This document shows positions 1 through 46,153 of a stretch of DNA of 46,153 nt, one piece after another. How positions within the stretch are numbered: position 1 is the stretch's first letter; each line of letters begins with the position of its first letter. The DNA is taken from positions 1-46,153 of IMG/VR virus record IMGVR_UViG_3300008261_000203; one strand, written 5' to 3'. Both the position numbers and the translations under genes were made by a program. The notes under the pieces are model-generated. The model saw only the letters and a program-made list of their open reading frames with translations, did no database searches and was not told where the DNA came from. The stretch is from a virus.

Positions 1-2
1 TT

Positions 3-50
3 GAAGATGAATGGGTTGAAATTGAAGATATGATGGTGGATTATGGTTAA
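3..50 (+). CDS. 3' end of an upstream gene (partial)
   Basis: The window opens inside a reading frame that ends at the TAA at 48-50. The visible C-terminus is acidic (EDEWVEIEDMMVDYG). Its stop overlaps the start of the next gene by eight bases, the tight coupling seen throughout this region, which supports it as a real gene end. Too little is present to identify it. Confidence 0.5.
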   Translation, partial: EDEWVEIEDMMVDYG

Positions 51-276
51 TTTTGAACAATTTAAAAAATCTAGTGTTTGTGCAATTTATCACCGAGTAC
101 CAATTCAATATCTTGATGAATTCAGAAGTGAAATGGCAAAGCAAGGTAAGTTTTTCAAAATCAGATACCGTGGTCCCCGTTTTAATGTTCCTTCTGCTCG
201 TTATCGTAATTTTATGAGTAAGGCAACCACTTGTTTGAAAGAAGATGCAATTGCTTTTTCGGTTTATAATTATTAA
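43..276 (+). CDS. small hypothetical phage protein (77 aa)
   Basis: A 77-residue basic protein with no recognisable domain, rich in Arg and Lys in its middle (around KIRYRGPR). It overlaps the end of the preceding gene by eight bases and is followed nine bases later by the next gene, so it belongs to a co-transcribed run of small early-type genes. Short proteins of this kind in T4-like phages are often host-takeover factors, but nothing in the sequence shows a function here. Confidence 0.6.
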   Translation: MVNFEQFKKSSVCAIYHRVPIQYLDEFRSEMAKQGKFFKIRYRGPRFNVPSARYRNFMSKATTCLKEDAIAFSVYNY

Positions 277-285
277 GGAATTATT

Positions 286-513
286 ATGAGTTTACTAAGT
301 TTAAGTATGCGACCTTTGACGGTCTTTGAAGCTTCGAATGATGAGCATAGGAAATATTATGCTGAATTTGTAAAAAGAAAAACGTGGGGTTATTGTCCTG
401 TTAGATTTGCAGTTGAAGGCACTAATCAAACCGATTTAATTACTTACATAGAAAGGTGCTTAGTAGATTATTATACGATGAAAGAATTTCAAGTAAAAAA
501 TACATTAAGGTGA
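286..513 (+). CDS. small hypothetical phage protein (75 aa)
   Basis: A 75-residue protein starting after AAGGAATTATT, which supplies a ribosome binding site. It has mixed charge and aromatic residues (RKYYAEFVKRKTWGYCPVRF), no signal peptide and no membrane segment. I do not recognise the family. It lies in the same closely spaced run of small genes as its neighbours and is probably co-transcribed with them. Confidence 0.6.
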   Translation: MSLLSLSMRPLTVFEASNDEHRKYYAEFVKRKTWGYCPVRFAVEGTNQTDLITYIERCLVDYYTMKEFQVKNTLR

Positions 514-519
514 TATTAT

Positions 520-705
520 ATGAGTTATGATTCTGATTATGAAAGTGTTTACATGGTTGAATTTGAATCTGGTAAAACCATTCATGTTCAATTTTTTGAT
601 GTGCAAGAAGTAAAAGATTATTGTGCTGATAATCATCCTAAGGATGTTATTAAAATAATCTACAAAGAAGTTTATAATTATTTTGAGGAAGAAAATTGTG
701 AGTGA
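520..705 (+). CDS. small acidic hypothetical protein (61 aa)
   Basis: A 61-residue acidic protein (SYDSDYESVYMVEFESGKTIHVQF at its start, EEENCE at its end). The pattern of a short strand with a GKxI turn followed by VQEVKDYCADN resembles the next small protein (SSGKVIQLGASTYQDAV), so the two may be distant paralogues; this is by eye only. Its stop codon overlaps the GTG start of the next gene. Function unknown. Confidence 0.6.
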   Translation: MSYDSDYESVYMVEFESGKTIHVQFFDVQEVKDYCADNHPKDVIKIIYKEVYNYFEEENCE

Positions 706-850
706 TTTTTTAATTGATATTGAATATGATCCAATTGGTAATAGTTATAATGCGGTGTATTCTAGTGGTAAAGTAATTCAATTAGGTGCTTCAACATATC
801 AAGATGCTGTGCTTGAAGCAGATTCGATTAATGTTCAGGAGTATGCATAA
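698..850 (+). CDS. small hypothetical protein, GTG start (50 aa)
   Basis: This 50-residue frame starts with GTG at 698 behind a good Shine-Dalgarno (GAGGAAG at 685-691). It overlaps the upstream gene's stop and ends in TAATG, sharing a base with the next ATG at 850. That coupling at both ends and the absence of any other gene in the gap argue it is real. The sequence (SDFLIDIEYDPIGNSYNAVY, then SSGKVIQLGASTYQDAVLEA) is acidic, with a strand-turn-strand look similar to the previous gene. Function unknown. Confidence 0.6.
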   Translation: MSDFLIDIEYDPIGNSYNAVYSSGKVIQLGASTYQDAVLEADSINVQEYA

Positions 851-1227
851 TGGGTACCAGAAGTTTAACTTATGTTTATGATGAAGATAATAATAAACGA
901 CCTTTTGTTTGCATGTATCGACAATTTGATGGTTATCCATCAGGTCATGGTGCAGAGTTAGCGAAGTTTTTAATACCGAAAAAAACAAGCGAAGCTGGTA
1001 GAGAAGCTAATGGTATGGGTTGTTTAGCTGCTCAAATGGTGTCACATTTTAAAACGGCATCATACAATATTTACCTATACCCACCAGAATTAGGGCAAGA
1101 CTGTTGGCAAGAATATGAGTACCACCTTTTTTCAGATAAAGTGGTAGTACAGAATCCAACCGAAGTGATTTTTTCTGGTAGTTGGAAAGAATTCAGCGAA
1201 TTTTGTTGTGATGAATTGGTATCATAA
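850..1227 (+). CDS. conserved hypothetical protein, MGTRSLT family (125 aa)
   Basis: The N-terminus MGTRSLTYVYDED followed by MYRQFDGYPSGHGAELAKFL belongs to a recurring family of bacterial and phage proteins beginning MGTRS(L/V)T and carrying a YRQ-DGYP-GHG motif. No biochemical function is established to my knowledge. The conserved GYPSGHG loop at about residues 28-34 and the C-terminal GSWKEFSEFC segment are the most distinctive parts. It is the last gene before a new promoter (1256-1284), so it probably ends the first transcription unit of the window. Confidence 0.7.
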   Translation: MGTRSLTYVYDEDNNKRPFVCMYRQFDGYPSGHGAELAKFLIPKKTSEAGREANGMGCLAAQMVSHFKTASYNIYLYPPELGQDCWQEYEYHLFSDKVVVQNPTEVIFSGSWKEFSEFCCDELVS

Positions 1228-1255
1228 CAATTGAGGCAAACATTGGTGATGCCTC

Positions 1256-1284
1256 TTGACAAAATCACCTATTTGTATTATAAT
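1256..1284 (+). promoter_or_regulatory. consensus sigma-70 promoter
   Basis: TTGACA at 1256-1261 and TATAAT at 1279-1284 are separated by exactly 17 bases: a perfect match to the bacterial housekeeping promoter. It lies in the gap between two genes, about 35 bases upstream of the ATG at 1319. An early, host-polymerase-driven promoter is the natural reading. Transcripts would also run into the structured RNA at 1751-1881. Confidence 0.85.
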
Positions 1285-1318
1285 GGTCTCTCCAAAATTG
1301 ATAAAAGGAAAATATATT

Positions 1319-1738
1319 ATGACTAAGCAAGTAAAATTAAAACCGTTTGAGAAATTACTTACCGTGATGATTTCTGGTAAGCCTGTTACAGTAGAAGAAA
1401 TTGATGCCACGCTAGGCAAAGAGATTTACATGTACCGCTTATCCACTTATATCTGGCATGTGAAAACATTCGCTGGCGGTGTTGTGAAAGCCATCAAAGA
1501 TGGTCGCAAAGTAACAGCGTACCAAATCGTGAATGTCAAAGATGTTAAGGCATACATGGATCGTTCTGGTGTTACCAAGGCAAATTTTGTACCTGGTAAA
1601 GTACAGAAAAAACCTTCAATTGCTAAGTTGGCAGATTTGAAGGCGAAACCTGCAAAGGTTCAAAAGGTTAAATCCGCACCGGCACCAGTTGCTAAAGATG
1701 TAGCGGAAGAACTTGAGATTACCGAAGTTACAGCGTAA
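1319..1738 (+). CDS. hypothetical protein with Lys/Ala/Pro-rich tail (139 aa)
   Basis: The start is taken at the ATG at 1319, behind AAAAGGA, because an upstream in-frame start would lie inside the promoter. Residues 1-75 form a compact basic domain (KPFEKLLTVMISGKPVTVEE, then YMYRLSTYIWHVKTFAGG) that looks like a small winged-helix or DNA-binding fold, but I cannot name a family. Residues 90-139 are a low-complexity Lys/Ala/Pro/Val tail ending in an acidic stretch. A strong promoter directly upstream suggests high early expression. A nucleic-acid-binding role is inference from composition only. Confidence 0.7.
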   Translation: MTKQVKLKPFEKLLTVMISGKPVTVEEIDATLGKEIYMYRLSTYIWHVKTFAGGVVKAIKDGRKVTAYQIVNVKDVKAYMDRSGVTKANFVPGKVQKKPSIAKLADLKAKPAKVQKVKSAPAPVAKDVAEELEITEVTA

Positions 1739-1750
1739 TCTAAACTGGTA

Positions 1751-1881
1751 AATGGGGGAGTAGCGAGATTCTATGGCGAGCTTGTCAGTCTGGTATAACC
1801 AGCATTTAAAGTGCTCATAGATGCAGAGTCCGCTAATTCTTAAACAACAGCGACTATCGGGAGATAGCCATCGTGCCCCTT
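1751..1881 (+). ncRNA. structured untranslated RNA element, family unknown
   Basis: A 170-base gap between genes holds nested perfect complements: AA/GGGG (1751-1757) with CCCCTT (1876-1881); TAGCG (1761-1765) with CGCTA (1831-1835); TCTATG (1770-1775) with CATAGA (1816-1821). Inside are a CTGG/CCAG hairpin (1790-1802) and, near the 3' end, CTATC-GGGA-GATAG (1854-1867), a five-pair hairpin with a GNRA tetraloop. No open frame of note covers it. It would be the 3' UTR of the gene at 1319 and the leader of the gene at 1910, so a riboswitch-like leader or a processed small RNA are both possible. The 5' GGGGAGTAGC recalls the manganese (yybP-ykoY) riboswitch, but its 3' signature is absent. Confidence 0.55.
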
Positions 1882-1909
1882 ATTTTATAACTTTAATGTG
1901 GAGTATTGT

Positions 1910-2089
1910 ATGATTGATATGTTAAATGTAAGTGAAAAAGCTGCAAAATTTATTATGTCTAAACCTAATTCTTTTTTTGTTCTACCTAAAAAGTCTGAGG
2001 TGCCATTTGAAACTTGTGCTAAGTTTGGTGTCCGTTTATTCGTTACGCCAATGAAAGATCAACCTTTCAAAGTTGTAAAGCGTATTTAA
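1910..2089 (+). CDS. small hypothetical protein (59 aa)
   Basis: Start chosen at the ATG at 1910, which has TGGAG six bases upstream; an in-frame GTG at 1898 lacks such a site. The product is a 59-residue, mostly basic protein (SEKAAKFIMSKPNSFFVLPKK). It directly follows the structured RNA, so if that RNA is a cis-regulator this gene and those behind it are the likely targets. No domain recognised. Confidence 0.55.
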   Translation: MIDMLNVSEKAAKFIMSKPNSFFVLPKKSEVPFETCAKFGVRLFVTPMKDQPFKVVKRI

Positions 2090-2092
2090 AAA

Positions 2093-2314
2093 ATGAAGTG
2101 GGCACTTGTAATTTGGTTAGCAAGTTCTGGCTCCGACAATTTTTCGGTATATGAGAGATTTGTAACGCTTGAAGAATGTTTAGATAAAAAACAAACAGTA
2201 ACAAAAGCATTAAATCAGACAAATTCAAATATGCGTGTAGTATGCCGACCAATTGAAAAGGGTGGACAAAAAGAAAATAAAACAGTTATTGTACAACGTT
2301 ATATACTGTATTAA
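2093..2314 (+). CDS. small hypothetical protein (73 aa)
   Basis: A 73-residue protein beginning MKWALVIWLASSGSDNFSVYERF, followed by an alpha-helical region with two cysteines (EECLDKKQTV; VVCRPIE). The hydrophobic N-terminus could be a poor signal peptide, or simply a core strand of a small domain. It sits three bases after the previous stop and one base before the exported-protein gene at 2316, so the set is probably co-translated. Function unknown. Confidence 0.55.
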   Translation: MKWALVIWLASSGSDNFSVYERFVTLEECLDKKQTVTKALNQTNSNMRVVCRPIEKGGQKENKTVIVQRYILY

Positions 2315-2315
2315 A

Positions 2316-3038
2316 ATGAAAAATATATTGTTAATTTTATTACTGGTGCCCTTAATTGCCAATGCTAGAACAATTGGTATTGGTGAACATCGATATGGTC
2401 CCGATACGCCAGAAAATTTTGCTTGTCAAATTGCGGAAGAAAATGCAAAACAACATGCGATTAATAGGTTTCTCGGTGAAAAAGTTGATAGTATGACATT
2501 AGAATCCTGTAAAAACGAAGAATGTATTTTACAGAGAGATACCATTAATGAAAGTCGTGGTATCATTAAAAATATAATAGATAAAAAAATTCAGAAGATA
2601 GAAAATACTGGTTATCAATCTTGCATTGTTACACTTGTAGCCGATGTGGTTAAAATTACCAACAATATTAAATTTATAGTTTTCGATGAAAATTTATCTT
2701 TTAAAGAAAATCAAGAAGTGAAATTTACGGCAATATCCAATAAAACTGGTCAATTGGTATTGTTTAATTTTTATAATGGGAATTATTATAGAATTTATGA
2801 ACAGAAGATTACCTCACAAAATGAAAAATTTGTGTTACCATCCAATGATCGTAAATTTGTAGCGAAATTGCCTGTAGGAGAATCACAATCAAAAGAATTG
2901 GTAATGTTTGTGTTTTTTGATTCTGATAATGTAAAGGTTAAAGAATTATATTCTCAAAAAGAATTAAGAGAGTTTTTTTCTTCCGTACCTTTTGAATCGT
3001 ATCGTGTTGTAAATCGTCATGTTAATATTTTGAGGTGA
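2316..3038 (+). CDS. secreted protein with DUF4384-like C-terminal domain (240 aa)
   Basis: The start at 2316 gives a clean signal peptide (MKNILLILLLVPLIANA, cleavage after residue 17); an upstream in-frame start would spoil it. Residues 25-110 are helical with a run like that of LPP20/FlgT-type N-terminal domains (IAEENAKQHAINRFLG). Residues 130-240 (FKENQEVKFTAISNKTGQLV, then LFNFYNGNYYRIY) resemble the DUF4384 beta-sandwich seen in envelope proteins. It starts a three-gene exported cassette with two lipoproteins. Such proteins cluster with CsgG/LPP20-type outer-membrane systems in bacteria, so host acquisition is likely. Role in infection unknown. Confidence 0.6.
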   Translation: MKNILLILLLVPLIANARTIGIGEHRYGPDTPENFACQIAEENAKQHAINRFLGEKVDSMTLESCKNEECILQRDTINESRGIIKNIIDKKIQKIENTGYQSCIVTLVADVVKITNNIKFIVFDENLSFKENQEVKFTAISNKTGQLVLFNFYNGNYYRIYEQKITSQNEKFVLPSNDRKFVAKLPVGESQSKELVMFVFFDSDNVKVKELYSQKELREFFSSVPFESYRVVNRHVNILR

Positions 3039-3040
3039 AA

Positions 3041-3175
3041 ATGAAGAAGTTTTTGATAGCATTAAACATTGTAATATGGTCTTTTGTGATAACTGGTTGT
3101 GGTACCGTTGGCGGTGCAGTAAGTGGTGCTGGACAAGATTTAACAAAAGCTGGTGACTGGATTAAAAGTAAATAG
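3041..3175 (+). CDS. small entericidin-like lipoprotein (44 aa)
   Basis: A 44-residue product with a lipoprotein signal: MKKFLIALNIVIWSFVITGC, lipobox VITGC with the acylated Cys at residue 20. The short mature part (GTVGGAVSGAGQDLTKAGDW) is of the entericidin type: a glycine/alanine-rich, amphipathic helix-forming peptide. GAGGTG lies just upstream of the ATG. It is placed between two other exported proteins. Entericidins are small envelope lipoproteins of proteobacteria; the name here describes the type and is not a claim of toxin/antidote function. Confidence 0.65.
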   Translation: MKKFLIALNIVIWSFVITGCGTVGGAVSGAGQDLTKAGDWIKSK

Positions 3176-3183
3176 GAATAATC

Positions 3184-3852
3184 ATGAAAAAGATTTTTAT
3201 TGTAGCACCAATTGTTTTAGCACTAACGGCTTGTGGTAGTATTAAATATGGTGTTGAAGTTGAAAGTAAATCTATTTTTAGTGGTGGTGGTGGCACACCA
3301 AGTCTAGGCGATGAAGTGAAGTATCCCTCTTGGTATACTCAAACACCTAAAGATGCTAAAGATGGTGCTCTGTATGCAGTTGCTACCGAATATTCAAAAG
3401 ATATGCAATTTGCGGTCGACAAAACAATGTTATCAGCTAAGCGTGAATTAGCTTCTAGGTTTTCATCACATGTAAGTTCTATGTTTAAAGAATTTACCGC
3501 AGAAGTTGGTGAAGCTGATGGAGAAGTTGTTCGTGAAATTGAAAGAGTAACCAAAAAAGTTATTAAAGATGTTAATCTAGTCGGTGTAGAACGAACTCAA
3601 TTCAAGGTGCAACATGACAAAAATGGTGGTTATCGTGCATGGGTGCAATTGCGATATTCCGTTGATGAATCTAATAAAATGTTGATGGCTGAAATTAAAC
3701 GCAATCGTCAATTAAATGCAAAACTACAAGCAGCACAAGCATTTAAAGAATTACAAAAAGAGTTTAAAGATAAACAACCAGAACCTAAAGAAGTTTCTCA
3801 GGTAACTCCTGTTGCACCAAACAATGGTGTTGATATGAGGCCTGTAGAATAA
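3184..3852 (+). CDS. LPP20-family lipoprotein (222 aa)
   Basis: Signal peptide II sequence MKKIFIVAPIVLALTAC with lipobox LTAC (Cys 17). Residues 45-60 contain the family-typical YPSWYTQTPKDAKDG, followed by an AVATEYSKDMQFAVDKTMLS helix and a strand (VERTQFKVQHDKNGGYRAWV), the layout of LPP20/FlgT-like outer-membrane lipoproteins. Residues 170-205 are a charged coiled coil and the tail is Pro/Val-rich. It is the third exported gene in a row. In bacteria LPP20-type lipoproteins occur beside CsgG-like secretion pores. In a phage it could alter the host envelope or take part in lysis; that is inference. Confidence 0.75.
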   Translation: MKKIFIVAPIVLALTACGSIKYGVEVESKSIFSGGGGTPSLGDEVKYPSWYTQTPKDAKDGALYAVATEYSKDMQFAVDKTMLSAKRELASRFSSHVSSMFKEFTAEVGEADGEVVREIERVTKKVIKDVNLVGVERTQFKVQHDKNGGYRAWVQLRYSVDESNKMLMAEIKRNRQLNAKLQAAQAFKELQKEFKDKQPEPKEVSQVTPVAPNNGVDMRPVE

Positions 3853-3854
3853 TA

Positions 3855-4043
3855 ATGTCAAGTATATTTAAATATCTTAGGTATAGTGGTGCTGTTGTTA
3901 TAGTATCACTTAATCCTTTATATTGGAAAGTTTTACCTTGGTATCGTAACGAATCTTCTGCTGAAGTATGGACAACCAACACACATTCTGTTGGTTTTTT
4001 ATTTTTGACAATTAGAATTTGGATTGATGATGGGAGTTGGTGA
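3855..4043 (+). CDS. small conserved marine T4-like phage protein (62 aa)
   Basis: A 62-residue protein with the pattern LRYSGAVVIVSLNPLYWKVLPW and a C-terminal FLTIRIWIDDGSW. I recognise this combination (LNP-W-LP near the middle and a terminal R-WID-GSW) as a recurring small protein of marine T4-like phages with no assigned function. It is hydrophobic enough to touch a membrane but has no clear transmembrane span. Its stop overlaps the next start by one base. Confidence 0.65.
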   Translation: MSSIFKYLRYSGAVVIVSLNPLYWKVLPWYRNESSAEVWTTNTHSVGFLFLTIRIWIDDGSW

Positions 4044-4579
4044 TGAATGTATTTTATCTTGATAATGATCCTGTAAAATGTGCTGAAATGCATGTTGACC
4101 GCCATGTTTGCAAAATGGTAATTGAATATGCTCAGTTAATGTCAACAGCACATCGAGTGCTTGATGGCCAAGAATATAAAAGATTGTCGGCCAATAATCG
4201 GTCAATCAAAGCTTGGCGGTTGCCTGATGATCGTGAAGCACGCCTCATGAAACCTACAATGATGAATCATCCTTCCGCAATATGGCTTCGTCAAAGTGAT
4301 GAAAATTATCGGTGGCTTTATAATATGTGGTGTGAATTATTAAATGAATTTACTTATCGTTATGGAAAAATTCATGCAACGGCACGATTGATACCTGATC
4401 TAGCGGTCTTACCCACTAACATACCTAAAGGTAAGTTTACAGGTCCCACACCTGCCATGCCTGATGATTGTAAAGTATTGGGTGATTCTTTAGCTTCTTA
4501 TCATAAGTACTATATAAACAATAAAACACATTTAGCGACTTGGAAAAATAGAAGTAAACCAAACTGGTACATAACATGA
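4043..4579 (+). CDS. conserved T4-like phage protein, LDND/HRVLDG family (178 aa)
   Basis: The start is the ATG at 4043, preceded by TGGGAG at good spacing; TTG/GTG codons just upstream are less likely. The protein opens MNVFYLDNDPVKCAEMHVDR followed by HVCKMVIEYAQLMSTAHRVLDG, then NHPSAIWLRQSDENYRWLY and NEFTYRYGKIHATARL. This series of His, Asp and Glu residues is strongly conserved in a family common in marine T4-like phages. The conserved polar residues suggest an enzyme, but I know of no demonstrated activity. It overlaps the heme oxygenase start (ATGA). Confidence 0.7.
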   Translation: MNVFYLDNDPVKCAEMHVDRHVCKMVIEYAQLMSTAHRVLDGQEYKRLSANNRSIKAWRLPDDREARLMKPTMMNHPSAIWLRQSDENYRWLYNMWCELLNEFTYRYGKIHATARLIPDLAVLPTNIPKGKFTGPTPAMPDDCKVLGDSLASYHKYYINNKTHLATWKNRSKPNWYIT

Positions 4580-5121
4580 GTATATTAAGAGAAATAACAG
4601 CAGAAAAACATCGTAAGGTTGAAGATGCTCCTTTTGTACAGTACCTATTAAAAGGTAATATTACAAAGGAGCATTATGTTGTTTATCTGTATGAGATGAT
4701 GTACATTTATGATCGATTGGAATCTTTAGCGAGCAAAGCTGGACTTTTAGAAGGTCTTGATGGACTCGAAAGAACAAAACGAATTGCTGAGGATTTAAAA
4801 GAACTTGATCCAAATTATGAGTCTATTTTAACAGATAGTACATTTTCATATCTAGCATATTTGGATAAACTCTATAAATCGGATCGTAAAAGTGATTTAT
4901 TTGCTCACATTTATGTACGCCATCTAGGTGACATGTATGGTGGTAAATTGATTTCCCGTGTAGTACCTGGTTCTGGCAAATGGTATCAGTTTGATAATAG
5001 ACCAGAACTTGTAAAAGCTTTTAATAACAAATTGTCATTGGATCATGCGGATGAAGCTCTGGTTGCTTTTGGCCATTTTGAGAATATTTTTAATGATCTG
5101 TGGTTAAAAATACATAAATAA
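4576..5121 (+). CDS. heme oxygenase (biliverdin-producing)
   Basis: An HO-1-type heme oxygenase of 181 aa, shorter than the bacterial and plastid enzymes (about 200-240 aa) but complete over the core. The proximal heme ligand is His12 in TAEKHRKVEDAPFVQYLLKG, and the glycine-rich distal helix is VRHLGDMYGGKL (118-124) with the Asp119 that organises the active-site water network. The enzyme oxidises heme to biliverdin, CO and Fe2+. Cyanophages carry homologues feeding phycobilin synthesis; no bilin reductase is visible here, so iron release or heme scavenging in a heterotroph is the simpler idea. It is tightly coupled to its upstream neighbour (ATGA overlap). Confidence 0.88.
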   Translation: MSILREITAEKHRKVEDAPFVQYLLKGNITKEHYVVYLYEMMYIYDRLESLASKAGLLEGLDGLERTKRIAEDLKELDPNYESILTDSTFSYLAYLDKLYKSDRKSDLFAHIYVRHLGDMYGGKLISRVVPGSGKWYQFDNRPELVKAFNNKLSLDHADEALVAFGHFENIFNDLWLKIHK

Positions 5122-5130
5122 AATTATACT

Positions 5131-5391
5131 ATGCCAACATATACACTCCGTAACATAGAAACGGGTGAGATTTTTGACCATGTAATGAAAATGTCAGAAT
5201 ATGATGATTACATGAAATCTAACCCCACAATAGAACGCTATCACGAAGCGGCCGCAACCATTGTTGATCCTTCAACAATCGGTATCCAAAAACCACCCTC
5301 AGATTTTCAAAAGCATGTCATAGGAAATATTGAACGAAGAAATCCTGGTCGTGCCCAATCTAAAAAATTTAATGTACCAAAAGAATGGTGA
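5131..5391 (+). CDS. small conserved phage protein, PTY(T/K)-start family (86 aa)
   Basis: The start MPTYTLRNIETGEIFDHVMKMSEYDDYMKSNP matches a widespread small phage family that begins like the FmdB zinc-ribbon proteins (MPTY-F-N--TGE-F) but lacks their cysteines. The C-terminal part (PPSDFQKHVIGNIERRNPGR) is also typical of the T4-like version. No function is established. A CATAAATA motif overlaps the preceding stop codon at 5113-5120 and could be a late promoter, though it leaves almost no leader. Confidence 0.7.
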   Translation: MPTYTLRNIETGEIFDHVMKMSEYDDYMKSNPTIERYHEAAATIVDPSTIGIQKPPSDFQKHVIGNIERRNPGRAQSKKFNVPKEW

Positions 5392-5432
5392 GAAAGTAAA
5401 TTTGTAATGTTAATTTTCCTAAAGGAGAAAGC

Positions 5433-5669
5433 ATGGCAAAAAGAAAAGGTGTCGAAACTAAAGCTGCACTTCTACAACAACATTTTAAGGGAGATTTAAA
5501 AAAAGTTGACGAAGCCGAGTTGGATGATTGGTGTAACGATAATCTACAAAAAAATAGAGATTATTATTCCAGACAATATTCGCCTTGGGCAGCAGAAGGT
5601 TTGAGTCCTTTGGATTGGTTTGATAGAAAAATTAAAGATAGAGAGGAGAAGTTGCAACAAGCAGCATAA
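5433..5669 (+). CDS. small charged hypothetical protein (78 aa)
   Basis: A 78-residue highly charged protein behind AAAGGAGAAAGC. It carries LDDWCNDNLQKNRDYYSRQY and SPLDWFDRKIKDREEKLQQ, predicted helical throughout. It lies two bases upstream of the nuclease gene and so is probably translated with it. A role as partner of the nuclease is possible but rests only on adjacency. Confidence 0.6.
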   Translation: MAKRKGVETKAALLQQHFKGDLKKVDEAELDDWCNDNLQKNRDYYSRQYSPWAAEGLSPLDWFDRKIKDREEKLQQAA

Positions 5670-5671
5670 TA

Positions 5672-6340
5672 ATGAATTTTAATCATGTTAAATTGAGTGA
5701 ACTAAATTTTGATTTAGAATCCGAAACCACAACTGAGGGTAGAGTTTATAAAACACCGGGAGGAAAGCTCTACCCTTCTATCACCACGGTTTTATCAGCA
5801 TACAACAAAAAAGCCATTTACGAGTGGCGTCAAAGAGTTGGTGAAGAAGTCGCCAACAAAATATCTTCCAAAGCATCTGGTCGTGGCACACGCTTACATA
5901 ATGCGGTAGAAAAGTATTTGCTCAATGAGATGAGCGATATGAAAATGCAATCTATGATGCCTGATGCTAAAGAATTGTTTATTACCATTCGGCCACACCT
6001 AGATAAACATGTCAATAATATATACGGCATTGAACAACCATTATATTCTGACCAATTAAAAGTGGCAGGTCGTTGTGATTGTATTGGTGAATGGGGCGGT
6101 GAATTATCCATTATTGACTGGAAGACCGCAACAAAGTTAAAAGAAAAACGACATATTCAAAACTATTTTATGCAGGCAACAGCCTATGCGGTAATGTTTG
6201 AAGAAAGAACAGGCAAACCAATTAATCAAATTGTAATTGCCATTGCCAATGATGATTTGATACCTCAGATTTTCATAGAGGACAAAAGACACTACCTGGC
6301 AGAATTGCATAAATATCTTGACAAGTATCACAATAAGTGA
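5672..6340 (+). CDS. PD-(D/E)XK exonuclease, MGME1/Cas4-like
   Basis: A 222-aa nuclease of the RecB/MGME1 branch. Visible motifs are GRGTRLHNAVE with His76, Glu121 in GIEQPLY, Asp136 in GRCDCIGEW, the core Asp149-x-Lys151 in IIDWKTA, and a QATAYA motif (Gln168). Together these form the two-metal active site that degrades DNA ends, typically single-stranded. Marine T4-like phages often carry this gene as an exonuclease for replication, recombination or host-DNA turnover. The start at 5672 follows the previous stop closely. The last codons overlap the -35 box and the palindrome of the downstream tmRNA promoter. Confidence 0.85.
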   Translation: MNFNHVKLSELNFDLESETTTEGRVYKTPGGKLYPSITTVLSAYNKKAIYEWRQRVGEEVANKISSKASGRGTRLHNAVEKYLLNEMSDMKMQSMMPDAKELFITIRPHLDKHVNNIYGIEQPLYSDQLKVAGRCDCIGEWGGELSIIDWKTATKLKEKRHIQNYFMQATAYAVMFEERTGKPINQIVIAIANDDLIPQIFIEDKRHYLAELHKYLDKYHNK

Positions 6341-6346
6341 TACAAT
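6318..6346 (+). promoter_or_regulatory. promoter of the permuted tmRNA, with palindrome in spacer
   Basis: TTGACA (6318-6323), a 17-base spacer and TACAAT (6341-6346) place a start site near 6353, just before the acceptor piece of the tmRNA. The -35 box lies inside the 3' end of the nuclease gene. A perfect seven-base inverted repeat GTATCAC-AATAA-GTGATAC (6325-6343) fills the spacer and covers part of the -10 box: a possible operator, or a coincidence of the coding end. There is no U-run, so it is not a terminator. Confidence 0.75.
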
Positions 6347-6412
6347 AAGTAATTCGTAGAAGTTGTTTGAAAGTTGTTGTGGACGGCGGTGCAAATCCGC
6401 CCACCTCCACCA

Positions 6413-6480
6413 AAAGTATATTGACGAACCGAGTTATCGGTAGCAAACACACACTATAGTTGTGGCAATATACTTCTGAT
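6413..6480 (+). other. intervening segment of the tmRNA precursor
   Basis: This 68-base segment joins the 3' CCA end to the 5' end of the coding piece and should be cut out. AAGTATATTG (6414-6423) is a perfect ten-base complement of CAATATACTT (6466-6475), so the precursor would form a hairpin stacked on the acceptor stem. A smaller CCGA-GTTA-TCGG hairpin (6429-6440) lies within. This fits substrates for RNase P and 3'-end processing, as for permuted bacterial tmRNA precursors. Confidence 0.8.
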
Positions 6481-6561
6481 GGGGGTGTTTTAGATTCGAC
6501 ATGGCAATCATTAGAACAATGGAGAGTCGCCAGAGTAGGCGTAATAACTAAAAAATTAAAC

Positions 6562-6594
6562 GCAAACGATAATAAGTTCGCATTAGCAGCCTAA
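6562..6594 (+). other. tmRNA tag reading frame ANDNKFALAA
   Basis: Codons GCA AAC GAT AAT AAG TTC GCA TTA GCA GCC then TAA (6592-6594) encode ANDNKFALAA. This closely parallels the classical ANDENYALAA tag and ends in the LAA recognised by ClpXP. Resume codon GCA at 6562 lies behind an A-rich run, as usual. Confidence 0.92.
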
Positions 6595-6660
6595 AAACTG
6601 CTTAGGGTTTCGCCAGTTCCTCGTAACAGAATACTGGCACTTTTATAAAAGGAAATTATT

Positions 6661-6804
6661 ATGAAAAAACTAATCGCTCTCGTAGCTGCAACTTTCGCTG
6701 TAACAGCATTTGCTCAGGCTCCTGCCAAAAAAGATGAGCCAAAGAAAGATGCACCAAAAGCTGAAGTGAAGAAAGACGAAAAGAAGAATGAAAATCTACA
6801 TTAG
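6661..6804 (+). CDS. small secreted Lys/Glu-rich peptide (47 aa)
   Basis: A 47-residue product with a signal peptide (MKKLIALVAATFAVTAFAQA, cleavage likely after AFA) and a mature part of about 27 residues made of Lys, Glu, Asp, Ala and Pro (repeats of KKDEPKKDAPK type). AAGGA precedes the ATG. Similar secreted Lys/Ala peptides are common in proteobacterial genomes, so host origin is plausible. It directly follows the tmRNA and may share its transcript. It overlaps the next start by 17 bases. Function unknown. Confidence 0.65.
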   Translation: MKKLIALVAATFAVTAFAQAPAKKDEPKKDAPKAEVKKDEKKNENLH

Positions 6805-7450
6805 CAACTACCGTTATCATTGGATTTCTCCATATACAATCATAGAGAACATTTTTTTCTGGACTGATTGGAGTAAATGTGGTCGTAATAAAGGCGTGAT
6901 TGAAGATAAAGATTATGTGGATCATCCTGAATGGGTTGAACGATGGGCTGAAAGAATTGAACCTATCAGTACCGCTATCCGTGTAGTGTTAGATTTTATT
7001 CATCCACGAATTCAATATGTTAAGATTGACCGCTGGGATACTTGGTCAATGGATCACACTTTGGCTCATATTATTTTGCCAATGTTAAAGCAATTAGATA
7101 AAACTAAACATGGTGCACCTTATACGAATGATGAAGATGTGCCAGAATATTTGCGTAGTTACATGGCACAACCAAAAGAGAATGAATGGGACACCGACAG
7201 TTTACACTTCATGCGTTGGGATTGGATTCTCGCTGAAATGATTTGGGCATTTGAACAAGAAATAAAAGATGATGATGAAACAGATTTCTATGACTATTCT
7301 GAATGTGGTGATGAAAAATTCCCATGGGATAAAGATGGTCAATATATAAGTAAAGTTAAAGTAGACCGTGAAGGTTTAGAAGCTCATCAAAAACGAAAGG
7401 CAAACGGCTTTAGATTGTTTGGTAAATATTATCAGAATCTTTGGGACTAA
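6788..7450 (+). CDS. conserved myovirus protein, MKIYI family (220 aa)
   Basis: A family frequent in myoviruses: N-terminus MKIYISNYRYHWISPYTIIE with a following FFW, then VKIDRWDTWSMDHTLAHIIL (a conserved D-WS-DHTLA block), MLKQLDKTKHGAPYTNDEDV and LHFMRWDWILAEMIWAFEQE. The C-terminus is Asp/Glu-rich and then basic. The conserved DxWxxDHTLA region suggests a structured, possibly enzymatic core, but no activity is known to me. The start overlaps the upstream secreted peptide. Confidence 0.75.
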   Translation: MKIYISNYRYHWISPYTIIENIFFWTDWSKCGRNKGVIEDKDYVDHPEWVERWAERIEPISTAIRVVLDFIHPRIQYVKIDRWDTWSMDHTLAHIILPMLKQLDKTKHGAPYTNDEDVPEYLRSYMAQPKENEWDTDSLHFMRWDWILAEMIWAFEQEIKDDDETDFYDYSECGDEKFPWDKDGQYISKVKVDREGLEAHQKRKANGFRLFGKYYQNLWD

Positions 7451-7526
7451 ATTTTAAATTAACTAAATATATTACCGGCATCACACACAAAGTCGGTAAC
7501 ACACATAAACACACAGGAGAATTACT

Positions 7527-7799
7527 ATGTCAAATATGACACCTTTTGAAATACGCCTTGAGCTTTTAAAAATGGCGAAAGATATGCTTGCTGATGATTA
7601 TTTTGGTAAGCGTGAAGCAATATCAAATCAATGGTCGACAGATTGTGAAACGGCCAAAATCAAAGGTGAGGAACCACCGAAACATCCAGGTTACCCACCA
7701 TTCCCCTCTGAACAAGAAGTTATTAACAAAGCAGCGACTTTGAATAATTTCGTTTCTAACATAACCACAGATACAAAACCAACAAAAAAATCTGTCTGA
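7527..7799 (+). CDS. small conserved T4-like phage protein (90 aa)
   Basis: Starts MSNMTPFEIRLELLKMAKDM, a recognisable opening of a small marine T4-like family, followed by a helical Glu/Lys-rich segment and a Pro-rich loop (EEPPKHPGYPPFPSEQEV) before VINKAATLNNFV. AGGAG precedes the ATG. The 76-base gap upstream contains a weak six-pair hairpin (7472-7477 with 7494-7499). Function unknown. Confidence 0.7.
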   Translation: MSNMTPFEIRLELLKMAKDMLADDYFGKREAISNQWSTDCETAKIKGEEPPKHPGYPPFPSEQEVINKAATLNNFVSNITTDTKPTKKSV

Positions 7800-7810
7800 T
7801 GAGGGTTTAG

Positions 7811-7837
7811 ACGGCCGGTTTTTCTCGGCCGTTTAAC
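7811..7837 (+). terminator. possible rho-independent terminator
   Basis: ACGGCCG (7811-7817) and CGGCCGT (7826-7832) form a perfect seven-pair GC-rich stem with an eight-base T-rich loop. Only a short T-run follows, so termination may be partial. It separates the gene ending at 7799 from the hydrolase at 7856. Confidence 0.5.
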
Positions 7838-7855
7838 ACACACAAAGGAGAAATT

Positions 7856-8410
7856 TTGAAAAAAACTATTGTTTTATTTACAATGATACTGGTTGCGAGT
7901 ATAACAGTAACAGCAGTAGCTTCAGTAAACAATTTGCGAGTAATGCCTTATAAAGCAAACTTTAATATTATGAGCTCAGATGCCAAGAAACAGATTGAGT
8001 GTCTAGCAGAAAACATTTACTTTGAAGCTGGGCATGAACCAGAAGTTGGTAAAATTGCCGTAGCATTTGTCACCATCAATCGTGTTAAAAGTGGTAGATT
8101 TGAAAATGACATTTGCGGAGTGGTCAAACAGAAAATTCAAAACATTTGCCAATTTTCTTGGTGGTGTGAAGATCGACCAAAGGCAATATCTACAAACAAG
8201 GTCTTGACAAACACAAACAATTCGTTATATAATAGCATCCGTGAACTTGCAGTTTATGTATATGTAAATCACGAAAAGATGGAAGATCCATCTAAAGGTG
8301 CCTTATTTTACCATGCCGATTATGTTAATCCTCAATGGCGAAATATGGAAAGATTGACCGTTATTGGTCGACACATTTTTTATAACAGGAAGGATTTAAA
8401 GTCAATATGA
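7856..8410 (+). CDS. SleB/CwlJ-type cell wall hydrolase (184 aa)
   Basis: Hydrolase_2 (SleB) family. The hallmark ECLAENIYFEAGHEPEVGKI, with the catalytic Glu57 in IYFEA, is followed by AVAFVTINRVKSG, CQFSWWCEDRP, GALFYHADYVNPQW and IGRHIFY. It cleaves peptidoglycan glycan strands. The N-terminal hydrophobic segment (residues 4-23) is a signal peptide or signal anchor, so a signal-arrest-release-type endolysin used for lysis is plausible. The start is TTG at 7856 because AAAGGAG lies five bases upstream and no ATG fits. A perfect internal sigma-70-like promoter lies at 8205-8233. Confidence 0.85.
   Translation: MKKTIVLFTMILVASITVTAVASVNNLRVMPYKANFNIMSSDAKKQIECLAENIYFEAGHEPEVGKIAVAFVTINRVKSGRFENDICGVVKQKIQNICQFSWWCEDRPKAISTNKVLTNTNNSLYNSIRELAVYVYVNHEKMEDPSKGALFYHADYVNPQWRNMERLTVIGRHIFYNRKDLKSI
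8205..8233 (+). promoter_or_regulatory. sigma-70-like promoter inside the hydrolase gene
   Basis: TTGACA (8205-8210), 17 bases, TATAAT (8228-8233): a perfect consensus within the coding sequence of the cell-wall hydrolase, about 170 bases upstream of the gene at 8407. It could drive the small membrane protein, DsbA and the gp33/gp59 block independently of lysis. Coding context makes chance occurrence possible but the full match is striking. Confidence 0.6.
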
Positions 8411-8664
8411 TTACAGATAAAATAAATGATTTCAAAATAATTGTTATCTGCGTTTCAACATTAGTATTAGCCACAATTATTTCGATTGCTTGGTTTAATA
8501 TTCACGATAGATCACTAATGGCTGCAAACATGGATGAAGCAATTAAAAAAGGAATCGACCCAATTTCGGTTCGTTGCTCATATGTTCAAAGCACAGATTT
8601 AATTTGTATTGCGTTTGCTGCTTCAGCGCAATCACACAATGTAGCTCAACAAGTTAAAAGATAA
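8407..8664 (+). CDS. small inner-membrane protein (85 aa)
   Basis: One transmembrane helix at about residues 10-30 (FKIIVICVSTLVLATIISIA), followed by a soluble part with MAANMDEAIKKGIDPISVRC and a second cysteine (LICIAFAASAQ). It overlaps the hydrolase stop (ATGA), so the two are translationally coupled. Its position after a cell-wall hydrolase suggests a lysis accessory (spanin- or holin-like), but the sequence is not typical of either. A family with the KGIDP-SVRC motif recurs in T4-like marine phages. Confidence 0.6.
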   Translation: MITDKINDFKIIVICVSTLVLATIISIAWFNIHDRSLMAANMDEAIKKGIDPISVRCSYVQSTDLICIAFAASAQSHNVAQQVKR

Positions 8665-8681
8665 AATAGGAGTATTATATT

Positions 8682-8951
8682 ATGGCAGTTAAACAATTGA
8701 CAATTAATCAACTCAATGATTCAGATCGTGAGAAGTTATTTAAAGTCGTTAAAGAATGTTCGGGATCATTAACCAGAATTGAAGGTGAACAAGACTACAT
8801 TCGTGAGGCAGTTGCAGAGACCGCAAAAAAGATGCAATTACCAAAAAGACTGGTTTCAAAACTAGTTAAGGTTTATCATAAACAAAACTATGATGAAGAA
8901 ATTGCAATACATGAACAATTTGAAAATCTATATGAAACGGTGGTAAAATAA
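8682..8951 (+). CDS. dsbA: DsbA-like dsDNA-binding protein, late transcription
   Basis: The length of 89 aa equals T4 DsbA. The pattern (a central GEQDYIREAVAETAKKMQLP, then KRLVSKLVKVYHKQNYDEEI, ending FENLYETVVK) matches the T4 protein's IxxxAxxELG-KxFNxLLxLYHKxNxD and terminal VxELYDTVF. T4 DsbA binds double-stranded DNA near late promoters. Synteny supports the call: T4 has dsbA, 33, 59 and 32 adjacent, as here. AGGAG precedes the ATG. This is not the thiol oxidase of the same name. Confidence 0.72.
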   Translation: MAVKQLTINQLNDSDREKLFKVVKECSGSLTRIEGEQDYIREAVAETAKKMQLPKRLVSKLVKVYHKQNYDEEIAIHEQFENLYETVVK

Positions 8952-9373
8952 TGTCTAAATTTACTTTTATATGTGAAGATGATCCAATGCCATTTAGTGA
9001 TGGCATTGTTTCGAAGAAAACAGTTGAATTTAATGGTGAATCCTTAGAGGGTATTATCAGCGAATTTGAAATGTTTCTAAAAGGTTGTGGATTTCAATTT
9101 AATGGTCAACTGGATTTTGTAGATAATCATAGTGATAGTTTTGACTATAGTGAAGAACCATCGGAGTGGTATAACGAAGAATTTAAAACACCACAATCTG
9201 ATCCTTGGACTAAAATTGTTGAACGACATGAAGAACAATTAGAACAGGACTATTTAAACAACATTTTTGGTTCTTCAGATTTGCTTTGTCCTGTATGTAA
9301 GTTATCTAAAAAAACAATGGGAGGCCACAAATGCTGGGACGTTAATTGTCCCGTTACTGAATGTGGAAAATAA
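8951..9373 (+). CDS. hypothetical protein with C-terminal Cys/His cluster (140 aa)
   Basis: Acidic 140-residue protein inserted between dsbA and gene 33. Residues 1-70 form a small alpha/beta domain (FTFICEDDPMPFSDG; SEFEMFLKGCGFQFNGQLDF). The end is cysteine-rich: CPVCKLSKK, then HKCWDVNCPVTECGK, five Cys and one His that could bind a zinc ion. It overlaps both neighbours by one base (TAATG). Function unknown; its place in the late-transcription block hints at a DNA or polymerase contact. Confidence 0.65.
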   Translation: MSKFTFICEDDPMPFSDGIVSKKTVEFNGESLEGIISEFEMFLKGCGFQFNGQLDFVDNHSDSFDYSEEPSEWYNEEFKTPQSDPWTKIVERHEEQLEQDYLNNIFGSSDLLCPVCKLSKKTMGGHKCWDVNCPVTECGK

Positions 9374-9597
9374 TGGCAACAAAAGAAGAAATGCGGAAGT
9401 TTGCTATGAAAATAGAAGGTTTGGTTGCTAATACCGACTATACTTATCTTGAAGCCATAGTTCAGCATTGTAAAGATACGGGATTAGAAATTGAAGTGGC
9501 AGCTACACTTGTGAATCCCACTTTAAAAGCAAAAATGCAAGAACAGGCAGAAAAAGCAAATTTACTCAAAGTGAAAACTTCTCGATTACCTATATGA
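9373..9597 (+). CDS. 33: gp33 late-transcription coactivator
   Basis: 74 aa starting at the ATG in TAATG (9373); an in-frame ATG at 9361 would overlap the previous gene without benefit. The sequence MATKEEMRKFAMKIEGLVAN, then YLEAIVQHCKDTGLEIEVAA and the terminal TSRLPI, matches marine T4-like gp33. In T4, gp33 binds the RNA polymerase beta-flap and links it to the sliding clamp gp45, acting with sigma gp55 for late transcription. The position between dsbA and gene 59 is as in T4. Overlaps gp59 by four bases. Confidence 0.82.
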   Translation: MATKEEMRKFAMKIEGLVANTDYTYLEAIVQHCKDTGLEIEVAATLVNPTLKAKMQEQAEKANLLKVKTSRLPI

Positions 9598-10217
9598 ATG
9601 GTTATGAAACCTTTGAAATATTCCAGTCATTAAAACTACATTTTACCACCGAAAAATATGATTATTTTAAGTATGGCGGTAAAACAAATGTTAACGTTAA
9701 TGCCTTTGAGAATAGAAAAGACAAATACCATTTCTATAAACTCTCACGCAAATTTAATACCAAAGAAGATTTAGAATCTTTTATTGTTGCTAATTTTGTA
9801 GAGGATGATATTAAATGGGTTGGCGACCTATTATTAGAAGAAGCCAAAAATACTCACCTAAAAAGGCAACGGGTATTACAGTCTTTATCTTATACCTTTG
9901 AAAATGATTGTAAAGTTATCCTTGAAGATTGTAAAGTAAAAACCGAAGATTGTAAAGTTATCTTCAATCGAATGTTGAAGGTGAATGATGGTAATTATCC
10001 ACCACTACTTACCTTGGCTCTAAGAAAAGAAATTCAAATAGAAACGGTAATTATACTTAACAAGATTTTAGGTTTTGTACCGAACTGGTCTAAACAGATT
10101 ACTGACAGTATTAGATGGCCAGATTACCGAAGAAAAATTGACAAGTATGCCTCTTTTTTACCACAAGATGTAGTAAAATATACATTGATACTAAAAAAGA
10201 TGATGAATAATGATTGA
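9594..10217 (+). CDS. 59: gp59 loader of the gp41 helicase
   Basis: 207 aa. N-terminal MNGYETFEIFQSLKLHFTTE, KYDYFKYGGKTNVNVNAFEN, then RVLQSLSYTFENDCKV and PPLLTLALRKEIQIETVIIL with NKILGFVPNW: these are conserved gp59 segments. gp59 binds forked DNA and gp32 and loads gp41 helicase at recombination-dependent forks. An unusual insertion of three tandem heptads (DCKVILE, DCKVKTE, DCKVIFN; residues 105-125) sits between the two domains. Gene order 33-59-(HAD)-32 follows T4 except for the inserted HAD gene. Confidence 0.85.
   Translation: MNGYETFEIFQSLKLHFTTEKYDYFKYGGKTNVNVNAFENRKDKYHFYKLSRKFNTKEDLESFIVANFVEDDIKWVGDLLLEEAKNTHLKRQRVLQSLSYTFENDCKVILEDCKVKTEDCKVIFNRMLKVNDGNYPPLLTLALRKEIQIETVIILNKILGFVPNWSKQITDSIRWPDYRRKIDKYASFLPQDVVKYTLILKKMMNND
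9906..9968 (+). repeat. three tandem 21-bp repeats inside gene 59
   Basis: The sequence GATTGTAAAGT recurs at 9906, 9927 and 9948, an exact 21-base period, encoding three in-frame heptapeptides that begin DCKV. Replication slippage is the likely origin. Confidence 0.85.
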
Positions 10218-10695
10218 GAAAATATATTTAGATATGGATGGAGTCATTGCCGATTTCAATAAAAAATATCGGCAACTCTATAAGATATATCCACATGAGG
10301 CAGATACTTATAAGGTATTCGATAAATTCTTCAACCAATTTATTGAATCGAGAGAATTTGCAAAATTAGATTTGATGCCAGATACTATGGAGTTAATTGA
10401 GTATCTGAGATCATTACCTATTCCTACTGAGATATTATCTTCTACATCCTCCGAAAAAAGAGATGCTCCTATTAGAGAGCAAAAACTGGAATGGTTAAAG
10501 AAACATGGTATTGATTTTCCAGTAATTTTAGTTCCAGGTAAAAGACATAAGAAAAATTATTCTAATGTAAATTCACTATTGATTGATGATACGGAACAAA
10601 ATATCAATCAATGGCGAGAAGTAGGTGGTGTTGCTATTCACCACAAAGATGTTATTAGTACCTTAAAAATACTAAAAGATTTACTAAATAAATGA
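10210..10695 (+). CDS. HAD-superfamily phosphatase, 5'(3')-nucleotidase-like (161 aa)
   Basis: HAD motif I is DMDGVIADF with nucleophile Asp8 and acid/base Asp10; motif II lies at ILSSTSS (residues 75-81), motif III Lys in the region of residues 96-111, and motif IV LLIDDTEQN (Asp126-Asp127). The small cap and overall length match phage 5'-deoxyribonucleotidase-type proteins. It could dephosphorylate nucleotides or another phosphate ester; substrate unknown. Overlaps gp59 by eight bases, so it is co-expressed with replication genes. Confidence 0.78.
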   Translation: MIEKIYLDMDGVIADFNKKYRQLYKIYPHEADTYKVFDKFFNQFIESREFAKLDLMPDTMELIEYLRSLPIPTEILSSTSSEKRDAPIREQKLEWLKKHGIDFPVILVPGKRHKKNYSNVNSLLIDDTEQNINQWREVGGVAIHHKDVISTLKILKDLLNK

Positions 10696-10763
10696 TATAT
10701 TATGTTTATGTGGATAAGTCGTTTATATACCGTTAATACTCCGTTTATACGAAAGGAAATACT

Positions 10764-11642
10764 ATGAGTAGTTTTGCTAACCTCAAGCGTGGCCGTAGTG
10801 ATTTGGAAAAACTCACCAAAGCAATCGAAGCCACAACTCAATCCGCTGATGCGGGATCCAAAGATGACACCAGACTATGGCAACCAACTGTTGATAAAGC
10901 AGGCAATGGTATGGCTGTTATTCGTTTTCTTCCAGCACCTCAAGCCGATGGTGATGATGCACTCCCATGGATTCGCATTTTCTCCCACGGATTTCAGGGA
11001 CCTGGTGGATGGTTAATTGATAATTGTCTTACAACGCTGAATGAGAAATGTCCAGTTTGTGAAGCCAATTCTATGTTATGGAATTCTGGAATCGAAGCAA
11101 ACAAAAACATTGCTCGTGACCGCAAGCGTAAGTTAAGTTATCTTGCTAATGTACTTATTGTTTCTGATCCATCCAACAAAGATAATGAAGGTCAAATTAA
11201 GTTGTTTAAATTTGGTAAGAAAATCTTTGATAAGATTTCAGAAGCAATGAATCCTGAGTTTCCCGATGAAAAGCCTATTAACCCATTTGATTTTTGGGAA
11301 GGCGCTAACTTCAAATTGAAGATTCGTAATGTTGAAGGTTATCGTAATTATGATAAATCAGAGTTTGAAAGTCCTTCTGCTCTGTATGATGGTGATGATG
11401 AAAAACTTGAAGCATTGTGGAAATCAGAATTTGGTTTAAAAGAATTTACTGATAAGAAGCACTTTAAATCTTATGACCAATTAAAAGGTCGTTTAGATAA
11501 AGTTCTAGGTACAGCAGTTCCTGGACTTGCTGCTGTTAAAGCTGCTGATGCAAATTTATCTGAGGAAGAGGAGGAGTTTAATACCTCTGGTGCTGAAGAT
11601 GAAGATTTGGATTATTTCAAATCTCTTGCAAATCAGAATTAA
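10764..11642 (+). CDS. 32: gp32 single-stranded DNA-binding protein
   Basis: 292 aa. N-terminal basic segment FANLKRGRSDLEKL (the cooperativity, LAST-like region), OB core with LPWIRIFSHGFQGPGGWLID, and a zinc site formed by His75, Cys88, Cys96 and Cys99 (spacing close to T4 His64/Cys77/Cys87/Cys90). The C-terminus is acidic (SEEEEEFNTSGAEDEDLDYF), the protein-interaction tail. It coats ssDNA in replication, recombination and repair and works with gp59. AAAGGAAATACT precedes the ATG. A strong terminator follows. Confidence 0.95.
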   Translation: MSSFANLKRGRSDLEKLTKAIEATTQSADAGSKDDTRLWQPTVDKAGNGMAVIRFLPAPQADGDDALPWIRIFSHGFQGPGGWLIDNCLTTLNEKCPVCEANSMLWNSGIEANKNIARDRKRKLSYLANVLIVSDPSNKDNEGQIKLFKFGKKIFDKISEAMNPEFPDEKPINPFDFWEGANFKLKIRNVEGYRNYDKSEFESPSALYDGDDEKLEALWKSEFGLKEFTDKKHFKSYDQLKGRLDKVLGTAVPGLAAVKAADANLSEEEEEFNTSGAEDEDLDYFKSLANQN

Positions 11643-11662
11643 AAAATCCCATGCAAGTATTG

Positions 11663-11686
11663 AACCCCGCTTAGGCGGGGTTTTTT
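11663..11686 (+). terminator. rho-independent terminator after gene 32
   Basis: AACCCCGC (11663-11670), loop TTAG, GCGGGGTT (11675-11682) and a run of six T: a textbook terminator. It lies between convergent genes, and its T-run abuts the stop codon of the minus-strand gene at 11686. Confidence 0.93.
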
Positions 11687-13230
11687 CATATTACTCGGGT
11701 AATCATATTCTCAAACATCAAATTATCCCAAGCACTTACTTGTGTACCTGATGGAGCACTTGCCATCTGAGTTCTGCTATTATCTACATTGACGATTGGA
11801 GTTGTTGTAGATGGTGTGGAGGTTGATGCCGGAGGTGATGCAATAGCAACAGAAGCTTCATTAATCGTTGCACCACTAGGCGCTGACCCACTAGAATACA
11901 ATGATGCCATATTCGTAGCACTTTTACCTACACTTGCACCAGGTAAATATTTGTCATTTGTATTTTTGCCTTCCAAAAATAAAGCTTTGGCGCCACCAAC
12001 ACCACCATGATGAGCTGCATATAGTCTAGATGCGATAGCTGCACCATCACCCTCTACACCTTTCATTACACCAGCTTTGTTCAAACCTACCATGTTCATT
12101 TGAGTATATTTTTTCATCAAATCTTCTTGAATTTGTAAATTATTCAAGAAGTCATCTTTATTTTTCATGCCGTCTTTGCCAGTCCAATTATTTGGATCAT
12201 AAACAGCATTATCATTTCCTTTACTGGTTCCTTTTTTCAAATAACCAAAAGTTTCTAACGCTTGAGCACCAAATTGATATTTTCCTAAAAAACCTTTACC
12301 ATTATCAATGGATTTGTTTCCACTTTCTTGTTGAGCTACCAATTCTTTATATTTGTTATAATCAAAACCAATTGGAGATGGTGAAGTACTCTGATTGGGA
12401 ACTATATCGGATCCTGCACCAACCTCAGGAGAATAAAATAATAATGCCGTACCTAAGGCCAATTTTGGAGGTGCCATTCTTTTTGGTGGAGGTGCGGCTT
12501 TTTTAGGTTTATCTTTATCGGTTTTTTTATTTTCTTTTCTATCCGAATCTGGAACATCAGGTACGTTAGTTGGTACTGAATCAAGTAATTTCTTACCAAG
12601 AAGTAATGCTCCTAATTCAAGAAGAGCTGTTTTAATTACTCCACCTAAAGAACTTAATGCACCACTTATAATACTACTTAAACCTGATAGACCAGTAAAT
12701 AATTGTTGTATGAGTGATTTAGATTCACCTTTTGCAACAGGTTGTGGAGAAGTTTTACTGCCTTTTTTAAATTGATTTTCATAGGCATCTTCACGAGCAC
12801 CCGCTCTTTTGAAAAACATATCGGCTTTCATTTCAGCCGTATCGCCTTGAAGTCTTACCAACTTCATAATATTTAATTTTGCTAAATTAATATCTCTAGC
12901 AATTTGAGGCAAAGCTACCGAATTTTTTGCAGAAATCCTGGTATCATTTTTAATTGATAATAGTATTTCAATACTTTCTTGCGAAAAAATTTGTTGTGGA
13001 GGTTGAATACGATTTGATATACTTTCGGCTTTATCTTTATCAGCTGTAGCCGAATATCCTTTACCAAATATTTTTTTACCAATTTGTGAACCAATACCAC
13101 CACCAGAAAATAAGACATTTCGTATGTCAAACATTTCTTTTAGTCTTTTTCCACCAGCAGAAGCTAGACCACCGACTAAACCTTTGGTCTTATATTCTTG
13201 TTCTAGTATTCTAGCTAATCTTCCAGCCAT
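11686..13230 (-). CDS. tape-measure-like tail protein with lysozyme-like domain (514 aa)
   Basis: Residues 60-160 are helical and charged; 172-216 form a hydrophobic Gly/Ala/Leu stretch (LFTGLSGLSSIISGALSSLG onward), typical of tail tape-measure proteins; 225-255 is a Lys/Pro linker. Residues 290-450 form a lysozyme/transglycosylase-like domain: LVAQQESGNKSIDNGKG with Glu302 as catalytic candidate, then FLGKYQFGAQALETFGYL, and a C-terminal AASRLYAAHHGGVGGAKAL-type helix pair. The tail end is Ser/Thr/Pro-rich. It lies downstream of gp26 and the gp51-like frame, where T4 has the hub genes including gp29 tape measure. It probably sets tail length and opens the cell wall at injection. Confidence 0.65.
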   Translation of the reverse strand: MAGRLARILEQEYKTKGLVGGLASAGGKRLKEMFDIRNVLFSGGGIGSQIGKKIFGKGYSATADKDKAESISNRIQPPQQIFSQESIEILLSIKNDTRISAKNSVALPQIARDINLAKLNIMKLVRLQGDTAEMKADMFFKRAGAREDAYENQFKKGSKTSPQPVAKGESKSLIQQLFTGLSGLSSIISGALSSLGGVIKTALLELGALLLGKKLLDSVPTNVPDVPDSDRKENKKTDKDKPKKAAPPPKRMAPPKLALGTALLFYSPEVGAGSDIVPNQSTSPSPIGFDYNKYKELVAQQESGNKSIDNGKGFLGKYQFGAQALETFGYLKKGTSKGNDNAVYDPNNWTGKDGMKNKDDFLNNLQIQEDLMKKYTQMNMVGLNKAGVMKGVEGDGAAIASRLYAAHHGGVGGAKALFLEGKNTNDKYLPGASVGKSATNMASLYSSGSAPSGATINEASVAIASPPASTSTPSTTTPIVNVDNSRTQMASAPSGTQVSAWDNLMFENMITRVI

Positions 13231-13234
13231 TTAA

Positions 13235-13375
13235 TTAACCTTTTCTTTGAGCATTTAACAATTTAATCTTTTCATTTTCTTCATCCAAATACTTCAGTAA
13301 CATACCCACATAGATGCTTTTTTCCCACGGCATCATGTTTTCCAATTCAGTCAAACTATACTTGTGATGTTGCAT
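13235..13375 (-). CDS. gp51-like hub assembly protein, probably a -1 frameshift extension of gp26
   Basis: A 46-residue frame from the ATG at 13375 (MQHHKYSLTELENMMPWEKS, IYVGMLLKYLDEENEKIKLL). The open frame continues upstream of this ATG without a stop to the end of gp26 (YDNLGNHFQTNFAL precedes the Met and looks coding), but has no ATG/GTG/TTG start with a ribosome site. In T4, gene 51 follows 26; it is a hub-assembly catalyst. The gp26 slippery site would join both in the -1 frame, giving about 61 extra residues. The next gene follows after four bases. Family assignment is by synteny and pattern. Confidence 0.6.
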   Translation of the reverse strand: MQHHKYSLTELENMMPWEKSIYVGMLLKYLDEENEKIKLLNAQRKG

Positions 13376-13425
13376 TAAAGCAAAGTTCGTCTGAAAATGA
13401 TTACCTAAATTATCATAACCAAATA

Positions 13426-13438
13426 TTATACGAAAAAA
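13426..13438 (-). promoter_or_regulatory. candidate -1 programmed frameshift site at the end of gp26
   Basis: On the minus strand the heptamer T-TTT-TTC (13438 down to 13432) is in the correct register of gene 26 for simultaneous slippage, followed by GTA and the TAA stop (13428-13426). Shifting -1 continues as CGT ATA ATA TTT into the gp51-like frame with no intervening stop. Confidence 0.5.
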
Positions 13439-14157
13439 CTTTCGATTCCTTCAACTAAAACATTTTCTTCATAACTACACTTAGGACATTTAAAGTTTAT
13501 ATTCTTACGCAACTTTGGAGTAGTATCAAAAAACTCCTTAAACTTCTGTAAATCTTTGGTCTGTAATGATTCTACAAACTCACTTAATTCTTCTTTTGTC
13601 GAATCTTTTGCATAATATAAAGTTTCTTTATCGTAAATATAATCAATACAACTTATAATAGTATTTAAAATAGATTCTGTTTCATTTTCACCATCAAGAG
13701 ATTCAAACACTTTGAAATTTGGGTACTTCATTACTACACCCAAATTTTCGGTAATTTCTATTTTGTTTTTATCCGTTTTTTCAAATTCTGGAATTATGTC
13801 ATTAATATTAACATCAATTTCCACTACTGTATTACATTTCTTTTCTTCTTCAGATTCGTCTTTAATTAAATTATTGCAACGATATTTTAAATTTACTAAC
13901 TCACCAACTGATTTGGATCTGAGTTGTAAGAAAATCTGTTCAATATCAAACAAAGGTAATTCATCAATATCAAGTTCATCTAAAACGCAATTATTAATAA
14001 CTTGTTTAACTGTATCGGTAATTGATTTTAAATCTCCTGCTTCCGCAGCCATCAAAAACAATTTTTCTTCTTTAACAGTAAAGGGTCTAAATCGTATTTT
14101 CTTTCCCGTTGATAACAACTTCAGATCATATATTGGTACATCAATTTTTGGTAACAT
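13426..14157 (-). CDS. 26: gp26 baseplate hub / tail assembly chaperone-like protein
   Basis: T4_baseplate family. N-terminus MLPKIDVPIYDLKLLSTGKK followed by IRFRPFTVKEEKLFLMAAEA is diagnostic. Two cysteine pairs, Cys94/Cys108 and Cys224/Cys227 (CPKC near the C-terminus), could bind zinc. T4 gp26 is needed to assemble the baseplate hub. By position and arrangement it resembles the tail-assembly chaperones that precede tape-measure genes. The protein ends GIESFFV directly at a slippery heptamer. The gene is in the minus-strand block transcribed from about 15,970 downward. Confidence 0.85.
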   Translation of the reverse strand: MLPKIDVPIYDLKLLSTGKKIRFRPFTVKEEKLFLMAAEAGDLKSITDTVKQVINNCVLDELDIDELPLFDIEQIFLQLRSKSVGELVNLKYRCNNLIKDESEEEKKCNTVVEIDVNINDIIPEFEKTDKNKIEITENLGVVMKYPNFKVFESLDGENETESILNTIISCIDYIYDKETLYYAKDSTKEELSEFVESLQTKDLQKFKEFFDTTPKLRKNINFKCPKCSYEENVLVEGIESFFV

Positions 14158-14172
14158 AATTTCCTCACTTAA

Positions 14173-14946
14173 TTAAAAGATTCTCCCTAATTTTTGGTCC
14201 ACATTTTTTCCTAAACCACTCATTAATTTTTCGCCTTGTAAACCAAACAATGCGGCCGCAGCTTGAGTTAAATCGTAAGTGCCGTCATAGATGGTTCTAT
14301 ATTTCTGATATGCAAACTGCACAGTTAATCTGTGTACATTATCATCCGTCCAAGTTAATTGTTGCGATGCTATTCCAATTGGAAAGGCATCAATTAATTC
14401 TACCGCATAAATTTGTTTGATAAATTCGTCATACTGAATAATTTTTATATTTGTCATGTACCTGGTTTTTTCATCTTTTGGAAACCTAAGGTTGTTCGTA
14501 TCTGTTGGCATAATAGCTTCCAACCAACGATCAAAAAGTTTACGCTCATAAAATTCATTTGTACATAAAAATGTTAATGATGTATCTGTATATTGAGATT
14601 GATATGGAACTTTAAAAGTTGGACCATAAACTTTTACATCAGCCGTATTTAAAGTTTTTCCTGGTAACTCAGCAGATTCACATTGTAACGCCAAATATCT
14701 TGATATAGAAGCGTTAGTTGTTTTAGATTGTGAATCTTGCGGTTGACTACCAAATACTCCACCCAAAATTTCAGAAGCATTTGTAAATATGGTATTTGGT
14801 AAATTGAATAACTGTTCGAATACCGAATTACCAATAAAGTTATTGATATATTGCGGAATAGGTAATACAACTTGAAAACGATTTGGTCTAGCTAAACCAT
14901 CTTTAGCTTTAATGTTAGCTAGAAATAAATTTGGTGCAAATGACAT
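14173..14946 (-). CDS. 54: gp54-like baseplate tail-tube initiator
   Basis: 257 aa with the tail-tube fold signature of marine T4-like gp54: MSFAPNLFLANIKAKDGLAR, PNRFQVVLPIPQYI, FEQLFNLPNTIFTN, ALQCESAELPGKTLNTADVK, then VYGPTFKVPYQSQYTDTSLT and FLCTNEFYERKLFDRWLEAI. C-terminal YAVELIDAFPIGIASQQLTW and LTVQFAYQKYRTIY close the tube domain. gp54 starts polymerisation of the gp19 tail tube on the baseplate with gp48, encoded nearby on the other strand. It abuts the next minus-strand gene. A gp19-type paralogue is the alternative. Confidence 0.78.
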   Translation of the reverse strand: MSFAPNLFLANIKAKDGLARPNRFQVVLPIPQYINNFIGNSVFEQLFNLPNTIFTNASEILGGVFGSQPQDSQSKTTNASISRYLALQCESAELPGKTLNTADVKVYGPTFKVPYQSQYTDTSLTFLCTNEFYERKLFDRWLEAIMPTDTNNLRFPKDEKTRYMTNIKIIQYDEFIKQIYAVELIDAFPIGIASQQLTWTDDNVHRLTVQFAYQKYRTIYDGTYDLTQAAAALFGLQGEKLMSGLGKNVDQKLGRIF

Positions 14947-15524
14947 TAGAATTTGTTCCTTGAATCAGCGTATACTTTGTTTGTTCCAGCACCAACAAAT
15001 GTTTCCATTGGTAACATGGCAGCTATGTCCCACTCATCAGCAAAAACTTCAACAAATCTGGATCTAACATGTGTAAACAAATACCTTTTAATGCATGGTT
15101 TTGCTTCAAATGCTTTTGTTGCTCTTTTTAAATACTGATAATTTAGTCTTAATCTTGTATTAATATCAAAACTTTTATCTGTTGCTGTTTCACTTAATTT
15201 ATCGAGTAATACCATTCTCTCTCTTGGGTGAATGTAGTGTAAATTAATACCTAAAAATCCATCATTGTATTGTTCTACCGGCAACACCAAAGGAAATCGA
15301 TCATAATATGGTAATTTTTCTTTATGCTTTGGATCATAGTAGAAAAAGTACATATGTCCAACAAAAGCGGATCTAGTTGTTCGGTCAACATCTCTAAATA
15401 AGGATCGTTGTGAAGCATTTAGAGAGCTTATTTTATTTTGTAACCATGCTCTAGATTGTCGGGTTCTTGGTGCTAAACCTTCTTTATCTAAAGATTTTTG
15501 TATTCTGTCTATTAGTGTGGCCAT
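14946..15524 (-). CDS. conserved T4-like virion-associated protein (192 aa)
   Basis: Recognisable marine T4-like family: MATLIDRIQKSLDKEGLAPR at the start, then FVGHMYFFYYDPKHKEKLPY, YDRFPLVLPVEQYNDGFLGI, NLHYIHPRERMVLLDKLS and PCIKRYLFTHVRSRFVEVFA with DEWDIAAMLPMETF. It always seems to sit beside gp4 and gp54 in this lineage; its role is unassigned (head completion and DNA-end protection have been suggested for neighbours). It shares one base with gp54. On the minus strand TATAAATA (15536-15529) lies just before its ATG and might be a late promoter. Confidence 0.7.
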   Translation of the reverse strand: MATLIDRIQKSLDKEGLAPRTRQSRAWLQNKISSLNASQRSLFRDVDRTTRSAFVGHMYFFYYDPKHKEKLPYYDRFPLVLPVEQYNDGFLGINLHYIHPRERMVLLDKLSETATDKSFDINTRLRLNYQYLKRATKAFEAKPCIKRYLFTHVRSRFVEVFADEWDIAAMLPMETFVGAGTNKVYADSRNKF

Positions 15525-15536
15525 CTACTATTTATA

Positions 15537-15968
15537 CTAAATTCCTAAATCTTTTTCTGTAACCACTTTAAACTTCCAACCATGGTCTTGGCAAAATATG
15601 TCTGCAGCTCTCCACTTCTCTTGGTTAATTGCGTATGTTGCAGCTTCTTGTAAATACTTTTGAGTTTTTCTTTTTTGAATAGGAACCTTGGTTTGTTTCT
15701 CAGGTTTGACTTCTAGAATATATGTCATTACTAATCCAGTCTTTTCACGAACCTTAACTATAAAATCAGGAAAGTATCGGTGCATTTTTTGATCTACTGG
15801 AGAACGATATGGAATGGCGAGTTCTTCCGAAGCCCACCAAATAATGTTGGGGCTTTCATCAAGATACTTCATAACCCTTAACTCCCAAGAAGAACGATAA
15901 ATGATGTTATCTGCACTACCATTATATTTCTTAGGATTTTTAGGTTTAAACCTTCCTTTATATGACAT
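15537..15968 (-). CDS. 4: gp4 head completion protein, nuclease-like
   Basis: 143 aa. MSYKGRFKPKNPKKYNGSAD, then IIYRSSWELRVMKYLDESPN with Glu29, YRSPVDQKMHRYFPDFIVKV with Asp68 and ILEVKPEKQT with Glu86-x-Lys88: a PD-(D/E)XK-type active site embedded in the T4 gp4 (50/65) head-completion family. gp4 acts after DNA packaging so that tails can join heads, probably trimming or sealing the DNA end. It is the first gene of the minus-strand block, divergent from gp48. Confidence 0.88.
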   Translation of the reverse strand: MSYKGRFKPKNPKKYNGSADNIIYRSSWELRVMKYLDESPNIIWWASEELAIPYRSPVDQKMHRYFPDFIVKVREKTGLVMTYILEVKPEKQTKVPIQKRKTQKYLQEAATYAINQEKWRAADIFCQDHGWKFKVVTEKDLGI

Positions 15969-15973
15969 AAATA
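15966..15973 (+). promoter_or_regulatory. T4-type late promoter candidate (CATAAATA)
   Basis: CATAAATA matches the T4 late -10 element TATAAATA at seven of eight positions. It lies in the divergent gp4/gp48 intergenic region, with 27 bases to the gp48 ATG at 16001, the right distance for a short leader. gp33 encoded at 9373 indicates the late-transcription machinery is used. Confidence 0.55.
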
Positions 15974-16000
15974 CTATCTAGTTAACATTAAAGGCAAAAG

Positions 16001-17140
16001 ATGGGTATTTTTAACTTAACCGAAATAACATTCAATAAGAATCCTATCTCCAGAACTGGAGATTCCAGAAACAATTTGGTTGGTTCTGGATATAATTCAA
16101 ACACATTCAAATATCCTATTGATTTGGGTAGTTACGATAAAGGTCATTATATGGTTATTCATATTAATGAACAAATCAAAACAAGTTATATTGGTCCATC
16201 ATCTACAGATGTTCCATCAATTTTTACAAATAGACAAAATTTAAATAAATCAATTGGCGGCACAGGAATTGGAGGTTTATCCAATTTTTCAGATTTATAC
16301 GGTGACGTTATATCTAAAGCCACTAATTTTTTTAAAGGAAATCAAGGTTTCATATCTGGTTCAGATTATAGACCAGCACTAGAGGTTAGAACAATTCGTA
16401 GAACAACCGATACGATTGCGTTGTACATGCCTGATACTTTAAATTTTACACACAATCAAGGTTATAGTGATGTGAAGATGGGTGGCGGTATGTTTGCAGC
16501 TGCTGGTGCAGCTTTGCAGGCTGCTCAAGGATCTAATTCAATTGATGATTTTTTAAGTAAACTTGGAAATAATGCCTCACCATTTTTACTTAGTGGTTTG
16601 GCATCACTTGCTGGAGAATTGGGTGCTACTGCATTTGCTGGTGCTTTTGGTTTTGTAACCAATCCAGCTTTAGAAGTTCTTTATTCTTCTCCTGCTCTCA
16701 GATCATTTAGATTCGATTTTATGTTTTATCCAAGGTCAGAAAAAGAAGCTATAGAAGTCCAAAGTATTTTAGATAGATTGCGTTTTCATCAAGCACCAGA
16801 ATTGTTAGGTTCACAAAATGCTGGTGGACTTGGTGGATTTTTTATGGTACCTCCATCTGAATTTGATATTAAATTTTATTATAATGGATTAGAAAATCCA
16901 AATATACCAAAAATCTCCACATGTGCTTTAGAAACTATTGACATAGACTATGCACCAAATGGTTTTTCAACATATGAAGTCCCAAGTGGACAATATGCTA
17001 CAAAAGGCGGCACAGGAATGCCAGTAGGTATTCGCCTGTCGTTACAATTTAAAGAACTTGAAATGCTTACAAAATCAAATTTTTCAGATGACGCTAATAG
17101 AAAAACTCAATTTCAAAGTGGTGGAGGAGAGGCAGAATAA
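16001..17140 (+). CDS. 48: gp48 baseplate tail-tube cap
   Basis: 379 aa. FKYPIDLGSYDKGHYMVIHI at the start, TIALYMPDTLNFTHNQGYSD in the middle, a hydrophobic Ala/Gly-rich segment (about residues 165-225), then FRFDFMFYPRSEKEAIEVQS, ILDRLRFHQAPELL and STCALETIDIDYAPNGFSTY: the conserved order of gp48. It caps the baseplate and, with gp54, nucleates the tail tube. Starts the long plus-strand structural operon behind a late-type promoter motif; overlaps the next start by one base. Confidence 0.85.
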   Translation: MGIFNLTEITFNKNPISRTGDSRNNLVGSGYNSNTFKYPIDLGSYDKGHYMVIHINEQIKTSYIGPSSTDVPSIFTNRQNLNKSIGGTGIGGLSNFSDLYGDVISKATNFFKGNQGFISGSDYRPALEVRTIRRTTDTIALYMPDTLNFTHNQGYSDVKMGGGMFAAAGAALQAAQGSNSIDDFLSKLGNNASPFLLSGLASLAGELGATAFAGAFGFVTNPALEVLYSSPALRSFRFDFMFYPRSEKEAIEVQSILDRLRFHQAPELLGSQNAGGLGGFFMVPPSEFDIKFYYNGLENPNIPKISTCALETIDIDYAPNGFSTYEVPSGQYATKGGTGMPVGIRLSLQFKELEMLTKSNFSDDANRKTQFQSGGGEAE

Positions 17141-17787
17141 TGGCAAAATATTTTAATTATTTCCCTAAAACTTCATATACCTTTGATGGTAAAAATATTC
17201 AATATGTAACAAATCTACTTTCTAAAGTTTCTTTTGAAAATGACTTTAAAGAAAATTCAGTAATTTATTATGAATATTTGGTTACTGACGGAGAAACACC
17301 AGAAATTGTTGCTCATAAGATATATGGTTCTGCTGAAAAACATTGGATCATTTTAATGCTAAATGATATTTTGCACCCACAATTTGATTGGCCTTTAAAT
17401 GAAAGTTCTTTAATTAAATATATTGATATTAAATATCGTCAATCACAATATGCCAATAGTTCTACCGAAGGTACAGGTACGACATGGGCACAAACACATG
17501 TTAAAGAATACCACAAAATTGAAACAAAAACAAATACAATATTAAATGAAACTATATCGGTCAATACTTTAAATGTAACCCAAAATGACTATGCTAATGT
17601 GGTTTCAACTTCAACAAATTATACTTTAAGTGATAACACCACAATTAATATTAGTATAACAAAAGATACATTAAGTTATTATGATTATGAAATTGCTGAA
17701 AACGAAAGCAAAAGATCAATTAAAATTTTAAAACCAGACTTTGTACCTGTTGTAGAACAAGAGTTTATTGGAGTTTTTACTAAATGA
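17140..17787 (+). CDS. 53: gp53 baseplate wedge protein
   Basis: 215 aa. The core ENSVIYYEYLVTDGETPEIV followed by AHKIYGSAEKHWIILMLNDI and LHPQFDWPLNE is the gp53/LysM-like signature (T4: PEELANAIYGNPQLYWVLLM). The C-terminal half is Asn/Thr-rich with an extended strand region, then ENESKRSIKILKPDFVPVVE. gp53 joins the six wedges into the baseplate. Overlaps gp27 by four bases. Confidence 0.88.
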   Translation: MAKYFNYFPKTSYTFDGKNIQYVTNLLSKVSFENDFKENSVIYYEYLVTDGETPEIVAHKIYGSAEKHWIILMLNDILHPQFDWPLNESSLIKYIDIKYRQSQYANSSTEGTGTTWAQTHVKEYHKIETKTNTILNETISVNTLNVTQNDYANVVSTSTNYTLSDNTTINISITKDTLSYYDYEIAENESKRSIKILKPDFVPVVEQEFIGVFTK

Positions 17788-19133
17788 CCAGTGCAGTATC
17801 CAATTTTGTAATTAAAGAATTATCTTTAGTTTACAAAGACAAAAAAATTGACATATCTGGTTTATTTCAGGAATTAAATATACACGATAGTATATTGTTA
17901 CCTTGTGTACATGGTAATGTTGTAATTCTTGATAGTCGAGGACTTACTGATAAATTAGCACTAGATGGATCTGAAAATTTAATTGTTGATATACGAAAAA
18001 ATAAAAATGATGATGCAGATAGTGATTTTGCATTTCAAAAAGTTTTTAGGGTATTTAAACAAAGTAACAGAAAAGGTGTAAATCAACGTTCTGAAGTTTA
18101 TGTGTTACATTTTATTTCCGAAGAATTTATTTTATCTGAACAATTACGAGTAAATCAATCGTATAGAGAAAAGTATTCAAATATTGCAAAGTCTATAATG
18201 AAAGACTATTTGAATATTGATATTGATAAACAAATTGAAGATGGTAGTTTGTTTGTTGAATCTGAAGGATTAAAAAAAGTAGCAATACCTAATCTACATC
18301 CAATTGACGCTATTGATTGGTGTGCAAAAAGGTGTTTAGATAAAAATGAATCTCCATCTTTTTTATTTTTTGAAAATAATAAAGGTTATAATTTTGTAAG
18401 TCTATCAACATTACTTTCAATATCGCCAGTAGCTTCGTTAAATTTTACACCTAAAAATATAAATTTGGGTGATAAAACTGAAGAAACTCAATTTTTAGGT
18501 ATTAAAGATTTTAAGGTTCTATCACAGTTTGACTTTTTAAAATCGGTTCAGAATGGAGTTTATGCTGGTAAATTTATTGGATTTGATCCAATAACCAGAA
18601 CGATTGCACAAAGAGAAATTACTTTTGATGACCATTATTATACTAGTGAACATGGTAATAAAGTTCCTAATTTAGCAGTTGTTGAAAATGTAAAAGGATT
18701 AAACAATACTCAAATGTTTGATGCTAAACAATCTGTTTATGTTTTTGGATATTATAGAAAAGATAATGATTTCATTAATCAGAAAGATCCCGAATCATTA
18801 AACTATGTTGATGACCCTTATAAGTATATCTTCCAAAGACGAGCAATAGTACAAAATTTAATGACACAAAGAGTGCAAATAGTTTTACCTGGAAATTTTC
18901 AAATAACATCTGGTGTAAATGTTAAGTTACTCGTACCTAAGATTGGTCAGTATTTAAAAAATGAAGATAATTTGGATAAATCATTGTATGGAAATCATTT
19001 GGTAATTGCAACACACCATTGTATACAACCAAATAAACATGAAGTAGTAATTGAAGCAGTTTCAGATTCATCAAATAGAGAATATGGAATATTAACTTCT
19101 AAACCAATTCAAGATTCGGCATATTACGCATGA
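17784..19133 (+). CDS. 27: gp27-like baseplate hub protein
   Basis: 449 aa. The opening FVIKELSLVYKDKKIDISGL followed by FQELNIHDSILLPCVHGNVV is the start of the T4 gp27/VgrG-like tube-domain fold; FISEEFILSEQLRVNQSYRE, IPNLHPIDAIDWCAKRCLDK and SFLFFENNKGYNFVSLSTLL follow in the order seen in gp27. It forms the trimeric hub ring that carries the gp5 spike. It precedes the gp5 OB protein and the spike gene with four-base overlaps, so the hub parts are co-translated. Confidence 0.8.
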   Translation: MTSAVSNFVIKELSLVYKDKKIDISGLFQELNIHDSILLPCVHGNVVILDSRGLTDKLALDGSENLIVDIRKNKNDDADSDFAFQKVFRVFKQSNRKGVNQRSEVYVLHFISEEFILSEQLRVNQSYREKYSNIAKSIMKDYLNIDIDKQIEDGSLFVESEGLKKVAIPNLHPIDAIDWCAKRCLDKNESPSFLFFENNKGYNFVSLSTLLSISPVASLNFTPKNINLGDKTEETQFLGIKDFKVLSQFDFLKSVQNGVYAGKFIGFDPITRTIAQREITFDDHYYTSEHGNKVPNLAVVENVKGLNNTQMFDAKQSVYVFGYYRKDNDFINQKDPESLNYVDDPYKYIFQRRAIVQNLMTQRVQIVLPGNFQITSGVNVKLLVPKIGQYLKNEDNLDKSLYGNHLVIATHHCIQPNKHEVVIEAVSDSSNREYGILTSKPIQDSAYYA

Positions 19134-20179
19134 TAGTTAATCAACCTAAAAAAGACTATGGCACTTTTGATCCAACCAATTGGGTTGGTGTTGTTGAGAA
19201 TAGTCACGACAAATTAAATATTGGAATGTATAAAGTCCGTATTATTGGATTACATTCACCTAATGTCGAAGAAGTTCCTGTTGATAATCTTCCTTGGGCT
19301 CATGGAGCTATACCTTTATCACAAGGTTATACCACTTCAGTTGCAAGACCTGGTGAATGGGTTGTTGGTTATTTTTTAGATCCTGAAACATTACAGTATC
19401 CCATTATTATTGGTATTCTTCCAGGAATACAATCAACCAATGTGGTGAATGTTACAAGTTCTGGTTCTAAAGTTGGTTCATACAGTTACAACAAGTCAGC
19501 AGGATTTGTACCACAACTAACGCAAGAGCAAGCGGATAAAACACCAGTATTACCTGAAGGCATTGTAACAAGATCAGTTGGTCAACCAACGACAGCACCT
19601 CTTGCTCGTGGAGTATATGAGAACAGTAGTATTTCAGTTGCTGATTCCAATGCAGAACATGTTTGCGATTTTAAAAAGAAACTTAGATATGATATTGCAA
19701 TTGAAAAACTTAAAGTTTATGAATTTGTTCAAAAAGCAAGAGCTGCAATAAAAGCATATTTTACAAGTCTTTCTTCAGGTCCAATGTCTACTGCTATTCA
19801 AGCTGCAATTAGGCAAATCAAAGAGATATTAAAAATGATAAAGAAAGCTGCGGATTTTATTACTGATGTTGCAAAAGCTATTGCTGATTTTATTAAATAT
19901 TGCAACGAACTTATTGCGTACATTGCAAGTCTGCCTGCACAATTGGCAGCACAATTAAAAAAGTGTTTGCAGGAATTCACCAACGCTTTATCAGATGCTT
20001 TATCGTTTGATAGTGTAACTAAAGATGGTAATCCATCTCCATTTTCTGAAATTAAAAGTTTAGTTGAAACCGCAAAAGAAACCGGCCAAGCAATAGAAAC
20101 AGCAGTAAATGCCTCAACAACCGCAGTAGCACAAGCAACAATATTGGCGGTTACAGCTAAATCATTTGGACGAGTATAA
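19130..20179 (+). CDS. 5: gp5-like hub protein (OB-fold part, no lysozyme)
   Basis: 349 aa. Residues 15-110 form the gp5 N-terminal OB domain (TNWVGVVENSHDKLNIGMYK, VRIIGLHSPNVEEVPVDNLP, WAHGAIPLSQGY, YFLDPETLQYPIIIGILPG). T4 gp5 continues with lysozyme and a beta-helix; here residues 190-350 are instead long Ala/Lys-rich helices (probable trimeric coiled coil), and the beta-helix is encoded separately downstream. Cell-wall cutting may have moved to the tape-measure-like protein at 11686. Confidence 0.8.
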   Translation: MIVNQPKKDYGTFDPTNWVGVVENSHDKLNIGMYKVRIIGLHSPNVEEVPVDNLPWAHGAIPLSQGYTTSVARPGEWVVGYFLDPETLQYPIIIGILPGIQSTNVVNVTSSGSKVGSYSYNKSAGFVPQLTQEQADKTPVLPEGIVTRSVGQPTTAPLARGVYENSSISVADSNAEHVCDFKKKLRYDIAIEKLKVYEFVQKARAAIKAYFTSLSSGPMSTAIQAAIRQIKEILKMIKKAADFITDVAKAIADFIKYCNELIAYIASLPAQLAAQLKKCLQEFTNALSDALSFDSVTKDGNPSPFSEIKSLVETAKETGQAIETAVNASTTAVAQATILAVTAKSFGRV

Positions 20180-20967
20180 TGGCAACTAAACCTAGTGGAC
20201 TTGATTGGACAGAACCTTCATCAACATTTGTTGGTGAATATCCATATGCACATGTAACAGAAACACAATCGGGTCATCTATTTGCTATGGATGATACAAA
20301 AGATTCTGAAACAGTTAGACTAGCACATCGTTTAGGCACATTTACAGAATTTCAAAAAGATGGAACAAGAGTTGATAAGATTGTTGGTGATGGTTATCAA
20401 ATTATTGCCAAAAATAACCACGTATTAATTAAAGGCGTATGCAATATTGTAATTGAAGGAGATTCAGTATTGCGTGTTCAAGGTGATGCTGATGTAAAGG
20501 TTGATGGTGATGCATACACAATGGTTGAAGGAAATTTAACAACCAAAGTTAAAGGTGATGCTTCTATTTTTGCTGGTGGTGATTTAGATTTAGCAGCTGG
20601 CGGTGCAACAGGCACAGTAACAATCAATGCACCAGATGGAATAAATTTAAATGGTGATGTTACAGTTAATGGACTATTGACAGCTGCAAGTAGCATACAT
20701 TCAGGTGATAACATTGTGGCTGGAAAACAATTGTTCTCTTATTTGGGAATTCAAACTTTAGGTGGTATTAATTCAGGATTTACCTCAGAGAGTCCTGTGC
20801 CACCTGGCGTAATTACTTCAACTGTAACAGTAACTTCACCAATTATATTTGGATTGGCAGCAGTACAAGATTCTAGGGGACCAATGGAATTGATTCGACA
20901 GTTATATAATATACACATACATCCAACACCTAAAGGACCATCAGGTACACCAACACCAATTCAATAA
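20179..20967 (+). CDS. central spike protein, gp5C-like beta-helix with HxH tip motif
   Basis: 262 aa. Residues 45-150 are a series of Val/Gly/Asp strands (KIVGDGYQIIAKNNHVLIKG, VEGNLTTKVKGDASIFAGGD) of the type that builds the triple-stranded beta-helix of gp5C/gpV spikes. Close to the C-terminus YNIHIHPTPKG contains His246-x-His248; in other phage spikes (P2 gpV type) an HxH motif from three chains binds iron at the apex. It follows the OB-fold hub gene with a one-base overlap. It should be the membrane-piercing needle. Confidence 0.8.
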   Translation: MATKPSGLDWTEPSSTFVGEYPYAHVTETQSGHLFAMDDTKDSETVRLAHRLGTFTEFQKDGTRVDKIVGDGYQIIAKNNHVLIKGVCNIVIEGDSVLRVQGDADVKVDGDAYTMVEGNLTTKVKGDASIFAGGDLDLAAGGATGTVTINAPDGINLNGDVTVNGLLTAASSIHSGDNIVAGKQLFSYLGIQTLGGINSGFTSESPVPPGVITSTVTVTSPIIFGLAAVQDSRGPMELIRQLYNIHIHPTPKGPSGTPTPIQ

Positions 20968-20969
20968 TT

Positions 20970-21806
20970 ATGGCAAATACAATATCCTCAAGATTGACTT
21001 TTAGTTTTGATACCACAAAATTTGGTGGAGCTTATTATTTAAGTCAAGAAGCAAAAAACAGTATGAACGTATATCCTTCGGATGTAGTTCAATGGCAAAC
21101 TCAAGAAATTGCTAATGGTACAATTTCACCAAGTAACTATTTTAAAAATCCAGTACAAGGTGTTTGTTCTAGTATAACATCAAATACAAATTCAATTATA
21201 ACATTTTGTACAAACGATGTTGCAAATACTTTTCCAAACACTTCAATTCAAGCCAGAAATTTGGCCAATACTGCAAATAATTTGTTAGTGCAAATATTAG
21301 ATTTTAAATCTCATACTGATAATATGTCCCGTCTTGGAGCAACAACACTTAGTACAGAATTTTTAGTTGATTCTCCAAATATACCAAACTATCAGATGGC
21401 AATGGCACAAGGTAGTGAATTGACTAGACTACTTTATTCTACCGAATCGGTACAAAACACAGATGCAATTTTAGGTTGCTTTACAAGTATTTTTGTAAAT
21501 CCTGAATTAACCGCAAACAGTTGGAATATAGGAAATGGGTACATAAGTTTAACCAACTCCTATAATGGTCTCACAAGTAATATAACCAACTCAGCTTTAG
21601 TTAGCATTATTTCTACTTTAGAACAAGCCAATTCTTTAATGTTTACCAGAAGAACATCAGACTGGAATTTTTATAAAAAACAAAGACAAGTATTGAATGA
21701 CTATCGTTTTGTTACACAATTTAACAATTCTGGCAATACGGATAATTATTTGATACAAAATTACATTGGTACAGACTTCCTTAAAAATAACCTGGCAAAT
21801 ACGTGA
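20970..21806 (+). CDS. virion structural protein between spike and gp25 (278 aa)
   Basis: Asn/Thr/Ser-rich protein typical of tail components: LTFSFDTTKFGGAYYLSQEA at the start, NTANNLLVQILDFKSHTDNM and RLGATTLSTEFLVD in the middle, and KKQRQVLNDYRFVTQFNNSG near the end. The position between the spike and gp25 suggests a baseplate part. I recognise it as a marine T4-like structural family without a T4 name. Start two bases after the spike stop. Confidence 0.68.
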   Translation: MANTISSRLTFSFDTTKFGGAYYLSQEAKNSMNVYPSDVVQWQTQEIANGTISPSNYFKNPVQGVCSSITSNTNSIITFCTNDVANTFPNTSIQARNLANTANNLLVQILDFKSHTDNMSRLGATTLSTEFLVDSPNIPNYQMAMAQGSELTRLLYSTESVQNTDAILGCFTSIFVNPELTANSWNIGNGYISLTNSYNGLTSNITNSALVSIISTLEQANSLMFTRRTSDWNFYKKQRQVLNDYRFVTQFNNSGNTDNYLIQNYIGTDFLKNNLANT

Positions 21807-21816
21807 TAAATAACCC

Positions 21817-22221
21817 ATGGCTACAGTAACCACACAAACAACCAGACAATTTAAAGACTTAGACCTGTCTTTTAATATTCATCCAGTTAAAAAAGACATA
21901 AACAAACATGTGGATGAACAGGCAGTTATTAATTCTTTAAAAAATATTATACTGACGAACCACTATGAGAAACCATTTAATCCAGATTATGGTTCCAACA
22001 TTCGAGCTTTATTGTTTGAAAATATAGATTCTATTACAGCAATTACTTTGGAAAGAGAAATTTTACAAACAATAGAAAATTTTGAACCTCGTGTTAGTGT
22101 GTCCAAAGTAACAGCCATACCAGATTTCGATAATAACGGATATTCAATTAAGTTGGATTTTTTTATTATCAATTTAACTAACCCAATAACAATTCAATTC
22201 TTACTACAAAGAGTCAGATAA
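21817..22221 (+). CDS. 25: gp25 baseplate wedge protein
   Basis: 134 aa with the gp25/gpW fold: LDLSFNIHPVKKDINKHVDE, AVINSLKNIILTNHYEKPFN, PDYGSNIRALLFENIDSITA and the hallmark TIENFEPRVSVSKV (EPR motif), then a C-terminal FLLQRVR. gp25 binds sheath and gp6/gp7/gp53 and triggers sheath polymerisation; homologues exist in type VI secretion (TssE). GATAAATA (21805-21812) precedes the ATG but leaves almost no leader. Overlaps gp6 by one base. Confidence 0.92.
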   Translation: MATVTTQTTRQFKDLDLSFNIHPVKKDINKHVDEQAVINSLKNIILTNHYEKPFNPDYGSNIRALLFENIDSITAITLEREILQTIENFEPRVSVSKVTAIPDFDNNGYSIKLDFFIINLTNPITIQFLLQRVR

Positions 22222-24293
22222 TGGCAGACCGTTTAAATGTAACCGATTTAGATTTTGATACACTCAAATCTAATCTTAAAAGTTTTTTAAAACAACAATC
22301 CGAGTTTTCTGATTATGATTTCGAAGGAGCAGGTTTAAATGTTCTTTTGGATATTCTTGCCTATAATACGCATTACAATTCATATTATTTGAATATGTTG
22401 GCAAATGAATCTTTTTTAGATTCTGCAATATTAAGAAACTCTGTTGTATCTCATGCTAAACGATTTGGTTATACTCCACGTTCTGCATCGGCACCTTTAG
22501 CTAAAATTAATTTTTCAGTTGATTCTTTATCTTCAACGCCAGGTTCATTAACATTACCTGAAGGTTATATTTTCCTTTCAAATTTAATTGATAGTAAATC
22601 CTACAATTTCATTACATTAGAAGATACGACAGTTTCAAAAACTGGTAATAACTTTGTATTTGCTAATTTGAAAATTTATGAAGGCCAATTAGCAACATAT
22701 AGTTTTACACATGTTGAAGCTTCCAATCCAAAACAAATTTTTACTTTACCAGATATTAATATTGATACCTCAACAATTAAAGTTAGTGTAAGGGAATCAA
22801 TTTCAAATTCAACATCTACAGTTTATACATTGAATACTGATGCTTTAGATATAGATTCAACCTCTGAAGTATATTATATACAAGAAGGCCAAAATAACAA
22901 GTATGAAATTTATTTTGGTAATAATGTTTTAGGTAAAAAAATACCTGATGGAAGCATTGTTTCAGTAAAATACTTAATTACGAATGGTGACTTAGCAAAC
23001 AAAGCTAACAGTTTTATTGCGACTTCCACGATTGGTGGGTATTCAACATTTATTGTCAATTCAACATTGGCTGCTTCTGGTGGAGCACCAAGAGAAACAG
23101 TTGATCAAATTAAGTTTGCAGCTCCATTACAATTTACTTCACAAAATCGTGCGGTAACAAAAAACGATTATATCAAACTCATTCAACAAAAATATCCACA
23201 GTTTGAAGCTGTCAATGTTTGGGGTGGAGAAGAAAATGATCCTCCAATTTATGGTAAAGTTTTTATTTCTGCAAAACCAAAAGAAGGTTTTGAAGTAACA
23301 GATGCCGAAAAAGAATTTGTTAAAGAAAAGATCATTAAGCCAATTAGTATTCTTACAGTAACACCTGAAATTGTTGATATTGATTATAACTTTTTAAAAT
23401 TAATTTCTAAAGTTTATTATGATCCAACAAAAACAATTAGTAATACTAATACATTAAAATCTTCTATACAAACAGAAATTGAAAATTATTGTAATGATAA
23501 TTTAAATACTTTTAATTCAATTTTTAAATCATCTATATTGAGTTCTAGAATTGATAATTTAGATTCTGCAATTCAATCAAATGAATTGGAATTATTTTTA
23601 ACTAAAAAATTTAGACCTGATTTAATCAATTCTAATAGTTATATTTTAGACTATGGTGTTCCTCTACAAAAAGGAACTACATCAGACAATCTATACTCAA
23701 ATCCAGAATTTACAATGTTGGATGAAGAAGGCATTTCAAGACAATCTTTCTTAGAAGAAGTACCATCTTCTTTTACCGGTGTTGAATCAATTACTGTTAC
23801 AAATCCAGGCATTAATTATATGACAACACCAACAGTTGAAATTATTGGTGATGGACAAGGAGCAACTGCTATTGCGACCATAGTTAATTCTAAACTTTCT
23901 AAAGTTACAGTAACAAATCCAGGTGTTGGTTATACTACAGCTACAGTAAGAATTATTGGAGGTGGTGGACAGTTAGGTGCCGCTTCGGCAGTATTAGAAG
24001 GTCGTTATGGCCAATTAAGAATTGTTTACTATAAACCAGATGAAGTAACAAATGAAAATACAAAAGTAATTTTGAACTATGGTGCCAATTTTGGTGTTAT
24101 AGGATCAATTGATTATTATACAGGAAAAATTTATATTAATAACTTTAATCCAACAGATGTTGCAAATGATTTTGGAGAATTATCTGTTAATATTAGACCA
24201 CAAATTTCTGTTATTTCATCACAGCAAAACAAAATGTTGGCCTTTGATAGTGAAGATCCAACAAGTGTTGTTATAGAAATGAATAGTCTATAA
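22221..24293 (+). CDS. 6: gp6 baseplate wedge protein
   Basis: 690 aa, similar to T4 gp6 (660). N-terminal DLDFDTLKSNLKSFLKQQSE, FSDYDFEGAGLNVLLDILAY, NTHYNSYYLNMLANESFLDS, AILRNSVVSHAKRFGYTPRS are diagnostic. GAPRETVDQIKFAAPLQFTS and QNRAVTKNDYIKLIQQKYPQ mark the Baseplate_J-like domain. Residues about 520-585 carry two extra repeats of the type VTNPGxxYxxxPTVxIxGxG, absent in T4 and shared with the next proteins. gp6 dimers form the continuous inner baseplate ring. One-base overlap to the next gene. Confidence 0.92.
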   Translation: MADRLNVTDLDFDTLKSNLKSFLKQQSEFSDYDFEGAGLNVLLDILAYNTHYNSYYLNMLANESFLDSAILRNSVVSHAKRFGYTPRSASAPLAKINFSVDSLSSTPGSLTLPEGYIFLSNLIDSKSYNFITLEDTTVSKTGNNFVFANLKIYEGQLATYSFTHVEASNPKQIFTLPDINIDTSTIKVSVRESISNSTSTVYTLNTDALDIDSTSEVYYIQEGQNNKYEIYFGNNVLGKKIPDGSIVSVKYLITNGDLANKANSFIATSTIGGYSTFIVNSTLAASGGAPRETVDQIKFAAPLQFTSQNRAVTKNDYIKLIQQKYPQFEAVNVWGGEENDPPIYGKVFISAKPKEGFEVTDAEKEFVKEKIIKPISILTVTPEIVDIDYNFLKLISKVYYDPTKTISNTNTLKSSIQTEIENYCNDNLNTFNSIFKSSILSSRIDNLDSAIQSNELELFLTKKFRPDLINSNSYILDYGVPLQKGTTSDNLYSNPEFTMLDEEGISRQSFLEEVPSSFTGVESITVTNPGINYMTTPTVEIIGDGQGATAIATIVNSKLSKVTVTNPGVGYTTATVRIIGGGGQLGAASAVLEGRYGQLRIVYYKPDEVTNENTKVILNYGANFGVIGSIDYYTGKIYINNFNPTDVANDFGELSVNIRPQISVISSQQNKMLAFDSEDPTSVVIEMNSL

Positions 24294-27046
24294 TGTCCGA
24301 ACTATTAGTTTCCTCATTAGTTGAAAAACAACTACCCGAATTTGTAAGGGAAGACTACCCTAAATTTGTCACATTCTTAGAAAAGTATTATGAATGGACA
24401 AAAACAAATAATCAAATTCTAAGTGCTGTCGAATCTTTTGCTGAATCAAAAGATTTGGATTTAGCAACAAACACATATATTGAATTAATTAAACAAGAAC
24501 TTGCACCATATTTTCCTGAAGAAATTATATCAGACAAAGCAACTCTTTTAAAATTTATTAATCAATATTATCGAGCAAAAGGTACTCCTCAATCCGTTAA
24601 GTTTCTATTTCGAATTTTTTATAATGAAGATATTGAAATTTATTATCCTAAAGAAGAAATATTAATTGCTTCGGACGGTAAATGGGTTTTACCATTGTCT
24701 TTGCGTGTTGATACCAGCGATAATAATATTTTTAATTTGGTTGGCGTAAAAGTTACTGGAGATTTATCAAAGTCTACAGCAATTGTCGAAAGTGTCACAA
24801 GATCAATTGATCGACAATTAGGTATTCAATATGTTGAAATGTTTGTTTCAAATGTTAAGAAACTATTTCAAACGGGAGAAACAATTTCTGCCACATATAT
24901 TTCCAATGGAACGCCAATTTCAGTAAGTGGTCGTTTGATTGGATCATTGTCTGAAATTAAAATTAATCCTGAATTTAGAGGTTTATTTTATAATGCATAT
25001 GATCCAACAATAGGTTATGATGGTGATCCGGTTTCAATTGTTGGAGGACTAAATCCAACTCCACCAGTCAATCAAACACCTGTTGGTGCTATTGCTACTG
25101 TAGGATCAGTTACAAAAGGATCGATCATTCAAGTGGCTGTTAATGATGGAGGGTTTGGATTCCGATCACCAGACATTGTAAATAGTTCATTAATTGATTT
25201 TGTTGGTGGTTTTAAAGATTCGGTTTTAGGTCAAGAATCTAAAGCAACTATTTCTCTTGTAGATACAAATACACAAAGACTAGTCAATGTAAGCAATGTT
25301 GCAATTGAGACCATTCATACTTTAACATTAGATGGTGCAGCAAATACCGCAAATATTGAAAATTGCCAAATTAGTTTTATTACTACAACCCAAACACTAA
25401 ATGTATTCCCAATTTCTTATGTTACAACAGATGGATCTGGTGGTGGTTATAAGTCTTTACCTTTAGCTAAATTTTATAGTTATTATTTGGAAGACATAGC
25501 TGACTCACTAATTATTTCATCTACATCCTTATTAAAAGGAACAAAAACTATAAATGATAGTTCGCAAAATTTAACCGTTTCTTTTGAAGCTGGTGATACA
25601 GTTCGTTTAAATTCTCCTAATAAATTTGAAGAAATTAGGAATATAGAATCAGTAACAACAAATACAATCACATTAGAAGGTGATAATTTTGAAAATGATG
25701 TTGGTGCTGTAGATGTTTATAAAATATTTAGAAGGCCAATTAATGAAGTTGGTTCTTTAGGCAGAATTCGAATCACTAATGGTGGATCAAATTACAATGT
25801 TGGTGAATACTTGGTGTTCACAGGATCTTCTGGCTATGGTGCAAATGCCTCAATTACGCAACTTCATGCTGGAAATAATGGCATCAAAACCGTCACATTT
25901 AATGACAATGGTTCTTTAATTAAAGGTGGTGAAGGTTATTCACAAACAAATTTACCAACGATTACTGTTAATACAGCAAGTGGTTCAAATGCAGTTCTTT
26001 CTGTAACTGAAATTTTAGGTGAAGGTGTTGATGTTAGTTTATTTACAACAAAAATTGGATCTATTTCATCTCTCAGAATTTCTAGTTTTGGTTATGACTA
26101 TGTTAGCGCTCCAACAATATCTTTAAGAAATGCGGATTTGACCGTATCAAATGTTACTTCAGGACAATTATTTGTTTCCAATACTATAATTTATCAAGGA
26201 AATTCAAGTAGTAATGCCACATTTACAGCTTTTGTTGAGAAATTTACTCCCTCAAGTGGACTTTTGCGTATCTTTAATTATAAAGGCACTCTTAATAATC
26301 AAATACAGATTTCATCGGCCGATAATGCCGTAAAAGCAAATGTTAATTCTGTATTATATTATGGAGATGGCAAAGCAAAAGCAACTGCCAGATTTGAAAA
26401 TGGTTTGATTCGTTATCCTGGAATTTATTTGAATACGGATGGCCAACCTAGTTCCGACAAAAAAATACAAGATGGTACAAAATACCACAATTTCTCATAT
26501 CAAATTCAAACGGAAAATGATTACAACAAATTTAAGAAATCATTGAATGAAATTGTACATCCATTAGGAACCAAAACATTTGTTAACCGAATAAATTCTC
26601 ATACTGAGGATGTAGCAAATACATCACTAACCACAATCAACATTATTAAAACCGAACTTGCAAATACCTTCAACATTCGAAGTGGTTCGAACAATATGGT
26701 TGCTACAGGAGCGTCACCTAATCTTGCAAATACCGTAAATGTTGGTGATATGGTTATTCTTACAACCTTATCTAAACGAGTTAATGGTACAGTAAATGTG
26801 GCGTCCACATCAAATGTGGTTACAGGTAACTTAACAACCTTCATTAATGATGTACAAGATGGTGATACCATTTTTATTTCAAGTGGAAATACTGAAACTG
26901 TAACCTATGTTACAAACACCACCAGTTTGATGACACAAAATACTATCAATGTTACTGCAAATAACCAAACAATCAATGTGGTATTTGACGATATAAGAAC
27001 CGTTACATTTGTTAATGCCAATACCTTCAAAAAGTTGAATAAATAG
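24293..27046 (+). CDS. gp7-like large baseplate wedge protein (917 aa)
   Basis: Opens with VEKQLPEFVREDYPKFVTFL, EKYYEWTKTNNQI and later FPEEIISDKATLLKFINQYY, RAKGTPQSVKFLFRIFYNED, IEIYYPKEEIL: the start of the marine T4-like protein that occupies the gp7 position between gp6 and gp8. T4 gp7 is 1032 aa and begins wedge assembly with gp10 and gp8. The middle holds Gly/Tyr repeats (RITNGGSNYNVGEYLVF; SSFGYDYVSAPTISL). Residues 730-770 (FSYQIQTENDYNKFKKSLNE, IVHPLGTKTF) are the conserved C-terminal block. Assignment is by position and pattern. Confidence 0.72.
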   Translation: MSELLVSSLVEKQLPEFVREDYPKFVTFLEKYYEWTKTNNQILSAVESFAESKDLDLATNTYIELIKQELAPYFPEEIISDKATLLKFINQYYRAKGTPQSVKFLFRIFYNEDIEIYYPKEEILIASDGKWVLPLSLRVDTSDNNIFNLVGVKVTGDLSKSTAIVESVTRSIDRQLGIQYVEMFVSNVKKLFQTGETISATYISNGTPISVSGRLIGSLSEIKINPEFRGLFYNAYDPTIGYDGDPVSIVGGLNPTPPVNQTPVGAIATVGSVTKGSIIQVAVNDGGFGFRSPDIVNSSLIDFVGGFKDSVLGQESKATISLVDTNTQRLVNVSNVAIETIHTLTLDGAANTANIENCQISFITTTQTLNVFPISYVTTDGSGGGYKSLPLAKFYSYYLEDIADSLIISSTSLLKGTKTINDSSQNLTVSFEAGDTVRLNSPNKFEEIRNIESVTTNTITLEGDNFENDVGAVDVYKIFRRPINEVGSLGRIRITNGGSNYNVGEYLVFTGSSGYGANASITQLHAGNNGIKTVTFNDNGSLIKGGEGYSQTNLPTITVNTASGSNAVLSVTEILGEGVDVSLFTTKIGSISSLRISSFGYDYVSAPTISLRNADLTVSNVTSGQLFVSNTIIYQGNSSSNATFTAFVEKFTPSSGLLRIFNYKGTLNNQIQISSADNAVKANVNSVLYYGDGKAKATARFENGLIRYPGIYLNTDGQPSSDKKIQDGTKYHNFSYQIQTENDYNKFKKSLNEIVHPLGTKTFVNRINSHTEDVANTSLTTINIIKTELANTFNIRSGSNNMVATGASPNLANTVNVGDMVILTTLSKRVNGTVNVASTSNVVTGNLTTFINDVQDGDTIFISSGNTETVTYVTNTTSLMTQNTINVTANNQTINVVFDDIRTVTFVNANTFKKLNK

Positions 27047-27050
27047 AACT

Positions 27051-28391
27051 ATGGCCTCCTTACTGACTTTCCAATTTTCCACACTATTGGCACAAAGCAT
27101 CTATGATCTACTAGATGTGAGTGCGAATTCATACCTTCCAGCAAATAGAAAATCTTACATGTTTGTGTCTTTGGGAAAAGAAACTGTTTGGAATACTGGT
27201 ACTGAAATTGCTCCAACACCAGGTCAAGCTATTAGAGATTTGAATACCTATTATGATCGTGGAATGGTTGCAAAAAGAATATCACAAGAAAATGCATCTT
27301 TTGTTGTACCTAGAGTAAATTGGACAACAGGTACAGTTTATAGATTTGCTGGTTGTACAGTATGTCCAGCTGGTACAAATTTTTATGTTTTAAACTCTAA
27401 AGATCAAGTTTTTAAATGTTTATGGAATAACAATGCAGCTGCATCGACTAGTGAACCACAATTATCTTTATCTTCTACATCTTTAGAAGAACCTTTCTTT
27501 TTAACTGCTGATGGTTATAAGTGGAAATATATGTACACTTTAACTGCTCAACAAAAACAAAAGTTCTTAACAAATGATTATTTACCTGTTTTATACAATC
27601 GATTTGTTAGAGCGGCTGCTGTAAATAGAAGTATAGATATAGTACGAGTTACAAATACTGGAAATAATTATACTGATGGTTCATCGCAAGACATAATCAC
27701 AATTACAGGTGATGGTACTGGAGCAATTTTAAAAGCCAATGTGGCCAATGGTAAAATTGCAGGTGTTACGATTCAGAATAGAGGTTCGGATTACACCAAA
27801 GCAAATTTGACTTTTAGAGATGTTGCTGGTGGTATTGGAACCTCAGCTGCGGCTGAAGTTATTCTTTCACCACAAAACGGACACGGCTACGATCCAGTAG
27901 AAGAACTTTATGCCAACACCATCATATTTAATGTTGATTTTGATGGTAGTGAATCTGGTGTTTTTCCTACAGAAAACGAATATCGTGAAGTTGTAATTAT
28001 AAAAAATCCATATGAATATGGAACAACAACTTTAGCATCAGATGAATTGTATACTTTATATACAAAAATTAAAACTTCAGCTGGTGTAGGCAATTATAAT
28101 AATGATGAAATAGTTTTTCAAGGTGTTGATTATGCATCATCAACGTTTAGTGCAGAAGTAATTTCATTTGATGAAACCAATAATTTACTTTATGTTAATA
28201 ATGTAAATGGTACATTGGCCACAAATGAACCTATTAAAGGACAATCGAGTGGCTCTATCCGAGTAGCCATAAATAAAACTGATCCATCACTAGAATTATA
28301 TTCGGGTAAAATTTTATATGTTTCAGATAAAACACCTATTACAAGAGATGCAGACCAAATAGATAGAATACGATTCATTTTAAGTTTCTAG
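27051..28391 (+). CDS. 8: gp8 baseplate wedge protein
   Basis: 446 aa (T4 gp8 is 334). YMFVSLGKETVWNTGTEIAP, TPGQAIRDLNTYYDRGMVAK, ISQENASFVVPRVNWTTGTV, FYVLNSKDQVFKCLWNNN and FFLTADGYKWKYMYTLTAQQ are the conserved gp8 blocks. Residues about 200-260 contain inserted Gly/Tyr beta repeats (VTNTGNNYTDG; IQNRGSDYTKANLTF) like those in gp6. gp8 dimers bridge gp10 and gp7 in the wedge. AATAAATA (27038-27045) just before the start is a possible late promoter element. Confidence 0.88.
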   Translation: MASLLTFQFSTLLAQSIYDLLDVSANSYLPANRKSYMFVSLGKETVWNTGTEIAPTPGQAIRDLNTYYDRGMVAKRISQENASFVVPRVNWTTGTVYRFAGCTVCPAGTNFYVLNSKDQVFKCLWNNNAAASTSEPQLSLSSTSLEEPFFLTADGYKWKYMYTLTAQQKQKFLTNDYLPVLYNRFVRAAAVNRSIDIVRVTNTGNNYTDGSSQDIITITGDGTGAILKANVANGKIAGVTIQNRGSDYTKANLTFRDVAGGIGTSAAAEVILSPQNGHGYDPVEELYANTIIFNVDFDGSESGVFPTENEYREVVIIKNPYEYGTTTLASDELYTLYTKIKTSAGVGNYNNDEIVFQGVDYASSTFSAEVISFDETNNLLYVNNVNGTLATNEPIKGQSSGSIRVAINKTDPSLELYSGKILYVSDKTPITRDADQIDRIRFILSF

Positions 28392-28399
28392 AGGAATAA

Positions 28400-31300
28400 A
28401 TGACTACTTTTTTTAATTACGATCCATACTATGATGATTTTGACGAAGATAAGAATTACATGCGAGTTCTTTTCAGGCCTGGATATTCTGTTCAAGCCCG
28501 TGAATTAACTCAATTACAAACAATCTTATCAAGCCAAATTGAAAAATTTGGCAACCACATTTTCAAAAGTGGTAGTCCAATTGTTGGTGGTAAAATCTCT
28601 TTAGATGATCGTGCCTTTTACTTAATATTAAATACTCAATATAATAATGAAGATATTGATGTTACTCAATTTACCGATAAGACTATTATAAGTTACAATT
28701 CTGGTAAAAATGTTCGTGCTAAAGTAATTGCAATTGATGATAGTACAACAAATCCAATTTTAATTTTAAAGTATTTAAGTTCAGATACATTTTCTGAAAA
28801 TGATGAAATCAAAATTTTTGGGCAAAATATATTTGCTCAAGCAAAAGATACTTCAGCCGTAGGACGATCCTATGTTGCTAGTATTCAGGAAGGTGTTTAT
28901 TACTTTAAAGGTAATTTTGTAAAAGTTGTTCCACAATTTCTAGTACTAGAACTGTTTTATCGTATAGGTTACAATGCAACAACAATAAACACTCAACCTT
29001 CATATAAAATTGGTATTGAATTTGAAGAAAATATTATAGATGAGGTTGATGATACTTCACTATTAGATCCTGCTCAAGGTGCCTTTAATTATCAAGCTCC
29101 TGGTGCTGCTCGATTTGAAATTGCAACTAGACTGTCAAAAAGAACATTAGATTCCACCGATGAATCTTCTTTCTTTGAAGTTATTAGAATTGTCAATGGT
29201 GTTAAAACAAAAGAAATTAATTATCCGGTTTATAGTGAAATTGAAAAAACACTTGCACGTAGAACATTTGAAGAATCAGGTAATTATACTGTTGATCCTT
29301 TTGTGTTATCGCTTGAAGAAGAAGCTTACGATGCAAACAATAATTTAATTGCAGATTCATTTACAGCTGTGTTAGATCCAGGTAAAGCCTATGTTGGCGG
29401 TTACGAAGTTCAAACGATTGCACCTACTCGTATAACTATACCTAGAGCAAGAACTACAGCCAATGTATCTGATTATGATCTACCAACAAATTATTCTAGT
29501 TACATTGTTGTAGCTAATACTTATGGCACATTAGATATATCCAGCTTTCCAAAACTTGATATACATTGTACAAGTTTTAATACAATTAATCCAGCTTCAT
29601 CTAACGAATATAATTCGACAAAAATTGGTACACTCCGTGCCGATATGATGAAATATAATACATCTTTTGCCTCTGATGTAGGCACTTCACATTCTTTTTA
29701 TGTAAATGTTTTTGATGTAACCTCAACACCAATTATTGGTACTATACCAAGTTCTGGATCCACAAATACTGTTATTGAATTGGAATCTTCTTTCTCAACG
29801 ACAGCACAAGCAAATTGTTATGCTAATATGTACTTTAGAATTACTGATGGTGCAGGACTATTTTTGGCACCAATTTTAATCAGAGAATCTAATAGTGTAG
29901 CTCAAACAATTACACTTTCTCAAGCGTTACCATTTATACCTGCTTCAAATACTTATTCTATCGAATCAGACTTCAAAGTGGCAGAATCAATTTCAGTAAA
30001 ATCTGGATCATCTTTATCTTTTGCAGCCAATGTTCACAGTAGTTCTAAAGATGTTGCAACTGGTGATGCCTACATTACTGAACCATCAAAAACAAGTTTA
30101 ATATTTGATACTCCTTTTGAATCTATTAAAGCTGGTTCAATTAATAATTTGGATTTTTATGCTAGAAAAGTTTACTCTGATAAACTTGCTGACGGTGGGG
30201 GTTCATTAACAATTTCAACAACTGGTACAGATACTTTTGCATTTGCAGGTTCGCCAGGTGTTCTTAACGATTCACAAATTTTAAATAATATTATTTGCTT
30301 TATTCGTTACAATTCAACATCAAATTCAGCTTCTGGTATTGCACCAAATACTGTTGTAAGTTTAGCTAATAATTTGTTTACTGTTACTGCTGTAAGTAAT
30401 AACTCCATTACTGTCGATTTTGATACTGCTGGTGTTCGTGCAGACTTCATTATTACAACAAAAGTAAACAATGCAGAAAATGGAACATCTGGTGCAATTC
30501 GTGGTAAACAAATGATACCACTTACCACAGGTGCAGATTTACATGCAAAAGTTCCTTATAATTTAGACACTGCTGGTAATTCATTATCTTCAGGTAATAC
30601 TGGTACTGTAACGACTATTACAGGTGGTTACGTTTTTCAAGATGTTGGTGCAACATTCTTTAATAATGCAGCACTAATGCAACAATTAAAAACTCCTGGT
30701 ACTGTTGTTAGTTTACAGGTACCAGATGTTTATGAGATTGTTCGAATTACAGATTCTCGTGGCACAGGCAATGTAACAACTGCGATGTTAACAGATGCAA
30801 CTTATGATGTAACTAATAATTATGAGTTTGATAATGGTCAACGTAAAACACATTACGACCATGCAACAATTAAATTAAAGCGTGGTTATAGTTCACCAAC
30901 AGGTTCTTCGTTGTTGGTACAATACAAATATTTAAAACATCAAGCTGCTCCATCACCACAAAATATTGGTTTGTTTACTGTTGATTCTTATTTAAAAACT
31001 GGATCAAATTTCACCTATGATGAAATGTCCAAATTTTTAAGTAATGAAGATGGTAAATTAATTTCTCTGCGTTCTTGTTTAGACTTTAGACCAACACGAC
31101 AAATTGCTTCAGAAACAATATCTGGTGCTGTCAATGCCGATCCTGATTATACGGCAGAACTTGGTTTTGAATATTATTTAAGTCGCATTGATAAATTGGT
31201 AGTTAAACCATCTAAAGAATTTTCGGTTGTTTCAGGTAAATCTTCTGTTACACCAATTCCACCTCCTATCGATCCAAACGATATGATGATTTATACTTTG

Positions 31301-34300
31301 ACTATTCCTCCTTATACAGAAAGTGTCAAAGAAATTAATGCAGAGTTTAAAAACAATCGCCGTTTTACAATGAATGACATTGGTGCGTTTGAAAAACGAA
31401 TTAAAGGTTTAGAGTATTATGTTGCTCTTACAAATTTGGAAAAGAACGCAGCCGATTCTAAAATTTTAGATGCTGATGGTCTCGAAAGATCCAAATATGG
31501 TATTCTTGTAGACAATTTTACTACAAGAGATGTACAAGCAACCTATAGTGATGTTGGCTTTGATAACCGCAACCTTATTGAAGAAGCTCAATTAAAACCA
31601 GCTTCATTAATGAGAACATTTAAATTAAAATGGTCTCAAGCAAATTCCTCAGGTTCTTATGCTGCTGTAGGTGTTAATGATCAAAAATCATTAATGTTAA
31701 GTTATGCAAATACTGCTTTTGCATCACAGCCTTATGCAACAAAATCTATACCAGTTGCAAGTGCTTTATTTGCTAACTTTAAAGGTAACATCAAATTGTT
31801 GCCTGAGTATACCGGTGATGTTGATACCAATCATACTGCAAAAGTTACAATCAATTCTGCACAAGGTTTAGAAAATGCATTTAATTTTGTAAACGATGCT
31901 TTCAAATATATCTCTGATCAAAATCCAACATGGGTAAATGATAAAGATAATCCTTTTGCTAAAGTTGTTGATAGTAAATGGTTTGAAACTGTAACTACAG
32001 TAGACAACCGAACAATTGGCCTTGGTGGCAATTCGTTTGGTAATTTACAAACAACAACAGACCGAGTTTATGTACAAAAAGGTGCAGAACTCAACATGAA
32101 ACAAATTAGTAGTTCGACAACTGAAGTCGATCTTGGAACATATGTAACTGATCTTGCAATTCAACCATACATCAAACCAAGAGATATTACTTTTGTTGGC
32201 ACATCATTAAAACCAAATGCGAGATTCTATGCATTTTTTGATGATGTTTCGGTTGACGAATATATTGTAATACCAAATAAATTACAAGTAACTTCAGGTG
32301 TACATTCGAATACTATTTTTGTATCTGGCGAAATTGCTCTGATTGCAAATAATGGTTCCGACTTAGCATTCAATATTGCTAGTTACCTTGCTGGTGGAAC
32401 AAATTACGATATGGTAATTGTTTCAAATAGCGAAAGAGGATCTTCAAATGTAAGCGTTATTAATGAAACTGGTAAACCACTTTCAAGTAAAGTAATTTAT
32501 GGATTAGAATCTAAGAGCACATATGCAATTGCATCCGTATTAGATCATCGTTCAGGTTTAACAAGAGGTGTTGGTCCAAATACGATTACATTAGCTTCTG
32601 ATGCTCCTTCCGTAAACATTGCAGGTAACACATTGACTCTAGTTCATGAAACTGGTAGTTATGAAGGTCATGGCAGAGAGTTTACTGTTGTGGCTTACAA
32701 TACTTCTACAAAAGTTGCAACCGTAACCGAAACAACAACCACCGCTGAACAAGCTGCAACAAGTTGGACATATAGTATTGGTTATAATTCCGCAAATAAA
32801 TTAGGTGATATTTCTGGTGTATTTTATCCTCCAGTTGCAACATTTAGAAACGGTGAAAGAAATTTCCGTTTAACTGAATCATTTAGTAATACTTACGATG
32901 CAGATGCAATTTCTTTTGCTGAGAAAACTTTTGTGTCATCGGGTATTAAAGTAAACAAAACAAATCTATTAAATACTGTTTACAATGTGGATGTTGGAGT
33001 TAAATTTGTTGGTAATGCTACTTCACCATTGTTACAGTCTACAACTTCTAGAGAGGTTGTTACAAGTACTTGGCGTGTTGACCCATTGGCACAAACCTTC
33101 TTTGTAGATCCAGAGGTTTATCCAAATGGCCTTTTTGTTGAGAATGTTAAATTATTCTTCTCCGCAAAAGACGACAGTAATATTCCTGTTAATATACAAA
33201 TTAGACCTACAGTCAATGCACTACCATCTTCAGATTTTTCATATCCAGAATCAGTAGTAACAAAGTATCCATTTGAAATTAATACAACTGCAACACCAGA
33301 TTTTGCTTCTGATACAAGTTATACCAAGTTTACTTTTGGTTCACCAGTATTCTTAAAACCTGGTTTATATGCTTTAGTGGTACTCACAGATAGTCCACAA
33401 TACTCATTATGGGTTGCTGAAAAAGGTGGTACAACAGTAAACAATCAATATGTTTCTGTAAACCCTTATGTTGGCACTCTGTATAAATCTCAAAATGCAA
33501 TGGAATATGTTCCATATTTAAATGAAGATTTAATGTTTTCATTAGATCGTTGTTTATTTACCAGTTCTCCAGCAACATTTGTTTTAGAAAATGAAAAACA
33601 ATCTAGTAAATATTACATTGATAAATTCAGATTGATTCAAAAACATTTAGAAACCGAATCTGACAATCCATTTACGATGGATTACAAATTTATTTCTAAA
33701 GTGGTTGATGGTGCAAAAGAAACCAATTACCGTGATTTGTTGCCTTTTGTAACTTATTCAATGGGTGATGATGACCTATACATTGCTGGAAGCCGTAGAA
33801 AAGAATTGCAAAATCAAGGCGACTTTAAAATTGCTTTGACTATCGCTTCAACTGATGATGCTGTGTCACCATTAATTTCGTTAGAAAGTGTTTACTTAAA
33901 TGCATGGGAAAATTTCTTAGACAATTCAGAAATCAATTCTGATGATTTTAATATTATTGCACCAGGCGGTGGTTACTCAAATAGTAATACTGTAACAATA
34001 ACATCCAATACAGGTACAGGAGCTCTTGTTTATCTTGTGACTAATGGTGCTGCTGGTAATGTTGTTGGAGTAAATGTGGCTGCAACAGGTTCTGGTTACT
34101 ATGACGATTTCACAATCTCAATACCTGGAATAGGTTCTGGTGCAATCACATCCAATGCTTCTATTGTACTCAATTCAGAGTTTGATAGTGCTGGCGGTCC
34201 CTCATTAGCAAGATATATTACTAAGCCAATTACACTTGCTGACGGATTTGATGCTGGTGATTTGCGAGTATTCTTATCCGCAAATAAACCTGGAACAACA

Positions 34301-34600
34301 GAAGTGCATGTATATTATAAAGTACTTTCTGGTTCAGATGCAACGCCATTTAAAGATCGTCCATATTTAAAAATGGAATGTTACAATCCAACAACAGCGG
34401 CTTCTTTGACAACAGAAGATTTTAGGGAATATGAATATCGTCCATCTTTAACAAGTGATGTTATAACATACTCTACCGACACTGGTGTAACTTATGATTC
34501 GTTTAAGACTTTTGCAATTAAGATCGTAATGACTTCTACCGATCCGTCTATTGTACCAAAAGTAAAAGACCTTCGTGTGATTGCTTTACCAAGTGCATAA
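28400..34600 (+). CDS. giant virion protein with DUF4815-like N-terminus (2066 aa)
   Basis: The N-terminus FFNYDPYYDDFDEDKNYMRV, LFRPGYSVQARELTQLQTIL, SSQIEKFGNHIFKSGSPIVG and a following GEYYFKG-like strand identify the DUF4815 family of marine phage tail proteins. The rest is a long beta-rich Asn/Ser/Thr array with a Gly/Tyr repeat pair near residues 1854-1915. Conserved blocks (SLRSCLDFRPTRQ; FEKRIKGLEYYVALTNLEKN; WRVDPLAQTFFVDPEVYPNG) suggest a defined fold rather than a simple fibre. It follows gp8, where T4 encodes gp9-gp12, so it probably forms the baseplate periphery and fibre anchor. RBS GAGG precedes the ATG. Confidence 0.75.
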   Translation: MTTFFNYDPYYDDFDEDKNYMRVLFRPGYSVQARELTQLQTILSSQIEKFGNHIFKSGSPIVGGKISLDDRAFYLILNTQYNNEDIDVTQFTDKTIISYNSGKNVRAKVIAIDDSTTNPILILKYLSSDTFSENDEIKIFGQNIFAQAKDTSAVGRSYVASIQEGVYYFKGNFVKVVPQFLVLELFYRIGYNATTINTQPSYKIGIEFEENIIDEVDDTSLLDPAQGAFNYQAPGAARFEIATRLSKRTLDSTDESSFFEVIRIVNGVKTKEINYPVYSEIEKTLARRTFEESGNYTVDPFVLSLEEEAYDANNNLIADSFTAVLDPGKAYVGGYEVQTIAPTRITIPRARTTANVSDYDLPTNYSSYIVVANTYGTLDISSFPKLDIHCTSFNTINPASSNEYNSTKIGTLRADMMKYNTSFASDVGTSHSFYVNVFDVTSTPIIGTIPSSGSTNTVIELESSFSTTAQANCYANMYFRITDGAGLFLAPILIRESNSVAQTITLSQALPFIPASNTYSIESDFKVAESISVKSGSSLSFAANVHSSSKDVATGDAYITEPSKTSLIFDTPFESIKAGSINNLDFYARKVYSDKLADGGGSLTISTTGTDTFAFAGSPGVLNDSQILNNIICFIRYNSTSNSASGIAPNTVVSLANNLFTVTAVSNNSITVDFDTAGVRADFIITTKVNNAENGTSGAIRGKQMIPLTTGADLHAKVPYNLDTAGNSLSSGNTGTVTTITGGYVFQDVGATFFNNAALMQQLKTPGTVVSLQVPDVYEIVRITDSRGTGNVTTAMLTDATYDVTNNYEFDNGQRKTHYDHATIKLKRGYSSPTGSSLLVQYKYLKHQAAPSPQNIGLFTVDSYLKTGSNFTYDEMSKFLSNEDGKLISLRSCLDFRPTRQIASETISGAVNADPDYTAELGFEYYLSRIDKLVVKPSKEFSVVSGKSSVTPIPPPIDPNDMMIYTLTIPPYTESVKEINAEFKNNRRFTMNDIGAFEKRIKGLEYYVALTNLEKNAADSKILDADGLERSKYGILVDNFTTRDVQATYSDVGFDNRNLIEEAQLKPASLMRTFKLKWSQANSSGSYAAVGVNDQKSLMLSYANTAFASQPYATKSIPVASALFANFKGNIKLLPEYTGDVDTNHTAKVTINSAQGLENAFNFVNDAFKYISDQNPTWVNDKDNPFAKVVDSKWFETVTTVDNRTIGLGGNSFGNLQTTTDRVYVQKGAELNMKQISSSTTEVDLGTYVTDLAIQPYIKPRDITFVGTSLKPNARFYAFFDDVSVDEYIVIPNKLQVTSGVHSNTIFVSGEIALIANNGSDLAFNIASYLAGGTNYDMVIVSNSERGSSNVSVINETGKPLSSKVIYGLESKSTYAIASVLDHRSGLTRGVGPNTITLASDAPSVNIAGNTLTLVHETGSYEGHGREFTVVAYNTSTKVATVTETTTTAEQAATSWTYSIGYNSANKLGDISGVFYPPVATFRNGERNFRLTESFSNTYDADAISFAEKTFVSSGIKVNKTNLLNTVYNVDVGVKFVGNATSPLLQSTTSREVVTSTWRVDPLAQTFFVDPEVYPNGLFVENVKLFFSAKDDSNIPVNIQIRPTVNALPSSDFSYPESVVTKYPFEINTTATPDFASDTSYTKFTFGSPVFLKPGLYALVVLTDSPQYSLWVAEKGGTTVNNQYVSVNPYVGTLYKSQNAMEYVPYLNEDLMFSLDRCLFTSSPATFVLENEKQSSKYYIDKFRLIQKHLETESDNPFTMDYKFISKVVDGAKETNYRDLLPFVTYSMGDDDLYIAGSRRKELQNQGDFKIALTIASTDDAVSPLISLESVYLNAWENFLDNSEINSDDFNIIAPGGGYSNSNTVTITSNTGTGALVYLVTNGAAGNVVGVNVAATGSGYYDDFTISIPGIGSGAITSNASIVLNSEFDSAGGPSLARYITKPITLADGFDAGDLRVFLSANKPGTTEVHVYYKVLSGSDATPFKDRPYLKMECYNPTTAASLTTEDFREYEYRPSLTSDVITYSTDTGVTYDSFKTFAIKIVMTSTDPSIVPKVKDLRVIALPSA

Positions 34601-34601
34601 T

Positions 34602-34829
34602 ATGAAATTGCCGGTTAGAGGAACTAATTTTGTAAAAGACACCAAAACTGGGGCTTTACTTACTGTAAACCCCAGCGTTTTGGCTGAAAATGAAGCCAGA
34701 AAAAGATTAAAAGCAAAATTAAACTCTAAAGATAATGAAATAAATAAACTAAAAGAACAAGTAGATTTACTTGGCCAAGATATTGGTGATATAAAAAATA
34801 TGTTAAAACAATTAATTAAGAGAGATTAA
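34602..34829 (+). CDS. small coiled-coil virion-associated protein (75 aa)
   Basis: Start at the ATG at 34602, one base after the giant gene's stop; an upstream in-frame TTG would overlap it needlessly. MKLPVRGTNFVKDTKTGALL at the N-terminus is a recurring opening in marine T4-like phages; residues 35-75 form a heptad coiled coil (INKLKEQVDLLGQDIGDIKN). Its place between two fibre/baseplate genes suggests a fibre-attachment or assembly role; that is inference. Confidence 0.7.
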   Translation: MKLPVRGTNFVKDTKTGALLTVNPSVLAENEARKRLKAKLNSKDNEINKLKEQVDLLGQDIGDIKNMLKQLIKRD

Positions 34830-34838
34830 AGTTCTAAA

Positions 34839-36473
34839 ATGCCTATTCCTATTATAACAAGAACAAATACGATTGATGAATGGCGAATTCAAACCAATTT
34901 ATCGGCTATTGATTTAAACAATTTATCATCTAACAATTTTACCAAGTCAAACGGAACTTTAACTCTTTCTGGTAATAGTTCATTATTGCTTACTGGTCCT
35001 GGTACAGTATTGCAAACTTCTAATAATGCTCTTATTGGTAACGACCTTTCAGTTGCAAATAACCTTACAGTCGGTACCGTAGGTTCAAATGTAGGTAATG
35101 TTTCGATTGGTAACACATTGACTGTTTCTGGTCGTGGTACAGGTCTAAGTGTTTCAAATAGTGCAATTATCAATAAAGATTTAAATATTGTAGGAAATGT
35201 TTTTGTAAATTATGCAACAGTTAATACCAATGCAACAATTAGTAATAACGTATCCGTTGCTGGTGCTGTAGATTTAAGTGGTTCAGGAAAAGTTTTATCG
35301 GCTAACAATGGTACAGTATATGTAAAAGATGCATATCTAGCAAACGCATTTTTAACAAAAGCCAATGTAACAACAATTTATGCTTTAGAAGCCTTTATTG
35401 ATAATTTATCGGATATTGGTTCTATTGGTGTAAATATTTTAAGAGCCACAACTGGTAATGTATTTTATCTATCATCAAATACCTTGTATGCAAATACTGG
35501 TACAATAAAAGATTTTGTTGCTAATAATTCTGCAAATCTTGTAAATCTTATTTCCAATGTATCTACAATCAATACTGCAACCATTGGTAACCTTACTGCA
35601 ACTAATGGTACAATTATTAGTGGTAATGTTGTAACCTTAACTTCTAATGTTGCAACACTAAACACATCAACATTAATTAACAGTACTTTAACCAATACTG
35701 CAATTGCTAATGCTGTTATAGCAACAGCTGCAATAACAACAGGTAATATAACCACAAGTAGAATTACTAATGGTACAATTATTACTGGTAATGTTGTAAC
35801 CTTGACTTCAAATTCCGCAACATTAAATAATTCCACATTACTTTCTACCAATATTGTATCCGCATTAATTGCTACTGCGAATGTAACTAGTAATTTGAAT
35901 CTTCAAAATGCTACACTCAAAGTTAATACGGGTACAAGTCAAGATGCTATTATTGTTGAAAGTGGTATCACAACTTTGCAAGCCGTAGTAATTGAAGGCA
36001 ACTTAACAGTTTCCGGATCATTTACACAAACAGGCAATTTAAACTTTGAGGTTGATCGATTTGTTTTAAATGCAAATACGGGTACAAATAAAGACGGATT
36101 AATTGTTAATGATCGAGTAACGGGCAATGATGCCATCATTAAATGGAATGAAACCAATGATCGTTGGGAAATTTCAACAGGAAACACTTGGACGACCACT
36201 TATAAGATTTTAGATGGTGCAGACATATACACAGGAATTGATTCAACCAGTGACACTTTGGTTGCATCCGCAAGTGCTGTTAAGTTTGCATACGAAGCTG
36301 GAGGTGTGATTGCTGGTGGATATGCAAATGCCGCTTATCGGCATGCTAACTCGGCGCATACAATCATGCCAACGGTGCTTTTATTACCGCAAACACTCCA
36401 AGTCATGTTGCCAATTCTGGATCATCATATGCTAACGGAGCTTTTGCAAGAGCCAATACTGCAAACAATTTAG
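34839..36473 (+). CDS. tail fibre, N-terminal segment of a frameshifted gene
   Basis: The first part of a fibre gene. ITRTNTIDEWRIQTNLSAID is a typical attachment start, followed by about 450 residues of Asn/Thr/Ser/Val beta repeats (NNLTVGTVGS, NATISNN, GTIISGNVVTLTSN). The block VLNANTGTNKDGLIVNDRVT with IKWNETNDRWEIS is a conserved fibre module. Real homology ends near 36357: the frame-0 residues behind NSAH (TIMPTVLLLPQTL onwards) are out of phase, while the Ala/Asn repeats continue in the -1 frame. So the stop at 36471-36473 is artefactual or reflects a broken gene. Confidence 0.75.
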   Translation: MPIPIITRTNTIDEWRIQTNLSAIDLNNLSSNNFTKSNGTLTLSGNSSLLLTGPGTVLQTSNNALIGNDLSVANNLTVGTVGSNVGNVSIGNTLTVSGRGTGLSVSNSAIINKDLNIVGNVFVNYATVNTNATISNNVSVAGAVDLSGSGKVLSANNGTVYVKDAYLANAFLTKANVTTIYALEAFIDNLSDIGSIGVNILRATTGNVFYLSSNTLYANTGTIKDFVANNSANLVNLISNVSTINTATIGNLTATNGTIISGNVVTLTSNVATLNTSTLINSTLTNTAIANAVIATAAITTGNITTSRITNGTIITGNVVTLTSNSATLNNSTLLSTNIVSALIATANVTSNLNLQNATLKVNTGTSQDAIIVESGITTLQAVVIEGNLTVSGSFTQTGNLNFEVDRFVLNANTGTNKDGLIVNDRVTGNDAIIKWNETNDRWEISTGNTWTTTYKILDGADIYTGIDSTSDTLVASASAVKFAYEAGGVIAGGYANAAYRHANSAHTIMPTVLLLPQTLQVMLPILDHHMLTELLQEPILQTI

Positions 36474-36826
36474 CACAACTTGCTTATGATGCTGCTAACA
36501 CCGCATTTGTTGCTGGTGGCCAAATTGCTGGTGCTTATGCTAATGCGGCTTTTGTTACCGCTAATGCTGCGTTTGCTGGTACTACTGGTACTCATGCTAA
36601 CGCAGCTTACTCAACTGCAAACACCGCACTTGTTGATGCTGCTTTGGCAGATCAAAAAGCTGTAACTGCAAATACTAACGCAACCTCTGCTTCAACATAC
36701 GCTAACGGAGCTTTTGCAAGAGCCAATACTGCCAACACAAATGCTATTAGTGCTGGTGTATATGCTAATGCAGCCTTTGGCAAACGATTTAAAAGTTGCA
36801 GATTCTATTATCACATTAAATGCTGA
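36350..36826 (+). pseudogene. tail fibre, middle segment in a shifted frame
   Basis: From about 36357 to about 36782 the fibre continues only in the -1 frame: NHANGAFITANTPSHVANSG, SSYANGAFARANTANNLAQL, YANAAFVTANAAFAGTTGTH, and so on, the YANAAFxxANTA repeats of marine phage fibres. At 36776-36783 the reading returns to the original frame (AAFG then NDLKVADSIITLNAD); staying in this frame leads to RFKSCRFYYHIKC and a stop at 36826. Frame-0 stops inside the interval exclude read-through. It contains a 32-bp direct repeat. Confidence 0.7.
36431..36732 (+). repeat. pair of identical 32-bp direct repeats in the fibre gene
   Basis: An identical 32-base sequence beginning GCTAACGGAG lies at 36431-36462 and 36701-36732, 270 bases (90 codons) apart. 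Recombination between the copies would delete or duplicate an in-frame block of Ala/Asn repeats; it may also trouble assembly. Confidence 0.85.
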
Positions 36827-37838
36827 TATTAGTCAAAGTGCATCACCAATCGAAGATGCTGGTCTTGAAGTAGATCGAGGTACTTCTGCAAACGTGTATG
36901 TTCTTTGGAATGAAACGACTGACAAGTGGCAATTCACCAACGATGGTGCAACTTATCAAAACATTATTGGTGCTACCGATCTTTCAACTCAAGTAGCAAG
37001 TTATTTACCACTTGCTGGTGGCACAATGACCGGTACTTTAGTGCTTGCTGGTGCTCCATCATCACCTTTACATGCTGCTACGAAGGCCTATGTTGATCAA
37101 TCATTGTCTGGTGTGGATCTTTCAAACCTTAATGCTTCTAATTTAACATCAGGTACAGTACCATCAGCTCGTTTAAGTGGTACATATGGAATCAATATTT
37201 CAGGTACCGCTGCTTCAGCAACAACTGCCGGTAGTGCAACAACGGCTTCATCTGCAACAACTGCTGGTACTGCAACAAACCTTAATGGTGGTAGTATTGC
37301 GGCCGCAACAGGTTATCAACAATTGAGTGGAGCATTTCAAACCTATGTAATGGGTCAGTTCCTATCTGGTGGTACAGGAACATCAACACCAGCACTTAGA
37401 GTTGTAGGTGACGCCTTTGCACAAGGTAATATGTACGCAACTACCTTTATTGGTAATTTATCTGGCACCGCAAGTTCTGCTCGATACGCTGACTTGGCCG
37501 AAAAATATATTGCTGATGATGAATATTCAGAAGGTACTGTATTGGCCGTAGGTGGTAAAAAGGAAGTTACTGCGGCTACCGATTCACATTTCAGACCTTT
37601 GGGTGTTGTTTCTAACTATCCAGCTTACTTGATGAATAGTGATCTAAAGAATGGTACTGTGGTTGCTTTGAAAGGACGAGTACCAGTTCGTGTGATTGGT
37701 AAAGTTAAAAAAGGCCAACCATTAGGACCAAGTGATATTCCTGGAGTAGCTAAATATACTGAGGATAAGTATTTTGCAATTGCACTTAAATCTAAAACTA
37801 CTGAGGAAGAAGGATTAATCGAAGCGGTTATCCTATAA
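36714..37838 (+). CDS. tail fibre, C-terminal segment
   Basis: Same frame as the N-terminal segment. True homology begins near 36783 (NDLKVADSIITLNADISQSA, then GLEVDRGTSANVYVLWNETT); the earlier residues of this open frame (MQEPILPTQMLLVLV) are out-of-phase translation. It contains PLAGGTMTGTLVLAGAPSSP with HAATKAYVDQSL, a common fibre module, Ala/Thr repeats, and ends with SSARYADLAEKYIADDEYSE, GTVLAVGGKKEVTAATDSHF and VVALKGRVPVRVIGKVKKGQ, a conserved phage fibre C-terminal domain. That end is intact, suggesting the protein is still made somehow or that the frameshifts are sequence errors. Confidence 0.78.
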   Translation: MQEPILPTQMLLVLVYMLMQPLANDLKVADSIITLNADISQSASPIEDAGLEVDRGTSANVYVLWNETTDKWQFTNDGATYQNIIGATDLSTQVASYLPLAGGTMTGTLVLAGAPSSPLHAATKAYVDQSLSGVDLSNLNASNLTSGTVPSARLSGTYGINISGTAASATTAGSATTASSATTAGTATNLNGGSIAAATGYQQLSGAFQTYVMGQFLSGGTGTSTPALRVVGDAFAQGNMYATTFIGNLSGTASSARYADLAEKYIADDEYSEGTVLAVGGKKEVTAATDSHFRPLGVVSNYPAYLMNSDLKNGTVVALKGRVPVRVIGKVKKGQPLGPSDIPGVAKYTEDKYFAIALKSKTTEEEGLIEAVIL

Positions 37839-37844
37839 TGTAAT

Positions 37845-38576
37845 ATGATTGGTATTGTTGGTTATGGTATGGTGGGAAAAGCCGTTGATTATGGCTTTCC
37901 CAATGTATCTAAAATTATTTGTGATCCCGAATATAATGATATATCATTAGAAGAAATTTGTTCTTCAAATCCGGAGGCAATATTCATTTGCGTTCCAACT
38001 CCGACAGATAATACAAATTACAAAATTTTAAAAGATGTATTGAATCAGATTGTCAAATTCAATTACAAAGGATTGACAATAGTAAAATCGACAATATTGC
38101 CGCATGAATTAGAAGGTTATGATATAATTTATAATCCTGAATTTCTATCAAGAAAAACTTCAAATGAAGATTTTGTTAATCCTCCAATGTTGATTATTGG
38201 TGGTGATAAAGCAAAAGAAGTTTTAGATATTTACCAAAAATATTCTATTGTTAAAACTGATAATGTCTTTTTAACTAATGTGCAAACGGCTAGTCTTGCA
38301 AAATATACAATGAATTCGTTTTATGCTTTAAAAGTTACCTTTATGAATTCAATATATGATATATCAAAAGAGATGAATGTTGATTATAATGAGTTGACTG
38401 CAATGCTTTCAAAACATCGATGGATGGGATCACATCACTTTGAAGTACCTGGTCCTGATGGCCAACGAGGATTTGGCGGACCATGTTTACCAAAAGACAC
38501 ACAAGCTTTAAGTAAAAAATTTGACATGAAACTTTTAAATACTGTATTAGAACTTAATGAACAATATAGACAATGA
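37845..38576 (+). CDS. shortened UDP-glucose/GDP-mannose 6-dehydrogenase-like protein (243 aa)
   Basis: N-terminal Rossmann GYGMVGKAVD (Gly6-Gly11), VPTPTD, IYNPEFLSRKTSNEDFVNPP with Glu99, QTASLAKYTMNSFYALKVTF with Lys153 and Asn157, and GFGGPCLPKDTQAL with the catalytic Cys214. These are all residues for NAD-dependent oxidation of a sugar-nucleotide C6 alcohol. Full-length enzymes have about 390-450 aa; the C-terminal UDP-binding domain is missing, since the protein ends just after the central helix. It may be a self-sufficient phage form, or use a partner. It overlaps the radical SAM gene by four bases, so it is co-expressed with the modification module. Confidence 0.82.
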   Translation: MIGIVGYGMVGKAVDYGFPNVSKIICDPEYNDISLEEICSSNPEAIFICVPTPTDNTNYKILKDVLNQIVKFNYKGLTIVKSTILPHELEGYDIIYNPEFLSRKTSNEDFVNPPMLIIGGDKAKEVLDIYQKYSIVKTDNVFLTNVQTASLAKYTMNSFYALKVTFMNSIYDISKEMNVDYNELTAMLSKHRWMGSHHFEVPGPDGQRGFGGPCLPKDTQALSKKFDMKLLNTVLELNEQYRQ

Positions 38577-39577
38577 AATTAGTTACCGTATTTCTATCTG
38601 AAAAGTGTAATCTCAATTGTTCATATTGCAATCAAGACAAGTTGTCTAAAGATGTTATAGATCCACAACTATTTTTAAATGAGTATCGTAGGGTTAGAAA
38701 GTCTTTTCCTGATGAGTTGATACAAATTGATTTCTTTGGTGGTGAGCCACTACTTTTTATGGATTTAATAAAAACCATTATTAGTGAAACTGAGAATGAT
38801 GGCAATATTCAATATGGAATGCCAACAAATGGTTTACTACTTACTGAAGAAATATTGGAATACTTGATTGAGAAGAAAGTAAATGTATCATTGAGTTTTG
38901 ATGGACTGTGGCATGATAAAAACAGACTTCAATTAAATGGTAAAGGTACTGTACCTAGATTTTTTGAGAAACGAGAATTGTTTCAAAGAATACCAAATTT
39001 TAAGATACACACTATGATCTACAAAGGGTGCTATAACCTTTTGGAAAACCACCTATATATTAGGAAACACTTTGGTGTTAATCCCGAACTTACTTTGGTT
39101 CGTGACATGCATGTTTGGGATTCAAAGAGTGTGGAGAGATTAAAAGTTGGTATAACAGAATTGTTCAATTGGTATATTGATAATCCCGAAGAAGAAATGC
39201 CGTACTTCATATTGTTTTATTTACGACATTTTATTAATTATGAATCTAACGGATTTGTTAAAGATTTTTGTGGTGCAGGAACAGATATTTTTATGTTTAG
39301 TGAAAACAAACCTGTACCTTGCAATCGATTCAAGGATAATCCAGAGATGGTAGAATTGATTCCGGAATATCAGCGCATGTCTGAATGTCAAACATGTGAG
39401 GTAAAAAATTATTGTGAAAAAGGTTGTTTATTTGAACAGATAAAAAATAAAGGACCAATAAAAGAATTGTGTGATGTATATAAATTTATGTACAAAAATG
39501 TTGGTGATATGACAAAACAATTAAGAAATAATGAAAATTTTAAAAATACTGTTATGAAAGAATTGATAGATGGCTAA
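38573..39577 (+). CDS. radical SAM/SPASM peptide-maturase-like enzyme 1 (334 aa)
   Basis: The [4Fe-4S]-SAM motif is Cys12-x3-Cys16-x2-Cys19 (CNLNCSYC), with GGEP at 56-59 (DFFGGEPLLF). The C-terminus carries a complete seven-cysteine SPASM pattern: Cys233, Cys250, then CX2CX5CX3C at Cys272/275/281/285, and Cys300, binding two auxiliary clusters. This architecture is that of sulfatase-maturing enzymes and RiPP maturases that modify peptides (thioethers, Calpha oxidation, C-C links). It lies two genes upstream of a Cys-repeat fibre-tip protein. Substrate inferred, not shown. Overlaps its neighbours by four and eight bases. Confidence 0.88.
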   Translation: MKLVTVFLSEKCNLNCSYCNQDKLSKDVIDPQLFLNEYRRVRKSFPDELIQIDFFGGEPLLFMDLIKTIISETENDGNIQYGMPTNGLLLTEEILEYLIEKKVNVSLSFDGLWHDKNRLQLNGKGTVPRFFEKRELFQRIPNFKIHTMIYKGCYNLLENHLYIRKHFGVNPELTLVRDMHVWDSKSVERLKVGITELFNWYIDNPEEEMPYFILFYLRHFINYESNGFVKDFCGAGTDIFMFSENKPVPCNRFKDNPEMVELIPEYQRMSECQTCEVKNYCEKGCLFEQIKNKGPIKELCDVYKFMYKNVGDMTKQLRNNENFKNTVMKELIDG

Positions 39578-39809
39578 TTCGATAAAAAAAATGAATAAAG
39601 CACTTTATGGTGCAGCGTTTCATTTAAATGAAGCTGGAAAATACTTAACTAATGTTGAGGACTTTAGACCTGAAGCTGTTAAACTATTTCGTATGGCAGA
39701 AGAAATGGTGGGTATTGTTAAGCCAGAAGTAAGTAAGGTTACAGAAGAAAAGATGTTTTCAATACTCGATGAAATAATGGAGTTTTCTAAGGAAGAAAAA
39801 ACTAAATGA
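39570..39809 (+). CDS. small helical protein between two SPASM enzymes (79 aa)
   Basis: A 79-residue helical, cysteine-free protein: MANSIKKMNKALYGAAFHLN, EAGKYLTNVEDFRPEAVKLF, RMAEEMVGIVKPEV, ending in an acidic-then-basic tail. It overlaps both radical SAM genes (8 and 4 bases), so expression is tightly coupled. Without cysteines it is unlikely to be the thioether substrate; an accessory or scaffold role, like small recognition proteins in peptide-modification clusters, is possible, though it does not look like the winged-helix RRE. Unknown family. Confidence 0.65.
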   Translation: MANSIKKMNKALYGAAFHLNEAGKYLTNVEDFRPEAVKLFRMAEEMVGIVKPEVSKVTEEKMFSILDEIMEFSKEEKTK

Positions 39810-40957
39810 ACAAAAAACATAATCAGTTCACATTAGAAATTACAACTACTGCACTTTGTAATATGGGTTGCACATATTGTTTTGAAGGTGCAAAGACCAA
39901 TACACAAAGACTAGATGATAAAGTTGATGTTGTTAAGAAACGAATTTACGAACTTTTGGATAGTAATTTTTTAAAAGACAACTATGAAATGTTAAATTTA
40001 ACTTTTTGGGGTGGTGAACCCACTTTAAACGGAAATTTGATTGTAGATATAATGACCGAATTTCAACATTTGGATAAAGTTAATTTTCACATTTATACAA
40101 ATGGTTACAATAGAAAAAGACTAGATGATATTCTTGATAAAGTGGATATTCGTAAATTAACGGTACAAATATCACATGATGGTAAAGAAATTGGAGATAA
40201 ATTTAGAGTCACTCATTCAGGTAAACCAACTTCAGATCAAGTTGTCGAGAATATAGAATACTTTGCTAGAAAAGGTATTAATGTATTCCTTAAATCTACA
40301 ATACCTTTAAAGAGTATGAAAGGTCTTTATAATACTTGGTTGGATTTTAAAGATTTGCATCTTAAACTTAATTCTATTGGACCAAACATTAATGTTTCAT
40401 ATGCACCCACAATTGATTATGTCGAAGAAATACCTAAAGAAAACTTAGAAGGATTGATTCAAAATTTTAGATCCGAAATGATAAAAATTGCAGCTGAAGA
40501 AATCAAATTTTTTGAAGAACATGGGTACCATTTATGTTCATGGTTTAACGGTTCAGATTCGAAATCTCATTGTACATCTGGTGCTCATATGCATGCCATT
40601 GATGTTGATGGTAATAGTTATGCATGTCATGGTTCAATATACTCACCTAATAAGGATTTGATGAAAGGTGGTAATATTATGGATGACGGTTTTATAAATA
40701 GTGTAGAATCTATGAGTAAGAAATATCAGACTCCTATTAAAGAAGTGTCTGATATATGTAAAGGATGCGTGGCCACAACCTGTATGATTTGTCCAGTTAG
40801 TAGCTTGGACAACAGTAAAAAAGTAGATTATTTTGACCGATGGACGGATAGATGGGTTAATAATATGTGTGGTTTCTTTAAAGCATTTGGTGAAATTGAT
40901 AGATCAGTTCAATCATATTTAAATAAAGAGATAAAATTAGTGGAAAAGGAAGTCTAA
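39806..40957 (+). CDS. radical SAM/SPASM peptide-maturase-like enzyme 2 (383 aa)
   Basis: Motif Cys18-x3-Cys22-x2-Cys25 (CNMGCTYC) and GGEP at 69-72 (FWGGEPTLNG). The C-terminal SPASM-type cysteines are Cys256, Cys274 (DGNSYACHG), then Cys318/321/326/329 (CKGCVATTCMIC, spacing CX2CX4CX2C, slightly compressed) and Cys355. The layout is that of anSME/peptide-maturase enzymes, distinct from enzyme 1, so the pair may do successive reactions or act on different targets. It ends one base before the Cys-repeat fibre-tip gene, the closest candidate substrate. Confidence 0.88.
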   Translation: MNKKHNQFTLEITTTALCNMGCTYCFEGAKTNTQRLDDKVDVVKKRIYELLDSNFLKDNYEMLNLTFWGGEPTLNGNLIVDIMTEFQHLDKVNFHIYTNGYNRKRLDDILDKVDIRKLTVQISHDGKEIGDKFRVTHSGKPTSDQVVENIEYFARKGINVFLKSTIPLKSMKGLYNTWLDFKDLHLKLNSIGPNINVSYAPTIDYVEEIPKENLEGLIQNFRSEMIKIAAEEIKFFEEHGYHLCSWFNGSDSKSHCTSGAHMHAIDVDGNSYACHGSIYSPNKDLMKGGNIMDDGFINSVESMSKKYQTPIKEVSDICKGCVATTCMICPVSSLDNSKKVDYFDRWTDRWVNNMCGFFKAFGEIDRSVQSYLNKEIKLVEKEV

Positions 40958-40958
40958 A

Positions 40959-41669
40959 ATGTGTACTGGAAATCGAGCCCCATGTCCTACAAATAACCCA
41001 GTCACATTATCTGGCAATTTTGCAATACCAGGAGCTTTAATTACTGCTAATGACATTAATACTTTAAAAAATGCTATTCGAGCCGAATTAGCAACATATG
41101 CTAAACATAGAAGTTTTGCGGCCGCTGGAGATATGGCTTCTGCATATACCGCTTCTGATAGGAGTGGTGCCGATCATGGTGCAGGTGTTACAGTAATTGA
41201 TAATAATCATGTTAATGACTATGAAACAATTGTACAAAGAGTAAATAATGTTGTTGAACCCGTTGGATCAAATTATGCCGTTCTTACAGAGCAACCTGAT
41301 AATACCACATCACCTAATAGTTATGCTGATGGAGAATTGGTTGAAGATACGCATTGGTCAGTACTTTTAGCAAAATACAATACTATGCGACAAGATTGTA
41401 TTTGCAACTCTGATTGTGCATGTAATTTAGTTTGTGATTGCAATGGTAATTGCGGTTGTAATTATAGTGATGAAAGATTAAAAGAAAATATTAAATATCT
41501 TTATACTAAAAAAGGTATTAATCTATATTCATTCAATTACATTTGGGACAAAAGTATCACCAAAGTGGGTGTCATGGCGCAAGATTTGTTAAACACAATT
41601 TATTCAAACGCTGTTTTAACCGATGAAAACGGATATTATAAAGTAGATTATAAAAAATTACCTATTTAA
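40959..41669 (+). CDS. fibre-tip protein with Cys hexapeptide array and Peptidase S74 domain
   Basis: 236 aa. Residues 1-135 form a virion-like domain (GNFAIPGALITANDINTLKN; MASAYTASDRSGADHGAG). Residues 147-170 are four tandem hexapeptides CICNSD, CACNLV, CDCNGN, CGCNYS with eight cysteines in strict CxC pairs every six residues. Directly after comes SDERLKENIKYLYTKKGINL, the start of an S74 intramolecular chaperone with the Ser170/Lys175 dyad, then YSFNYIWDKSITKVGVMAQD. S74 domains assemble trimeric fibres and cleave themselves off at that Ser. The mature protein would thus end in the Cys array. Encoded one base after a SPASM enzyme. Confidence 0.85.
   Translation: MCTGNRAPCPTNNPVTLSGNFAIPGALITANDINTLKNAIRAELATYAKHRSFAAAGDMASAYTASDRSGADHGAGVTVIDNNHVNDYETIVQRVNNVVEPVGSNYAVLTEQPDNTTSPNSYADGELVEDTHWSVLLAKYNTMRQDCICNSDCACNLVCDCNGNCGCNYSDERLKENIKYLYTKKGINLYSFNYIWDKSITKVGVMAQDLLNTIYSNAVLTDENGYYKVDYKKLPI
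41397..41465 (+). repeat. four tandem CxCNxx hexapeptide codon repeats
   Basis: Residues 147-169 of the fibre-tip protein repeat with an 18-base period: pairs Cys147/149, 153/155, 159/161 and 165/167, each followed by Asn at the fourth position. Codons vary between units (TGT/TGC/GCA changes), so the protein pattern rather than the DNA is conserved. Confidence 0.9.
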
Positions 41670-41685
41670 TGAAAGAAGGTTTGAA

Positions 41686-42303
41686 ATGAGTTCTATGATT
41701 TATGAATTAGCTATGGTTGTTGATTGTGGCACCTATTGGAGGGTAACCAATGTAACAAAAAATACCTTTGACAATTTAGTAAACAATGATGAAAAGTTAT
41801 TAAAATTGTCCCATGTTTCTTATAAAAAAATTGAAGAAGCTTTGTTGGCCAATAAAACGGTGCATATTAATAAAAATATGATGGCCAATGAAGTACTTCC
41901 TTTTGAAGTTAATGTGAAAGATACTTCATTAGAAGATCCTCTTCAAGAATCAAAAAATCATAATTTAGCAAAAGTAAGAATGATTGTTAGTCCAGATTTA
42001 TGTAAAATTGCTGGATTAACTTTGTACGGATTTATGGTTTTAAACAATGACCTAATTAATGCCGGTTATGCAATTACAAATGAAAACCGAGAAGAAAAGT
42101 ATTTACAAATACTAGAAACTGGCGATGAAAAATTAATTTCAAAACTGGAAGACTATTTAAATTATAAAGATGAAATAGAAAAAGTTGCTTATTTAGAAAG
42201 AAAGTTTTCCAAATTTAAAAATGATGTATTATCATCATCAACAGTAGAAGATGTTATTGAACTTACAAATAAATTTTTAGAAAATTTTTATTTAGATTAT
42301 TGA
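41686..42303 (+). CDS. hypothetical protein following the fibre-tip gene (205 aa)
   Basis: No recognised domain. The N-terminal half is alpha/beta (YELAMVVDCGTYWRVTNVTK; NTFDNLVNNDEKLLKLSHVS), the middle has VRMIVSPDLCKIAGLTLYGF, and residues 150-205 form charged helices. RBS AAAGAAGG precedes the ATG. Its position right after the S74 fibre-tip protein suggests a virion or fibre-related role, such as a minor structural part or assembly helper; alternatively it belongs to the modification module. Function unknown. Confidence 0.6.
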   Translation: MSSMIYELAMVVDCGTYWRVTNVTKNTFDNLVNNDEKLLKLSHVSYKKIEEALLANKTVHINKNMMANEVLPFEVNVKDTSLEDPLQESKNHNLAKVRMIVSPDLCKIAGLTLYGFMVLNNDLINAGYAITNENREEKYLQILETGDEKLISKLEDYLNYKDEIEKVAYLERKFSKFKNDVLSSSTVEDVIELTNKFLENFYLDY

Positions 42304-42304
42304 A

Positions 42305-43102
42305 ATGAAATATGGAGTTGTATATAAACACAAACCTAATAATAAAATAAATGGAACATTTTTTTATTGTTTTGAATATTTTCAATTTTTAAAAAAGTTT
42401 GTTGATGTAAAATTTTATATTGTAGACATTTCTGAAAAAGATATTAACTTAATATCTAAAATTTTTACTGAAAAGTATACTTCTAATTTTAACGATGTAG
42501 TTCCAATTAAAATAATAGATTTATACAAACTCAAATTAGATCAAACTCTAATCCTTGATGTGATGACTTTTTACGATTGTAAAGAGTTTTTAACAAATCA
42601 AATTCATTGTTATAGTAATAATGACCATAGTATGTTTCGTTATAAAAATAATAGAACCGTAACATACTATGGATCTTATTCTCAATATCAAAAATTTGAT
42701 ATATTTTCTCATATTAAATTTAATTTTGACATATTTCGCAAACTAACCAAAAACGGCCATGGCGTTTTTATTAGTGCTTTAAATCAAGAATATATTCGTT
42801 GTAATATTAATAGATGGCAACAGGAATTTGGCCGTCCAATTATTATTAAAAAAAGTCACAGCGGCCACGGCAATATGTTTGAACATATTGATGGTGTTCA
42901 TTATGTTCATACACAAAGAGATACCAATAATAGAATTATACCTGAAGCTTTTTTCTACGGCAAAACAGTTACCATAGAAGATTTGCATCCAGAAATCGAT
43001 TCTATAAAATTAAGATATGAAGATATTTTAGCCAACGGTTTAAAAAATTATACCCTTACAGAAGATGATGTTATTATACAAGCCATGATAAGGAATAATT
43101 AA
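42305..43102 (+). CDS. glycosyltransferase-like / sugar-modification protein 1 (265 aa)
   Basis: 265 aa starting MKYGVVYKHKPNNKINGTFF and YCFEYFQFLKKFVDVKFYIV, an opening like the N-terminal Rossmann half of GT-B enzymes. Later parts include VTYYGSYSQYQKFDIFSHIK, RPIIIKKSHSGHGNMFEHID and EAFFYGKTVTIEDL. The last motif (a basic segment followed by FYGK and an acidic helix) resembles the donor-site half of GT-B enzymes. It shares its end base with the next, similar-sized protein, so the two could be halves of one GT-B unit or a pair acting together. Assignment is tentative. Confidence 0.5.
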   Translation: MKYGVVYKHKPNNKINGTFFYCFEYFQFLKKFVDVKFYIVDISEKDINLISKIFTEKYTSNFNDVVPIKIIDLYKLKLDQTLILDVMTFYDCKEFLTNQIHCYSNNDHSMFRYKNNRTVTYYGSYSQYQKFDIFSHIKFNFDIFRKLTKNGHGVFISALNQEYIRCNINRWQQEFGRPIIIKKSHSGHGNMFEHIDGVHYVHTQRDTNNRIIPEAFFYGKTVTIEDLHPEIDSIKLRYEDILANGLKNYTLTEDDVIIQAMIRNN

Positions 43103-43989
43103 TGGATAAAATACTCAGACTTGATCCTAATTATGATCTTTGGTTAAGTTACACTTGGAGTAGTAACAATCACGGAATATGTGGTCACACTTATGAGATT
43201 ATAGATTACTATTATATTTTAAAAAATCATTTTAAAGTAGGCATATTATTAGCTGAAGATATTGATTGGGATAAGTTTGAAAAAAGTATTCGCTGGAAAT
43301 ATAATTTTACAGATGAAGAAATTCAAAACATAAAAGATAATATTGTATTTGGTAATCGTCCTAGTATAGTAACTGGAAAAAACATTTTATTTACAGATGG
43401 TGGAATAATTAACAATGATAGTAAAACACTTTTGTTTAAAAATGTTTTGTACTTTGCCTGTGGTAATAGAGAAATAAAAAATAATAATAAATCAAATGTT
43501 TGGGTACTTCAAGATAATAGGGTTTATGAACCAGTCAAATGTAATGGTATAAACTATAAGAAAAAAATACTGTTCAATAGATTAAAATCCATTGGCAAAA
43601 GTAATAATCAGTCGTTATTATATGCTACTAAAAATTGTAGGCATATTAAAGACTTTCAACAATATAAAAAATATGGCAAATTATTAGCCATTGTAAATGT
43701 TATTCCTAAGCCTATTGAAGGTATTAATTTTGTTATTCCCCCAATTGAAAATTTATTTGAGCAATTTGACACCTACATTTATACTCCCGTAGATAGAAAA
43801 TGGGATTGTAGTCCTAGATTTATTGCTGAGTGTAAACACTATGGTAAAAAAGTAATATATCATGATATAGACTATTGGGAAGAAGATCATGGATTGCGTG
43901 TACGTAAATGGGATATTGATAATGACTTCGATAGTTTACATTTAAAAGATAACGATAACATTATAGAAATACTTAAAGGTATCATATAA
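43102..43989 (+). CDS. glycosyltransferase-like protein 2 (295 aa)
   Basis: Begins LDPNYDLWLSYTWSSNNHGI, CGHTYEIIDYYYILKNHFKV, a nucleotide-sugar-enzyme-like N-terminus. The C-terminal YIYTPVDRKWDCSPRFIAEC, KHYGKKVIYHDIDYWEEDHG and LRVRKWDIDNDFDSL have the look of a GT-B donor-binding half (DCSPRFIAEC resembles the S-x-R-x-x-E element). It is joined to both neighbours by one-base overlaps and lies between the fibre-tip gene and three further radical SAM genes. Together with the sugar-nucleotide dehydrogenase it suggests glycan decoration of the virion or host. Tentative. Confidence 0.55.
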   Translation: MDKILRLDPNYDLWLSYTWSSNNHGICGHTYEIIDYYYILKNHFKVGILLAEDIDWDKFEKSIRWKYNFTDEEIQNIKDNIVFGNRPSIVTGKNILFTDGGIINNDSKTLLFKNVLYFACGNREIKNNNKSNVWVLQDNRVYEPVKCNGINYKKKILFNRLKSIGKSNNQSLLYATKNCRHIKDFQQYKKYGKLLAIVNVIPKPIEGINFVIPPIENLFEQFDTYIYTPVDRKWDCSPRFIAECKHYGKKVIYHDIDYWEEDHGLRVRKWDIDNDFDSLHLKDNDNIIEILKGII

Positions 43990-45014
43990 TGAAGTTATAT
44001 AATGAATTAAGTCATCAATTAGAAATTGATTATGATGAACCTTTGTGTCAACGAGCCAAGTTAGATACAGGTACACATTGTAATTATCGTTGTGAATTTT
44101 GCTATTATAAGACACAACTAAACGATGTAACCGAATTTAATGTAATTAAAAAACGAATTGATTACCTTGTAGATTGCGGTATCAAAGAAGTAGACCTTTC
44201 TGGAGGAGAATCCAGTATTCATAAACAATGGTTTGATATACTAGACTATTGTAAAAGTAAAGGTTTAAAGATAAGTACTTTAAGTAATGGTTATAAGTTT
44301 GCAGATAAACTGTTTTTGGCCAAATCTAAAGAACATGGATTAGACGAGATACTTTTTAGTGTTCATGGATATGATAAAGAAAGTCACAATACATTAGTTG
44401 GTCATCGAAAAGGATTTGAAAATATAATCCAAGCCATACATAATGCTCACAAATTGGGTATATTAGTTCGCATTAATTGTACTGTCACACATAAAAATTA
44501 TAAGAATTTACCAACAAAATTTATTGCTTTAATGCAAGAGTTAAAGCCTTTTGAAGTTAACTTTCTTACATTAAATTATTGGGATGATGCCGGAGTTCAA
44601 GAAACAATTGACTATTCAATAATTACTCCTTATGTACATCAAGCAATTGATTTACTTAAAGACTCGGTTAAAATTATTAATGTACGATATACTCCTTATT
44701 GTTTTATGAAAGGTTATGAACAATATGTGTGTAATTATTATCAACACATTTATGACATATATGATTGGAATATTGCGGTATATAATAGAGATATTGACCC
44801 AGCGGTATATCGTGCAGATCCTTTAAAAGCAATGTATGCAGCTGCAGAATTCAAACGCAACAGAACATACTATAAAACTGCTGATTGTTTAAAATGTAAA
44901 CATTATTATATCTGTGATGGTGTAGAAAAACAAATCAAAGATGTAAAATTGCGGCCTGAACAAGGCGAACAAATCAAACAAGTCAACTTTTATAGAAAAG
45001 GTTGGTATCGATGA
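43989..45014 (+). CDS. radical SAM enzyme 3 with short C-terminal Cys motif (341 aa)
   Basis: Cys31-x3-Cys35-x2-Cys38 (HCNYRCEFCY) and SGGE at 71-74 (VDLSGGESSIH). LSNGYKFADKLFLAKSKEHG and VRINCTVTHKNYKNLPTKF follow the standard radical SAM barrel. The C-terminal CLKCKHYYIC (Cys300/303/309) is a truncated SPASM/twitch-like cluster motif. The N-terminal ELSHQLEIDYDEPLCQRAKL extension resembles other radical SAM proteins of sugar or peptide modification. The product is unknown. Its stop overlaps the next start (ATGA). Confidence 0.82.
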   Translation: MKLYNELSHQLEIDYDEPLCQRAKLDTGTHCNYRCEFCYYKTQLNDVTEFNVIKKRIDYLVDCGIKEVDLSGGESSIHKQWFDILDYCKSKGLKISTLSNGYKFADKLFLAKSKEHGLDEILFSVHGYDKESHNTLVGHRKGFENIIQAIHNAHKLGILVRINCTVTHKNYKNLPTKFIALMQELKPFEVNFLTLNYWDDAGVQETIDYSIITPYVHQAIDLLKDSVKIINVRYTPYCFMKGYEQYVCNYYQHIYDIYDWNIAVYNRDIDPAVYRADPLKAMYAAAEFKRNRTYYKTADCLKCKHYYICDGVEKQIKDVKLRPEQGEQIKQVNFYRKGWYR

Positions 45015-45589
45015 TTAAAGACATTGAATTACCTCTAACTAATAAATGTAATTGGCATTGTAATTATTGCGTGGTGGATATTCACAACCGACCAGAACTT
45101 CCGTTTGAAGAAGTATTAAGTAGAGTAAAAGATATTGAACCTGGTAGTGAAGTTACTTTTAGTGGTGGAGAACCAGGAATATTAAAGCGTGAAGAATTGG
45201 AATTGTTAATTAAAATATTAAAAGATAAAAACTGTGTAATTGATTTGTTAACCAACGGATTGTTTTTTAAACGACACATGCCGTTAGTACATGAGTTTGG
45301 AAAAATACATTATCATTGTGTAGAATATCTACCAGATGATATTGAATTTCCTAATTTGGAATTCGATCATGTATTTTACGGATTGGTGGTAACCAATACT
45401 AACTTTTTAGATGGTAGCATTCACACAATGATTGACAAGTATCCGCATATTAAGTTTTTATTGTTACCTGATGTTCGTAGTCAAAAAAAAATTAATTTAA
45501 ATTTAATGATGGATTTTTTTAATGAACATGGTGATAAAGTGCATCCGTATAGTTTAAATGAATTTATCACCGTGGTATCAAGGTGGTAA
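45011..45589 (+). CDS. minimal radical SAM protein 4 (192 aa)
   Basis: The start is the ATG at 45011 that overlaps the previous stop; an in-frame TTG at 45002 is less likely. Cys13-x3-Cys17-x2-Cys20 (CNWHCNYC), followed by VVDIHNRPELPFEEVLSRVK and SGGEPGILKREELELLIKIL. At 192 aa it covers only part of a radical SAM barrel and has no auxiliary-cluster cysteines. It is a close paralogue of the next gene (shared CNW-C-YC, D-HNRP, SGGE, TNGLF-KR). Such short radical SAM proteins may act with a partner. Function unknown. Confidence 0.8.
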   Translation: MIKDIELPLTNKCNWHCNYCVVDIHNRPELPFEEVLSRVKDIEPGSEVTFSGGEPGILKREELELLIKILKDKNCVIDLLTNGLFFKRHMPLVHEFGKIHYHCVEYLPDDIEFPNLEFDHVFYGLVVTNTNFLDGSIHTMIDKYPHIKFLLLPDVRSQKKINLNLMMDFFNEHGDKVHPYSLNEFITVVSRW

Positions 45590-45591
45590 TA

Positions 45592-46153
45592 ATGGGAATA
45601 CAAGCAAAAGAAAAAGAAATTGAACTAGTTGTTACATGGGTTTGTAATTGGTTCTGCGACTATTGTTGTGTTGATACGCACAATCGTCCTAAACTTACAA
45701 TGGAAGAAGTTAAAGCTAAACTAGATAAGGTTATACCAGGATACAATGTAACATTAAGTGGTGGCGAAGTTGGCACAATGAAACGTGATGATATAGAGTT
45801 TATATTATCAGAGTTGGAATCTAAAGGATGTCCAGTTAGTATCAACACCAACGGGTTGTTTATTAAACGATACCGAGATTTATTACCAAGGTTTGATACT
45901 ATTTTATATCATTGTTCTGAGGATTTAGATATTAATGATGAAATTATTATTGATCCGAAATTAAATTTGCAATACTTATTAATTGTTACCAATAATAACT
46001 TTAGTAAATTAGATGCATTTCTTGACAAATATCCAAACATTGAGTTTAATCTAGTAGCAGCAACAATGCCTGAAGGCATTAACAAAGTAATACTAAGTAA
46101 TGAATTAAAACATAAAATGTTAACAACTCAGCACAAAAGAATGACTGTCGAAT
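45592..46153 (+). CDS. minimal radical SAM protein 5 (partial, runs off the window)
   Basis: Begins at the ATG at 45592 and is still open at 46153 (187 codons seen). VVTWVCNWFCDYCCVDTHNR contains Cys18-x3-Cys22-x2-Cys25 plus an extra Cys26; NVTLSGGEVGTMKRDDIEFI follows, then INTNGLFIKRYRDLLPRFDT. It is a tandem paralogue of the preceding gene, clearly a duplication. The 3' end lies outside the window, so length and C-terminal motifs cannot be judged. Confidence 0.82.
   Translation, partial: MGIQAKEKEIELVVTWVCNWFCDYCCVDTHNRPKLTMEEVKAKLDKVIPGYNVTLSGGEVGTMKRDDIEFILSELESKGCPVSINTNGLFIKRYRDLLPRFDTILYHCSEDLDINDEIIIDPKLNLQYLLIVTNNNFSKLDAFLDKYPNIEFNLVAATMPEGINKVILSNELKHKMLTTQHKRMTVE

Follow-up and report, generated by a model that had tools for sequence, protein, structure and literature searches.

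The window analysed here, the whole 46,153-base stretch of viral DNA in IMG/VR record IMGVR_UViG_3300008261_000203, carries phage tail and baseplate genes. A sigma-70 promoter (TTGACA-17-TATAAT, 1256-1284, plus strand) agrees with the consensus at 12 of 12 positions, as the first-pass annotation had noted, and would drive both gene X and the RNA described below. Gene X (1319-1738, plus strand) encodes a small basic protein of 139 amino acids with a tail rich in K, A and P; the product looks winged-helix-like when read by eye, and it matched none of the PHROG and Pfam families searched. An untranslated gap of 171 bases separates gene X from the next gene on the same strand (1910-2089; 59 amino acids if the ATG at 1910 is the start), whose family was not matched and whose place is taken by a different gene in other phages. 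The RNA, which we term RNA-alpha, lies in this gap at 1754-1879 (plus strand) and has a conserved three-way-junction core with an extended P2 helix. Downstream of RNA-alpha and on the same strand is a permuted tmRNA of the betaproteobacterial type (6295-6645), whose tag was read by ARAGORN as VITKKLNANDNKFALAA; in related phages the tmRNA is located 1.6-4.4 kb downstream of RNA-alpha.

Other genes of the window were recorded in passing. A group of exported-protein genes downstream of RNA-alpha includes a gene at 3184-3849 for an LPP20-like lipoprotein; the LPP20 match and that of a lipid attachment site each score slightly below the Pfam cut-off. A heme oxygenase gene is found at 4576-5118 (PF01126, E 3.8e-16), and 38573-45589 holds a cluster of radical-SAM-like proteins, whose CxxxCxxC-type motifs were recognised by eye when the translations were read.

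Among the IMG/VR loci returned, 80 hold relatives of gene X, and in many of these the bases 3' of the gene X stop codon are conserved. The covariance model R1 (80 positions, 13 sequences), built with the window left out, matched the window at 1750-1882 with 73.9 bits and an E-value of 1.8e-17, which, like all R1 E-values, is rough because the calibration was short. We accepted as members of RNA-alpha those R1 matches with E below 1e-5; at E up to 1 the model matches 48 gene X loci, the weakest of which are marginal. Scans with DNA patterns added further contigs, and those from the first four scans were confirmed by model searches. By our own count, after removal of loci on the same contig, RNA-alpha is carried by about 130 uncultured viral contigs, all of them metagenomic and many of them fragments.

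Some carrier phages share the baseplate protein of the window (36-66% identity, in records of up to 214 kb), whereas this protein is absent from a 239-kb record and gives short, weak matches only in a 266-kb record. Therefore, RNA-alpha spans quite different phages. Large contigs (163-266 kb) have one clear copy each; two copies in tandem are present in L286 and L288, and L214 has one copy together with a weak second one. Two exact-match patterns, which divergent copies may escape, found no RNA-alpha in 84,980 prokaryote genomes. Isolated phages gave none by blastn with natural sequences and none by tblastn with gene X or with the alternative upstream protein; composite consensus queries also found none there, a result of little weight since their loop letters are partly arbitrary.

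Rfam release 15, searched with whole loci at the gathering score, contains no family for RNA-alpha. A search with RNA-alpha itself up to E = 10, which covered the riboswitch models named in the first-pass annotation, gave no relevant match, and we found no published description of the family in the open-access literature. By these searches, RNA-alpha is a family of small phage RNAs that had not been catalogued before.

The core of RNA-alpha is a three-way junction of the helices P1, P2 and P3, in which P3 is directly continuous with P1. P1 has the consensus GGGG/CCCC and is formed in the window by 1754-1757 and 1876-1879, where a GGGG/CCCC helix had already been proposed; G-C/A-U covariation is seen at P1 pairs 1 and 4, and pair 4 is either G-C or A-U across the family. 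P2 follows the consensus GAGU-n-GCG/CGC-nn-AYUC and consists of P2a (GAGU/AYUC; 1758-1761 with 1836-1839), whose third pair varies among G-C, G-U, C-G, A-U and U-G, and P2b (GCG/CGC; 1763-1765 with 1831-1833). A second helix proposed earlier (1761-1765/1831-1835) is present in the window, but only its part G1763-G1765/C1831-C1833 is conserved, and the family consensus pairs U1761 with A1836 instead. A third (1770-1775/1816-1821) is likewise present in the window, but it is not conserved, being broken in L001 and L072; it is supplanted by the covarying helix P2c (1767-1772 with 1825-1830), which has both-side changes at 4 of 6 pairs in the 15 members with a long P2. The rest of P2 (1773-1824) is a variable extension that is missing from short members and includes, at 1790-1802, the CTGG/CCAG hairpin seen in the first reading.

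The junction linker J2/3 (1840-1844) reads UUAAA in the window and UYAAA in the family, and it is near-invariant in 38 distinct cores. P3a has the consensus YR(A)C/GYG; in the window CA(A)C at 1845-1848, with A1847 bulged, pairs with GUG at 1873-1875, and the second pair is A-U, G-C or G-U across the family. The hairpin P3b (CUAUC-GGGA-GAUAG, 1854-1867), also reported at the outset as a capped hairpin, has a GGGA loop and both-side changes at 4 of 4 counted pairs, and it is missing from short members. In the window P1, P2a and P3a all pair, the UYAAA linker stands between P2 and P3, and 11 of 11 core pairs are standard. The shortest members (L209, L218 and L244) are about 50 nt long and consist of the core only. 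Because G-U pairs mark it, the plus strand is the RNA. A free hairpin, GUCGGGAGAC, which resembles the P3b hairpin of other members, was observed just upstream of RNA-alpha in L119 (in two copies), L136, L120, L289 and L290.

Covariation was counted on the 38 distinct cores, each assembled from gap-free blocks that sequence anchors delimit; alignments fitted to R1 were not used for this count, as they are biased towards the structure of R1. In these cores, which come in part from related phages and are not independent, 99.3% of core cells are paired, compared with 35-68% in slid controls, and both-side changes occur in 36 cells, compared with a shuffled mean of 7.4. Such changes affect 6 of the 11 core pairs and are spread over all three core helices. 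The covariation score was 0.347, whereas shuffles gave 0.180 (sd 0.013) and slid versions at most 0.158. Moreover, a motif search without a pairing requirement returned 80 distinct sequences, and the full set of 11 pairs is formed in 77 of them, although the motif itself constrains some letters. The A-U state of P1 pair 4 first appeared in loci that were found without a P1 constraint, namely L059 (through gene X) and L102, L164, L179 and L188 (through a 15-base pattern). Therefore, a later DNA pattern that fixes A-U at this pair is not the origin of that state.

Folding energy was rejected as evidence for RNA-alpha, since its z-scores, -1.32 for 1751-1881 and -1.65 for 1754-1879, are not significant. 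For most of the members tried, energy folding recovers the arrangement of P1 and P2, and for L005, L206, L227, L236 and L244 it recovers the entire junction. Folding energy by itself would have missed RNA-alpha. Judged from sequence comparison, 1754-1879 is a real structured RNA, and it is the comparison and not the folding energy that establishes this. The description given by the first-pass annotation, an unassigned and strongly structured RNA, is thus upheld by covariation in homologues, the absence of which had been named as grounds for abandoning it.

In its genomic settings RNA-alpha is arranged like a gene. In the first setting, a stop codon immediately precedes it, either that of gene X or that of another gene for a small protein; many of these proteins are rich in K, A and P, and in most gene X loci a strong promoter is found about 430-620 nt upstream; in the phages with gene X, RNA-alpha is within an operon and has no terminator of its own. 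In the second, it lies inside tRNA arrays with tRNA-like spacing (7-14 nt). The recorded tRNAs adjoining it are on the same strand and differ in species: tRNA-Lys 7 nt before and tRNA-Tyr 14 nt after RNA-alpha (L358, L366), tRNA-Glu 7 nt before and tRNA-Tyr 14 nt after (L361, L367), and tRNA-Trp 13 nt before and tRNA-Glu 14 nt after (L356), with L218, L244, L239, L183 and L226 among the further cases. In the third, RNA-alpha has its own promoter 13-26 nt upstream with no intervening reading frame (L227, L232, L212 and L243), where the background rate of such promoters is 0.002 per 20-nt window. At least eight different, unrelated genes, or tRNAs, are found downstream of RNA-alpha in various phages. 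As a separate observation, the leader TTTGTTCTTTAAAAA, which in L243, L225 and L212 follows the promoter and precedes RNA-alpha and the tRNA array, is similar to an rRNA boxA antitermination site.

Since the core is kept but its neighbours are not, and since RNA-alpha is usually single-copy and is associated with strong promoters and tRNA arrays, a stable product acting in trans is the simplest reading. We therefore consider it more likely than not that RNA-alpha is a gene for a stable trans-acting noncoding RNA, and we do not regard it as controlling the gene that follows; among the riboswitch, attenuator and stable small RNA offered as options in the first reading, it is the last that fits best. 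The host sigma-70 polymerase would make RNA-alpha in quantity: transcription would start at a promoter belonging to the RNA itself or at the strong promoter of a short gene ahead of it, or would run through a tRNA array of which RNA-alpha is one unit. Host nucleases that process tRNA and mRNA probably excise it from the longer transcript, a putative step that the stable RNA requires in the phages with gene X. The mature RNA would be a compact three-way junction, continuous through P1 and P2 on the 5' side and through P3 and P1 on the 3' side, with the near-invariant UUAAA linker and one bulged nucleotide at its centre and with P2 and P3 free in length.

The combination of variable arms and a strict junction suggests protein binding, and RNA-alpha would most likely bind a conserved host protein as a decoy or modulator. 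From its position among tRNAs, we would guess that the partner belongs to the translation, tRNA-handling or tRNA-targeting defence machinery. We put forward more tentatively the specific proposal that RNA-alpha, carried beside the phage tRNAs, would inhibit a conserved host factor involved in handling or attacking tRNAs, or act as a decoy for it, and may serve as an RNA-only tool for counter-defence or takeover; its target could be guessed to be an enzyme of processing, a component of the ribosome or a defence nuclease that cleaves tRNAs.

The main rival to a stable trans-acting RNA, and the closest to it in evidence, is cis-acting processive antitermination, which we regard as rather unlikely. 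HK022 put is a phage RNA of about 70 nt with two stem-loops that binds the beta' zinc-binding domain of RNA polymerase and acts on the polymerase in cis (PMC9378689), and in the same manner nascent RNA-alpha would bind the polymerase and cause read-through of terminators, either those within the long early operon or those among the untranslated genes for tRNAs and tmRNA that lie further on. A cis-acting transcription element would fit the placement of RNA-alpha near promoters: 66% of copies are within 600 nt of a promoter matching at 11 or more of 12 positions, compared with 21.5% of positions drawn at random from these loci, a difference inflated by related loci. The put RNAs likewise occur either immediately 3' of an early promoter or a few hundred nt further on, putR lying about 270 nt from PR (PMC9378689); the order of promoter, small basic protein gene and RNA is like that of putR, and the copies with their own promoter are like putL. 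Additionally, tRNAs or a tmRNA are often downstream, and phages that have gene X without RNA-alpha (L026, L067, L071, L077 and L078) seem, by eye, to have an intrinsic terminator of the classical type in the corresponding position. However, put consists of two stem-loops, whereas RNA-alpha is on paper a three-way junction that also occurs at array ends and between tRNAs. Antiterminating RNAs of the put kind are upstream of the genes they affect, and although other loci are compatible with this, RNA-alpha in L253 closes a tRNA array, and the gene beyond it, which encodes a 2OG-Fe oxygenase (phrog_81, E 1.4e-32), is convergent with it. The bases directly 3' of RNA-alpha in L282 form an intrinsic terminator, and the single clear copy per genome of 163-266 kb, with downstream content that varies among phages, also speaks against such a role.

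It is improbable that RNA-alpha is a cis-acting processing or stability element, in which the junction would mark cleavage points between genes or tRNAs or shield 3' ends from exonucleases. Tight spacing to tRNAs and stop codons and a 3' flank that is commonly UUA would suit this function, but only one copy is present among the 10-29 tRNAs of an array, and copies that stand alone behind a promoter of their own leave nothing for such an element to separate.

A riboswitch or attenuator controlling the gene at 1910 is very improbable, even though RNA-alpha in the window is 30 nt upstream of the start codon. This idea fails because there is no relevant Rfam match up to E = 10, because the downstream gene changes among phages, and because many copies lie between or before tRNA genes, where no protein gene is available for them to regulate. 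The likeness of the 5' side to the yybP-ykoY manganese riboswitch, pointed out by the first-pass annotation, is a string match only (GGGGAGUAGC): window positions 1200-2100, searched on both strands with E-values of up to 10 allowed, did not match RF00080, all other Rfam riboswitches failed at the same E-value, the junction of RNA-alpha differs, and no downstream gene is common to its copies. A self-cleaving ribozyme with a conserved junction core is scarcely credible either, for although compact size, a variable periphery and conserved unpaired junction nucleotides would agree with it, few unpaired nucleotides are invariant, no Rfam ribozyme matches, and no plausible cleavage site is flanked by a strictly conserved dinucleotide.

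Several other identities were considered and set aside. UACUCUUAAACAA could be read as a boxA (NusB/NusE) site, but its paired half changes together with its partner (ACUUUUAAAC, AGUUUUAAAC) and is not kept as sequence. A CsrA sponge acting through GGGA loops does not agree with the short members, which have no GGGA loops. No Rfam match supports a relation to Ro60/Y RNA, to phi29 pRNA or to the antitoxin RNAs of the ToxI type.

The T4 RNAs rnaC and rnaD (species 1 and 2 RNAs) are nearest in kind to RNA-alpha: annotated as small stable RNAs, they are encoded by a large myovirus next to its tRNA genes and on the strand of these genes, and they are not known to have a function. Homology was rejected: R1, run with filters off on the T4 tRNA region, matched neither RNA, and its sole sub-threshold match there (16.8 bits) is inside the segB gene and was taken as chance. 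GOLLD and ROOL are phage or prophage RNAs whose function is not known and which are often near tRNA islands (PMC12286853). They share this tRNA-island setting with RNA-alpha, but they are hundreds of nucleotides long and form RNA nanocages, whereas the RNA-alpha core is about 50 nt and has no Rfam match.

A second unlisted structured RNA, which we call RNA-beta (TGACCCGYA..GAAGT..GGGTGGTTC, roughly 200 nt), was observed in 65 viral stretches. It often shares a tRNA array with RNA-alpha or replaces RNA-alpha after gene X, and the copy in L057 had no Rfam match up to E = 10. RNA-beta is located at about 3430-3660 in L012, about 3405-3600 in L057, 12923-12965 (plus strand) in L286 and 2037-2080 (plus strand) in L243, and it is also present at L223, L231, L249 and L220.

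The purpose of the tRNA arrays of large phages is debated. RNA-alpha joins T4 rnaC/rnaD, GOLLD and ROOL among the RNAs that adjoin such arrays. It recurs in about 130 contigs over quite different phage genomes, combines a strict core with a free periphery, and is small enough for synthesis, probing and crystallisation. Therefore, the small, strict-cored and recurrent RNA-alpha makes the role of noncoding RNAs in phage tRNA islands directly testable.
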